64,000 nt of DNA. It comes from Lunularia cruciata (taxonomy: Eukaryota; Streptophyta; Marchantiopsida; Lunulariales; Lunulariaceae). Shown in pieces: positions 1 through 64,000 of the stretch (position 1 is the first letter of the stretch; the number at the start of each line of letters is the position of its first letter). The translations under genes and the position numbers were made by a program. The notes below the pieces were generated by a model. The model was not told the origin of the DNA and did no database searches. It saw only the letters and a program-made list of their open reading frames with translations. The stretch lies in contig OX419761.1 in assembly GCA_948567375.1 (NCBI GenBank), forward strand, positions 37,238,243 through 37,302,242, read 5' to 3'.

Positions 1-760
1 TAGTGTTCTAGAATTATGTGATGTAACTTCTTACAAAGCCAGTTTGATTGAACTCTGCCAACCTATCCCATGCAGCTCGTATGACATTTATAGCTTGGAA
101 CCAACTAATTATTACAATCTTGAATTCTGCCCATGTCAAGATTGGTGCAACAATTTGTTGTTCAGCTTGCTCTTACTCGGAATCTCCACCATAGCTTTGC
201 TTCTCCATCCAATTGGCTAGAAGCTAAGAGAATCTATTTTTGCTCATCTTGCAGATTGGTAGCTTCAAAATAACATTCACAATCAAACACAAAATTCTCC
301 ACTGCACTCGAGAGATTCTTGCCTTCAAATACCTTGGGTTTAGAGAATCTGATTTGATCTTCTCTTTCTCAAATTGGTACTCTCTTTATGTGCTCTTGTT
401 GTCAAAGATCTCGTTCATCCAACAATAGAGTAAGGTGCTCAGTTTGTTGTTGCATAGCAAGGATAACAGTGTGCATTGCCGCCATGGTTGCTACTCTATC
501 ATGCCACCCCTAATCTATCTGATTTATTAACACATAGAAGCAACACGTCCACTGTTCTCCATAGGTTACAACCGGAAGCACCAAGGGTTCCTCAAATATG
601 GTGATCATATGCAGAAAATCTTTTCCAAAGTGTGAGATGATGAATTGTGTGAAACGATGCTTGGATTGTACTTGGACGCAAAAATCCCAATGGTTTGGTG
701 GAAGTGGATTTGGTGTTCCATAAATTCCACACATCCCATTCATGCTTTGATACCAATATA
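1..760 (-). mobile_element. Ty1/copia-type LTR retrotransposon, internal region (partial, runs off left edge)
   Basis: On the minus strand, positions 756-744 read TTGGTATCAAAGC, one base from the usual plant copia primer-binding site TTGGTATCAGAGC, complementary to initiator tRNA-Met. LTR-like DNA with a TATA box lies just upstream (higher coordinates). A minus-strand frame open from about 747 to 510 follows the site, where gag would begin, but I see no recognisable gag motif and no protease, integrase or reverse transcriptase before the window edge. The internal part is therefore either truncated by the window or degenerate. Confidence 0.6.
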
Positions 761-1240
761 AAAGATCAAGACCGAGGAGAGAAATAGGAGAATGGAGATT
801 CACATTGGGACAATTGAATGTGAGAAAACTCAGAATGCCTAGCATGAGCTTTGGCTTTGGTATTTATAGCATACAAGACACTTGTGAAGCTTCTCAAGAA
901 GCTTCCTTGAGTTGCTTTCTTAGAGTGCAAGCAAAGTTATCCAAGAAATTTCTTAAAAAATTTATTTCTAGAAACCGTATACTTGGCATGCAAGCTAAGC
1001 TAGTTGGAAGCTTCCTTCTTGAAGCTACCTGCTTGGGGTGCAAGTTAAGCTAGTCAGGAAGCTTCCCCAAAAAATTTCCTAGATGCTTCTGGAATATTTT
1101 GTACTAATTTGGCTTATTCTCTATTTAGTTAGCCTTACTAACTACGTTGCTAAATTCCATATTGTTACAAGAGCAATCACTCTTGGTAATATTTCTTTGG
1201 ATACTCCACTAGTTTGTAAACCTTCCAACTTGCATAACCC
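757..1240 (-). repeat. Copia 5' LTR with TATA box and heat-shock-element-like cluster
   Basis: Read on the minus strand, this segment ends next to the primer-binding site at 756, has a TATA box (CTATAAATA, near 869-861), and upstream of it carries eight perfect GAAnnTTC or TTCnnGAA modules at 886-893, 898-905, 945-952, 966-973, 1007-1014, 1016-1023, 1058-1065 and 1087-1094. These are the building blocks of plant heat shock elements. The outer LTR boundary was not found; 1240 is where the next repeat begins. The element orientation and the TATA position agree with each other. Confidence 0.5.
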
Positions 1241-1241
1241 A

Positions 1242-1480
1242 AATATTTTAGGTGTGATAGAAAAAATGCCACATCACTACTATTGGAACCTAGCCCCATT
1301 TTACCTCTTTTGTCTCTCCCTTGTAAGTCTTGATGGGGTCCTCCCACCCTTAAGATATTTTAGGTGTGATAGAAAAGAGGTCTCACATTGCTACTATTGG
1401 GACCTAGCCCCAATTTACCTCTTTTGTCTCTCCCTTTGTAAGTCTTGATGGGGTCCTCCCATCCTTCATGTTGGCGCCAT
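1242..1480 (+). mobile_element. Two tandem copies of a short retroposon (family A)
   Basis: Two related units, about 1242-1350 and 1354-1480, each start near ATATTTTAGGTGTGATAG and continue through TAGCCCCA, a TTTGTCTCTCCCTT tract and a GATGGGGTCCTCCCA hairpin-like motif. The same family recurs at 46731, 49464, 49670, 55993, 57282 and 59370. Copy two ends near CATCCTTCATG and lacks the usual CGCGGTCGCC terminus; copy one stops at the start of copy two. No flanking duplication is visible here, so these are older or rearranged copies. Confidence 0.6.
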
Positions 1481-2052
1481 TTTCTTGCTTTGAACTTTTT
1501 TACATGGAAGGCGGACTTTTCCATTTATTGGGTGAGGCACCAATGTAAGTAAAGATAAAACATAAGGACAGTAGCAGAACTAATCACACGTCACACAGTC
1601 TAAATTTCAAATTAAAGCTTTGGTGCTTACGAAGATCAACGGTTCAATTTAGTCCGAGGAACTAGGAACCCTTTCGGCCGTAGATCCCACATGCTCAACG
1701 AATCCAGGGTGCCGGGAAGGTCCACAAGGTCAGGAGAAGACGGGACCCAGCGAAATGTGCACGAGTCTCTTCTCCTGCGGCTCTTCCTGACATCAAGGTG
1801 CAGATCCAGGTGCTCCATGCTCACAATTCACTGTTTGAGGTCTGCCTGAGGCGATCCCAATTCGAATTCAATTACATCAGTTTCCGAAGATTCCTGCCAG
1901 CAAAGGATCAAATTGTCTACATTTGGGTCGGCTCCGTTTCGATCGTCGGTTTGCTCCTCCTCTGCCGAGCTGCTAATGAGTGCAGTTGGCGTTTTCTAGA
2001 GCAATTGGAGTGGAGGTTTGTGTCGGAATTGGATTTCTGTCAATTGTCAGAA

Positions 2053-2304
2053 ATGGCTGCATATACTCGGCCGGTGTTGGGGACTGTGCAGCTTCGAGCG
2101 CGTTTCTGTAAGCGCACTGTGAGGCGCGACAGAATACGGAATCCGCCTGCCGATCAGCGGGCACAGCGGGAGGTTCAGTGGGAGGCATGGCAAATTGCTT
2201 TGTTGGAGGATATTACTGAATTGCAGGCGGTCATTGCCGAGTTGAGGAGAGTCTGCGCCCGAATGGCGAGAATTACCGGGGCAGGGCATAACAATCAGAG
2301 ATGA
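2053..2304 (+). CDS. Hypothetical small protein, 83 residues
   Basis: An ATG frame of 83 codons, rich in Arg, Gln, Ala and Glu, with a C-terminal half (from about residue 40) that looks like one amphipathic helix and could form a coiled coil. It starts just after a CAG that could be an acceptor, so it may be an exon of something larger. I recognise no family. Composition is GC-richer than its surroundings. It could be a chance ORF or part of a decayed transposon gene. Confidence 0.2.
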   Translation: MAAYTRPVLGTVQLRARFCKRTVRRDRIRNPPADQRAQREVQWEAWQIALLEDITELQAVIAELRRVCARMARITGAGHNNQR

Positions 2305-5300
2305 GGAGAAGGTTTGAGAGGAGACGGAGACCGGAATTCTAGGTTTGAATTGCGGTTTGACCTATGAACACTTCGAATTCCCGATGGAGAGACTAATTCC
2401 ATTGAGTGAGTATTGTAGGCCTCCACCTTTCAAATTGCCGCATTACGGGAGTTTAATGGAGCAGACCAGGTGGAGCCCGTCGGATGGGAACTGCAATGGT
2501 CTAGGTTTACAGATGATATTTCTCCAAGGTTACGGAAGTGAAAGGAGGCGGAGATGCAGTATAGTTTTCGGGAATTCAGGTTTGGATGATAAAGGGTCAG
2601 GGCTTCTGGCCTTTGGTTCATTCCTTGATCTAACCTGAAATGTGCGCACTTGCTTCACCAAATATCGTTGCTGCTGAGATTGGAGGATGATGTACAGAGG
2701 TATCCTGGGGCTGGGAGGTTGTTCTCGTAGACATTCTCGGTTCAAAATTGTATATCTGGATCCTGGTGATAGTGCGCGAAGAAGTCTCTTAGCATTTCTG
2801 CCGCTCCACTGGTTTATGGGACACTCTGAGTCCTAATTCTTGTACCTGGCCTTGGACTGTATGGAGGCGCTTCTGTGCTGTGCAATTGCGTTCGGAGGCA
2901 GTTTACAGCCAAATTTTTTGTATCTGGTTTCGGACGAAAATTTCTGAGGTGTTTAGCGGCGAATCAGCTGTAATTTTAAAGTCTCTGGAACCATTTGTGT
3001 ATATGGTGTTGGAGATAATGGTCAGAGGCTTCTCTGTCACGAACCTTGATCCTCGAGATAACAGTCCACAATCTTTCGAAACAGTACAGTACAGTACATA
3101 TAGGCTATGAGAATCCGCCAAATTTCCTCTTACAATGGTGTGAGGAAAGTGCCTTCTGGCACTGTCTTGATCCGATTTGGGGGGAGGGTCTCCAGTGACC
3201 AGGCTCACTAAGAAAGTGAGCTATCAGCTCCTACGGAAGCTCTATTTGATACATTCTATCTAGGAACTGTCAATTTGTTAGTGGAGATAGCTGTATATTG
3301 CCTTCTCTTGTGCTGGTCCTGTCTTCAAAGCTTGGCCAAATTGTATTACGTACATTGATGCACATATTATTTTTCTGCTTGAACCAGGGATGAGCATGGC
3401 ACTTATGTGAAGGGTGGCTGACAACAACCTGACTTCTGTATCTGATAGATTGTCTTTGACGCCAGGTGAGGATTAGGGGATGCTTGTTTAGTCTATCCAT
3501 GCAAAACCTTGCCTCTTGATCAAATCTGAAATTGGTCAAAGGGAAATAGAATCTAGATTAAATATGGTGTGTGCTAGAAAATTTGGATCACCAGTTCTGT
3601 TTCTGATGTCATTGTCCCCGGTAAGGTGGGTGTTCAAAAATGCTGAGAAGAATATCTCGACCATATGAGCTGGCCATTTGAACAGTCGTTTGAGTGAGAG
3701 GGGGTAATCGGGTCTTGAGCCGCGAACCGTGCCGGACTACATGATCGAGTTGTTAGTGATTTGAAAGTGGATCATACCGAAGATTTGACCAGGACCTGGT
3801 TTGGCTGGATCCTCAACGGAGTGTAATGGGCACAACACATTTGTTTGCCACCATCTTGCAGCTTTTGAACGGAGGTAGAAGCCCATTCAGGTACCACCTG
3901 GATGGGGTGAATGGTCAACGTAGTCCAATTCGGCCGACCCCTCCATTCTCCATCGTTTCAACTTGTTCTCGATATTGTAATAGTTGAAGGAGAACTTAAC
4001 ATATCCTTGTCGTAGGTTTGCTCCTTAGGCTTCAGAAGAACTTCCTGTCGACCACCTTGTAGTGATTATGTTGTTCTAACTGACTTCTAATTTTTCGGTT
4101 GGCTTGTGTACAGCGCTTCATGTGCTGTTTTAAAATATTTTGGAGGAATTTTGTAGCCTCTGACTGGTGGTCCTGTAAGAGGAGAGATTGTAGCATTTGT
4201 TGCCTTTGGAGCATTGTTTACGCTCAGTCTCCTCTTGCCCTCGTACATTGAGCACTGAATTAAACATCGCAGTACATGTCATTTGGTTTTTCTGCAGCGG
4301 TCGTGAAGACCTGCTCCTTTTCCTGCGGAAGATGGAGGTGACCTCCCTCCTATTACTTTAGTTTCAGTTTTTCCTGGCCGTGGATGTTGACACGACATAT
4401 TTGGTTTGCCTTGTTTGTTCCACTTAGTGTCTCCACAGGTTGATAGTGGACTTACAGCGAGTCTTTTCTTCCCAACTAAACCAGTTTTTTGTGCAACCAC
4501 AGACTTCCTTTATCAAGATTCACACCCGGTTCAGTGAAAGCGATACTCCTGTAATGGGAACCATTTCGCTCCTCCTTGAGCCGAAAGGTCTACGTAGAGA
4601 ACAGGGGAATCTTCACAGATACTTCATTAGCTTCTAGGATATATAGTTTCCCAGTATGTCAACGACAAAGTAATTTATGACGTCTCTTTGGGTGAAAAGT
4701 AGGGATATGTCCAGAAACCTTGTCGAAGCATGATGAACCTGCATGCGTCCATTAGACTTGGTAACATGTGTACATACGTATTGAAGGTGTCCATGGTGAG
4801 GCAGTAAACAAACTCTTTAAGGTAAATGTACCATTGGAGAAAGCTCTCATGGACGTTGTGGTCGAAGGTCGATGTAGTAGCAAGGATCACCAGCATCTTA
4901 GTTTAATCTGTTGACAGTGCATATATCAAGCTTCTTTCTAGGTAAGGAATTCTGCGTTTTAGGCAGCAGACACAGTGGCTGTTGACGGCCGTTGGGAGGC
5001 CTTTATCTCGAATTAACGTCTCCAGCCCTCTGCAGATTAACATGGGACATCGACAGCAAACCGCAAAATAGGTTTCTCTGTCATAAAGAGCTCGGAATGT
5101 CTGATATTGTCCTCTTTTGCAGATCAGTTCCTTCCACCGAACTAGTCCCCGTTCTAACCATGGTTGAATCCAATTCTATATTTGATTAAACTCCATAACA
5201 GTTTCATATTGCAAATGTCAATCAATCATTTAAAGATTTCAGAATATCATATGTAGCTTGTTTACATGCCTTCGAGATAGAGGAGATTTGATTGTATTGA

Positions 5301-5319
5301 AGAAATTCAGAGTCTTCTA

Positions 5320-5346
5320 TGGGAGACTACTCGTAGTAGTCTCCCA
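5320..5346. repeat. Perfect inverted repeat, 12-bp arms
   Basis: Arms 5320-5331 (TGGGAGACTACT) and 5335-5346 are exact reverse complements around a 3-base loop. A second, imperfect pair follows (GCGAGTAT near 5358 and ATACTCGC near 5399). No gene is next to it. Confidence 0.7.
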
Positions 5347-6866
5347 CGTATTGGTTGCGAGTATCAATAAAGGCTATGAAGGCATTCGCAACACTCAATA
5401 CTCGCGTTCAATGGTACTACATTGTGGAACCTGGAACACCTGCCGAACATATTCTGTGAAGAAGAAATACCTTCGCTTTAATTATGAGTACCAGCACATT
5501 GTGGTGTTGGAGCAAGGACGGCGAAATCTGCAGCAATTGGTATTCTTGCTACCCAGTGTATGGCATTTGCAACTTCAGACGATTTGATGTCCAAAGCTTG
5601 GACACTCCGGATCCGCACAGCTTCCTGTGTTACCATCAGAGCGCGTTACGTGCAGGACCGTGATGCGCAGTTACAGTCTCATGTTTCTCAAGATTTCCCC
5701 GATAAATATAGCGCAAAGTAGGTCCATAGGCGACGAAGTCCCCTCTGCACATGCTGATGTGACAGCAGTAAAGAATCTCAAGGCTCTATATCCAGTAGAA
5801 TCAAATGTAGTTGCGCTAGATCCTTGGACCGATCTCGCTACATCTCCTCACCATGGATATGTAGGGCATCACGTATATGGTCCTCAGCTGCAACATAAAG
5901 AAGTTGACCTTACTTCGTCCACCTCTCCCGTAGTTTCAAGCAGGTTCAATCAGTTTATTTCATTAGTCTTGCTATTAATTGGGATCGAGAGATCCAAAGA
6001 GAGTTTAGAAGTCCTCCCAATGAGAATCAGCAGTCCCTTCTCTCCTAAGTATCACCTTTTTATCAAACTCAGACCAATACGGTAGCAATGTAGAAGGCGT
6101 TGAGGTTGTTGAGGGAGCCTGAGCAAGGTGCAAGATATGCGAGAAAGATCGTGCAGAGGTACATAAAATGCTAGCTGGTTGTCACCACTCGTGTCATCAG
6201 GGTCAGACCTTGCACATTTACTAGAATTTTCTACGAGATCATAGAGTTACAGATGTTTGGTTACTGAAATCAATAAAAACTTCTCATCAAGACTAGAAAG
6301 CGGTGATTCAATATTTGACATGTATGATTATTCTTTGGATGTCACTCTCCTTACAGCAAAAAGGTGTTCGAAGGAAATTCTCTAGCATAGTTATACATGA
6401 TCATGTGAATGTACGTGCAGGGTTAGGCACCTTCTCATGTTAAAAGTTAGTGATAATTATCAAGCATAATTATTACCGTGACAGATCCATACTTCAAACA
6501 ATGAGAACTCTGCCTGACGACTTCTTGGAAGTTGATAGACGTTAGAAAGCCCCGTTGGTTCGCACTTCGCTTGGTTGCTGACAATTACGAGTATCCGTAC
6601 AATTCTGCTTTTGTCGATAACTTTGCCAATACACACGATCGATCCTCGACATGCCTCTCTTGGCACCGTCACGGTGGCTTCTGTGCCCTCCAGCAACATA
6701 GACTTCAATGACTTGGTAGATAGATGATTCAACTTTAAGTGCAGGGATACGGTACATGATTTTTGCTTCAGATCTTCGGACGATGGTATTGGGCCGCAGG
6801 CTTAGAAACCTGCTTTAAACGCGTACATGCTTCTAATCATTTCTCTTAAGGAATGGTTTGGCAATT

Positions 6867-9800
6867 CTATAGAAGTTTCAATAACCGAGCCAAAGTAACT
6901 GAACCTGGCCCATACCCGTCAAGCGCTGCTCTGGCTGCTGGAAACTCGGCTCTTATTGTCAAACTGCGGGCAAGCATAATATCAACATATCAGGGATACA
7001 CGGTAACGTCTTGATTTGGCAAGAAGTAAAGCTTAAAATGTGATAAAAGCTCCAGAACTTCATGCACAACACAATATAACTGAGACTGACCTGCTTCGCA
7101 CGACAACACACGGCATCCCAATTTTTTGCGCAGCTTGAGACCCTTGATACCCACTCGCCAACAGTATACAACGGTCAACACCCCGCTCTGCAACTTCAGC
7201 TCCTGCTCTAAGGGCTGCAATAGCCTTCTTTGATCTGCAGTTTAGTCATGGAGAAGAGATCAGCAAAATGATTATCAGGACTTGAACAGAATACCGTCCA
7301 TCAAATCTTCATACATCCAGGGTTGCCATATGCATTCAGTTCGCTTGTCCATATGCATTCCGTGACTATGAACCCAAGTTCAAACAAGAGTTTCTGGTAT
7401 GCAACTAAGCTGTGTAGCAGCTCCAGGTCAAGTAACCAACAAATTTAAACATTTAAACAACGGGCTAAATGCACAGTGAAACAAACCGACAGCAAAATTT
7501 ACAGTACTACGTTCCCTATGCTTCACCAATACCAAGTCTCTCACAATCGCTGAAAATTGACACCATATTTCTTCAGAAATAATGATAAATTCGTGAAGTG
7601 GGCATTGAGGACTGTGAAGACTCACACTTGGACGAAGCTTGTATCCACTTCAACACTCAGCTTCAACATAGACGCCACTTCTTCAGCTACCCTTTGCTTT
7701 TCTGATGCAACTGTTGAGACATACATAGTACCTTGAAATGTTCATAAATTGAATCCAGGAGTACATCCATCCATCCTCCATTCCAGGTCAAGACACTGCT
7801 GCTTCCAACATACCCGAACAACCACTACGAAAGAGAAGCAGAACAAGAGGACGCCTACCAGCTCTTGAAACAGCTGCAGCCAGCTGCTCATCAGCACCAG
7901 ACGAGAATCCTTCTCCAAGTACCAGCTGACCATAAAAACTGTTTTCTACCTCAGCTTCACCTACGATACTGATCCTGCTTGCACGTTCCGTCCCGAGCCC
8001 CTCAACAATCAATCTGCAGCACCATCACTAATTAATTAAGATTCTATCACAACAAAAATCCTAAAGCAAGTCAAAGTTGACTGCAATGAAAAATGTGACG
8101 ATTTAGTCAAACAAGCTCGTCGCTGCTAAAAGAAAAGGCTCATACGTCCTACGCTTAAGCTGCTAAGATTTTGCTGATTGACAGGCTATACATTGATAGC
8201 TGAACCATGACATACAAATAGGGTATGCAAATGGCTGTCGCAGTTACATTCTCTCTTTATCAATAAAAGCAGGAAGCTTGAGGTAGTTAATACACAAACC
8301 TGGCAAGCTCTTCTCCTTCCTTGTAATATGCGGAAATGACTACCAAAGGAACGCCTGCTTCTAAAACATCATCAACAAATCTGCAAGTTTATAGGCAAGT
8401 TTAATCAGATGAAGGCTAGAATAAAACTCAGAATAATTTACTGCGGAGATAATAATGCTTTTGAAGGTTCAACTCAATCAGTCCGCCTAATTGAATCTCT
8501 TGTTGAGGCTCCCTACTCCCCCGTTGAGAGAGATCACCACTTCTCTCGAGTAATTGATATGGGCGAAAAAAGAGGGTAACCAAGAACATTGATTATATCC
8601 TGACATTAGAAGACAGGTACAAAATCTTCACATCCCAACATGGGGGACAAGGAAATACCGACCGCATGACCATTAGACTTATGCAAGAGCTCAAGGATTC
8701 ACTTACTGCTCCACGCCAGGTCTCAGTGGAATACTTCCCGATGAAGCAAGACTTCCAAGAGCCCTCCTCTTCACAAACAAGCCAGAGAAGTACGTGTAAG
8801 ATGATGGTGTCATGTCACTAAATGTTGAGCCAATGGCGGCTTCGATTAACGATAGCAACTGATACAAGGTCAAACATTCCCAGCATGCGACAATCAAGAT
8901 TAGTCTGATGAACTTCAGAACTTTAGGCTCTGCATATAATCCTCAAAAAGCGAGCAAGCTCCCGTCTACCTTCGCTTCCATAACCTTCTTCACAAAAAGT
9001 TCTTGTTCATTCGTTGGTAATGCAGCCGGCCAGCCAATCTGTGGACAAACAGACCAGAGAGTGAGCATATGCAGACCAAAAATCCTGTATTACATCCGAA
9101 CATTTTGGGATTTCAAATCGGTTTGTTCCAAACACATGGAAGAAAGCAATGACAAGCCCAGACCGAGCTACTGGAATTTTCAAACCGAATCGCTGGCAGG
9201 AGGGCATCAGATGCGGAGATTAAATCTTTGGTCATTAGTACTCAGTAAAGGCAGTGAATGATTAGCAAAGACTCAAAAGCCGATGGAAAAGTTACTAGTA
9301 GGTACTAGGACTACGTATGATTACAAACAGCTTGAGTTGAAGGTAGAAGACCCATATTTATCTCGCGTATTTCATAGTTGAAGGAAGGAAAGAGGATCAG
9401 GTGTACGTACTCTAGAAAAAAATGTAGCCAACATTTTATCTTCAACACCACCTGCAGCCCTGCACAATAAAACTTATTAGCATATCATCCTGCTTTAGGT
9501 CCTGACAATAATATAAGTACTTAAACCGATGCAAACTAGGAAATCAAGAACAATGTCAGTAAAGAAGGGAACCTCATCAGATCGGCGTACACTGCGTCAG
9601 TCCATTGAGCACAGTCCAACCCCATATCTTGAAAAGCTGGACCATAAACATATCCAAATAAGATCAGTAGGCAGATCAGTAGGCCCACCTTCGTGAGAAC
9701 ATTGCTTTTGAAGTATCTCCACAAAAAGGTTCCTACAATTATTCCATATGACCTACACATCTCTAGGTCTTTGAACGTCCAATTCTCAGATTGGACGTTC

Positions 9801-10728
9801 AATGTGAACAGTGACAATTACGCTCCAGCAGATTCGAAATTTGGACTCACCTACATTGAACGCTTGGCGGTTGCCAAATCGGTGCACATCAGCTAGTACC
9901 CTGCGCAACATGTGATAGTTTAGAACAGCTGCACGAAAATTATTTGTTCCAGAAACACGAGATCAAGTTGATCTGTTGACAAATATGTCTGCATACGGAA
10001 ATAACAGCTAAACAGAAGAAAATCGTGTTGAAATTATAGGGTGATTCTGCAACGTTCACAAGAACAGCTCATTGAGAGTCGAATGGTCTTCCGCCTCCAG
10101 TACTTTCAATCAAAGTTGAATGTATTCAAAGAGATTCTGTGGTAGAACATACACTAGAAAATGTACTATGCAATTCATTAAGTAATTTAAAGACATCTGG
10201 GGATTTCTAACAAACGCACAACTCATCACCTGTAAAGAACTAAAAAACCGGCGCAAGTCTGATTTGTTAAAATGTCTAGAGTACCGTCCTGATTCCTGAT
10301 TGCTGATTCCTAAACTAATCCAATTGCTCTTGTTTCCGGTTCTTGAAGACAACGCAAAATTCACACTACACCCGAAGAAGATATTTGCTGACCACACGCG
10401 ACAATGCGGGCGAACCTCGCATTTTATAAGCAGAAGAGTACCCATCAATTTCCAACAGAACAGCAGCAATCGCTTGACTTCCCGGCCTGGTATCGGACTC
10501 AAAAGCCGCCCTTGCCACACCCAGTTTCGTTGTCTCTTCCAATCTCCTCACATCCCCAACCTTCCTTGTAAGATTCTGAACTCTATCGACCTTCCACCTC
10601 CTCGACCTTAAACTTGTAGGCACCAAGGCTCGCCCCACCACCACACCACTGGTACTCTGCTGGCTCAAATTCCCCAGACTTATTACCGCGGATTGGGCTG
10701 AAAGCGGGCCGATTACGGCCCTCTCCAT
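6867..10728 (-). CDS. HAD-superfamily (CbbY-like) protein, probably chloroplast, 380 aa, 11 exons
   Basis: Exons in coding order: 10728-10442, 9900-9851, 9636-9573, 9459-9411, 9038-8970, 8768-8707, 8380-8300, 8013-7859, 7710-7626, 7234-7091, 6963-6867; all introns are GT-AG and all phases match, giving 1143 nt. Residues 1 to about 85 are rich in Ser, Arg and Val and look like a transit peptide. A HAD core follows: motif I region LLEIDGVLAD (91-100), motif II VVISAY (Ser210), and a motif IV region around 324-336 ending in GMP. From memory it matches the family of Arabidopsis At5g45170 in length and in blocks such as LRAGAE and LPLRPGV-like. The motif I nucleophile is Glu93, not Asp, and no acidic pair is seen in motif IV, so hydrolase activity is doubtful. 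The start is the only ATG before the transit-like region. Confidence 0.85.
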
Positions 10729-13700
10729 TCTGCAAATTCCTAAGCGCTACTCACTTTCCACACCGAACGACCAAATATCCGTAAAACCTTCCTGCTCTGT
10801 TCCTAATCACAAATTCCACTTACTACAGCAGAACAACAGTTACAAACTCAATCTCTCAGCTCCAATTCGACGTTCAAGAACGGTACAAACGAGTCTTGCT
10901 GCTCATCTCCGCAGAGTTTGAAGGATGAATATCCTGCAGAATTCTCTCGTTAGACTGAGCACCCGTTACAGTGTGACTGTCAAAATACTTCCACGACTGT
11001 CCCGCAGGGCTGCTGCCTGCACAGTTGGATGATTAGAAACAATTCTTCGTACACTGAATTGAGTCCATATCTGCTGGAACAAATCTGAAAGAATATGAAA
11101 GCCACCACCTCTCCTTCTTCAGTCTGCATCCGGGGAGGGCCCAGGTCCACAAATATAGGATTGCGTGCTGCGCGTGCTAACGATACCGGGTGGAGGCTCA
11201 CACCTGGACAAAGTTTTGTGCGGACATTTGTGCTTACGTGGGAGAGACATGCACTTTCCACTGGTCTTTCTTGCTTCCTTGGCTGCTCGATTCTTCTCTG
11301 CAGCTTCTGCCTCGTGAAGTCAATGAGAACAACATTCAGCTTTCCGTGACCGCATTGACCAAAAGTCTTATTCTACGTAACTGTACTGGAAGGAATCATT
11401 TCTGCTTAGTGACCATGGATCCAGGCTCCGATGTTGTAGCATGACTTCTTGGGTCTTGGGTTTTGTGTCTTATCCCCCCCTTAATACCAAGGCTTTCTGA
11501 AATTTGGAAGTCGCTAACTCGCCGTGAATATATACCCTCACGATATTGCATATTAAACTGCAAGAATCGTTTGGATAATTTGGTCTAGAACATGTTGTTC
11601 CATCGCAGCTAGCAGTTTGGATTATGGGATGCTCTGGCGACTTCGTTTCTGTTGCCTTTTGGGTCTCGCGTCCTGAACCTCCTAGAGGTCCGGGAACTGC
11701 ACGTTGAGATCATCACAATGACCTAGAACAGGCCCCTGGTAAGTATTGTCAAGCCAAAGTCTGCATCTAGTTGGCATTTGGACCGTTCTGAACCATAGTA
11801 TCATGTCAGCTACTTCGTAGAGCACCCTGTGAAGAGTGGCAACTCCAATGCAATTCGGAGGCTAATGTGTAAACAGGCGGGAGAAGTGCTGTCGATTCAG
11901 ACTGGACGAGAAGTGTTGAAAACTCAGGGTGGGCCTGCCTGTCCTGGTAGGCTGTCGTACTTGTGGTTCTGAACGAATCCTTGATGCTCGTTGTAAACGA
12001 AGTGACAAACTAAGAGATGTGACCAAGAAAGATGGAGCGAGTCCCTATATACTCAGGCATGCAATCTTATTGATATATTTTCCTAATCAGACTGCTGTAC
12101 ACGAGTTTCCATTGGTTGACTCAACAGCAACCGCTTGAATTTTGCTCAGGTTATTACACTGGCTGCTGGACAATGCCCGACGTTGTAGGATGAAGTGAAT
12201 TTCTACAGCAGATTGTACACACAGGGAACCTCTTTGTCGATGATCCTAGGAAGAAGAAGGATCGATCTCCAATTTCCTGCATATACGGTGCTGAAGAATA
12301 ACTCGACTCTCGTCAAAGAATCTATGTTGCCTGGCTTGACCCGACTATTGGGCTCCGGAGTTCTTAATCCAGCGAAACATTTGGGATTGGATGCACAACA
12401 GCATGTGTGATTCTGCTTAAGGCCACCACTGGGTGTAAATTTGTGGGCTTGGTGAAACCAAAAGTCCGATCGAGCAAACTGGCCACACAACATGGGTAAT
12501 CTGATTTCGATACTGAGTATTTTAGGAATGAAGTTTAAACTCGAAGTGAACAGGATAACATTACGACATGGCTGCAATAAAAAAGAGATAGCATGCACAT
12601 CCTAAAATCGGTTTTGTCCATATTTAAAATGTCTGCAGACTACAGTGATTTCAGCAACTCCTCAAATGCAGTGCAGTCCTTTCAAGGGATTCTAATTCTG
12701 TTTAGTGTACCACCTAAAGGTGATTTAGAAATTGAATCTCAAGGTCCAGACTTCCCTCTATACCACGCACTGGCTTGCATTCTCATCATCAGATAGTCGC
12801 CCCAGCTTCCTCTGGGAGTGCTGACCCTGACGGCGTTTGTCGTACAGTATTGGAGCACTGACAAGGGTATGCCAGGGTTTAAAACAAATTTGACGTGCTC
12901 GAGGACCTTTCAGCTAGTTCTTCTGTAACCTCTCCACCCGGTGGATCCGCTCCAACAGCTTATTTCATCAGGATAAATAATCTCCACCCAGGGCAAAGAA
13001 CATAAAAAATCAATACTGAGTGACCCATTTTTAGCGGACCAGTTCGAGAGTAGAAAACTCAGCTGTAGCTCTCACGGGTTGAGCTCTATGCTAGGACTGC
13101 TACTATAAACCGAAGTCACACGGAGTTTGAACTGGAAACACGGGTTGCTCGCTTGCGAATGACTGAGGTAAATTTAAGAGTGTAAGAGAACTAAAGCTGT
13201 TGGGGAGTACCAGGTATCAGGGGCGAACCGATGGATTGAGTCGGAGAATGTGCAAATCCTATCATCGACGAGTGAACGGTCCTAACACCAATAAGTCAAA
13301 GGTTTTATGAAGTGGACTCTGCTTCGACCTCTGAAAAGATCTTACCCATGGTTTCTTATCAGTGGTTCCAACATGGTGGACCCAACATGACCTCATGCGG
13401 AGGGACACCCTCCGTGTGGCTGAAAATTCGATCTGATCAGGTTAGCAAGTTTTCCTTGTGGTTATTTAACCCAAAGCGTGCACTCTGATGTAACAGAGCT
13501 GACTTGATGCTCAGGTTGTTTTCAAACTATAAATTGCACTCGAATAGTTATTCTAACCACCCTTGACCAGACTCGGTATATCAAAATATTTTGCAGAATG
13601 TGAGTGCGACTTCCAACGGCAGTATCACCAACCTTTCCAAGGACTGATTAGAAGCCGGAAACACGTAGAGTATGCTTTGATCCAGTGTCACCCTGGAACC

Positions 13701-14054
13701 TGCTGCAAGTGATCACTAAGGGCTGCAAGAAAAGAAAGAAAATGAGCTCCTAGATAATCAGCACCAAAGCTAGCTATCACGGCTCAAGTTGCATGCTGTA
13801 TGTTTGAATACCAGAAAACCAACAACCACTTTAAGCTTTGAAGCTGTGACTAGACGGCACTTTCAGCAACTTTTTACTTCAAACCACTCGTGTTCAGCAC
13901 TTCTTTTATGAATGTACAACATAGAGAATCCCCATCAGAGGCCGAAAAATTCAATGGACGACAATTCTAGTAGATACACAACCTCGTATCTATATCCTGA
14001 TACGCAATTAGTACGCAATTTGCAATAGGTACGATGTTAACGCGAATATGTTCA
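10729..14054. other. Intergenic region with no resolved gene
   Basis: The left end should hold the promoter and 5' leader of the minus-strand HAD gene. A 35-codon ATG frame at about 10925 and open frames at 11095-11349 and 12203-12598 carry no recognisable motif and no splice chain I could join. Nothing else is assignable. Confidence 0.4.
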
Positions 14055-15719
14055 TCAGGACTCTTGGTGTGTCTTCGACTCTGGTAATTTTATTTCTGGT
14101 GCTTTTATCTCTGGCTTTTTCGAGGCGTTTAACCTTAACGTCTCGATGTTTCTCTTAAGAAAAGACGTACTTGGATTAGTAGCCGCCTGTAGCATCTTTC
14201 GCTGCTGATTTTGATATTTTTTTAGAGCATACCAGCGCCCGCCTCGAAAGCCCAGTCCATATCTGGGAATTTACAGCACGTCATTTGAGCTCTCAGGAAT
14301 TAACTGTTAGACCCACGTGAAGCAGGATTGATGGCATAGCAATATATACGGGCTACCAGGTTGTTTAAACGGCAGAGCATCTTGAATTGTCGACACAACA
14401 GCATTATCCCAGTGTCATCCAACTATGCCATTGGCCAAACGACGATACGTACACAAAATTGAAATTTATTAGACAAGTCACAGTGCGTAGGATTCCCTCA
14501 TCTGGTGTAAGACTCCAAACATCAGACACTAGCTTATGTGAGTCCAGGAAAGCCAAGAAAGCCGAGGACCATACCCGATAACTAGCGTTGTCCCCGCCGT
14601 AGCAGCACATGCCTTGTAGCTCACACCTACTTGCTGGGTTAAAGCCTTTACTTGCTCTTCTTCCATGTGATGGACAGTAGTCATCTGCAATATTAACATC
14701 ATGGAACTGCATTTAAAGACCGAAGTAAATTACCAAAAAATCTGAACTTTTAACTATGAGCAACCTTCTCAGTATTTCTGCTAATCAGAGGTCAGGGCAA
14801 AAAGCATATCAAGCTATAAAGAGCGAGGGACCTTACAACATGTTCCAAAGAGTTAAGCCGATCTTCGACTTTCCTCTGGTGCAGTTGACGGGCCGTGTAA
14901 CCTGCAACATACATCGTTTAAACGTGCATACCACCAACTGTTGAACTATCAAATCATTCATGAACTCCAATGTCATCCCACAGGAGAAAACAATAGAAGC
15001 TGGCGTATTGTCTAAACACGTGCATTTACGAGACTTATATACCTGCCGGGACCCGGGGGTACGGAACTGTACGAAAATGTTCAATTAGGTCAACAAGTTT
15101 ACCCCGGCAGCAAGAAAACATGTCCACACGTCTAACTCGATCTCAATTTCAAGATACACAGTGATTTGGCAACAGAACTTGGAACCAGGAATGCAATGAA
15201 CAAACCTGCCCACGCAGCTCCAGCTGACGCAAGCGACGCTCCGATTGTAAATACGACATTGTGCTTCTCGAATACAGCCTGGGATCAGGAGATACAGTAG
15301 TCAGTTATGTCAATTCAAAACATCTAAACACTGAACATGACCTAGGAAGTTAATTCGGATCCTAACTTACACATTCTTCCAGTACTTTTGCAACAAAACT
15401 GAAAATCCTTTTAAGCTTCGGACTCGATGACTACTTTTGCAACTTGAGACATAAGCAGACTTTGAAATCATAACCCCTAAAAGTAAACATTATAGACTAA
15501 TTTGATATCATAAACCCTAAAACCACGAAACAACTCATTCCACAAGTACGGATCGTAACACAAGCAACTATTTAAAACACAGATTTAACAATCATAACTC
15601 ATCAAACTATGAAATATATGAGATTAGAAGCCACTACGAGAATTACTAACCTTGACTTGGTTAAAGGTATCGTGCACAGCGCGTTGGGCATGAGAAACTT
15701 TCCCACGCATGTGCTGCAT
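14055..15719 (-). CDS. Small conserved plant membrane protein of unknown function, 174 aa, 5 exons
   Basis: Exons in coding order: 15719-15651, 15278-15206, 14901-14837, 14684-14575, 14262-14055; phases match at every GT-AG junction (525 nt). The ATG at 15719 is preceded in frame by TAA two codons upstream, which fixes the start. The protein has an N-terminal basic helix, a hydrophobic segment VVFTIGASLASAGAAWAG (about residues 31-48), a charged helix, a second hydrophobic segment ACAATAGTTLVIGYG (about 93-107), then a conserved-looking G-rich turn followed by RWYALKK and a Lys-rich tail. Two membrane passes with a short loop are likely. The pattern looks like a small plant family I have seen but cannot name; organelle membrane location is only a guess. 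Confidence 0.75.
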
Positions 15720-16030
15720 GGTTTAGGTAGAGGACATTCCCTTCGAGCAATGGATTTGTGCTCTCTAGGGTTACTGTTTGCGAAATTCTCAGAATCGACA
15801 ATTCCCGCTTTGCATATGAATTCGAGCTGTCTCCCACACTCTCATTCGGCAGATTGACACTCTCAAGATTGCCAAATGCTGGAGAAGTTTCTCCGATTGT
15901 TTGAAGTTTTTAATAACTGGTGTTCTTGTTCTAAATCCGACTGCTTTCCGGCTCAGGCGCTTCTTGTCGAGCATTGGCTTACCTGAGAGGTTTGCACTGC
16001 AAGCTTCTGTCCATCGGGTTACAGCACAGA
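15720..16030. promoter_or_regulatory. Upstream region of the small membrane protein gene
   Basis: About 300 bases upstream of the minus-strand start at 15719. No clear TATA box; no other feature seen. Confidence 0.2.
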
Positions 16031-17009
16031 AGACATTGACTATCGGATACAGATCAATCGATAAATAAGTAAAGAGATTCTTTTCCAGAAATGGATAGAA
16101 ATGATAAATTGATCAATTATTGATTTAATTTAATATTATTATGTATTTTTAAACTATAGTAATATTTTGAAATTTTCAGTAAACTAAATTTTAATTTTAT
16201 ATACGAACTAAATTATTTAAGTAAATAGAACAGTTTTTTTAAATGAAAATCAAAGAAATTACTTATTCCCATTAGAAGCGAGTGTCGAAATAACCTTCAC
16301 ATGAATACATAGGTACAAAAGCAGACTCCAATAGAAAACATATGGGAATACCCCATCAAGCCGTGCAGTACATCTAAACATAAATTAGAAGGAAACGGTT
16401 TTTAACAGAAAAGCTCAAATAATAATTCATATAATAAAAAATCCAAAGAAAAGATAACTTAATTGGTTTATGAGATATGAAAAAAATAAGTTAAAAGAAA
16501 AAATATCATGTGGAAGTAATTCAAATAAAGAAATACAAGAAAAAGATAAATTTTGTACATAATACTTAACATTAAATATTTGCCATTTAAAGATTTTTCT
16601 AATTAGTGTTTGATTGTATATCCTCATAATTTCTATTTCTTTCCTCATTTTGGGCCATTCCTTTTCTTTTCTTTTCTTTTCTTTGTGTAGTGTATTTCTT
16701 CTTAAATCCTTCAAACTTCCTTGTGTCCTTTTTTTTTTTTTTGGTCTGTTTGTCATCTTATTGGTCTATTTGTCATCCATTGCATAGTTTTAAATTCTCT
16801 TTCACTTACCATTCACTGCATAAGTTTACATCTTCTTCTCTTTGTAATAAAATTATTGGAAATTACTTTAGAGATTTTGATCAAGATGTATATCACACCT
16901 TTTGCTATTAATTTTCTAATGTGGATAATGATGTATATTAACTAGGATTTTATATTAATCAAATCTAAGATAAGATATCCTAAACCATGTATTAAATGTC
17001 CAAATAAAA

Positions 17010-17010
17010 C

Positions 17011-17059
<49 letters not shown>
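17010..17059. repeat. ATT/TTA trinucleotide microsatellite
   Basis: About sixteen uninterrupted TTA/ATT repeats. Confidence 0.95.
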
Positions 17060-17297
17060 GACGACGACGTATTTTACATGCTAAATTAGCAATCCAAAAG
17101 CAAAGAAACTATGATATATGTGTACTCTTATATCATTCTTTCATTTTATGTTTACAATAACCTTCATACAATATTGAGCATAGATAACAAAATTATTATA
17201 CAAAGCTAATTTTATTTTTTTTACTAACTATTATTCTTTTGAAGTGGAGTATGTACAAAGTTGATGATAAACATAAATTAAACTTGAAGTAAGTGAT

Positions 17298-17334
17298 TTT
17301 GATGTTCAAATACCTTGAGTATTTGAACATCAAA
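17298..17334. repeat. Perfect inverted repeat, 16-bp arms, 5-base loop
   Basis: Left arm 17298-17313 TTTGATGTTCAAATAC, loop 17314-17318, right arm 17319-17334, exact complement. It lies inside the AT-rich block. Confidence 0.85.
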
Positions 17335-20300
17335 GAAAAATATAATATAATAGTTTATCTTATAAATAATTACTTTTAGTGAAACTATTCTATGGTCATT
17401 GGCCAAAGAATAAATATAAGTTCCTTTTTTTCACATTTTTCAATTTTAATCATATATTTTTCAAATTTAATCATATACAAAGTTTAAAACAATCAAAAAT
17501 ATTTGGATCCAATATTTATATTATATATATGTATACCCCCTAAGGAGTGGAGTATTATGCTCACCAACCCTTAATATTCTTTTCTCAAGAATTATAAATT
17601 TTAACTCTATTTTCCTTTTCCAGATCATAATAAAAAATCTAGTTTTGTAGAAATATGCATGATAACTTTACTCTTATACTCTTAATGAATCTATTATATA
17701 TGAATGACACCCAAGCTTGTCTTGAGCATAGAAGACCTATATTTATTTCAACATATTTCTCTTTTATATAACTTATTTATAATTTATTATAAGATATTTA
17801 GCAACAAATATGACAAATTTATACTCAAATCCGCCTCTTATTTACACTCTCACAAGACTTTTTGTAATACTCCAAGGACAAGAGAAGAGGGAAAACACCG
17901 ATTACACACTCAATCTTTGGTGCCCCAAAGGAGCACCTTCGCTTTATTATATAGACAAAGAGGATCTCCTCCAAGGAAGCTCCACCATAGGATTAGGCAC
18001 ACAGATAAGTGACATGTCAGCAAGCTCCACCCTTGGATTATTTACTTGGATGGGTGACATGTTGGTCTAGGTCATATCTGGTTGGTCAAACAAGCTTTGA
18101 CCAAAGAGAATCTTTTAGGGAATCTTCCTATAGGAGTCTCAGAATCATGTAAGGTATCATTGGAAAGCTCTCGACGAGACAAACCAGGGGAGAGGAGGCC
18201 AACATTTCCTCCATCCTAATGGAGGGGGAAAAATGTGCACATTTTCAAGGCCTAATTCATCAATTTAGGCCTTCGAAATTGCCTTTAAAGACTTCAGTCT
18301 TATTTTGATTCCTACTCTATTAGTAAAAGTCCACTTTTGGTGATACCTCTTTCTGATCAGTTTAGTCCATCATGTGTAACACTTCCAAATGTTACCAAAC
18401 CAATTCTCACCTTTAAAGCATACATCTAGCTATTGGTTCTAAGGTTCTCAAGTATATTTCGATTTCTGCTCTATTAGTAGAAGTACTCTTTTGGTGATAC
18501 TTCTATCTAATCTATTTTGACTATTATGTATAACATCATTCTAGATGTTACCAAACCAAATTTCACATCTAGATCATATGGCTAGCTTTTGGTATTACAC
18601 TTTTGCATTCTCATTTTTATTATTATCCGACGTGGTAGCCTCTTTTGCTTTCACTTTTGCCAAATAGACACTTCATATAATCTGATTTGGAAAATGAACT
18701 ACTTAGATGAAGCATATTTTAAAGTCAAAAGTCAAATATTAATCATTTTCATGAAATTTAGGATCTAATTTCTTGAAAATAAGTGATATAAAAATAAAAT
18801 ATTTTATATTACTAAAGTTAAGAAAGTTAATAAGATAGTTAAATCTAGATTATGCATAGCATATTATAGAAGAAAATTCTCCATCAGCATTTGGGTTTGA
18901 ATCTATGAAGTCAAAAAAATAGGTTATACTCTATGGTATGTCTAAGAAACAGTTGATATATTTTTTCTAGATTATTTTATCATGCCCAAGGGTTCTCAAT
19001 AAAATTTATATAATGTAAATTTATTGATAATTTATTTCAAGTTTTTGATTTATAATTAAAGGTTACATGTACATATTTTCTATTTAATTTGAGATGAGCT
19101 CTATGTAAAAAATGAAGGTTTTCTTCAAGAGACCTATTACCAGAAGTAACATTACTATATTATACCTAGATAAATAATCAATCATAAAAAAGGCTTTGCT
19201 GCATTTGAACTCTTATTTATTATGATTAGTAATATTTATAATCATTTCCACCATAAATTAGAAGGATAACCAATGCTAACCTAGTTGCAATAATCTTATA
19301 TAATGAGTGGAAGAATAGAAAAATCTTCATCACTTGTAATAGTGAAAATACTTGTTAATCCACTAAAATCCTCTACTTGCATAAAGTCATAAATTATAAA
19401 GAGAAGATGGAATAAAAACTCCATTATATATATATTGATAGATATAAATTTCTACTTTTTCTTTTATTTAACAAAATCATTCATCTTATTTTAGAATTTT
19501 AAGAACCAATAAATTTTTTATATTTAGATTGTCATGACATTTGTAGCATCAAAGCTAGTTTGTTAGGATGCTAGAATGATAGTTTTGGCAATCATCGTGT
19601 TATAAGTAGGTCCTAAAGGCCTACTTAAAGGCGATTAGATATGGAATTAGGTCAAGTGATCACACTATTGAGCTATTATTATTTGCACCATCAAATGCGG
19701 TTAGGGTTGGATTCTTGGCAGCTCAAGTAGTGATATACCTTGAAATGCAACTCCAAAGAGCTTACTTCTTCTATGTTGAGCCTTTGAGCTCCTCATTATG
19801 GTGGACAAAGGTTGGCAAACATTTGGATTCTCTTAGCTAGAATGGGTGTGACTTGACTATGTGATCAAGGCTTGTTGGCAGTTTTATATTGAGTGTTGAG
19901 CACTACAACATGTGGCCTGACTATGTATTGGTGAACATCAATTGGATTTTCTTAGTTAGCTAAATACATGTGGCTTGACTATGTGATCAAGTTCTATTGG
20001 CAATTTTTATTGAATGTTGAGTACTATTATGTGTGACTTTACTATGTGAGCAAGGCATGTCGGTAGTTTATATTGAGTGTTGAGTGCCTTTGAGCTCCTT
20101 GTGGTGGTGGATAGAGACTGATGAGCATAAATTGGATTCTCTTAGCTAGAGTGGATGTGGCTCTACTATATGATAAAGGTATGTTACCAATTTATATTGA
20201 ATGTTGAATGTTAAAATTTGGGGCCAAGTGTAAAATTGGGGTCGGAATTGGGAACCCATCCCCTCAAGTTATGGATTTGGATTCTTTTAGCTAGAGTGTG

Positions 20301-20970
20301 TGTAGCTTGACTGTAGGATCAAGGTCTATTTGCAATTTATATTGAATGTTGAATGCTCAAATTTGGGCTCAAGTGCAAAATTGGTGCCGGATTTAGAATC
20401 TCCTTGAATTAGGGACTTGGAAGTCTCCATCCACCCAATTGGAATGAGTTTCATTTGGCAAGGATTTGGAGGTCAGTCAAATGTAGCAAAGGTCTACCAA
20501 AGTTTGCAGAAGTTTGATTTGCTAGATTGAGGTGGAGAAGGTTCTAGAGGTCTCAAAGTGGCAACAAAGAAGGCATGAATTGGCTCAATTTGGCATTTTG
20601 AGGCACAACTACAAAGGCTACAAAGGTCTAGGTTGTTTGCATGAGGCTAGCAAGTTGGAGGATTTTATAGTAGTATTTTGGCAAAATCAACCTACCCCCA
20701 ATAATAACTACAAAATCTAGCTTGTTGGCATGAGGCTGTCAAGCTTACAGGATTTTATGGTAGTCTTTTGGCAAAATCAACCTACCCCTCAATAATGTGC
20801 ATAATAGCTACAAAGGTTTAGCTTGTTGGCAAGTTTAGAGAATTTTATGGTAATCTTTTGGCAAAATCAACCTAACCCTCAATAGTGTGCATAGTAACCA
20901 CAAAGGTCTAGCGTGACGGCAAGTTTAGAAGATTTTATGATAATTTTTTTTGGCAAAATCAACCCACCTC

Positions 20971-23900
20971 ATGAGAACTTCTATACAGTTTATCTCTCTC
21001 TCACTCTCTCCCCACCTTTCCTACCTTGTAGTTCGCAAACCATGGCCATGTCCAGTGTAAGTTACCCCGTGTACTTTTAACTACGTGGTGGGTGTGTGTC
21101 TCTCCATGACGGAGTTTCTCACATTATCCAGTTCCCTTTGACCACATTGCTTCACCTCCACCATCTCCTTCACACTAATTTGAGGAGCAAAATCTCCATT
21201 TCCGGCAGTTTACGTCTGTTCTGTCACCTCCATTTTGCAGTGAGCGAACTCAGAAACGTTGTTGTGAGTGAGAAGAGTAGAGGAACAGGACAGTCTTTGA
21301 TACCAGGGGAATCCAATTCATTGAATAGAGGAGAGGGCGTGTCTTTGGCAATGGCATTGCTGGCTGGAGCGATGGCCTTGCCAGGAGTGTCCTACGTTCC
21401 ACCGAGTTCATGCTTTAGGCGTGTCAGTCAGGTGTGTTCACACCGTCAATTCCGGTCAGTTGGTCTGAGGTAGTGCCAAGGCAGCTACGGATTGCTGCTA
21501 TCATTTGCCAATTTATCCACCAGGTTCACCGTTCAAATTAATCAGAGATGAAAAGAATGAATTATCTGTGAATTCTTGACACGAAGAAGAAACTCGAGAA
21601 TTGGGAAGTATGGAAGTTTTTCCATGGAACGGGGACAGGAGAAGAATTATCAATGAGAAAGACTTTTAGAGACTATAAGTTATTTGCAGATATTCTTCTA
21701 TGTGTTCTGGAATTACTAATTTCCGTAGTACTTGGTCTCAGAAGGTCTCTGTTCCTCTAGTTTCTTCCGACTTTCTAAACGATCCTGGTACTCATAAACA
21801 TAATGGATGCAATGTGAAGGTATCAAGCAGGCTCAATCTTGGATTGCGACAAAGATCGACTCCCTCATATACGCATTCTGTGGGTTCAAGGTGCAGTACA
21901 GAACTTCACGTTCTAAGATCACGCTGTTTTACAAATTAGAATATTGCGGAATACGTTGTATTGAAATTTTTTGGAAGCTCTTGTTCTCGCTGTTGACCGC
22001 CAATTGGAGGTTCGTCGTCATTGCAACTGCTGAATGTTGAAGCTTTGAGGTTCATATTCCTTGAGATGACTGTACTTCAATCTTATTTGTTTGGGTTCCG
22101 CTCAGTCAGTTCAGCTGTTACTGATGCTGCGCGTAGCTGTGGATTCATAAGTATGAGTGTATCCACAAGTGTTGAACGTGCTTCTGTCTGAGAGTCTCAT
22201 TCAATCCTGAGTCTCTGGTTCATTGTGCGTGCCCAGGAAGAGATTGGTAATTGTAACCGCCGGCCGCGGTACAGAGAAGCAATTTAAAACCACCGTTGAA
22301 CTTGACAAGATGATTGATACTCTACGCGAGACGGAGTACGAGAAGGTGGTACCCGTGTCCGAATTTGTTGCTGATAAATGTAGATAATCTTTGGATATCT
22401 TTTTGTCTTCAGTAAGACAATGAACTATACATGAATGCATGCACTACAGGATAACATGGGCCATGTACTAAATTTGAAAGTTCAAGTAGCGCCTCGAACT
22501 TCTCTAGTGACCCTGAAAATGAACGTGCGCTCTGTACTAACGGGGGATTTTTCTTCTATAGCTACCTCAAGTAGTAGCCGAGAATATTCTTGGCTTCAAC
22601 ACAGACTTCTGGTTGCGGCTGGCCGCTCGAGCTGATCTAGCTACGTCCCCCGATGATCAGGTATGGTGGGGGGGGGGGGGGGGGGGGGGTTGTGTGGGGG
22701 TGTTGGGGGGTGGCAATTGATTTGATTGACACACTAATTTGATGCGTAATTTCGGGCTAGAAAGGTTTACATCGAGTATACTGGACACTCATAAGACAAG
22801 AAGATGTCACAGTCTAGCCTGTCACGAGTTCCTCCCTAAAAAGTTGGTCCTGTGCTTTGCAGAGATCCTATGAGGTTTTGGCTTCCAATATCATGATCCT
22901 TGTGGAGCTGATTGTTAAGAAGACACAGGTATACATATTTTCGTCTTTATGTCAAGCACACCTTAGAAGTCCATCAGCTGAACATTAGGATAACTGTTGT
23001 TCTAGTCACAAGTAATTATTCTTCTACTTGTACTCAAGCTACAAAATCTAAGGTTACTCACCATATTGTCCTATTTGTACCTAGAGTAGCTAAGGACAAG
23101 TCTTTCAAGCTTCAATGCCATATTGGGATGCGCTGCAGTCATAATTATTCTTCAATCAAAAACGTAGAGCTTACCAAATTTGTTTTCCGTCTTGAAGGAC
23201 TCTCATCACTTGACATAGGGAATGTAGAATAGGGCCCTGGATAGTTGGGTAAGGTGGTGAGATGTGGCTAACAAACGAAGGTATCATGGAACACTACTTG
23301 CTTTTGGAACCACTAACGCGAATTTTTTGGAGGGGAGATAGCAGAACACCTCAGTAACACCTTCCTTCAATTGCTTTTTGTCCTTGTGGGAGCTTTTTGG
23401 CTAGTTTCTTCTTCACTAGGTCCTATAATATATTCTCTGTGGGGTTGTCCGTTGTATTCACGTTATATACAGGATTGTCTTTACAGGAGAAGATTGAATC
23501 TTCCACGGACATATTGAAGTCGATACTGACCCCATTGATCGAATCTGATGGAGAAATTTGTTGGCCTCCTAGCAATGCAGAAGCCATCTCCATAATGAGA
23601 AAGGTTTGTCTCTTTTGCCCCTCAGAAGCTCTGTCCCTTCTTATCAGGTGCGTTATATGTGCATCGATAGACGTATCTTTTGAGTGATTGCCTCTTCTCC
23701 AGGGTGGAGGACGAAAAGATTTTCACATGAAGGAGTTCAGGTCCTTGTACACTAGCGAAAGTGAAATATCTTATAGGTCAATGTCTGCCTTAGTGTTACC
23801 AGCAGTCTGGTAAACTGAAAAACCATTCGATTCCAATGAAGAGCACCGCCACCACTCAGTAGCTAGAATAGGAGACTTTAAGGCTTTGAGATCCTTCGAG

Positions 23901-25764
23901 TGCATTATGAGCAAATACGTATTTGCTGTTAATGGATTGCTTAGTTGAAATCACTGCTAAGGTGTAAGGGGGAACCCAAGAAGAATCGAAATTTCATCAA
24001 AGGTACCTAATGTTGCTACTTAAAGGAGCTTATGAGGATTTTTGATGCAGTTGTAGACCTTGCCAACTGGCATTGAATTCAAGTATATAGTAACATTCTC
24101 ACAAACCCACATTTTCTTGATCAATACAGGAAGTGGAACGAAGAGACGAGGGAGGGTACCTGGACGAGAGTTTTCTCAGCGAGGTCTCTGCTCAGTTAAG
24201 ACAGGTTAAATACTATCCAGCTTCATAAATTCTTGTAGTTGCTTAGCAGACTTGGAAGCAGAGCAGTGTACTCGTGGGTTGACGGGCATACGATAAGTAG
24301 CTCCTTTGTCTAGGAGAACTTCCTAAATGAGCTCATACAGCTCCACCCAGTAGATGAGTTGACAGTTTGGCGAGTGGTTTGCAATAGGTCAGTTTCAGTG
24401 TTCGCGGGGCTAACAACAGCACATTTTCTTCCAGGCAACTGAGGACGGAGATAAGCCAGGTCTTGTAGCTATCCTTCAGAAAGTTTTGCAACTCTATGCT
24501 AGCACAACTCTCTCTCGACGAACTTATGCTGTCAAAGGTAAGTCCAATTGTACTGCATACCCTCTACTTCTTCCAGGATTCCCTTAATCTTCTTTTACCA
24601 CTATCTAGAACTGATCTAGAACTGATATGATATATATCTAGAACTGATACTATCTAGAACTGATATAGATACTTGCTTCATGAGTGTGCTCTAAGATCAA
24701 TCTTCGTTAGGGTGTCTCTAAAATTATTGTTTGCTGCCGAAGGAGGATGACGTTACGAGGAGTGTTGTAACCGCTACTCTTTTAAGGAGACTTAGCTCGT
24801 TAGGCCTAACTCATAAGAACGAAGGCGAACAGTGCACTATCACGTTCACAATTTGTTCAAAGACGGTGTTACCTAAGTGTGCTTGTCTCGTTAACTGGCT
24901 CAATTGTGCAGGGGATCAAGTAGACAAGGCGGAGGAGCTTCTAGAGCGAATGATCAGTGGTGAGGTTCTGAATTTGATGAGAACGTTGGCTTCATCGTGC
25001 AAGTTGATTTTACCCAAGCTCTGCATGGTTTTGGTGTCCTCTTTCGACCAGAAGACCTGGATCCAGCAATGTTTGCCTGCTAGATCTGAGTGTCCAGAAA
25101 TAGGCTTGACGTATAAGTAACAGGGACCATTATACATGGACACTGCCTGAGGGTTGTTGATAACATATGATTGACAATTAAGGTGTTGGCTGTGCTTATC
25201 AACCAGGTGACGAGGAGAACTGGAACGAGTTGCTAAGGGCTGGTCTTGTTTATGGAGGAGGTAGTGTGGAACCAAGTGACCTATTCAGAGTTGTAGAGAA
25301 GCGAATCGAACGGACGTTGATGCGAACGGTAAGGACACAATGTAGAGGTGTAATGCTGGTCATAATTTAAGGCGAGAAAGGTTGAGGATTCAGTAAATTC
25401 AGCGTATTTCCCTAGACTGCGACGGACTTGATAGAAAGAAACTTGATCTCGTTCTTGCCTATTTAGCGAATCGATGATGCGCAAGGCACAAGTTCTTGGA
25501 CTTCGTAGCTTGAATCCTTTCCATTAATCTTGGTTTTCTCTGCTGCACGTCTGCACTACATGCAAGGGTGGCATGAGGCGTTATGGCGCTTGTACCACCT
25601 AGTTTAGCTAAGAAATTCATCAGCTATTCAATTTGAAACTGAAATCCTCTTGTCTTCTACAGGAAAATGGGTCTTATCAGCAGAGGCTACTAGTGGAATA
25701 CGTAAGAGAAATTCAAACAAGGGCGGAACTTCTGGTCGAAGCATTCAAAAGCGCCAAACCTTGA
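20971..25764 (+). CDS. Conserved plant chloroplast-type protein of unknown function, about 381 aa, 11 exons
   Basis: Exons: 20971-21056 (tentative), 21209-21431, 22241-22345, 22562-22660, 22863-22928, 23487-23603, 24130-24204, 24435-24537, 24912-24959, 25207-25328, 25663-25764; all GT-AG, phases matching, 1146 nt with the TGA at 25762. The N-terminal 100 residues are Ser/Arg/Val-rich and resemble a transit peptide. The rest is mostly helical, with recognisable conserved blocks: TVELDKMIDTLRE, VAENILGF, FLSEVSAQLRQ, EDGDKPGL, VLQLYAS, KRIERTL and GSYQQRLL. From memory these match a plant-wide chloroplast protein annotated in Arabidopsis as LOW PSII ACCUMULATION-like; I am not sure of that name. 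The start is uncertain: ATG 20971 gives matching phases, ATG 21042 does not, and ATG 21351 would shorten the leader. The 20971 start touches the AT-rich repeat block. Confidence 0.8.
22668..22689 (+). repeat. 22-base G homopolymer
   Basis: Twenty-two consecutive G residues followed within 30 bases by runs of five and six G. The run begins 8 bases after the exon end at 22660, in the first part of an intron of the chloroplast-type gene. Confidence 0.95.
24604..24664. repeat. Short direct repeats of TCTAGAACTGAT
   Basis: Four copies at 24604, 24615, 24637 and 24653, in an intron of the chloroplast-type gene. Confidence 0.85.
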
Positions 25765-26057
25765 TAGCTCCTTTTCTTCATGTAGCATCTTTTAAGCCAC
25801 TAGATAACGTTCTTCCTTTTGTCAAGGCAGTTTTGTAGGCGATAAAAGAGGACAGCTTCAGAGGCTTAACGCACAAGCATCAGCCTCTTACTGTCAATCA
25901 TTCTTACTAGAAGCTTCTGTAAAACTAACTGAAGTGCTGTAAAAGCATAGTTAACAAAGAGTATCTTTTCTGAAGTTCAATATATCGGTTCAGGAACTCT
26001 CTTTCTGAAGAATATCCCCAATCGCACTTGTTTTGAATCTGCTTGCTTCCTAGCAAT

Positions 26058-27466
26058 TTAAGATTCTCGTCCTTGAGAGACGGGGAGAGCAAGAATAAGT
26101 ATGCTGTCTTTATCCTCCTTTTCTGCTGGGTACCCCTTAACGCCTATGTGCTGCATTATCACTTCCTGAAAATTCCGGCCTGAAATAATAGTGAAGAGTT
26201 CGGTGTATGTTTTTCTTCTATGAGTTTTCTCGGGGCATTATGAAGTAGCAAACCTTCTCAATGTTTACAATCTCAATCGTAGTATTAGAAACCCAAGGTG
26301 ATTTCTATAAAACCATTGTTGCACCTGAGATACCCAAATCAGATCTCAACATGGAAATCTAGACGATTGACAGCATATCAATCAGCGATCTGTTTAAAGA
26401 GAGACCGAGATATTGTGAAGAGTAATTGATAACTCGTTAAAGGGTTCCATCTTATTTACAAACCTGATCAAGGGAGATAACAATATCGCGCCTCTTAAGC
26501 CTCGAGAGAGACGATTGTTTGACACCTTCCCAGGAAGAATCGGTGTCCATGTGCAGGGTCCAACCCGAAGAATGTTTTATGGCTCCAAAAGCGCTTTCAT
26601 CAAAGCAACTAAAAGGAAAAGATGATAATCAAGCGTTGACCGGTCAAAGGGATGTTTGGAAAGTGACTGGCATTCGAGTGCTGTAGCAGCTGCCAAGAGA
26701 ACCAAATTGCGTCCCCGTTGTTCCACAGTAGCTCATTAGCTGGTCTGCGTAGAAATTCTCGTGAATATCGTCACGAGTCGTGTTACAACAGAATACTGCT
26801 CAAAGGGAAACACTGTAGCGGTCCCAGACTAACCACAAGATAGTGACTGATGACAGCTGCATGTTTAACAGTGGAGCAGCATTATCCCTTGTCACAAGTG
26901 CTCGTCATCATAGATGTGAGAGAGGACATGATGGAGTTTCTCAATCGTGGCTTCAAATCATCGTTGGGTCCTTAAGGGACCTCCAATTTATACGACAGTA
27001 GTTTGAGGAACCAGAAGTTGCAGGCCACGCTGGGCCCACGTTATGCTAAGATACTGGTACTGGAAACACATGTCCCATGCAGAAATAGGTTCAGTCGGTA
27101 GTGAGATCTTACGTGTGAGCACCTTGACAATAAAAAGGGACGAACAGTAGAAGTTTAGCTGTGAAACTTTGCATACATATGCCCTCTGATTGCAAAAGAG
27201 AACTTGGATGAATAAGATCCATCTAGTTTGAATAGAGCAGTGGACCTCGCCAATCGGCTCATGGGAACGCCCTGTTAACCAACATCCGATATGAAAATAC
27301 AATGTTCCGAATCTGATCTTCCTAGATCGATAAGTGGGCCCAACCTTTAATGTTCATTCGTGATTGATAGTGTTCATTACCTGTAGACATTAGTCAAAAG
27401 ACACTCGTTATAAAGGTTGAAGGAGGCAAGGATGTGTGTAGAAGTAGAGGTGATCTTTGTGTAAAG
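26058..27466 (-). CDS. 3' part of an unrecognised spliced gene
   Basis: Three exons join with matching phases: 27466-27381 (tentative), 26608-26464 and 26165-26058, ending in TAA at 26060-26058. The two downstream exons are convincing, with strong acceptors and coding-like content: blocks CFDESAFGAIKHSSGW, SRLKRRDIVISLDQ and EVIMQHIGVKGYP. The C-terminus ends in a hydrophobic strand SILILALPV. Further upstream a frame at about 27660-27540 also looks coding (block NLPDVWKDHIL) but its phase does not join cleanly. I do not recognise the family. The gene is convergent with the chloroplast-type gene and divergent from the ABCG gene; its 5' end may lie in 27.5-28.0 kb. The model is incomplete. Confidence 0.45.
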
Positions 27467-28006
27467 CTAGCCAGGCCATCATTCATCAGACGAAATTGAA
27501 ACGACAGAAAATTCTCGTAATTTGAGAAGTAATGTCGTACTTGAGAGCTTCCCAGTCGTAGGGTCTGAAACAAGGATGTGGTCTTTCCAGACATCGGGCA
27601 AGTTGTGGTTGCCACTAAACGCTTGTGTATGTTGTGCAATTTCGACAGGAGATCTGGAGTTGGAACGCTGATTGTTTCATGGGAGAGCAGAAGGTCGATG
27701 TAATCGATTGACAGAACGGCATTATGTACAACGCAGGATGCTGGAACCGATGGAAGAATAAACTTGAGTCTTATTTTCCATAGGCTTTTCCCGATACGAG
27801 CACAAAACCATCCGAGCTCGTTTGTTTGTAAACTGACAGATAAATCTGTTACAGCTCTGAACTCTCTTGAAGGAGTCATATAGAAAACACCACAATCATA
27901 GTTACATTTCTTCAAATCAAGCAATTGTACTGCATACAACAAACTGAATCCAACTTTTCATCGACCTACCAATTGGGCCACTGACAGTTGGTAGTCCAAG
28001 TGCAAA
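27467..28006. other. Region between divergent genes; long minus-strand ORF
   Basis: A 182-codon minus-strand frame (27942-27394) crosses this region. Another frame here looks more exon-like, so the long one may be fortuitous. The region should also contain the ABCG promoter; no clear TATA box was seen. Confidence 0.3.
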
Positions 28007-31000
28007 ATGGGGAATAGGTACAGTAGGAATGGAGATCCAGCTATGCTTATAAGTTCCCCTCACATGCTGGAGGATCAGGGTTGTATTTCCATAAAACGCT
28101 GGCAGAGCATCAATCTTAAGGGTCTGGAGGAAGCACGCAGGCCCCATGATAATTCACAAACATATGATTTGTCTATAAGAAATCTTACTTACAAGGTAAC
28201 TATGGACTTGCGTTGAGCTTTCTGTGGTATTCAAAGATTGTCCAGAATCCGTGTTCGTAACTTCACTAATTTCTTGTGGGCTCATGCTTTAGGTGCGAGT
28301 GAAAGAAAAGGAGGGAAAAACGGAAGAGAAAATCCTTCTCAACAACATTAGCGCAAGGGCAAACCATGGGGAAATTTTGGCCGTAGCGGGGCCGTCGGGA
28401 TCATCCAAGTCAACTTTGCTGAATGCCCTTGCTGGGCGGATTGACAGGAAGAGTCTCAGAGGTTCAATTCTTGTAAACGGGAATCCAGTTGATAAGAACT
28501 TCAAACGCATATCCGGCTATGTCATCCAAGATGATGCTTTGTATCCTTTGTTGACTGTTCGAGAGACGTTGCTGTTCAGCGCTAGGCTGCGTTTACCATC
28601 TACTTGGACGCATGATCAAAGAATGGCACGAGTTGAAGTGATTCTAGCAGAACTCGGGCTTCAACTTTGCGCGGACACTATGATTGGAGATGAAACGGTA
28701 TGTGCTATGAAAATTTGACCAAAGTATATAGATTGATATCCGAAGTTACATGACCTGCATCAATAATGTTGCAGTGATCGTTCCCCGCCTTCTTCGAGCG
28801 TCTGCCAAGTTCAATGTGAAGAATCTGTTGTAAGTTTATGTCTTGAATGATTGCGGTAGATGTAACTATTAGATTATTTGCACTATAATCCGCCCAAGGC
28901 TAGAAGAGTGGCTTTACTTTTTCCCCGTCTTCCTGTATAGGTGCTGGCACAATGCAGGATACGAGTCGTTGGGCTGGGAAGACTCCCTTCGTGGTTAAAC
29001 TCATCACAGTCAGTGGTAGGTTGATCCCTCCAGGAAATCTAAAGTTGTGTATACTGAGGTATATCTAACACACCATTTGTTTGCTCATCAGGTTCGAGGA
29101 GTTTCTCGTGGGGAAAAAAGGCGAGTGTCTATAGCAGTGGATCTTATGCATGACCCAGCTGTACTTCTACTTGATAAACCCACAACAGGATTGGACAGTT
29201 TCTCAGCCTATCAAGTCATGCAAAAGCTGCACACTTTAGCTGAAATTCATAGCCGCACGGTGATTATCACCATCAATCAGCCCAGCTATGATATTCTCGA
29301 GCTTATTCATAATACGCTGCTCTTGATCGATGGCAACGTCATCTTCAGTGGGCATCACTCGGCATTGGTCAACTATTTCAGCGACATTGGTTACAACATG
29401 CCTGAATATGTATCTTTCTCCCACTTTACTATTTGCACAATGTAATTCCATCTTATTGCAGCATCTGTGTACACTCTGCATCGTTCTTCCTAGATAATGG
29501 ATTGCGGAAAAATGTCGCATCAGTTTCCTCCATGAACACCATAGGAAAATAGATCCCTTCCCTTCCTTGAGTCAAATTGGATACTAACAAGTACAATAGT
29601 GGCAAGTATGATGAATGTTGAAGTCAAGTTTACATTGTAATTTGCGCATTGTAATTTGCTCAATTTCAGCCCGCTTCAGCATTCCTATTCAAGTTCCTAT
29701 AGGCATGCTCTAGTATAATCATGCTTATATAGCTGCCGTCGCTGACTCTTCATTCAAGACTATGAGTCAAGCTGTAAGCGTCAGTTTTCCAGATTTTATC
29801 TCCAGCTTCCAGGATTTCTGAAATGCTAGTCTTGTACTCCTAGTTTCACGGCACCGCGTCCTGCTAGTGTTGTTCTGATCCCAGGTCTCATGACTGACTC
29901 TAATCTGGATTTATTATAAAATATCTGAGATGTCTAGTTTTGAGAAAACACCGGCAGTTAGTCTTGCTCGTCCGTCCAGGACGCTGAGTCTATGGCAGGC
30001 TCCTACTAATGAATGACATCTCTCTAAAGCAAGAGTAATAAACACAGTGAGAATGTGCATGAATGCACATATATCGTTTATCGACGTAGGAGGGTAGAGC
30101 AATTTGAAGCGGTATCAGTAATTGAATTGGACCTACTTAGCGCTGGGACCCGCATCAGAGGATGCGAATCAATGGCATAATTGTATCGATCAGCCTGAAA
30201 GACTTAGCAATGAGAGAGATTTCCACTCGTTGGTAAGAGCCTGCCATAGCCTAGGGAGAGGGATTCATTTGGAGAAAGTGTAACTCTTGCAACAGCTACT
30301 CAGAATTTAGCGAGCATTCTATCCAGGTTAATCGTAAGGAGCTTGCTCTTCATAAGCCAATTGGGATCTTACACTGACATGTGCAACGGCTATCCAGTTG
30401 TTCTCCTTAGTACGCACCGTGGTGCTGAGATTAGACACATATTCTGTGGGCAAAGTCTCTTAACATCGACTTTCCTACTTTTACCGTCTGTAGCTCTTCT
30501 ACATCCTCGGTTGCTCTCTTTTTCGGTCACTATCTTGAAAATCATGAAGTCCTGAATTAACCTGAATTGACCTCGCCGATTGATGATTTGATTTAGGTAA
30601 ATCGGTAAAGATGGTTTCTGATTAAAGAAATCATCATTTCATCAGTTAAGAACAATTACCAGTGAAGCAAATTCTGGTTGCATACGCAGGTCAATCCGCT
30701 GGAGTACGCCTTGGAGACGATGCAAAAAGTGAAGGCCTCTTCCGTTGGAGTACAGCAACTTCTCGAACTCAAGGTGCAAAGTTCCACTCTCAATCCTCCC
30801 TCCACGTCTATCAAAATTGTGCATGCTAACGTCACTTCTCCACTCCGATTTGCTCTGACGTTAAGCATCTAATATTACACGAAGTACCCACTCGAACTCG
30901 CTGACAACATGACATGTTAATCAGACATGCTATGCTTGAATTTTAGGCCTATCGATTGTATTCTAGTTTCAGGAGTGATCGATGTGCACTCGCTGTGATC

Positions 31001-33224
31001 ATGACGCCAGTGAGCAGTACATATCACGGTGATCCCCACAAATTTGTGAAGAGGGGAAATCCTGCTTGTGGACTTGAGACAATTGGTTGCCTGCACTGAG
31101 ACGGTCATCGTTTTGTCGTCACGAATGTGTTGTCTGACGGCTAACTCGTTAAGTTGGAATAAAGGAAGCATTGCGGAAGTGTCGGATGCTTGAAAGACTG
31201 AGACAATCTAGGAACGGCCATGCCTGTAGGTTGTAAAGGAGAAGGAGAAAGTTCTGGATGGACAGGCTGCGAGAGAACTAGACGAGGAGGGTACTGAAGG
31301 AGAGGTTGACGAAATGACATTCGCAACAAGCTTCCGCTCCGAAACATATGTGCTTGGCGAGCGTAACATCACGTTGATGCTGCGTAGCAGACCGTTATTC
31401 TTTGCAAGAATGGCAGTCCTGGTATGCTATCTTCTCTGAACTAAGCTTCGCATAGTTTTTCCGAGCATACGCAGCCACCTGCCACATCATGTGAACAGTA
31501 ATCAAGTGGTATGATGCCTTCGAGATAGTTTTTCTCATGGCTAATAGCACCTTGAAAGTCTAATTACTTCACTGTTGTGACCTCGTCCCGTAAGGTCCTG
31601 TAAGATGTGGAGAGAGTTGGAAAACTGAATCCACATCAATTTGGCCTCGAGCCGAGATAATGAACAATCTGCTACAACTTCCCACCAACAGTCGGCAGAT
31701 TCTAGATCAATCCCACATTATCTTCTATTCTTCCCTCCCTGTGTACGATCGAGAGCTCCATTTCCAGTCTTTAGCGTATCACTCTGATAGCGTTTCCGAC
31801 CGCACCGATAACGATAATTAGTAGACCACTAACTCAGAAAAGGGGGAATACGTAGAGGCTGTTATCATTGTTCTGAAGGTCTGTATGTCCGATACGTAGA
31901 ATTGTCGCTTCCGAAAGTGCTACTTCACGAAATTGAAATTGAAATTGATCTTGAATTGCGCTGCTCAACGGTCCTTGTAAACTGTCACCGATTCTTTACT
32001 CGCTGTTACTTTCGCAGATGTTAGGCGGACTGTTCACCTCCTCGGTTTTCATCAACTCGGAGTACGACCTGGAAGGCATGAAGAAGCGGCAGTCGATGAT
32101 CGCCTTCCTTCTAGCTTACTGCATCTTCACAACCGCATACGCTCTGCATCTTTTGCTGCAGGAGCGCGCCATATTCATCCGCGAGGCCTCCAGAGGCGCC
32201 TACCGCCCCGCCTCCTTCGTGATCAGCCAGACGATAGTTCAAATTCCTTTTCTGTTTCTGCATGCTGTCTTCTTGACCCTGTCCACTTACTTCATAGCCG
32301 GCTGGGCCAACTACGTAGGCGCAATAAGCTACTACATCTGGATGTGGTTCTTGGTTCTCACCTTGGCGCAGTCCATGGCTTCTTGCTGCGCGGGCTGGAT
32401 CCCTAACATCATCATCTGTCAAGCAGTTTTCTCCGCTGTAACATCCTTCTTTTTCCTCTTCTCCGGCTTCTTCATTCGCAGGTGCGTCTCTTTTACCGTC
32501 GAATGCACTTTCATTTCTGGCGTGTTTCTGAACGCTGAACTTCGCCTTCCTCGTGTCTCGGCTCCTATCGGTTCATACATTTTCCTGTTTCCATGGGAAG
32601 TTATAATACTCCATATGAATCATTTCTTATATGACAGTGAATTCATTGGAAGTGTGAATAACCTCGGCATTTCTCATAAGTTTAGGGTGTCTAAACCCTA
32701 AACCCTCAAGGCTTGAACTTCATATCTTCGCCAGCTGGATTTGACTATCATGCCATTGACATGACCGTACTTTCCCTCTGTACAATCGGAGTTTGCGTTC
32801 TAAAGCATTAGTTGTGTAAACGATTTAGGAAACAATCAAGGAACTAGACGAGACTCTTTGTAAAGGAGTGATGTTGAATGACTGTAGTTGATCACCGTGT
32901 GGTTGGGGTGCGAGATAACATGCCAAGAATCCTCTTTGGTCCAGGAATGCAATTCCCAAGGGGTGGCTGTGGTTACACTATTTATCGATCTTCAAGTATC
33001 CTCAAGAGGGCTTGTTGGTGAACGAGATTACGAGTTTGTGGAACACGAATTGGGCCGGCGCAGACACAAACATCAACTTCTATCAAGTTCTGGAATTAAA
33101 TGATCTTCAACATGTAAGTCTTATTACTAATGTGCTCGTAATGACTTTCTTTATAGTGGTTTATAGAGGACTCTGGTATCTGGCCTTCTTGAAAAGTGCA
33201 AGAGGCATTCAAAAAGTAATGTAA
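28007..33224 (+). CDS. ABCG (white-brown complex) half transporter, 643 aa, 7 exons, degenerate ATPase motifs
   Basis: Exons: 28007-28195, 28293-28697, 29092-29409, 30690-30773, 31230-31421, 32018-32481, 32945-33224; GT-AG introns, phases matching, one open frame of 1932 nt. The ATG at 28007 follows an in-frame TAG at 27992; ATGs at 28043 and 28064 are alternatives. The exon 5 start could also be 31266. Domain order is the ABCG order: nucleotide-binding domain (about 55-290), then six likely membrane segments (about 370-643) including RPASFVISQTIVQIPFLF, FSGFFIRR and HYLSIFKYP. The Q-loop (YVIQDD) and D-loop (GLDS) are intact, but Walker A reads GPSGSSKST (Ser101 for Gly), the signature VSRGE (Arg204 for Gly), Walker B LLLDKP (Lys227 for the catalytic Glu) and the H-loop INQPS (Asn260 for His). 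It should bind or hydrolyse ATP poorly unless paired with an active half. Substrate unknown. Confidence 0.9.
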
Positions 33225-33776
33225 CAGTTTATGTATCTTCACATAAGTCGAGGCACGCCCTTGATTTTGAGCTCCGAGACTAATGTTTTCCGGGTGTCCA
33301 ACTCATTTATGAATAATATGAGTTCACTATCGAAACGACATGAAGCTCCTCCATGACCACAATTTGTCTCTTATCCACACTGCATATTTGCATCACATAT
33401 CAGAAATTGTCTTTCTTTCGAAACAGAACGTTCTCAACAGACACATTCAATTTAAGCTCTAAGCTTCACCTTACGTGAATTTTCGTAACTATGCTCTCCT
33501 TTTGGGCTGCTGTAGAGTATGTGATTTACGTTCTATGGGGACTCGAGACCAATTCGTATTCCACAATTATAAGGCAAATATAAGCAGCTGAAGAAAGATC
33601 TTAATGATGGAAAAAATCACAAGCTGGATCCACATTGGGTAGTAAGAATAATGGTCCAGCTATTCATCATGGTCAATATCCTTGTATAGACACAGATTTT
33701 ATCATACCCAATGATCTTACTTATATTTTTTCTAGAAAGCTGTAGCGTTTATTATTCCACGTGATTGCAACGATTG

Positions 33777-33816
33777 CATTGTGTCATGGAAGACGCATGT
33801 CTTCCATGACACAATG
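33777..33816. repeat. Perfect hairpin, 18-bp arms, 4-base loop
   Basis: Left arm 33777-33794 CATTGTGTCATGGAAGAC, loop GCAT, right arm 33799-33816, exact complement. A third partial copy of the arm (TGTCTTCCATATGACA) follows at once, suggesting repeated local inversion or duplication. Confidence 0.9.
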
Positions 33817-34289
33817 TCTTCCATATGACAATGGCAGTACCCCCTTTGTATCAATACCACAGTTTAAGCCCGTGGACTGTACAGTACAGGGTATATTGCA
33901 TGGACACAACTTGAAGTTTGAGAGGTATCTTGGCTTCTTCGTAAATGTTTGGTCCTAATGGCTTAGTACACATTCTTCCGTGGCGAGAGATATCTTAAAT
34001 CTCTTTTCTTATTAGTATGTCATGTCACGCAGCAGATTTACCCTGTATCTTACTGAAGGACCTTTTCCTATCCTAGGCGTGCAACCCCCAGCCGAGATGG
34101 TTAGAGTTTCTTCACTTAGGCGGCCCTTCCTTTCTTGCAGCGGAGGTCTTCAATTTCACTTTACCTGCAAAGCCTCAGACAGTTTTCGAAATTGGTAGTG
34201 ACCTCTCGGTTCTGAACTAGAGGAATATTTCACCTAAAATACTTTCGATTTTAAGTATATTGGAACGGACAGAGGGATATTAAATGTCG

Positions 34290-34445
34290 CTCTTCTGTTC
34301 ACACCGGTGCGTGCTTGATTTTGTTCGACAAATGTGAAAGATTCAGCGTACGAAAGGTCATTCTTGAAAAAGTTGTGAGAAATATCTCACTCTTCTGTTC
34401 ACATGGGTGCGTGCTTGTGCTATCGAGGAATGCGAAAGATTTTAC
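34290..34445 (+). repeat. Tandem duplication, about 101-bp period, upstream of the heat shock gene
   Basis: The block CTCTTCTGTTCACA, followed by GGTGCGTGCTTG and then by a GCGAAAGATT-like motif, occurs near 34290 and again near 34390. It lies just upstream of the heat-shock-type elements of the sHSP promoter. Confidence 0.7.
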
Positions 34446-34460
34446 AACGTAACCAGAACT

Positions 34461-34590
34461 GTAGAAATTCTCGAATTTCTGAAGGATCGGTCGAGGAGAA
34501 TCTGGAATGTTCTGATGGCGTTCATGGGCTAACAAATTCTTGGGTCGTAACCTTCTGAATCATCATACGAGTAGCCTCCGTCCTATAAAG
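34461..34590 (+). promoter_or_regulatory. sHSP promoter: heat shock elements and TATA box
   Basis: Heat-shock-element modules TTCTCGAA at 34468-34475 (inside a longer GAA/TTC-rich run 34464-34484) and GAATGTTC at 34505-34512 lie about 70-115 bases upstream of a TATA box, TATAAAG at 34584-34590. The ATG of the small heat shock protein is 160 bases downstream. The arrangement fits a heat-inducible plant promoter, although the modules are not a perfectly phased array. Confidence 0.65.
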
Positions 34591-34749
34591 GCACTCATGT
34601 AGTTCGATCGCACAGTGGTCAGTTCTCCTGAAGTTCTGTCAATCAGCTGCTCCAGTAACTTTGCAACGCGATACACCAGCTAAATTTCTTCTGCGCGTTG
34701 GTGAGTTCAATTCGCAACTCCTTGACTCGCTTTCAATCCAGAGAAAGGA

Positions 34750-35396
34750 ATGGCACTCTCTCGCCGTGATGGATCCGCACGATCGAACAGCAGCAGTATC
34801 TTCGATCCATTTTCAAGGCTCGAAAGCATGTTCGAGCCTTTTGAGCTCTTCGAGTCATTTCCGGCTCGCTCGTTTGCACGAGAGGCGAACGCAATGGCAG
34901 GTACGCGCGTGGACTGGCAAGAAACGAAGGATTCTCACGTCTTCAAGGCTGATCTGCCAGGTAGATTTGACTCCCTCTTTGTCCATTTCTGAAGGCCTCT
35001 GAAAGAAGCAGATTCTGATATGCTGTCTTGAATGCTTATCGGTCGGAAAGTATAGGAAGAAGGAAAATCTCGTTTGCATTCCATAGAGACCGTAGTTTTG
35101 ATCTGACTGTACGCTTGAATAAAAACTTAGGCTTGAAGAAAGATGAAATCAAAGTGCAGCTGCAAGATGATCGAGTCTTGGAGATTAGTGGGGAGCGGGC
35201 AAAAGAGGAGGAGGTAAAGACGGATACTTGGCATCGAGTTGAAAGGTCTCACGGCCAGTTCTTGAGGCGATTCAGATTGCCAGACAACGTGAGAACTGAT
35301 CAGATGACTGCCAAAGTTGAGAATGGTGTGCTCACCGTGACAGTTCCAAAAGTACAGCAACCAGCGCCGGACGTTCGTACCATCGACATCGCCTGA
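34750..35396 (+). CDS. Class I cytosolic small heat shock protein (HSP20), 158 aa, one intron
   Basis: Exons 34750-34960 and 35131-35396 with a 170-base phase-1 intron (CAG/GTAGAT donor, TTAG acceptor), giving 477 nt. The N-terminal arm is Phe- and Ser-rich with an FDPF motif (about 18-21), as in class I sHSPs. The alpha-crystallin domain starts at [17 protein letters not shown] (consensus region II) and continues past the intron with [27 protein letters not shown], then the consensus region I block [10 protein letters not shown]. The intron falls after DLPG. Length and motifs are normal, so the product should be an ATP-independent chaperone that forms oligomers and holds unfolded proteins in the cytosol. 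A promoter with heat shock modules precedes it. Confidence 0.95.
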
Positions 35397-38328
35397 GCAA
35401 TGAGCAATCTTGCGCCTGCAGGAGGATGACGCCGATGCTTCTCTTCCTTCTGCATATACCCTGAATTATAATGTTTATGAGTCAAAAGTTTCAAGTTATA
35501 CCACGCTATGTCTTAATTACATCGAAAGAGTTACGAGTGCGCTACTTTCAGCGATGCAGAACTTGGGTAAAGATCCCATCTTATCACGGATCGTCAAGAT
35601 ATTCATAGCGTAAGCTCTGGTTGGAGTATGTCCTTGTTCATGTAATAGACCGGGAGTCGATTCCTTCAGTTCAGATTTGGATTCTCAGCTTATGTGAACT
35701 GTATATCTGTAATAAAGACTCATCCGGGAATCCACATATGAAGGACAATTTCGACACTTTTCTGCGTCGATGCATATTTGCGACCCATTCAAAACAATCT
35801 ACGATTGTCTGGTCACAGCGCGCACCATCTGACCCTGACAAGCTTGTTTTTTAGGCCTCAAAGGAACAACTGTAGATTGTATTGTGCACCAATTTGTATT
35901 ACATACTTTTTGCGGCTCAAGTGCCAGTAGAACTGTTCAGTTACGAAACCTTCGTCTCTTTCCATATTTTTTTTCACATAGTAAGGCAAAACACACATTT
36001 GACAAACCTTCGTCTCTTTCCATATTTTTTATCACATAGTGAGGCAAAACACACATTTGACAGTCGCATTCTTAAAGTGAACTCCTGTGATCCCTGGTAA
36101 AACCTTGCTCTCGCATACATAAACAGCACTGCATGGCAAAAGTAAAAAGCAGGTCAAAGCTAGTGGGATGTTTAACCAACATTGTTCTCAGTTATTTTGA
36201 CGTTCTTACCGCACGACATATTTTGCTTGAATAGTGGACACGAATGTTCATAGTCTCCGGAGTTGCTTGCTGGTTTGGTACACAGTGACGTTTGGTCACG
36301 TATGGGAGATCCTACATCTCCGCTAAGGAAGATAAGGAAAAGGTCCGTACAATTCTTGCAACCTTCCTGCATTAGTTGGTTCCCCGTGGTGAACCACTTT
36401 CTGCAAGCCAAAGCTGCTTAATCTTACGTCGGCCGTTCCTTGTACCCGCTCTGCAGCATCTGTACACTCTGAAAACATCAATCAGATGTTGGACACACCA
36501 CGGAAGATGGTGAGTTGTTTGTTTAAATCACTGGGAAAACTGGATATGAGGGAAGCTTCTAATCTGCTTTCAATAGAATCAGTTTTATCAGTTTCCAGCT
36601 CGCTTCAGCTCTCAAGCTCCTCATCATTCCTTGAAACTCCTCGTGCGAGCCAAATAGTATGAACAATTGACCTCAGTCCCCGAACACGGGGTTTCTCCTT
36701 TCCACATACTGTAGTTGTTGCTTGAGTTCATAGCAGCGAGAAGTAACAACGAGAGCGGAACAAAATGGGAATAGTGGACCCTTAATATAACTTGCCTTTC
36801 CAGACATCACAGAGCAACAGGAAAAGCTACACGACATTCAATCAACGAAGATTATTACTTTTTGCACTACTAGTTCAGGTGAGCACGGTAGTGACTTCAA
36901 AATCTGAAAGATTAACAATATAAATATATAATATAATAAACATATAATATAATAATATAAATTCTATTGATGAATGATACTCGGGATGGTGAAACACAGA
37001 TTTCCGCTCTATCTTTGCACCCAATGGTTGGGTATGAAGATAAAAACAAGCAACTTCCTATTGGGTACAAAGACGAAAATAGGGAGATTCAAGTTCTGAA
37101 AAAAGAGAAAAATTATTGATTGATGCCAATGGTGGATGGAAGAAAGAAAGCAGCAGTATGTCAAAAGAGTGAAGTGAGTTCTTAATGTGGACCCGCCAGT
37201 GAGTGATTAATTCTTCTTCGTCGACTTCACTCAAGAAAGAACGCTTGGAGTGAACAAGTCTGATTCGTAACGGATATGCTTACCGCGAAAGAGCTGCAAA
37301 TCTGTGGAATGAACCCTTCGAAACCTCTTCCGAGGTGTAATTAATAGATATCTCTCAGATTGGATTTTAGCTTTTTGAACCCTGATTAGGCTCGTACTAA
37401 TAACATCTGAATACGATTTTCCTTCATTTCAGTTTCAGCTTGGAGATCTAGTGCACCGAGGGTAGCTAATTTAGCATAACTGAGCTGTAAATCTGATTTA
37501 TTGGCGAAGTCATGCTACTTTACACTAGAGCAAATAATTTCGCTGGCGAGGATGGCAATATCCCTCGTCTACTACGTGCAAATTTGCTCAAGGGTGAATA
37601 GTATGAAACCCAAACAACAAAGCATTCATGAAACCTTGGAAAGAGATCTTCAGTAACTGGAGTAGAAAACTAGGGTACAAAGTGCTGACATGCATCAGGT
37701 GGACTTGCAATCTCAAGTTCCGATCATATCTTATTATAAAAGGACGTCTGAACTGCATCGGGTGTGTGACACTGGTCGGTTACCTGTCAAAAATATTCCT
37801 TACTGCTCTGCCAAATCTATTCTCTTCCTTCCATTTTCTGTCAGTACCCATTTCATCTCATTTCCAGCAAGTTGACACTCTAGTTCCAGGGTATTCATAT
37901 TATCTTACTGCAGGCACCATCAGCGGAACTGGTCATTTACAATATTCAAAGGACAAATATGACATGAAAAGCGCCAGAACATCTATGTCGTCCGTTCACA
38001 AATGACAACACAATAATATCAAATCTCAATAGAACTCACAAACACCGTCGCAGGCTGGCAATACAGGAATCGAAAAACTCAGTAACATATAACCTGAAGA
38101 AACGTACCACGATGAAATTTCGCCAGCTGACAAGCGTACAACTAGGGTTGACATCAGGGGTCCTAGCATCCAAACGGGGCCAAACGCCTCCGATCTTTGA
38201 AGGAAAGATCTCTCTTGATATAAATTTGAGCTTATCCTCAGCTGATATACTTCAGCAAGTAAAAGTTTGCTGTGGAGCCCTGGTCCCCCGGAGACGTGCC
38301 TTAGCACGTCTACATCATACATTGAAGA
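35397..38328. other. Intergenic region without a recognised gene
   Basis: Contains the 3' flank of the heat shock gene (AATAAAG near 35710), a 58-bp tandem duplication at 35945-36062, and an AT-rich simple stretch near 36918-36963. Open frames such as 37628-38005 have no recognisable content. Confidence 0.5.
35945..36062 (+). repeat. 58-bp tandem duplication
   Basis: Two nearly identical units, both with CCTTCGTCTCTTTCCATA and GGCAAAACACACATTTGAC, differ at only a few bases, so the duplication is recent. Confidence 0.9.
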
Positions 38329-39498
38329 TTATTGGACTTGCCTGGATCTGGATTTCTCAACCTTAAAAGGAGAACTCGAATATGATAACGACGCTATACT
38401 AACAGCACCCGCTAGAGCAAGCAGTCCAAGGATAACCCGCGAGTCATACGCTCCTTCAGCAGGCTCAAACTTCGCTGCATTTAGTGGATACCCTGCAGAT
38501 GCAGCGACCCCGTTCTTGGAAATAAGATCTTCTTCTGGCTCCACATCTGTCGTTTCACGTCTCCTTGCGATCACACCATCAGCATACATTTGCATTGATG
38601 CACTAGTATGCTTCACTTCCATAACAGATCCAAAGAAATCTGTAACCAAAACCTTATCAAGCTTCCTGGAGAAGAGGTCACTACGGTAATACATGTTTGA
38701 ATCAAGCAGACTTGGATCATAGGTTTGCAGAAGACTTTGAAGAGTCGTGTTTGAAAAAATGTCCAGATTCTCGAAAAACTGGAGTGTGTAATACGTGAAT
38801 CGATCCACCACAGTTACTCCCACATCCGCATCGAGATGGTGAGAGTATGAATTTTGCCCCTTCAAACTGCTGCCAACTCCGATCACCCCTGGCGAGTACA
38901 ACTGAGAGTGGAGCGTTGCAGCTTGACAAGTATCAACCATCACCAACAACTCTCTATATCTCTTCTTTTCGTGCATTTGAGCGAAAGCATCTGCCAGATC
39001 GTTACTCTGTACGTCTTCCGCATCCTGAAACTTCAAAAACTGATCACCGCCATGACCAGTCATGTACAACAAGATGTTGCTATTCTCATCAGTCAGCAAT
39101 CTCTTCGAGCGTGGGACTGCTGCGTCGTGCCGACCTGTCAGCAAACGCAGGAAATTTTCCACCGTCACTTCATAGCCTCTGTAATCCACTTCTACATTGT
39201 CCCCATACAGATTAAGGCGATGATCCTCGTTGTTGAAAACCTGCGCTGGATATTTGTTTCTTGCATTACAGGCCATATCATCGGCAAGCATCAATATGAT
39301 ATGATCATCCGGAATCCCTAAACGCTTTACAGTCCGATAAAGCGACAGAGTATTCGCCATGTGACGGTAATTAAACCAATACCGAGAAGTGCACACCAGC
39401 ACGGCCCAATTATTAGTGTGCGCAGGTCCTATAGTTGCTTCACCTCCAACCGTTAGAACTAGGAGGGTAATTGCGAGAATTCCTGTGAACGAAGCCAT
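38329..39498 (-). CDS. GPI8: GPI-anchor transamidase catalytic subunit (GPI8/PIG-K), 389 aa, single exon
   Basis: A complete uninterrupted frame from ATG at 39498 to TAA at 38331-38329. This is the catalytic subunit of the ER GPI transamidase, a C13 (legumain-type) cysteine protease that cuts the C-terminal signal of proproteins and joins them to GPI. Visible features: signal peptide (1-21), [18 protein letters not shown] (about 29-46), catalytic His149 in MTGHGGDQF and Cys191 in [10 protein letters not shown], the conserved block [19 protein letters not shown], a TDFFGSVM block, and one C-terminal membrane segment (about 354-372). Length is normal for plants (about 390). The lack of introns is unusual beside its intron-rich neighbours. 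A TATA-like TTTATATATG lies at 39570-39561, giving a short leader. Confidence 0.96.
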
Positions 39499-39560
39499 CC
39501 CCCAGTCTCACCAACTGAAAAGGACTAAAACCAAAGACAAAGATCCCTATACCATCAACT

Positions 39561-39570
39561 CATATATAAA
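39561..39570 (-). promoter_or_regulatory. TATA box of GPI8
   Basis: The minus strand reads TTTATATATG about 65 bases upstream of the GPI8 ATG. Its position suits a promoter with a leader of roughly 35 bases. Confidence 0.4.
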
Positions 39571-40443
39571 TGCCCCTTCCCTGTCGTAAACAAGCAATCC
39601 TGTGCGGGAAAAATCCTTAAACCTCAGTCCCTGTTATATTTGACCAATTCCCAATAACTTCGGCCAAATACTTGTCAAATCTCCTACAACTCAACAATTT
39701 ATATAGCTAGTCCCGAAGCCAAATTCATAATTGACCAAGATAGCCAATCAGCAACCCGTACGACGTTCCAATGTCCTATAAATCTGTCTTTGTCCACTTG
39801 ACATCAAGGGAGACGTCGCAACATTCGTCCCTGGCTTAGGAGGACCATTCCATCGAGCTGTCCACTCTAATTTTCCTTCACAAGATTTTCACATTTGTGA
39901 AAATCGTATCCCTCAACTAGTCCAGCACACGCCTTCCAGGACCTCATCCCTAGTCCTGTAACGTGAGCTCCGACGTTCGATTGCATCGACCAAGCACGTA
40001 ACCCTGTAAGATTGTTGCTTCGAATCTCCTCATTCTCCTCTCCACTACGATTGTAACGATGCCCAAGCTTCCTCTTCGTTTAATCGAACGCGCCACAGTA
40101 CTGTGGTCCATCGCAGTCCTCCGAGAACGATTTCGGAACTCACAGCGTAGATTACTCCTGCAGTTTCTTCGTTAATCTCCTGATTAGGCAACTGTGATTA
40201 ACCGTTAATCCCGAAGACTTATACACATGCACAGATAGCATAGTGACAAGCTTATAAGAGAACTAGACTCGTAATTTAGATCTCAACCAAAGCCAATCTA
40301 CTCTTCAAAATGCATGTCAACTCTCGAAAGTTAACGCAACATTTTGGTCAATTTACTTGCCCAAATTCACTGCAGTTAACCCCGCGAGGTATTAGAGGTC
40401 ATCATAAGTTAACAACTTCCACACTTTCCTGGAGGCAACACGA

Positions 40444-40573
40444 GATTAGAATCCATCTTCACCCTAACGAAGAAAACTATACGAGTAAATTAGAACCCAA
40501 AGAGATCAAGCATTGGGCGTGTGTGCTTGATCTCTTCGAGCAACTTGGGTTTTTGCTTGATTGGATTCTAATC
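40444..40573. repeat. Nested foldback
   Basis: Outer arms GATTAGAATCCA (40444-40455) and its complement (40562-40573); inner arms AAGAGATCAAGCA (40500-40512) and its complement (40524-40536) around an 11-base loop; a middle pair AACCCAA/TTGGGTT near 40494 and 40545. The left side has about 38 unpaired bases against 10 on the right. Confidence 0.75.
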
Positions 40574-41999
40574 CTCCTGTACGAGAACAGATTTAGCAAA
40601 TATCAAAGTATGATTTGATCACACTAACTCACAAATGATTTTCCTTGTTTGATTTAAAACTAATCGAGTGGTCCCCACTGTTGTGTTAAAAGGTGTAAAA
40701 TCACTGATAAGATTTAGTCGTGCGTATGTTGTTACTCCGATCGATATATATGGTTAGAATGGTTAGAATTTAATTATTCCCGTAATTCTTTAATAATTAC
40801 CTAGGTGTACAATGAAAGCGAAGAAAGTACAAGTACTTTGAAAGGATTGATTGATCCACTCTCATTTATCTCCTCTCATCTTCTCTGTTCCCTGGTCTTC
40901 TCACAATTTTCAGAAAATATTTTAGTAATTCTTGTTATAAAATCACTGAATTATGGTTTCCATTTCTTTCTCAATAACTTATTATTCTACTCAATTATAT
41001 ATCCAAGTAGTTTAACAGTGGTGAAGTGAAGTAAGTTTCATTAGCACTTCATATTACAATCGCATCTTCTTGCGAATGCCTAACTCCGTTTATACCAAAA
41101 GTAGAAAAAAGCAAGTGCATTATTCTAATTTTCGATATTGGCAGAATTCATTTCTTGATGCAATGGAATCTAGCTTTAAATGTGTGACAGTCGTTGCCAT
41201 TAGAAAACTCGTGGAATCACTTAAGCAAAGATGGTAAGATATCATAACAACGTATAGACAACAAGTGTTTTTTTCTTTTTTTTTCCTTTCCTATGTGTGT
41301 TAACCTTAAAGTTTTTCCTTTAAGGGTAAGAACCTCCATAACGTGTAATACAATGAGCACAACAAATCTTTTTGTCGTATTTCTACAGTCGGACTCAGAT
41401 ATTTGTATAATTTTGTACATATATAAACTACAAAGAAGCTTTTTATTTTATTATTTTACGTGCAGACTTAGAAATACAGCTTTATGGTTTCTTATGGCTT
41501 TTAAGGCAGAAAAAATCTCGTCATTATATCCTTGCTTGATAAGATCTATATATGGAACTATGTGATCTGTGATTGTACGTTATATTATATGGAATAAAAA
41601 TTATACAAGACAATCATATCTTATATTATTCACTAGGTGAATTGTGGAGGGTTTACAACTTATGATCAAAGTACATTATTTTGCACATAAAAATGCAAAT
41701 CAGTGTATCAGTCGTACACATAGTCAGTGGATAATTTGGTGAACAAGTTACAAGTACAAACAATTGACAGCAACCAACTTCACTATCGAAGTTCGTTATC
41801 GATACACACCTTTCTAAAACACTTATTTCCATCAACATTTTACTACTTAATTGGTACACAACCTCCAAGTGAACATTAAAATCTAAGGCTGAGGTAAGAG
41901 AAAAGCTCATTGAACAAATATTGTCAAGTAATAATCATTTACAGTCACACATTCAACTCTAATTATATTATTTAAACAATTTGTGTTTACCCAAAACTT

Positions 42000-42085
42000 C
42001 TGGACTTTATCCTGAGAAAGAACTTCAATTCAAGTCTGGAACTTTATCCTGAGAAAGAACTTCAATTCAAGTCTGGAACTTTATT
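42000..42085 (+). repeat. 37-bp tandem repeat, about 2.4 copies
   Basis: Units begin at 42000, 42036 and 42073 and share CTTTATCCTGAGAAAGAAC and TTCAATTCAAGTCTGG; the third is partial. Confidence 0.9.
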
Positions 42086-43668
42086 CTGAAGTCAAGGCTT
42101 TAAAACTAGTTCTAGTTGAAAAGAACGAGAGAACTGAGTGATAGAACATGCTCTGAGGATGGAGTTGAAGCTATCTTTTTCTAAAGGACTGTATCTGGTT
42201 CCCCCGGAAGTCGGAGCAGCGGAACTTTAACTTGACAGTCATGTGAAAGTGGAGGAAGAGAACAGCACACGTTTTCAAGAAGAGGAGATTGTTAATGGAC
42301 TCAACACACGAAGCCCTTGAGGCTGATTTGCACATGGAGTGGAACGGGAGGTTTATCTTCTGCGTTTGAGAAATGAGAAGCTCAGTGTACGATTGAAGGA
42401 AGGAAAGAAGGACGGACGGACGGGCGGAGGCTTTATTCCAGGAGAGCATGGTGTACCTGGTAAGCTGCTGTAAGGAAGCTCTTGAGCATGGTGAACCTGG
42501 CTTTGTTCCTTGTGAACCTGCTAAGCTCTTGATCACTGTGTGCTGATTCGATCTGCTGCGGATTACTGTAGAGATTATCGTCGATAAACACGCGTCTGCA
42601 GAGCAATTTGCTTTTTCTTCTGCAGAGAGTGGTTCCGGTGTTCGGTTGTGCCCCTAATCTGCTAGATGGAGTAAATGAACTTAAGAACCATAAGCCAAGA
42701 GCACGTTCGCGGCCATTCACGTCATGGCCATACTGGTCAGTTACTTTGTGGTACTGTGCGTTCTGTTTTTGACACATCGGATGCTTAGGATGGCAGCAGC
42801 ATATTCAGGGATCTGTTCAGTCTCCTTTATTGTCCAAATGTCTGATATTTACAAGACTAAGATACTTCAGAATCGGGGTTGGAATAGGAGGAGCTCATCT
42901 TTTACAGTTTTGTACTCAATCTAAAGTAATCTTTACGCCGAAGCCGGTTATTTGTTCGGGACTCCTATACACAGAGTCGACCTATTGATGATAAACTTTC
43001 AGCTTTGATTAGGTTTCAAACTTGACTACAAGTGCCGAGCCATCGGCGGTCAAGCCCAGCGTAACTCTGCAACTTTTCGCTGAAGTATTGTCTTTGCGTT
43101 GAGTGTTTGACCATAGGCAAGAGACGTAGTCCGGGAAAGCAGAGCAACACGCAAACCTTAGTAGATCTAAGTAATTACTTACATCTACAACGATGTCCTT
43201 GGATCCGCAACGTGTATTACAATGGTAGATTCATATTCTAACGCGGAGAGTTTTGTGTGAAGTATGGTTGAGCAATACTGTGCAGGGGTGCAGACTTCAA
43301 GCTCGACAGTTGACCTCTTCAGACGACACGCAATCTCTTCATTTCTACTTCAGATTTCATCAGGCATGACTTCCTGTTCATTTTCAGTACTGCGAAAGAT
43401 CGATAAAGATTAATTTCAAGGGCATATTTTGTGTATGGAATAAGTTCTGTGGATATCCCCTGAGAACAAATAACATTCACGTGCCAGGTCAATTTTAACT
43501 TTAATCGTCATTGTAGCAAATGCTAAACAGAATGAACTGCCTTTGTCCACGGAGTGGGCCCCTTTCCTGTTTAACTATATTCATTATGTCCACACTGTAG
43601 AGTCACTCCTTATAAGGAGCTAGAATTTTGGTTTGAAGAAGTTTATAGCTTCGGTAGTTGATATATGC

Positions 43669-43741
43669 GGTCCAGTAGCTCAATGCTAGAGCAATTTCAT
43701 CTTCGAAATTTGGGTTGCAGGTTCAAGTCCTGCCTGGACCA
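43669..43741 (+). tRNA. tRNA-like gene, possibly tRNA-Arg(UCG), with a damaged anticodon arm
   Basis: Acceptor stem GGTCCAG pairs perfectly with CTGGACC, followed by A. The D arm GCTC/GAGC and the T arm GCAGG-TTCAAGT-CCTGC are perfect, so the internal A and B boxes are intact. Between D and T arms there are 24 bases where 22-23 are usual, and no 5-bp stem with a 7-base loop can be drawn: either a 6- or 8-base loop forms, or the loop CTTCGAA (anticodon TCG) sits on unpaired arms. The body resembles bacterial or organellar tRNAs more than nuclear ones. It may be an organelle-derived copy that has decayed. Confidence 0.5.
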
Positions 43742-45978
43742 CTGCTTCCTATCTCTACGTTTCTAGTTTCTATTTAGGTGGTGCCTATGAATACTCACTT
43801 CTCAAAACAAGGAAACAATAGCTTTTGTACGGAAGTCAGACTCAATTTTCCATCTGTTTTTGTGGTGCACGTGGGAAAACGCGGCGACGTAGAAAAGTCA
43901 GATAGGAGGCCTGGAGTGTTGTCAAATCCAACTCTCAAAACTTCGGATAAACCTGTCAATTACTTCGCTAGTCGCTTAATGCTTTGCTCCCAGTGTTGCT
44001 TCTGTTGAAGGCTTATTCTACCTATGTAAGCCCTCAATAGATCAGATTCTGCGAACAGCTTCTGCTCCCATTACTCATATTTAAGCCCTCAATATTGGGC
44101 CTCCATTCTATCACTCTGAGCCTATTCTTTTATAATCGTTCAGTGCCACGAGAGAAGAGCAATTCCGTTTGATTCTAAGTTCCAACTCCTGCTTGGAGCC
44201 ATGCATTCCAATGGAGTATAGTTCTGCAATCGTTCAGTTCATCATGCACTAACAGGATGTTTTCCTACTTGTAATGGTTTTCCCTTTGCTTTCGGATATA
44301 TGTTCCTACTCGCTCGATGGTTTTCCTCTGCTTCAGTTTGAGCTGCATCTACTTTTTCTGCTCGAGAATGCACACCATTTCACTGCACTTGCTGCTCATG
44401 GAATGTATCAATTTTAGCTTCTGTTTCGGTTCGTTGTTCACGTATGTTCCGCTTTGTATCTACGTGCTTGGATCAGCTTGACGTCTGTTTGCATCCGTTC
44501 ATGTATGCATGTCATTGCTTACATCTGATTGTCTTCGGTTTTTATTGGTTGGGTTCTAAGAGAGTTTGCCCCCCGTTCTGCGAAAGGTTTCTGCTCCCAT
44601 CACTCATATAGTTCTGCAATGGCTGCAAGTGGTTCTGTAGTTCAAATCCGTCTCCTTTTAGCTTCGAATCTGCGTTAGAATTCCAGGCCTGCTTGGATCA
44701 ATGCAGTACATATGGGGACATAGGTTATATATACTAGTCAGAGAAAGAGGAGACCTGACACATGGGGACACACATAGAATATTTTTAAATCCTACTCTCA
44801 GACTTCGGACTTACATCTTTCAGTTCATTACGCTCGATGCTTTCTGTACCGATTCTGTAGAGAGAAATTCTTATTTAAATAAGCCGTGAACTCACCACTC
44901 TGAACCATTCTTTCAGCATTGCTCGATGTAAGAGTAATCATTTTGCCAACGTTTAGTCCCAACCGGAGTCTTGCTTAGAGCCATGGGTTCTGTTGGGTAT
45001 ATGAATCTCACTTCATTTCAATGTTGTCTCGAGGTAGGTCTGAGGAGAAGTCCAGTCCTGCTTGTCATTCCGTCCAGAAACTTTATTAGGAATTTTCGTT
45101 CTCAACACTACATATATCGGAAGATTCAAATTCTACAGTAGGGACATATCTTTTAGTCAGAAAGACTAGTTTCCGACGTGCAGAGGTTGGTGAAGCGTGC
45201 GGTAATCCCAGTTTCATTTTGAAGTTGTACATGTCACTCGGAGCTCAGGGTTCGATAATCGTAACCATCTTCTAAACCATAAGAGGCTGAAAGCATAACC
45301 AGTCCCCTGCAGCCAAAGCTTAAGATAGACTGTAATCGGACTAAGAAAGATCTAAACTTGCAACCTGTACTTATGACTTAATGGCTCAAGCATTGGACTA
45401 CCGAACTTGTAGAAGACACCAATCATTACCATTTCTCCACTTAATTCATGACCTCCATAGGCATTGCAGATGCAGCAGGGGACTATCAGATTTCTCATAG
45501 TGTGAATAGTTTTGGTAGGTCTTGATTTAATCTCCTGCACCTGTCCTCATTGCCTGAGCTCCTAGTTCTGATCCCCTCCAGGGATAGAGTGTCGAACATT
45601 CACAGGGCTTGCGTTTTTAAGATATTTCAAGACAGAAGAATTCAGGTGGCAGCAACAAGCTGCCATTTGATCATCCCAAGAGATCGTTATTCAGAGCAAA
45701 TCTGTAGTGATTTGAAATAAATCTGTGTCGAAATTCATTCCTCGTTTCTGTGAACCCTCTATATGCAATACAGTAACCCTCAATATTACAGTAACGAGGG
45801 TTGAATCTCAATAGTCGGGAAGAAAGTATATTGCGTGAATGACCACGCAAGACCATTTAGCAACAGTGGACCAAAGGCCAAGGAAAAGGAGGGTTATCAT
45901 CTTCAGACTTTCAAACCAACTTCCCTTACGAAGCCATAATCCCTGAACTGCTGCTTGCGATCCCGTGTTAGACCCCAG
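43742..45978. other. Intergenic region with a degenerate tandem duplication of about 800 bp
   Basis: Two diverged segments, about 43890-44260 and 44735-45010, share in the same order: AAATCC, ACTCTCA, ACTTCGGA, TTCA-TTAC, ATGCTT, CACTCTGA, TTGCTT or CTGCTTGGAGCCATG. No gene seen. Confidence 0.45.
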
Positions 45979-46554
45979 GAGATCCTCTGCACTAGGAACT
46001 TAGTACGGAAACTTAAGCTGCTTGTCTACAATCTGATGCACATCGTGGCTTATAAGTTGACAAACAGAGGTTTCATACTCTTGGCTGGAGTCTGGTAAGG
46101 GAGGGCTCAGAACTGCCAATGCCCATGTTAGAATGCTGTAGACCCAAAGTCTGAGCTGTTTCCTCAACATGTCAATAGAATTTATTAAGTTTCCTGAAGC
46201 ACAGGTTATTGAGCAACATCTCTAGTCAGTCCATCTCCCCTTTCAGTCGTGCCATTCGATCAAGAGTATCGGTACGTGAAGGCAGAAATCAATCGAGCTT
46301 GAAGGCAGATATTCATTCAAGTTCTTCGGTGTTCGGAAGGCTTCAACTTACGTGATTCTTGGAAGCGTGAATCGCTCCGATTTCAGAGAGAACCGTGGAA
46401 GCCTGCACTATTGGTACACAGAACTCAGATCAGGTTTTGCTTTTACAATATATTGGCTTCTCTCGCCGTAGGTTTTGACAGGTCAAGAGCCAAGGCCATT
46501 GATAGGTTTTCCTCGTCTGGATTTCACTTGCTGTCAGGAATCGGATCTCAGTAG
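45979..46554 (+). CDS. 3' end of an unrecognised spliced gene
   Basis: Three exons join with matching phases: 45979-46094, 46247-46271 and 46387-46554, ending at TAG 46552-46554. The first codes for a basic then hydrophobic segment with LVRKLKLLVYNLMHIVAY and GFILLAGV; the last contains FYNILASLAVGFDRSR and ends GFHLLSGIGSQ. Acceptors at 46246 and 46386 are pyrimidine-rich and donors are GTAAG and GTACG. No upstream exon or start was found. It could be a lineage-specific membrane protein or a gene fragment. I recognise no family. Confidence 0.3.
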
Positions 46555-46730
46555 CCATTCAAGTCCAGCTAAGTTCGTGGCAAGTTGGGGTTCCCCTTAT
46601 AGTTCAGCACACTGTACCTGTACATTGGTCAGTTACTTCTACTACAGGACTTCAACTCTAGATTCGAACTGAAGCTGAATAGGTTGAAAATTTTGTCCTT
46701 CTCTTCTCTTCACGCGATAAACGCTAAAGA

Positions 46731-46825
46731 TAAAAGGCGACCGCGTAGGAAAAATGAAGGATGGGAAGACCCCATCGAGCCGTACAAGGGAGAGACAAAA
46801 AAGGTGACATGGGGCTAAGCCCCAA
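46731..46825 (-). mobile_element. Short retroposon, family A, with 13-bp target-site duplication
   Basis: Flanked by TAAACGCTAAAGA (46718-46730) and TAAACGCCAAAGA (46826-46838), one mismatch. In family orientation (minus strand here) it runs from GGGGCTTAGCCCC through the TTTGTCTCTCCCTTGTAC tract and the GATGGGGTCTTCCCATC motif to CCTACGCGGTCGCCTTTT. Confidence 0.8.
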
Positions 46826-47111
46826 TAAACGCCAAAGAAGGTTTGAACTTTCTACCCTTCAAGAAGTAGCTCAGACTTGTCAGACGAAAAGGACTATCGA
46901 AACACTGTCAAAAGCCCAGAAGTTCTCGGATTCTGAATGTGCCAGCTCTAGAATTGGATAACTACGGCTGAACCTAAGGATGCTACTTGACTTTCGGAGA
47001 CACGGTTTGCCGACTAATTCAGCCTAATTTGGGAGTAAGACGAAACATGATCTCATTTACCACAGCGATAAAAAGCTGAAGTAAGGAAAAGTAGGATCAA
47101 GTGTATGATCG

Positions 47112-47559
47112 ATGACCGTATCGATACGACCCAAACCGAAGACAGTAAAATGCCATCCCTACACAGGAGAAGCCCATGAGATTGGGGGCAGAATATTTCC
47201 CTTGCGAACGCGTGAGTCTGGAGACCTTGCGTATGTAGACTCCATGCTGTCGACTATCTCACGAAGTCTTTCGAACCGGAGCCGGTTCTATTCTGGAGAG
47301 GGAGGTCTTTAGATCGGTATCAAGCGGGGTAGCGATTCGTACCGTCAGGATAGCTGCTGTCATTCCGCCCTGTCTATGAAAACTCTCTGCACCCGATATT
47401 CCCACGCCCTTCAGGTTTGAGCGAGGAAGGTTACCTCCCCTGCATCAGCCTTTGGAGGTGCACGGGATTTTGAGTGCTGCAATGCAGGAAAGTCAGTATT
47501 TGAGAAAGCTACACCGCTACCAAAGGCACATGAGAAACTCGTTCCGAACAATGATGTAG
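47112..47559 (+). CDS. Unrecognised small protein, 105 aa, two exons
   Basis: Exons 47112-47284 and 47415-47559 join in phase 2 (CG/GTTCTA donor; pyrimidine-rich CCCTTCAG acceptor), from ATG to TAG. An in-frame TGA lies two codons before the ATG, which favours this start. Blocks include CHPYTGEAHEIGGRIFPL, RESGDLAYVDSML and, in exon 2, PLEVHGILSAAMQESQYLRK. The second half looks helical and basic. An alternative donor inside exon 2 (GAAA/GTCAGT) would extend the gene to the right. It follows the unrecognised gene ending at 46554 on the same strand. Confidence 0.4.
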
Positions 47560-49004
47560 TAGACCACGCTAACTTGAGTGGACGCATGTGAAGGATTGCA
47601 CTCTACGATTTGTGATGCACGTCAATCTGATTCAGGTACTCATTCCACGCGTGTTCACCCATACCGGTGCACAGAAGATGGCCACTTGGATGGAGCTTTG
47701 AAGATTCACGTAAGTATGCTAGACTATTCGATCTTTTCTGTATATGGATGTCACGAAAGCTGGCATGATGGTCTTTACCAAAAGGTTTATGAAAACCTGC
47801 ATCCATGCTGTGTAATTTTAATTATCATTCTTGGATTAGTTGATTGTAATTTTTTCAAGAAGGTTATGTTTTGAATTGGAGAGTAGCAAAACCGGAATTG
47901 AAACCGGCAGAGTTGACCGCGCCTAGAAATTTTTAGATTTCTAGGCGCGGTCGCCTTTTTCTCTCTCTGTTTCTAGAAATCTTAAGAGATTGCTTCTAGT
48001 TCAATTTTGGAACATTAGTTATCGCTTGAACTTCACATTCAATGTTCGTTGGATACGGTATCATCTTGAAAGATGATGTTCTAGTAGTCCAAGCATTCCG
48101 TGATATATATATAAACACGTCGGTATTATGGCCAGGCAATATGGTATCAATTTTCAAAGGTCTTCTAACCATCGCTTTTATCTCAGGTTCAACAGGTCTG
48201 CAATTGAAGAGTAAGATATGCATGTTCCTTGAGTCCTCAAAAACTTTCCAAGGCTCCAAGATGCACCAAAACGATACCATTGGATCAAGCACTGATGATA
48301 GAACAGGCATCCGTCAAATTATTCAATGTAGTATGCAGCATGCTACTAGGTGTCAAGTAGAAAAACACCACGAGATGATTCACTATAACAGAGAGCAATA
48401 GTCAATAATTAAACAATTCAATATATATTCAATAACAGAGAGCAAGCACGAAACTCATCTGGTGTAGAAATCTGGAGACTTTACAAACCAAATATCATGG
48501 TATCAAACAGCTCTGATAAGTGACATTCGTATACTGCAGAGAGGAGTGTTACAATTCAAACCTTTACCAGGATAATACTGCACAAAACAAATGCCAACTC
48601 TTGTCACCCAGTCTTTGATGTAAACTTTAAATGTGCTACTGACTTGAAGGAATATCTCAAGGTGTACTAAATGACCACAACGCAATTTCCAGTTGCAGTA
48701 ATCATGAACTCTAATCAAGTCGGTTCCTGGGTACAAGTTTTGGTATGCTGCTGCTACTAGCTCCGAAAAATCCTTTTGTAATGAAGACCCAGCTTACATT
48801 TCCAGTTGCTGCATTCTTGAGGGAATGATGAATGTTCAAGCTCTCCAAAGTTCGCGTTCCCTTTGCCTAGAGTAGGAAGAAGAAGCCGGCTAGTAAGAAA
48901 CACGTAGTTTGTAAAACTTTGCTCATGATCACTTCGGCTCAGAATGACACAAAGCCCCAACGGCAGACTAAGTACCTCAACGTACCGTTGAAAACTCATA
49001 ACTT
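47560..49004. other. Intergenic region with a perfect hairpin
   Basis: Apart from the hairpin at 47915-47952 and a possible exon around 47632-47710 (donor GTAAGT), no gene could be built. The open frames near 48042-48401 are unrecognised. Confidence 0.4.
47915..47952. repeat. Perfect hairpin, 16-bp arms, ending like the retroposon terminus
   Basis: Left arm GACCGCGCCTAGAAAT (47915-47930), loop TTTTAG, right arm 47937-47952, exact complement, followed by GCCTTTTT. The right arm plus tail reads GGCGCGGTCGCCTTTTT, matching the fixed end of the family A retroposon. Confidence 0.85.
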
Positions 49005-52000
49005 TCAGGAAGCTGCAGCGATGTATTCTTGCACGACCGGATGTCGAGCGTTTGCAAGGTCACTAGGTCTGAGGACTTCGAGAACTTCTCCACTTGCCAC
49101 CAGACATACAACATCTGCTATTCGACGGACTTGCTCCAGGCTATGTGAAACAAATACCACCGTGAGACCACGTGTACGATTCAACTGCAAGACGGACTCC
49201 TCGATGTGCTTCGTAGAAACCGGATCTAAAGCGCTCGTTGGTTCATCAAGCAACAGAATCTGCACACCGCGATAACGGAAAAGAAATCAATAATAACGGC
49301 ACATTCTGCGTGTTGAGTAGTAGAATATATAACACGTTGGAAACAACCCAGTCCGATACCCACGCGTGACTGGACTGCCTTTGACATTACACAGAAACAT
49401 AGTAAAGATTTTCATCACTGTCAGTTGCATAGTTGCATAGATAAGCTTGCGTATATTTGCATAGGAGAGAAAAAGGCGACCACATAGAACACAAGAAGGA
49501 TGGAAAGACCCCCCATCAAAGCCGTACAAGGGAGAACAGAAGAGGTATGTTTGCATACAGGGGTTGGAATCATGTGTGACTAAGATGATTCTAGAAGGCG
49601 TGATGCATAGGTACCTGCAGTGCAGAGTGATTGTGAGCAAGTCTTACCTTAAGAAAAACCTCCAGTTCAGATATTTTAGGTGCAATAGGGTAGATTTTCT
49701 GTATCTGATCAGGATTTAGCCCATTTTACTTTAGAGATGATTAGCTTAACCTTTTCATTTTACTAAAACGAACCACTCTACAGCTCGTGAGATCCCAATG
49801 ACAGTCGTGTGATTCGCTCCAATACCGGGTTACTTGAAAAAGTATTAGCGTGATCCGCCGCAGTACCGGTTACTTGCAGAGCACCGACTAGGGTAGATCG
49901 TTTTAGCAATCCTCTTTACCTTTTATATTTTATCCTTACAGGGAATGATGGGGTCTTTCCATCCTTCTTGTTATCCTACGTGGTCATCTTTCCTTCTTAG
50001 AAAAACCTCGAGCAAGTGTAGACTTGAGAGAAGAGTATAACGTTGAGACATCATCATTGTGTGTGACAGAAATATAACGTTATCACAGTTCTGCATATCA
50101 GGTAATGGAATATAGAACCCGTTGTAAAACAACCCGGTTCCATACCCGTGGCTGACCCTGACTCTTGATGGCAAAGATCATCAAAACTATACAGTAAATA
50201 GAGAAGTAAGTATGGTTAAACCTGTTCCCAAGATTGGCCGTACATACTATACATCGATGGTAAAAGAATGGAAATGCTTGTAACATTTCTTGAATCCAAG
50301 CAACTGGAACATTGAAGAAATGGACATTTATAAATAAAAAGTGCAAAGAAGATTTAGGAAGAACGTCCCAAGAATATATTAGTACACACAAAAAACTCCA
50401 GTCTCAGAAACGTTATTTATCAACTGTTCCCTGAGCGAGTGTATGAAGACAGGGATTTTCCCATGTATGCTCTGTGTCGACTTCAGAATTTACCCATCGC
50501 TCAGTGTCTTACAGCACTGACGAAATAGCAAGTGTCATTCAACAGTTCAAAATCACAGAAAGGAAGATTCAGACTTGACATAATAAGTCTGGGCGAAAAC
50601 ACCTATGACTTCGTCAGTGACCTACGCGACTGTCCAGATAGCTGAATGCAATTTCAATATTCCTCGTGTCGAGTTTCGGTTTACTAGCTCATGAGTGCCA
50701 AGGCAAACTCGGGTCTTCCTAGAACTATCGCTCGATTGAGAGGACATGGAAGCTAGATTTAGTTGTAGCCTCCATTGATATCATACAATATCAAAGGGTG
50801 GACTCGAAATCGATTTTACAGAGGAACAAAACAGCAGAAGGGAATTCTTCATATTGTAAAATGCAGAATAACAAAACAGCAGAAAAGAACTCTGCATATT
50901 GCAACAATAGAATGGTAAGGTAGAAAGAATAAAATCTGGCTTGGAAATTTTTGTACGGTCAGGAATGGATACCATACCTTTAAGAATATCTGTAGAAGTG
51001 AAGAGTATTACTGAAAGCTGAAAGGAAAATTGCATCTAACAATAGTTAAAGAGAAAAGAACTCTGAAACAAGATCCGCGAAGGAGGAACGTAGCGATCCA
51101 AGCAGCATAGTGAGAACAGAACGAGAAACAAGATCCATGTTGGAGTAGTGCAGCGATCCAGGAGCCAGAGCGAATACTAGATCTAAGAGACAGCCCGCAA
51201 CCCGAGGAACGAGGAGCACCCCTTAGAGCGATAAAGTGTTAGACCCTGAGAGTGGAGTAGAGCGAGTGGACTGGAAAGGGAAGTACATAGAACCTTCACT
51301 TTCAAGATCAATGAGTTATGCATAACGTCCTGCAAATGAATGTGTCAGAAAAGAGCATGAACGTACAAAGAACTGTCTTAAGATCGCATGATATACAAGA
51401 CTGTATAATTTGTGAGGGATGATACCTTCTATCACATGTCTCCATATGTACATTTTAAAAATCGTTTCTGATAAGGAAAAGGTAAGTTTGGGGAAAAGAC
51501 AGTACGGATAACATGATTGCATGGTGCCCTATACCAAATTTCTTCCCAAGATACTTACGTAATACAGCTACGCTCCTAGGCAGCGAAGGCTGGAACAAGT
51601 GCCTAGAAAGACAGGACTGATATGAAAATTAGAGCCAAATACCTCTGGTTCATTAGCAAGAGTACGCGCCAAAGCAACCCGCTGCGCCTGGCCAACCGAA
51701 AGCCCAATCACAGACTTGGATGAAAAACTTGGATCCAAGTCTGCTACTTTCAGAAGTTCTTCAACTCTTTTATCTGTAATCTTCTCTCCAGCGAGACTCG
51801 GACCGTACCGTACATTTTCTGCCACAGTGCCTGGTGCATCAAGTTCGCTCTGTGTTAAACAACTTCCAGATCAAATGCGTCCACTAACTTAATCCATATG
51901 TTTCTATTCCAAATATTTTGTACCGACATTCGCCTTCTCTTGTCAATGACAAAGCCTATAGGTCAGTCAGACAGTAAAAAGTTTCGAGCAGCTCTACATG

Positions 52001-54066
52001 TGAGAGCAGGAGCACTCGATTTCCGGAAACATTTAGAATGTTCGGTTAACCCAGTAGCTTCAGACTAAACGTACAGGTCAGGCTATTCAACGCGCAAAAT
52101 GCTTCTCTCTAATTAGTTTACTAGTACTAGACGGTCAAGAACACAGTCACGATAGTGTAGTTCCGTCGGAATTTCAGAGTAGTAGTAGTGATCACTAGTA
52201 TGACGCATTATCCTGTGACTATGCTATTAACCAGTTTCTCTGAAATTATACACAGATTGTGCAAATTATGCTAGATGCAATTGCGAATTTCTGTAAATCT
52301 ACAGCGAAGGAATGAACTTCCAAGCTTGCAAGAGTAAGAGGTATCAACCCGTGAAAGACCAGGAAGTCATCATCGAAAATATGACTTCATTGGACTTACC
52401 ATCAAATAATGTAGGCGTCTGGAAGAGCATTCCGCATCGTCTCCTCACTGAAACGACACTCTGCTTGGTAATATCTTCTCCATCAAGAAAAATTGTTCCG
52501 GCAGGAGGTTCCCACAAACGATTGATAGCCCGTAAAATGGTCGATTTCCCACTCCCACTTGGACCAATTATTCCCACAATTTGCCCCGCTTGAACGTGTA
52601 GAGAGACGCCCACAAGAATATGATTCCCGTCCTCCGTGAACTTGTCCAGACCGTCTATGCTGATTTTAGGGTGGACTACCTTGACAGTGGTATCAGGTAT
52701 GGCCAGAAGATGTTTTCTCGCTTCTTCCTCGCCTCCTACACAACATAGCACGAAGTACTCAGAAAAATGCCAATCTAATCTGACCATCAATTAAAGCATT
52801 CCCTCCATTACCAACGGAATGGCCCTCATCTGCTTCAAACAAACGTAAGCTTGAGGAGATTGTCACTAGATAGAAATCTCGTTTCAAGAGCAAAAGTTAT
52901 GACATCAAAGACATAACTCATGGTATGAGGAAACATTAAATTGAGCACGTCAATCACCCTTGACAACCATAGAAAGCTCAATCACCGGGCAATCCCGAAC
53001 TGGTAATCATCCAATAATCTGCGTCTCCTTTGGCTCTCAACATCGCAAATACGGAGCAACAAGATTATTAGCATCCCTTCTACTATCTTCTGTAGTGACC
53101 AGAAATGCCTCCTCTGCGCCAGAATTATAACAAATACTAACCAGCAAATTTTCCATAGTCGGTTTTGTAATAGCTACCCACATTGGTTATATTTAGCTCT
53201 TACAATAAGGTCCACGGCTTACATCCGCTCGAGGCCAGGACCATCAAAGAACCAACTACTCCTTCCTGGTTGCATAGCTCTTCTTTGCAAATGAGCAAAG
53301 CTCATTTGGAGTACTGTTATACAAAACTCGTTTACGAGAACTCGGTTTCACACCCACATGGATGGAGGGACTCTTCGAAGTTTATATGCACACTGAGCTT
53401 CTTCAATAGCTCGGCATAAGAACTCACAGCGCGGTATGTGGTCATCCAGCAACTACCTCTTTGCGGCAAGTTCGTTTGCTTTGTACATATCCGGCTGCTC
53501 TAATATTGTGATGAAACAGTGAGGATCTATGACTGCTGTCTCTCGTTTATAAACCCTTGACTTGCTCGAATGCGACTTCTGCTCGACACCGTAGGAGACG
53601 TGACGTAGGAGCAAAGCATAGGCAGCTCAATGGTCGTTACCGCTCATAATGTGGCTACTCACCAATTCTTCTCTCACGTATAGCTAAAAGTCTGCAAGAT
53701 CACACGCTCTAAAAGGTGCAGGATAGCCAGGAATATTGAAATTCAGGGAAAGAACTTTCAAAATAGTGCTATAGGCCAGAAAGAACTCCTATGCTCCAAC
53801 TAAATTGGTTCAGTGCGTTTGGCGAAAGTGAATACGAGTTGTTCCCTCATACACTGATCGTTAGATACCCCAATCCTCTGTATAACATTAAGGACTTATC
53901 AAGCTGAGCGTGCTGTCACAGAAGCGAACGTCTACAGAGAAATTCCAAGGGCTAGCGAAACAAAACATTGTCGATTGAACAAAAGCCAAGAGAACACCAA
54001 ATCCTACAAAGCTTACAGATGAAGAAATGAACGAAAAGAAGAGGAACCTGAAGAACGAATCGCCAT
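49005..54066 (-). CDS. STAR1: STAR1/ABCI17-type ABC transporter ATP-binding protein, 265 aa, four exons
   Basis: Exons in coding order: 54066-54048 (tentative, 19 nt), 52735-52400, 51830-51643, 49259-49005; phases match and the total of 265 residues is close to the about 263 I recall for the Arabidopsis protein. It is a soluble nucleotide-binding domain: Walker A GPSGSGKST, Q-loop FQTPTLFDG, signature SVGQAQRVALARTLANEPE, Walker B LLLDEPTSALDP, H-loop FVSHS, all intact. In flowering plants STAR1 pairs with the membrane protein STAR2/ALS3 and is needed for aluminium tolerance; the partner is not in this window. The first exon is chosen for its phase and length only. The last intron is 2.4 kb and carries two retroposon copies (49464 and 49670). 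Confidence 0.85.
49464..49544 (-). mobile_element. Short retroposon, family A, with 13-bp target-site duplication
   Basis: Flanked by GTATATTTGCATA (49451-49463) and GTATGTTTGCATA (49545-49557), one mismatch. The fixed end reads GGCGACCACATAG here, diverged from GGCGACCGCGTAGG. It lies in the last intron of the STAR1-type gene. Confidence 0.75.
49670..49993 (+). mobile_element. Family A retroposon copy split by an insertion
   Basis: The left part (49670-49735) begins ATATTTTAGGTGCAATAGG and reaches TTAGCCCATTTTAC; the right part (49926-49993) resumes at TTTATCCTTAC and ends CCTACGTGGTCATCTTTCC. About 190 bases between them, containing a direct repeat of ACCGG(G)TTACTTG, are absent from other copies. 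In the last intron of the STAR1-type gene. Confidence 0.6.
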
Positions 54067-55992
54067 CTAGAGAGTCACGGAAAAACTAGCCACGATACGA
54101 AGCGGTACATGAAGCTCATCGACGATGATTATTTAAGAAGCTCAAACAAAACAGGTAGGGAGCGATCACTGGACACGTCCTTGGCAGTTAAACCAGACCC
54201 GGATATTCCTGGACAGCTCTTATTCTTGCTTCATACTACCATCGTCATTCGCCGTGAACTCCCGGTACTTGTTAGAGTTCCTTGTTTCTAGCTCTATTCC
54301 GCTGTGCATCCTCCCTCTTAATTGACGGATAACCCGAATTTTACGCCGTTCATAGACAAACATTGAAGTCTTCACTGTTCATGGGCCCAAAAACTCACCA
54401 GTGCCAAACGGCTATCCTTCCTTGCAAACTTTGTCTAAATTTTGGTGCACATGGTCCTACTTTAGCAGTACTAGTACATGAGAGACTGAACTTTATCCTG
54501 TTTATTCAGTGTGTAGCGTGGTTACGCACTGTATCCTCGCGCCAACTCGTGCCAGGCGAAGGTCATCGCTTAGAAATATTCGATTGGTTACTGGAACAAG
54601 CTCTCAAATTTTTGCAAGAAGATATATCATGCCAATAATACCCACCACGCGTTGAGTGCATATTTGTTACCAGTTTTCTACTTTCATAGGCATCCGACAC
54701 GATTAATGCATTTGATACAGACGATTATCCTCTTTCCGATCTGATAGTAAAATATTCTATGATTAAATATCTCAATCCTTCGTGCACAATAGCTGATCCA
54801 ATCAAAGCGTTGATTTACGCTTCGTCCTTGAATGAGCCCAGCCTAGTACTTCCGGTTGGATATGGACCACTCGATTTTCCCAAGCGTACAGGAACGTCGT
54901 TTGGCTGGTCTATACTGTACAGAAATTCTGATTGTATTCATCCCTTGTCTGTCATGACTCGAAACATTGTGCGTTATCACTAGAACTGGATCACATCGTC
55001 CTTCCCGGGGTCTTGCTAAGCAAAGGGATCAGGGAAGTGCATTACCTAGGCCTTTCTTTCAGACTGCTGTCTTTACCCAGATAAATGGGCTCCAACCTTC
55101 TGGAGGTACGTGACGTTCACTGCACAAGTAAGTACTGGTTGAGCTGAACTGCGGTGAATCCTCTCTATCATTCCTGTTGGATCCTTCAAGGAAATTTCAT
55201 TCTAAGGATAACCAATCATTTGAGCACCTTGTAAAATCTCTACTGACGAGGAGACTAGCGAGCTCCAAAGTTATGAGTAGATATTGCTTGTTGAAAAATT
55301 CGTTATGTCTGGGCAATTTATGTACTAACGAGCGGAGAAACAGGGACCTTCTCTCGCTGCCAACATGATCGTCAAATTTGATTATAAAACATTCACGTTT
55401 GACAGAAGGCAATAAAAAGTCTCTGTCCCTTGAATCTCCTGGTCAAGATGTAGATTTCAATCAACCATAGGTCCATGTCTGGGACTAGAAAAAGTGCAGG
55501 AGAAGAGACAAGCGATAGGGGAAAGTTTTCGACCCACTAGCTGAATGCGTGATCCCTTCATCATGAGCTATTTGGATGGATGATTCTACACTAACCCTGT
55601 CTGCCAGTGAGTCAGCAAAAGTTGGCCGTTTTGTATAGTCAACAACCTTACCGCCATATCCGGTAATGGCCTTTCCGTGTGTGACTGACAGCAGGTTAAA
55701 TTTTCGAGGCGAGTGGAAGAATCCACAGTGGACGGATATTTTACAGATGGCAGACTGACTGTAGTATCGACCTTACGGTTTGCACGGATAATATTTGATC
55801 CTTGTGAATTACTATCAGTTACTAGCCAGTCTTGGTACATTTACTCCAAGAGCAAACTCTCTAGCCCGTTCAGCTGGGTTTGTGGGAAACAAAGTCCGTT
55901 CCATGGAGAACTGAAGAATGCCAAAGACATCAAAGGAGCATTTCCAGAAAGACGCCTGAGAAAACTTTCACTCTCACAACAAGCCTAAATTA

Positions 55993-56136
55993 AAATATCT
56001 TAGGTGCAGGAGGCAGATTTCTCATACCGTTACTATAGGGGCTTAGCCCCATTTTACCTTTTTACCTGTCTTATCCTTGTACGGCTTGTAGGAGTCTTTT
56101 CATCTGTCTTGTCATCCTACGCGGTCGCCCTTTTTG
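55993..56136 (+). mobile_element. Family A retroposon, longest single copy
   Basis: Runs from AATATCTTAGGTGCAGGAGG through the palindrome GGGGCTTAGCCCC to CCTACGCGGTCGCCCTTTTTG, about 144 bases. AAATATCT occurs at both ends (near 55993 and 56142) but overlaps the family's own start sequence, so it is weak evidence for a duplication. Confidence 0.7.
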
Positions 56137-56431
56137 TTTCTGAAATATCTCCTTGGGTTTTGAAGTCGATTTGGGTACAACTATGAGGCATGATCAAGGA
56201 CATGACGTGTGCTATAAGCGGCAGCGGAAGCGTTGCTTCCTACCCTCGCTGAGTTTCAGAAGAATTCTTCTCTTCCACCAACTTAGGACCTTAACTATAA
56301 AAACAGATACCAGGGACCCCTTCAGTCGAGGTGATTCATCAGAGAGTGAAACTTCTCACTGGCAGTAGTAAATAGCGCCTCCCGATGTCGAAGAGTTGAG
56401 GTAAGTAAGAGATACTTCAAGTCTACAGGTT

Positions 56432-56683
56432 CTACTTGTGTTCTACGCATGTTGTGATGAAGACAAGGGCTCTGCTAAGGTTGTGAACAAATCCTAGCCC
56501 ATCCGTATCGAGATGTCCGGCCACCGGCGAGTCGGTAGTCCTGTGAGACTGAAGAAGCGGCGTATAGGCCTCAGTTCGATCCTTACATCTTGCAATTGTA
56601 TGTGCACCTCTCGAGGTCAAGAAATGATTCCTGAGTATGTTAGCAACAAGATCCCCTCCTTGAAATGAAGCCAGCGTTTCCAA
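56432..56683 (-). CDS. Hypothetical ORF, 83 aa
   Basis: An ATG frame with balanced composition and a hydrophobic end. No recognisable motif, and no splice partner found. May be chance. Confidence 0.15.
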   Translation of the reverse strand: METLASFQGGDLVANILRNHFLTSRGAHTIARCKDRTEAYTPLLQSHRTTDSPVAGHLDTDGLGFVHNLSRALVFITTCVEHK

Positions 56684-57281
56684 TGGTCTTCAAAGAGGTA
56701 CGTATGAGTAGGCTTCATCTTCCGATACATTGCGGAATGCGCGACTAGAACTAGCATTCTACATTATGTTAAAAGTTCTGATCTCGAAAACCTACCAGCT
56801 AATCAGGAGAGCTGTACACTGTGGCCAGCAGACTCACTCAAGAGGCAGAATTCGTCAGGTCAACGTACACGCTTCATGACGAATGTACCTCCATGTACCC
56901 CCATGTACCACCATGTACCTTGTTGACCTTTTGACCCAAGAGTCCCTATGCAACCGTACTTTCTATACCATTTACGTACGTGGAACACAATACTTTTCTA
57001 TTTGTGTATACTTGCTCTTCCCAGGTGCTGACCTTTTCCCACTTTCAACGCTGACAAGGCTAAAGCCCAGTTTAGCTTTTCTATGTCACCCGAACCTAAT
57101 TGTAGACTAATATTGTCAGAACAGGGTCCCAGTAAATTGTGGGAGATGGGATTATCTATGCTTAAGCAACTAAACCTCAGCCGACGTGTCTAGCACGTCG
57201 AATCTGAACTGCTGACAAGTAAAATTGTTCGTGATTGTAATCAAGCTCTTCATAGTTACAATGGTTCAACCCACTTGAACT

Positions 57282-57360
57282 TAGAAGAAGGCGACCGCGT
57301 AGGAAAAACGAAGGATGGGAAGACCCCCACTAAGCCGTACAAGGGAGAGACAAAAAAGGT
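57282..57360 (-). mobile_element. Short retroposon, family A, with 14-bp target-site duplication
   Basis: Flanked by exact duplicates AACCCACTTGAACT (57268-57281 and 57361-57374). In family orientation it starts at ACCTTTTTTGTCTCTCC, so it lacks the GGGGCTTAGCCCC part, and ends CCTACGCGGTCGCCTTCTTC. The perfect duplication marks it as a young copy. Confidence 0.85.
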
Positions 57361-57472
57361 AACCCACTTGAACTGGGATTGTCGGAGAAATACTGCGAGA
57401 CTTGAATAGGATTCCAGACTACGGTTTACATGCCAAATATCCTTAGAGAACCTCCTAATCATGGAAAGGATA

Positions 57473-57747
57473 AAGAGCAATCTATTTCCCCCATTCAGGA
57501 AATCGTAACTCCAGCCGAACGGAATGGGACGGGGACGAGGATGTAGAGTCTAGCCAGAGCGCAACAAGAGTACATGTGCCAGATGACCAGCTTGGGAGGT
57601 CGACAGAGGTGAAAGCTAGGAACAATAGGACTCGGGACTTCTCTTCTAGAGTGATGAAGGATAATTTTAGATTTCTTGATACCAACAGCGGCAGAATCCT
57701 GCCCACTGTTGTGAATCTTCTTATGATGAGGGTGGAGCGGGTTTAAG
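57473..57747 (+). CDS. Unrecognised coding-like ORF without a start
   Basis: A frame of about 90 codons open between two stops, ending TAA, with hydrophilic, coding-like content (blocks DDQLGRSTEVKARNN and NFRFLDTNSGRILPT). No ATG near its beginning, so it would be an exon or part of a transposon protein. It begins about 100 bases after a retroposon copy. Confidence 0.25.
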
Positions 57748-58979
57748 GGAGACTAGTATCAGTGTTGGACTGTCGGTTATTTCCTCAACTAATCAATGCG
57801 AAGATGCATTGACTTTTAGATTACACACAAACTCTCTCTCGCTATGCTGTAGCGTAGATCAATCGTAGCTCAAAGTTAGACCCTCTTAATCCAACAAATT
57901 AATGTTATCAGATCTTTGACCATCATTAGCACTACGTCTGAGAATTAAACTAAAAGTAGTCTGGTCAAAATTGGCCTGGTCCCCACTTGGAGACTGTGTA
58001 AGAAGTGTAAGAAGGGGAAAATCCTGCACGATTAGAACCTCCCAAAATGCCTGCGGTCCTAGGCGGCCGTTTCTGAGAAGAAAGTAGGTAATTAAAATTC
58101 CACTCCAAACCTTGCGCTGCTTGCATTTGCTTTTCAGCTTCCTGCATGACCCAGCTTCGTTTTCGCGATAAAAGATTAGAACCTTGTCACCATTAATTTG
58201 GTAGGGCTATCAGTTCGTCCTTAAACAGACAGTCCTAGACGTGTAATTGGCCCTGAGTGTCGCTGGAGACTAACCCTAACATTTCTAGAAGTTTTATATT
58301 CAATCTTGGAAGGTTTTGCTCGAGTTAACTTGTGGTGCTTTTTGGACCTAAGAGCTAAAATGCACAGCTTCGGGGTATCTTAGGTCCAAACTTCCAACCT
58401 ATGTAAACAAGGATTTGGATCTCAGTGAACGGGTTGAAGAAAAAACCTGATGTTTCGCGAGATAGGTCTCAAAACATTCGTCGCTTACAGAAACTTACAT
58501 AAATAGAATAAAATAAACAGCCGTCATTTCCCTTACTGAGTTCCACAATTTATCCTTTGACCATATTACTGTTTTATAGCTAGCTGACTTAGAAGGTCCC
58601 GGGTCTTCCCTGTAATTTGGAATCGAGGGAAGTTCTATCTCGGAGGAAGTGAGGTTCCACCCCTCCATATTGTTATTTACGCTGGTCTTCAAAGAAAATC
58701 AACGTACCAGAAGCGAAAGGTGAGTCTTGTCCCTTCACAATTGCAGCACTTGTAGAATCTTTAGAATGTCTACTCTACAAATGTGCAAGCATTTGTAGAG
58801 CGCTAGGGCGCTACAGATTAATGCATGTAAGAGCGTTAGGGTACAATGACCCAGGAGGAGAGACAGCTCATATTAGATCATAGAAGACGTATCAATTACC
58901 CTATCAGTGGTAACTGCTTCCGATTGATGTGACAAACTGAATCCACATCGTTGATATAATCAAGAGAGAACTCCATTGC

Positions 58980-59201
58980 ATGACGCAGGCTTCTATCGCC
59001 ACGATATTTCCCAGCCAACTAGAAGAAGCGGTTCGTCTAAATACCCTCACCACTGGAACAGATGAAAAACTTGAAAACATCGAAGTTCCACATCGATTGT
59101 TTACGGTTAACGACATCTATAGCACCTCCCACCTCTTTAAGTCAGTAGCAATTCACTTCCCTTATTCCTTATACTACGATAACCCTGCATATGATGACTA
59201 A
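58980..59201 (+). CDS. Hypothetical ORF, 73 aa
   Basis: An ATG frame with a leading helix (SQLEEAVRLNTL) and a Tyr-rich end. No family recognised and no neighbouring exon found. Confidence 0.15.
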   Translation: MTQASIATIFPSQLEEAVRLNTLTTGTDEKLENIEVPHRLFTVNDIYSTSHLFKSVAIHFPYSLYYDNPAYDD

Positions 59202-59369
59202 AACTGACCTACGGGCATTCGTCTAAATGAGATTTTTACCAGAGGCTGGACTCTGGGCGACAATGTATAACTGCAAATCGAATAGAAGAATAGGAGTTGA
59301 GACGATGGAAATGAACAGAATCCGTGGACGCAAAAGGAAATAATTGTTCCGTATTGCCTTTGGAACATA

Positions 59370-59449
59370 TTACCTTTTTTGTCTCTCCCTTGTACAGCTT
59401 GATGGGGTCTTCCCATCCTTCATTTTTCCTACGCGGTCGCCTGTTCCTT
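59370..59449 (+). mobile_element. Short retroposon, family A, with 13-bp target-site duplication
   Basis: Flanked by exact duplicates CCTTTGGAACATA (59357-59369 and 59450-59462). It begins TTACCTTTTTTGTCTCTCC and ends CCTACGCGGTCGCCTGTTCCTT. It starts at the same internal point as the 57282 copy. Confidence 0.85.
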
Positions 59450-59695
59450 CCTTTGGAACATAAGACAAGAACAAATCCATAACTCCGGTTTCATTGACCT
59501 CATTAACTGATGTGAGACAAAAGCTTGTGGGAATGTCCAAGGCTGATTTTCTTGATCAGCCCATCATTAATTCTCAGCAGTTATACACCACAAGAGCACT
59601 ATTCCTCCGCAAGTACACGCGGGTATCACCAAACACCTACAATGTTTATCGCCTGTCCACATTTTTGCGCTTGGCACACCGAATTGTCACAACCC

Positions 59696-60001
59696 TCAGT
59701 ACGTGCAGAACTTTTTCTGCTCAAGCGGAGAAGTAGACGCTGAGTATTTTGAGAATCGTACGGCTGTGGCCGCACTAGGTAAAGAGAAAGGAAAGGGCAA
59801 CTTCTGATTACGATGCCAAGATAGTGGAAACAGTCCTATTTTTGCATCGTCCGCGATATGTTTAATACGTAGAAAGGAGTTGCCCTCAACTGATACCCCT
59901 TCGTCGCGAATGCAACTTTGATACAGAGGGAGCATTCGTGCATGTTTTCCTAGACGAATAGCGAGGGGGAGACTGTATAAAGTGATGCTTGCCATAGCCA
60001 T
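59696..60001 (-). CDS. Hypothetical protein, 101 aa
   Basis: ATG frame with balanced composition; the first 25 residues (MAMASITLYSLPLAIRLGK) could act as an organelle-targeting signal, and the middle is evenly charged (block VEGNSFLRIKHIADDAKIG). A second coding-like frame starts at ATG 60255 just upstream with block KEQELAAWVVESEVDNEIE and a GTCAGT donor, but the phases do not join. I recognise no family. Confidence 0.3.
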   Translation of the reverse strand: MAMASITLYSLPLAIRLGKHARMLPLYQSCIRDEGVSVEGNSFLRIKHIADDAKIGLFPLSWHRNQKLPFPFSLPSAATAVRFSKYSASTSPLEQKKFCTY

Positions 60002-63000
60002 AATGAGTGACGGAATGTGTAGTAATTTACGTGCCTACATGTTCCCCAAGGAGTACACAGGCACAAGATCCAAGGCGTTCTTAATGGAAAACTAAATCTT
60101 CTAGTCCAGATCATTGGATGGCGGGTCACGGACAGACCCGGCATCTTGAGGTCTTCAAAGTGTGCCGGTTTAGAGCTGGAAGACTGACCTGTCTCTATCT
60201 CGTTGTCAACTTCACTCTCAACGACCCAAGCTGCAAGTTCTTGCTCTTTTCTCATACCTCCTTGAGCAGTAATGCTCGTCCGTCCGTATGCCTATTCCTG
60301 CAATGAGGACATTGACATTCAGAAGGACAAGTTAGTGCTGAGATTGAAAACAGCTGTTCTGCATTCGAGCAGCTCATACTATGGCAACTAAAGGACCTGG
60401 TGCAACCTTCTTACTCTTTGTTTAGTTAACAAAGTACTGAACGGCACAAGCACTTGTAAAGCCTATTTCACGCAGGTGTCATGCACGACAATCGGACATA
60501 TCAGAAGACCTTAGAGCCAGAATCTGTCAAGGAACGCTGGTCTTCAAAATTGGTATAGACCACGGTCGCTTCACACTCCCTTGTAATCTAACTCTACTTC
60601 TCTTGTTCTTCCTCAAAAATTGCGATGTAAGATACGAAGAGAAAAAAGTGATTACCAGTCCACATAAACAGTAAAAACTCTCTCAATTCAAGTTTGCAAT
60701 TTAAGGTAAGCTTCATCTAGGTACTCTCTGTCTCATGCTGTCCGTGCCATGTGTAAAGTGAATTGTGCTGAAACAGTCGTCCTGACACAATTTCTTGAAA
60801 TCTTCCAAGTTTTGGCAGTTGAGAAGGCACTATTCAGCTACTGAATACAAACTCTTTGAATATCTATCTAGAGTCTATTCACCTTCACTGGCACTGTTAA
60901 AGACAAAAAAGTCTCCGGTACTAGGGGAAGCTGCTGTAATAGAGCCCCACCAGAATCTTCGTTAGCGAAATCTTGGCAACATTATACCATATAGTCTGAT
61001 ACGCCCTGCCCCAAATTCAGTCCTACGGGCAAGATCATGCAAACTGAATTGCTACTCTTCGTCAAGCTTCGAGAAACAATAGAATGACTTTAACGGAAAA
61101 ACTTTCGGAATCCACGTATTCTTCTACAAGCCAGCCATTCCTCAAGCGAGACGATTCTCCTCCCCTACCTACTTATGACGCATGAGCAAAATCGTCCAGC
61201 ATTTGGCGCCCACGGCTCCTGTGAATGCTACTTCAAGTGACCGATTCCTCCAAGTCTCCAGCCGCGCTCCGCCGCTGCTGCTGGAGCTCTGGTTACGTGA
61301 AGAAAGAACCTCCGTGAGAAAACCTCTCTAATTTTGACACCCGAGAGTCAAATGCAACACATCTCCGAACAAACCACCAGTTCCTCCAGTCCTGGTTTCG
61401 GAAGACGAACGTCGAATAAGTCCTCTGTTCTTCTCTTCTGAGAAACTCGGATCTAATCAAGCGACAAAAAATCAGCGGGCAGGAGTCAAGCGGTAGTCAA
61501 ATTGCAGAGGAAAACACGGGCGGGCCCCCATGAAAGCGAAAGGCATAGGGTATCAGCAGGTACAGTCTTTCACTGGGGAAGGCTCATTGTACCGTATACC
61601 ACTGTACGAGCCGAGCCACCGGACATAGTGCACTGTAAGAGCCTTTCCACGTGGTGATTTCATAGAATTTGCTGACGGCATACAGGTATGCCGGTATGCT
61701 AACAATTTGCAGATAATTCTGTCTACACCCAGACGAGATGAGAACTCGTGCAACCAATTAACTAATTAACTAAGATCCTACGCGTTCGCCTCCCTTGATC
61801 ACTAAGATCACTATTCTTCTTCTACTTTTCTTTCAAAAGTGGGATTAAGATTTAAGATTGGGCCTGTGGCCTGAAGTTCTAGGGGCAGTTCATGCGGCTT
61901 TCAGCTTTGAATCACCTCATGCCATTGTTCTTTTCATTGTAGTTTCACAGAATTTTATATCCTGCGATTGGCTGCTTTTAAATTGGGCTATTCACATGTA
62001 CAGCTTCTTACAGAAACTAGCTTTCCAATCGTTGGGTTACCCCTTCAGAGAACGCGTACGTAACTGTTGAACTTTACTGATATGTCCTCAATGCAGTTGC
62101 AACTCAATTCCTTGAATACTCAAGGAATCTTCTTGTATGCAAGGACAGGTTGAATCTAGAATCTACAACATGATAGATTCAAACATAGGTTGTGCAGCAT
62201 GCAACAACCTGGATTTGGAATAAAAGACATGGCCTAGGACTAGCAACGAATGCCTTTTTATCCACACCAATGACAGTCGCATGTGGATTGGGAGAATCAG
62301 GTCCGATGTAATGTTCTTTCCAGCTTGAAAGCCTGAGAAACGCCTACCATTTGCTAGCATTTATGTTCCACAGTGCATTACTGTGGTGTTGTCAACTTGG
62401 CATGTTGTCGAGGTACAATACCCGATTTTCAACATGGTCAGAGTGTTTCCCTTTTCTAGTGTTTGATGCTTAATCATGTGTGTTAGTGGAAAGGGAGTAG
62501 AACTCCTCTATCGAGTAACCTTTTGGAAATAAGGTTCTGGTAATAAGACGAACGTGGGCGGTATAGAAGAGGGACGAGTACGAGTAAAGATTTTGTGACG
62601 CTGCTTATGCCAGGGACCTCCTCTCTCCTGGAAGATAATTCATGTTTCCTTTGATATTTCGTCTATCCTGCGTTATGCAAGCAAATTTGGATTTCAACAA
62701 AATCTAATGTTTGTAGTTAAAACTTAAAGGAAAGATATCCCTCCCTATCTTGTACTTCTAACTACTCTTTGCATGTGTTAGAAAATACAGTCCCAAGGGA
62801 CCTCTCGCAATAGCACATCATAAGACCCATTAAACATAATCAGAGGACTAACAAGAAATAACGTGGTTCACTCCCTGTCCCGGAAGCTACCTCCACGGCT
62901 GAAACAGGCTCACACCAGCCTACGACACTATATTTCCATTGCATATATATATATATATATAAACACAGGGATAGTCACTCTGTCACTGTCTAAACTCCTG

Positions 63001-64000
63001 AATACAGACCTGCGTGACTTCATGAGTATTGACCACTCAAGGTATCTAGTCACTTTAATACTCAACCTTAGAAGTGACTGAAGATATATCCGCATGATAC
63101 TGTAAGGAGTTTCCATCAGTCAAGTTTTGCTCTTGCTCTTGATCAGGCAAGTCACTTATAGCAAGCCAAACATAACAGCATGACACTCGACTAATAACTC
63201 ACATTGCAAGTGTTTACCCAGTGATTTCCGGTGCAAAACATGGAACATCTCGCCTAGAATCAGTTTAAGCTATTCCGTTATTGTGAAGAATATCTCTATT
63301 CATCGAGATAATCTGTCATCTACTTGTTTTATCTGGGCTCTTTCTGTGGGGCATATGAAGCTCCCTTAACAGATTCGTCACCTTCCTTCTGGCTTGTCAC
63401 GAAGCTAGTGACATCTATGCGACCGTCACTCCCCCATTCTCTCTCCAACTGCAACCTCGTCTTCGTTGCATAAACAGTAAAGGGAGTTACACCCGAACTC
63501 ATCAGACCTTTCTCTCAGTCAAAAAATAACAAGTTCCAAACCCTTCAATCGGCAAATCCTACTTCGGTTTAGATTATATCGGAGTGATTTCGCTGTCATC
63601 CCTGCAGAGCGGGTTACAAATGGTGAACATTGATTAAACAAATGGGCATCACACACTGGAAAAGTGATCCTTCCTGTGTAATGCATGAAGGCAAAATTAC
63701 TCCACGACCAAGTTTAAGGTGTGTGGCATCATTGCAGGTAGGAATGATTCTTCTCCAGACAAGACGTTGGTAATGATATATCATCATGTCCATAAATGCC
63801 TGATAATGTCAATCTTCAGCTTTCATTCTTGCAGACCTTGAAACATATTGTATCAATGAGTGGCTGGCCAATGTCTCTTTGTACTTCCATTCATAACTGT
63901 CTTCATTCTAGCAAACAAAAGATCGTATTGTGGGTACAACTAGCAAGATGAGTACGTAGAGTGTGCCTTTCAGGCAGGGGTCTCTCATGTTGTGCGAGAG

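Follow-up and report, generated by a model that had tools for sequence, protein, structure and literature searches.

Each ATP site in these transporters is shared between two chains, one contributing the Walker, Q-loop and H-loop elements and the other the signature (PMC7756269). In ABCG pumps, a degenerate ATP site is usually taken to lie silent while its companion does the work. In the human half-size pair, ABCG8 has a bad Walker A and ABCG5 a bad signature, leaving one of the two sites inactive (extracts of PMC7756502); the damage is thus split over two chains, and in the aligned sequence ABCG8 keeps SGGE, the Glu and the His. In Pdr5-type PDR pumps, as far as the excerpted sources describe them, the catalytic Glu of NBD1 has become Asn, the H-loop His has become Tyr and Walker A is altered with loss of its Lys, whereas the altered signature, LNVEQ, lies in the other half of the same chain, which leaves one canonical site. 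The titles and abstract openings of the papers listed yielded no description of a plant or half-size pseudo-ATPase ABCG protein.

The gene considered here lies at 28007-33224 on the forward strand of the window, a stretch of 64,000 nucleotides from Lunularia cruciata (contig OX419761.1). Its seven exons, all on the + strand, join into an open reading frame of 1932 nt, that is 643 amino acids and a stop codon. Exon 1 (28007..28195) encodes an N-terminal tail and the first NBD strand (aa 1-63), and exon 2 (28293..28697) the Walker A motif GPSGSSKST (aa 96-104) and the Q-loop Gln142. Exon 3 (29092..29409) carries the signature VSRGE, the Walker B LLLDK, the D-loop GLDS and the H-loop TINQPS, while the NBD ends in exon 4 (30690..30773) with VNPLEYALETM. 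A linker and the start of the membrane domain follow in exon 5 (31230..31421), the bulk of the ABC2 membrane domain in exon 6 (32018..32481), and the end of that domain, the C-terminus and the stop codon in exon 7 (32945..33224). The preliminary description had proposed this seven-exon model with one frame and normal splice sites, and it is borne out: all six introns are GT-AG, there is no internal stop, and the usual marks of a pseudogene (stop, frameshift, broken splice site) are absent. Spliced alignment returned the same seven exons, which is a consistency check only, the query being the gene's own protein.

Pfam recognizes ABC_tran at aa 79-230 (93.7 bits, cut-off 25) and ABC2_membrane at aa 371-578 (114.8 bits, cut-off 26.9). 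A single chain in which one NBD precedes one ABC2 membrane domain, with an exon layout and phylogeny common to canonical ABCG paralogues, identifies a half-size ABCG (WBC) protein; a full-size PDR protein with a degenerate NBS1 is ruled out by the length of 643 aa with a single NBD. The exon layout matches that of paralogues L039-L044, and the C-terminus lines up with paralogue C-termini. The exon 1 tail is shorter than what six paralogues have in frame upstream of their corresponding exon, measured as open stretches and not from established starts. Among the 512 distinct solved chain sequences matched, the best is Arabidopsis ABCG16 (8wtm, 8.6e-103), likewise a half-size plant ABCG with the same domain order; unlike the present protein, its aligned chain has a canonical Walker A Gly-Lys, signature, Glu and His. 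Pattern searches in two other collections (42 matches for exon 6 among prokaryotic contigs and 18 for exon 3 among viral contigs, none confirmed) were uninformative on plant orthologues.

Four altered residues had been reported in the NBD, and all four are present: Ser101 in Walker A (codon TCC, 28404-28406), Arg204 in place of the first signature Gly (CGT, 29107-29109), Lys227 in place of the catalytic Glu of Walker B (AAA, 29176-29178) and Asn260 in place of the H-loop His (AAT, 29275-29277). An active ABC ATPase would have a catalytic Glu, an H-loop His and an SGG(E/Q) signature; this protein has Lys227, Asn260 and Arg204 instead. The domain keeps Lys102 and Ser103 of Walker A, Gln142 of the Q-loop, Asp226 of Walker B, Ser203, Gly205 and Glu206 of the signature, and the D-loop GLDS at 231-234.

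As hits on catalytic function, however, the four reduce to three. A Walker A Ser is also found in paralogues L040 (GPSGASKTT) and L043 (GRSGSSKTT), both of which keep SGGE, DE and HQPS, so Ser101 is no mark of lost function; the three Ser codons (TCC, TCG and TCG) are of the TCN type, two steps from Gly, and suggest an old state shared by these genes. Arg204, Lys227 and Asn260 are private to this gene within its clade, all six paralogues L039-L044 having kept SGGE, Glu and His. The signature Gly, the Glu and the His are retained in 18/20 other ABCG-type loci, the exceptions being L050 and L057, so such changes are uncommon in the genome, in a partial survey of 20 modelled loci besides this gene in which the genome listings of ABCG loci are lower bounds. 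Each private codon is a single base away from the paralogue codons, as sequence or assembly errors at these positions might also produce. We regard such errors as very improbable: the frame, splice sites and motifs around them show no disturbance, three independent errors would all have had to fall on catalytic codons, and the genome-search matches listed include no near-identical copy with which the locus could have been conflated.

If the protein is still expressed, arrives at the membrane and pairs with itself or with a paralogue, ATP binding would be possible through the retained Lys102, Ser103, Gln142 and Asp226. In every dimer that included it, at least one site would lack Glu and His, and the other would carry the Arg204 signature. 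Because the damage on this one chain affects both sides, no partner could supply a fully canonical ATP site, and the dimer should not pump normally. The role we propose is accordingly that of a binding-only, regulatory or dominant-negative (sequestering) subunit, as opposed to the silent half of an ABCG5/G8-type pump. That selection maintains just such a non-pumping subunit, with both faces of the ATP sandwich degenerate on one chain and serving as regulator, as dominant-negative partner of its paralogues or as nucleotide-gated binder, is rather unlikely when taken as a whole. Were it true, no ATP site to which the chain contributed could be fully canonical, in contrast to ABCG5/G8 and the PDR pumps, where the degeneracy is split; such a subunit, kept by selection while disabling both sites, would count as a pseudo-enzyme that works through dimer choice, and with it one could ask directly whether ABCG dimers have any use without hydrolysis. 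Should the locus be nothing more than a recently dead gene, it would exemplify ordinary gene-family turnover.

The preliminary description had likened the gene to the degenerate site of ABCG5/G8 dimers, a comparison that fits poorly. There are real likenesses: ABCG5 and ABCG8 are half-size ABCG proteins with degenerate motifs, and the ABCG5 signature ISTGE is changed at the very position of Arg204 (extracts of PMC7756502). Degenerate sites are moreover established in the ABCG subfamily (PMC7756502 and PMC8421411, in extract), and the six paralogues of the same exon layout are possible partners, all of which would speak for a degenerate subunit in an asymmetric heterodimer that retains a single functional ATP site, on the model of ABCG5/G8 or of the halves of Pdr5. 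In the excerpted accounts of those systems, however, the defects sit on opposite chains or halves and complement one another; here both sides, including the catalytic Glu and the His, are altered on one chain, and the Walker A Lys lost in Pdr5 is kept. This alternative also gains nothing from the neighbourhood, since no adjoining second ABCG locus appears among the genome-search matches listed. The ABCG5 and ABCG8 genes are neighbours. All told, an asymmetric pump of this kind seems improbable.

Within the 566 Mb genome the closest relative is paralogue L039, sister to the gene with bootstrap values of 98 and 96 and about 48% identical. Four-fold sites differ by 63-78% between the gene and each of eight paralogues and are thus saturated. 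Judged by these two comparisons, the gene is old and long diverged; the same saturation makes ordinary dN/dS impossible and precludes dating of Arg204, Lys227 and Asn260. The protein branch is about twice as long as that of the sister (0.96 against 0.5). This excess of about 0.46 per column far outweighs the 39/643 residues changed at K=0.03 in simulated drift, so most of the extra change would have accrued while the frame was kept. Branch length by itself settles nothing about function, because paralogues whose motifs are canonical can have long branches too (0.65 for L054, against 0.16 for L049).

Selection was examined with a custom GY94 branch model, run on 531 gap-free codons over a fixed 8-row tree from which L044 was omitted. 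Several branch lengths lay at or near the upper bound, so that the omega values serve as indications only. Letting omega vary freely on the branch leading to the gene gave a better fit than omega=1 for the NBD (2 delta lnL 24.6), the membrane domain (19.7) and both together (38.7); measured against one omega overall, the corresponding gains were 0.6, 22.9 and 3.6. The NBD had an omega of 0.063 on this branch and 0.075 elsewhere, a non-significant difference, and the rest of this domain is, on these indicative values, not visibly relaxed. Less favourable to continued selection, omega in the membrane domain was about twice the background (0.156 against 0.081); there, with lengths at the bound, omega=1 on the branch gave a slightly better lnL (-6886.9) than the single omega (-6888.4), the free omega being best. 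Within the limits of a rough codon model and saturated lengths, neutrality of the whole branch is rejected, and purifying selection over most of the gene's history is supported, albeit by saturated data. The alternative first put forward, a selected non-hydrolysing subunit or a very young pseudogene, therefore survives in both its parts, while drift along the whole branch does not. Our tentative preference, held at somewhat less than even confidence, is for a retained, hydrolysis-incompetent half-size subunit, intact and long diverged. Recent inactivation of the gene is almost as probable: selection would have been lost or much weakened lately, and the catalytic changes would be among the first random hits to arrive before a stop or frameshift.

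Simulations of neutral drift show how recent such an inactivation would have to be. At 0.05 substitutions per site, no stop was present in only 2.9% of 1500 runs, and in fewer with indels; at K=0.01 this held for 51% of runs. An open frame thus seldom survives a neutral spell that far exceeds 0.02-0.05 substitutions per site, and a recent spell of up to about 0.02-0.03 per site is compatible with it. The one-base distance of the three private codons from those of the paralogues suits so short a spell. Against it, only 0.5-4.5% of surviving runs at K=0.01-0.03 hit at least 3 of 16 catalytic residues, a figure that ignores that the gene was picked for its motifs. When 0.10 frame-breaking indels per substitution were assumed, moreover, the frame was kept in just 5.8% of runs at K=0.01 and 0.3% at K=0.02, and recent inactivation leaves the doubled branch length unexplained.

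The distribution of changes is more favourable to recent inactivation. Departures from otherwise invariant NBD columns were counted in three row sets (the "clade of 7", with 6 rows once L044, a near copy of L042, is dropped; a second set of 8; and "all 13", with 12) and number 16/109, 11/85 and 8/63, against at most 12, 9 and 5 in the highest other row. Most lie outside the motifs, a pattern that fits general relaxation. The membrane half had been called normal, and it is indeed complete, departing at 1/27 invariant columns in the wider set, where others depart at 0 to 4; within the clade, however, it departs at 14/70 columns, and five paralogues at 2 to 9. Departures thus occur across the NBD and, in the clade comparison, across the membrane domain as well. 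Catalytic columns were not significantly over-represented among the departures, either in the clade (4/15 against 12/94 other NBD columns, Fisher p 0.15; 3/14 against 12/94 without the conservative T103S, p 0.30) or in the wide set (3/14 against 5/49, p 0.24; 3/14 against 6/76 columns over both domains, p 0.14). That change singled out the catalytic columns is consequently not established (p 0.14 to 0.30). Paralogue L057 of the same genome, diverged at 36/117 NBD and 56/118 membrane-domain columns and yet with a stop-free model, is a further point in favour of recent inactivation. On the side of retention, the GC3 of the gene is 0.544, near the 0.489-0.542 of eight paralogues and above the 0.428 of its own introns.

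The preliminary description presented the window gene (28007-33224, plus strand) as a seven-exon ABCG half-transporter, and this model proved correct: it is 1932 nucleotides long, encodes 643 amino acids, is free of stop codons, and has GT-AG borders at all six introns. In Pfam, an ABC ATPase domain (residues 79-230) is followed by an ABC2 membrane domain (371-578), and it is this order that marks a half-size ABCG transporter. The nearest solved relative is a plant ABCG protein, and on this ground the source is taken to be a plant. The predicted N-terminus, MGNRYS (28007-28024), resembles the general pattern of an N-myristoylation signal, and a short telomere-like stretch, TTTAGGG together with AAACCCTAAACCCT, lies in intron 6 (32681-32706).

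Translation of the model confirmed both the reality and the placement of the altered codons, which fall in Walker A (GPSGSSKST, Ser101), the signature (VSRGE, Arg204), Walker B (LLLDK, Lys227) and the H-loop (TINQPS, Asn260), with no change in Lys102, Ser103, Gln142, Asp226 or the D-loop GLDS. For comparison, the plant's own genome (566 Mb, 74 contigs) was searched, and 20 ABCG-type loci were cut out and spliced with a GT-AG dynamic-programming aligner. The signature glycine, the catalytic glutamate and the H-loop histidine are all present in 18 of the 20 loci compared, the exceptions being L050 and L057. Within its clade the window gene alone carries three of the four catalytic hits emphasized at the outset, each a single base from a paralogue codon, but Ser101 is not special: the paralogues L040 and L043 also carry it, with canonical signature, glutamate and histidine. 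Because the three serine codons (TCC, TCG and TCG) are each two changes from a glycine codon, this serine is likely an old shared state that would have reverted to glycine in the sister paralogue L039, or else it would have been gained twice.

L057 (G000:C6:73098500-73105500, 73.10 Mb, minus strand, spliced model) is a half-transporter of a different ABCG branch in which all catalytic motifs are altered (GPRESGRSS, GLNDGE, LDDP, TFRQPS), with loss of the Walker A lysine, the glutamate (replaced by aspartate), the histidine and the signature. Its model is stop-free, though the aligner can conceal bad stretches as introns. It departs from its five-row clade at 36 of 117 columns in the nucleotide-binding domain (NBD) and 56 of 118 in the membrane domain (TMD), and looks broadly decayed or fast-changing; the window gene is much nearer its relatives than L057 is to its own. 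L050 (G000:C1:34530500-34534500) encodes a divergent ABCG-type protein in an open frame of 895 amino acids, with an odd Walker A (GGNKSGKTT), a Walker B glutamate, and no signature recognizable in the alignment.

No near copy of the window gene appeared among the matches listed in the own-genome search, where the highest identity outside the locus was 60-63%, over single NBD exons. The tree groups it with L039 at 48% identity (support 98/98, 13 rows; 47% and 96/93 on 9 rows), and its exon layout is common to six paralogues, the L039 and L043 models having one extra small linker piece each. Four-fold degenerate sites differ at 63-78% between the window gene and each of eight paralogues and are thus saturated, so that ordinary dN/dS is unable to date anything. 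The terminal branch of the window gene measures 0.96 changes per column vs. 0.5 for L039; since end-branch rates also vary among canonical paralogues (0.65 in L054, 0.16 in L049), branch length alone is weak evidence. Two other members of the clade, L042 and L044 (G000:C1, at about 3.02 and 2.96 Mb), form a young duplicate pair 60 kb apart, differing at 11 of 276 shared four-fold sites.

The data point to constraint on the window gene through the greater part of its history, together with a degree of relaxation. In our own codon branch model (8 sequences, 531 codons), where branch lengths lay at or near their bound throughout, a free omega (dN/dS) on the window-gene branch beats omega=1, with 2 delta lnL of 24.6 for the NBD, 19.7 for the TMD and 38.7 for both. 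In the NBD, omega is 0.063 on this branch vs. 0.075 in the background (free vs. one omega, 2 delta lnL 0.6); in the TMD it is 0.156 vs. 0.081, about twice as high (22.9). Contrary to the constraint reading, omega=1 on the window-gene branch fits the TMD slightly better (lnL -6886.9) than a single omega on all branches (-6888.4). Leave-one-out counts on the six clade rows give the window gene 16 departures in 109 NBD and 14 in 70 TMD columns (3-12 and 2-9 for the five paralogues); with eight rows the counts are 11 of 85 and 4 of 45, against 1-9 and 1-6 for the other rows, and with twelve they are 8 of 63 and 1 of 27, against 0-5 and 0-4. It is thus the loosest NBD row in every set, and the loosest TMD row within the clade only. 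These departures show no significant excess of catalytic columns (p 0.14-0.30), and the data do not establish the catalytic site as a special target.

How long, then, could the gene have been dead? Neutral drift was simulated on its coding sequence, with 1500 runs per level. At 0.01, 0.02, 0.03 and 0.05 substitutions per site, 51, 26, 13 and 2.9% of runs were still stop-free; with splice sites and frame-breaking indels included, the latter at an assumed rate of 0.10 per substitution, the share fell to 5.8, 0.3 and 0.02% at the first three levels. Among the surviving runs at 0.01, 0.02 and 0.03, hits on at least 3 of 16 catalytic residues occurred in 0.5, 3.3 and 4.5%, odds that carry no correction for the choice of the gene by its motifs. 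Given some luck, a brief dead period is thus possible, but it cannot supply the branch-length excess of the window gene.

An ATP site is a composite in which one NBD provides Walker A, Walker B and the Q- and H-loops and the opposite NBD the signature (PMC7756269). Published accounts describe one inactive site in ABCG5/G8, with a degenerate signature (ISTGE) in ABCG5 and a degenerate Walker A in ABCG8 (PMC7756502), and one dead and one live site in Pdr5, where Walker A, Walker B and the H-loop are altered in NBD1 and the signature in NBD2 (PMC8421411, PMC7756269). In contrast to both systems, the window chain is altered on both faces, Walker/H and signature. A homodimer would have both sites affected, on both faces, while any heterodimer would combine one site lacking glutamate and histidine with another that must use VSRGE. 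An arrangement with one silent and one working site is thereby out, unless Arg204 is tolerated, and the proposed likeness to ABCG5/G8 does not fit. If the protein is made, we infer that its most economical role would be that of a hydrolysis-incompetent subunit, which may bind ATP and a partner without driving transport. The two readings first offered, a pseudo-ATPase retained by selection and a gene lost recently, stand about equal.

Other features of the window include, just 3′ of the gene, a small heat-shock protein gene (34726-35393, plus strand; HSP20 domain in frame 35019-35393, 85.4 bits). It probably has one intron, since frame 34726-34992, in which Pfam matches no domain, looks by eye like its N-terminal part. 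An uninterrupted Peptidase_C13 frame of 392 amino acids (38332-39507, minus strand, Pfam 147.5 bits) encodes what we take to be a GPI8/PIG-K-like protein of the GPI transamidase, and an ABC ATPase exon (52347-52790, minus strand; ABC_tran, 70.8 bits) with a normal Walker A, GPSGSGKST, resembles the STAR1/ABCI type. A+T-rich stretches occupy 16001-20000 and 40001-42000 (GC 0.256, 0.313 and 0.345, whereas almost every other 2-kb step lies at 0.41-0.47), and at 35946-36062 a 58-base unit is tandemly duplicated, with 96% matches.
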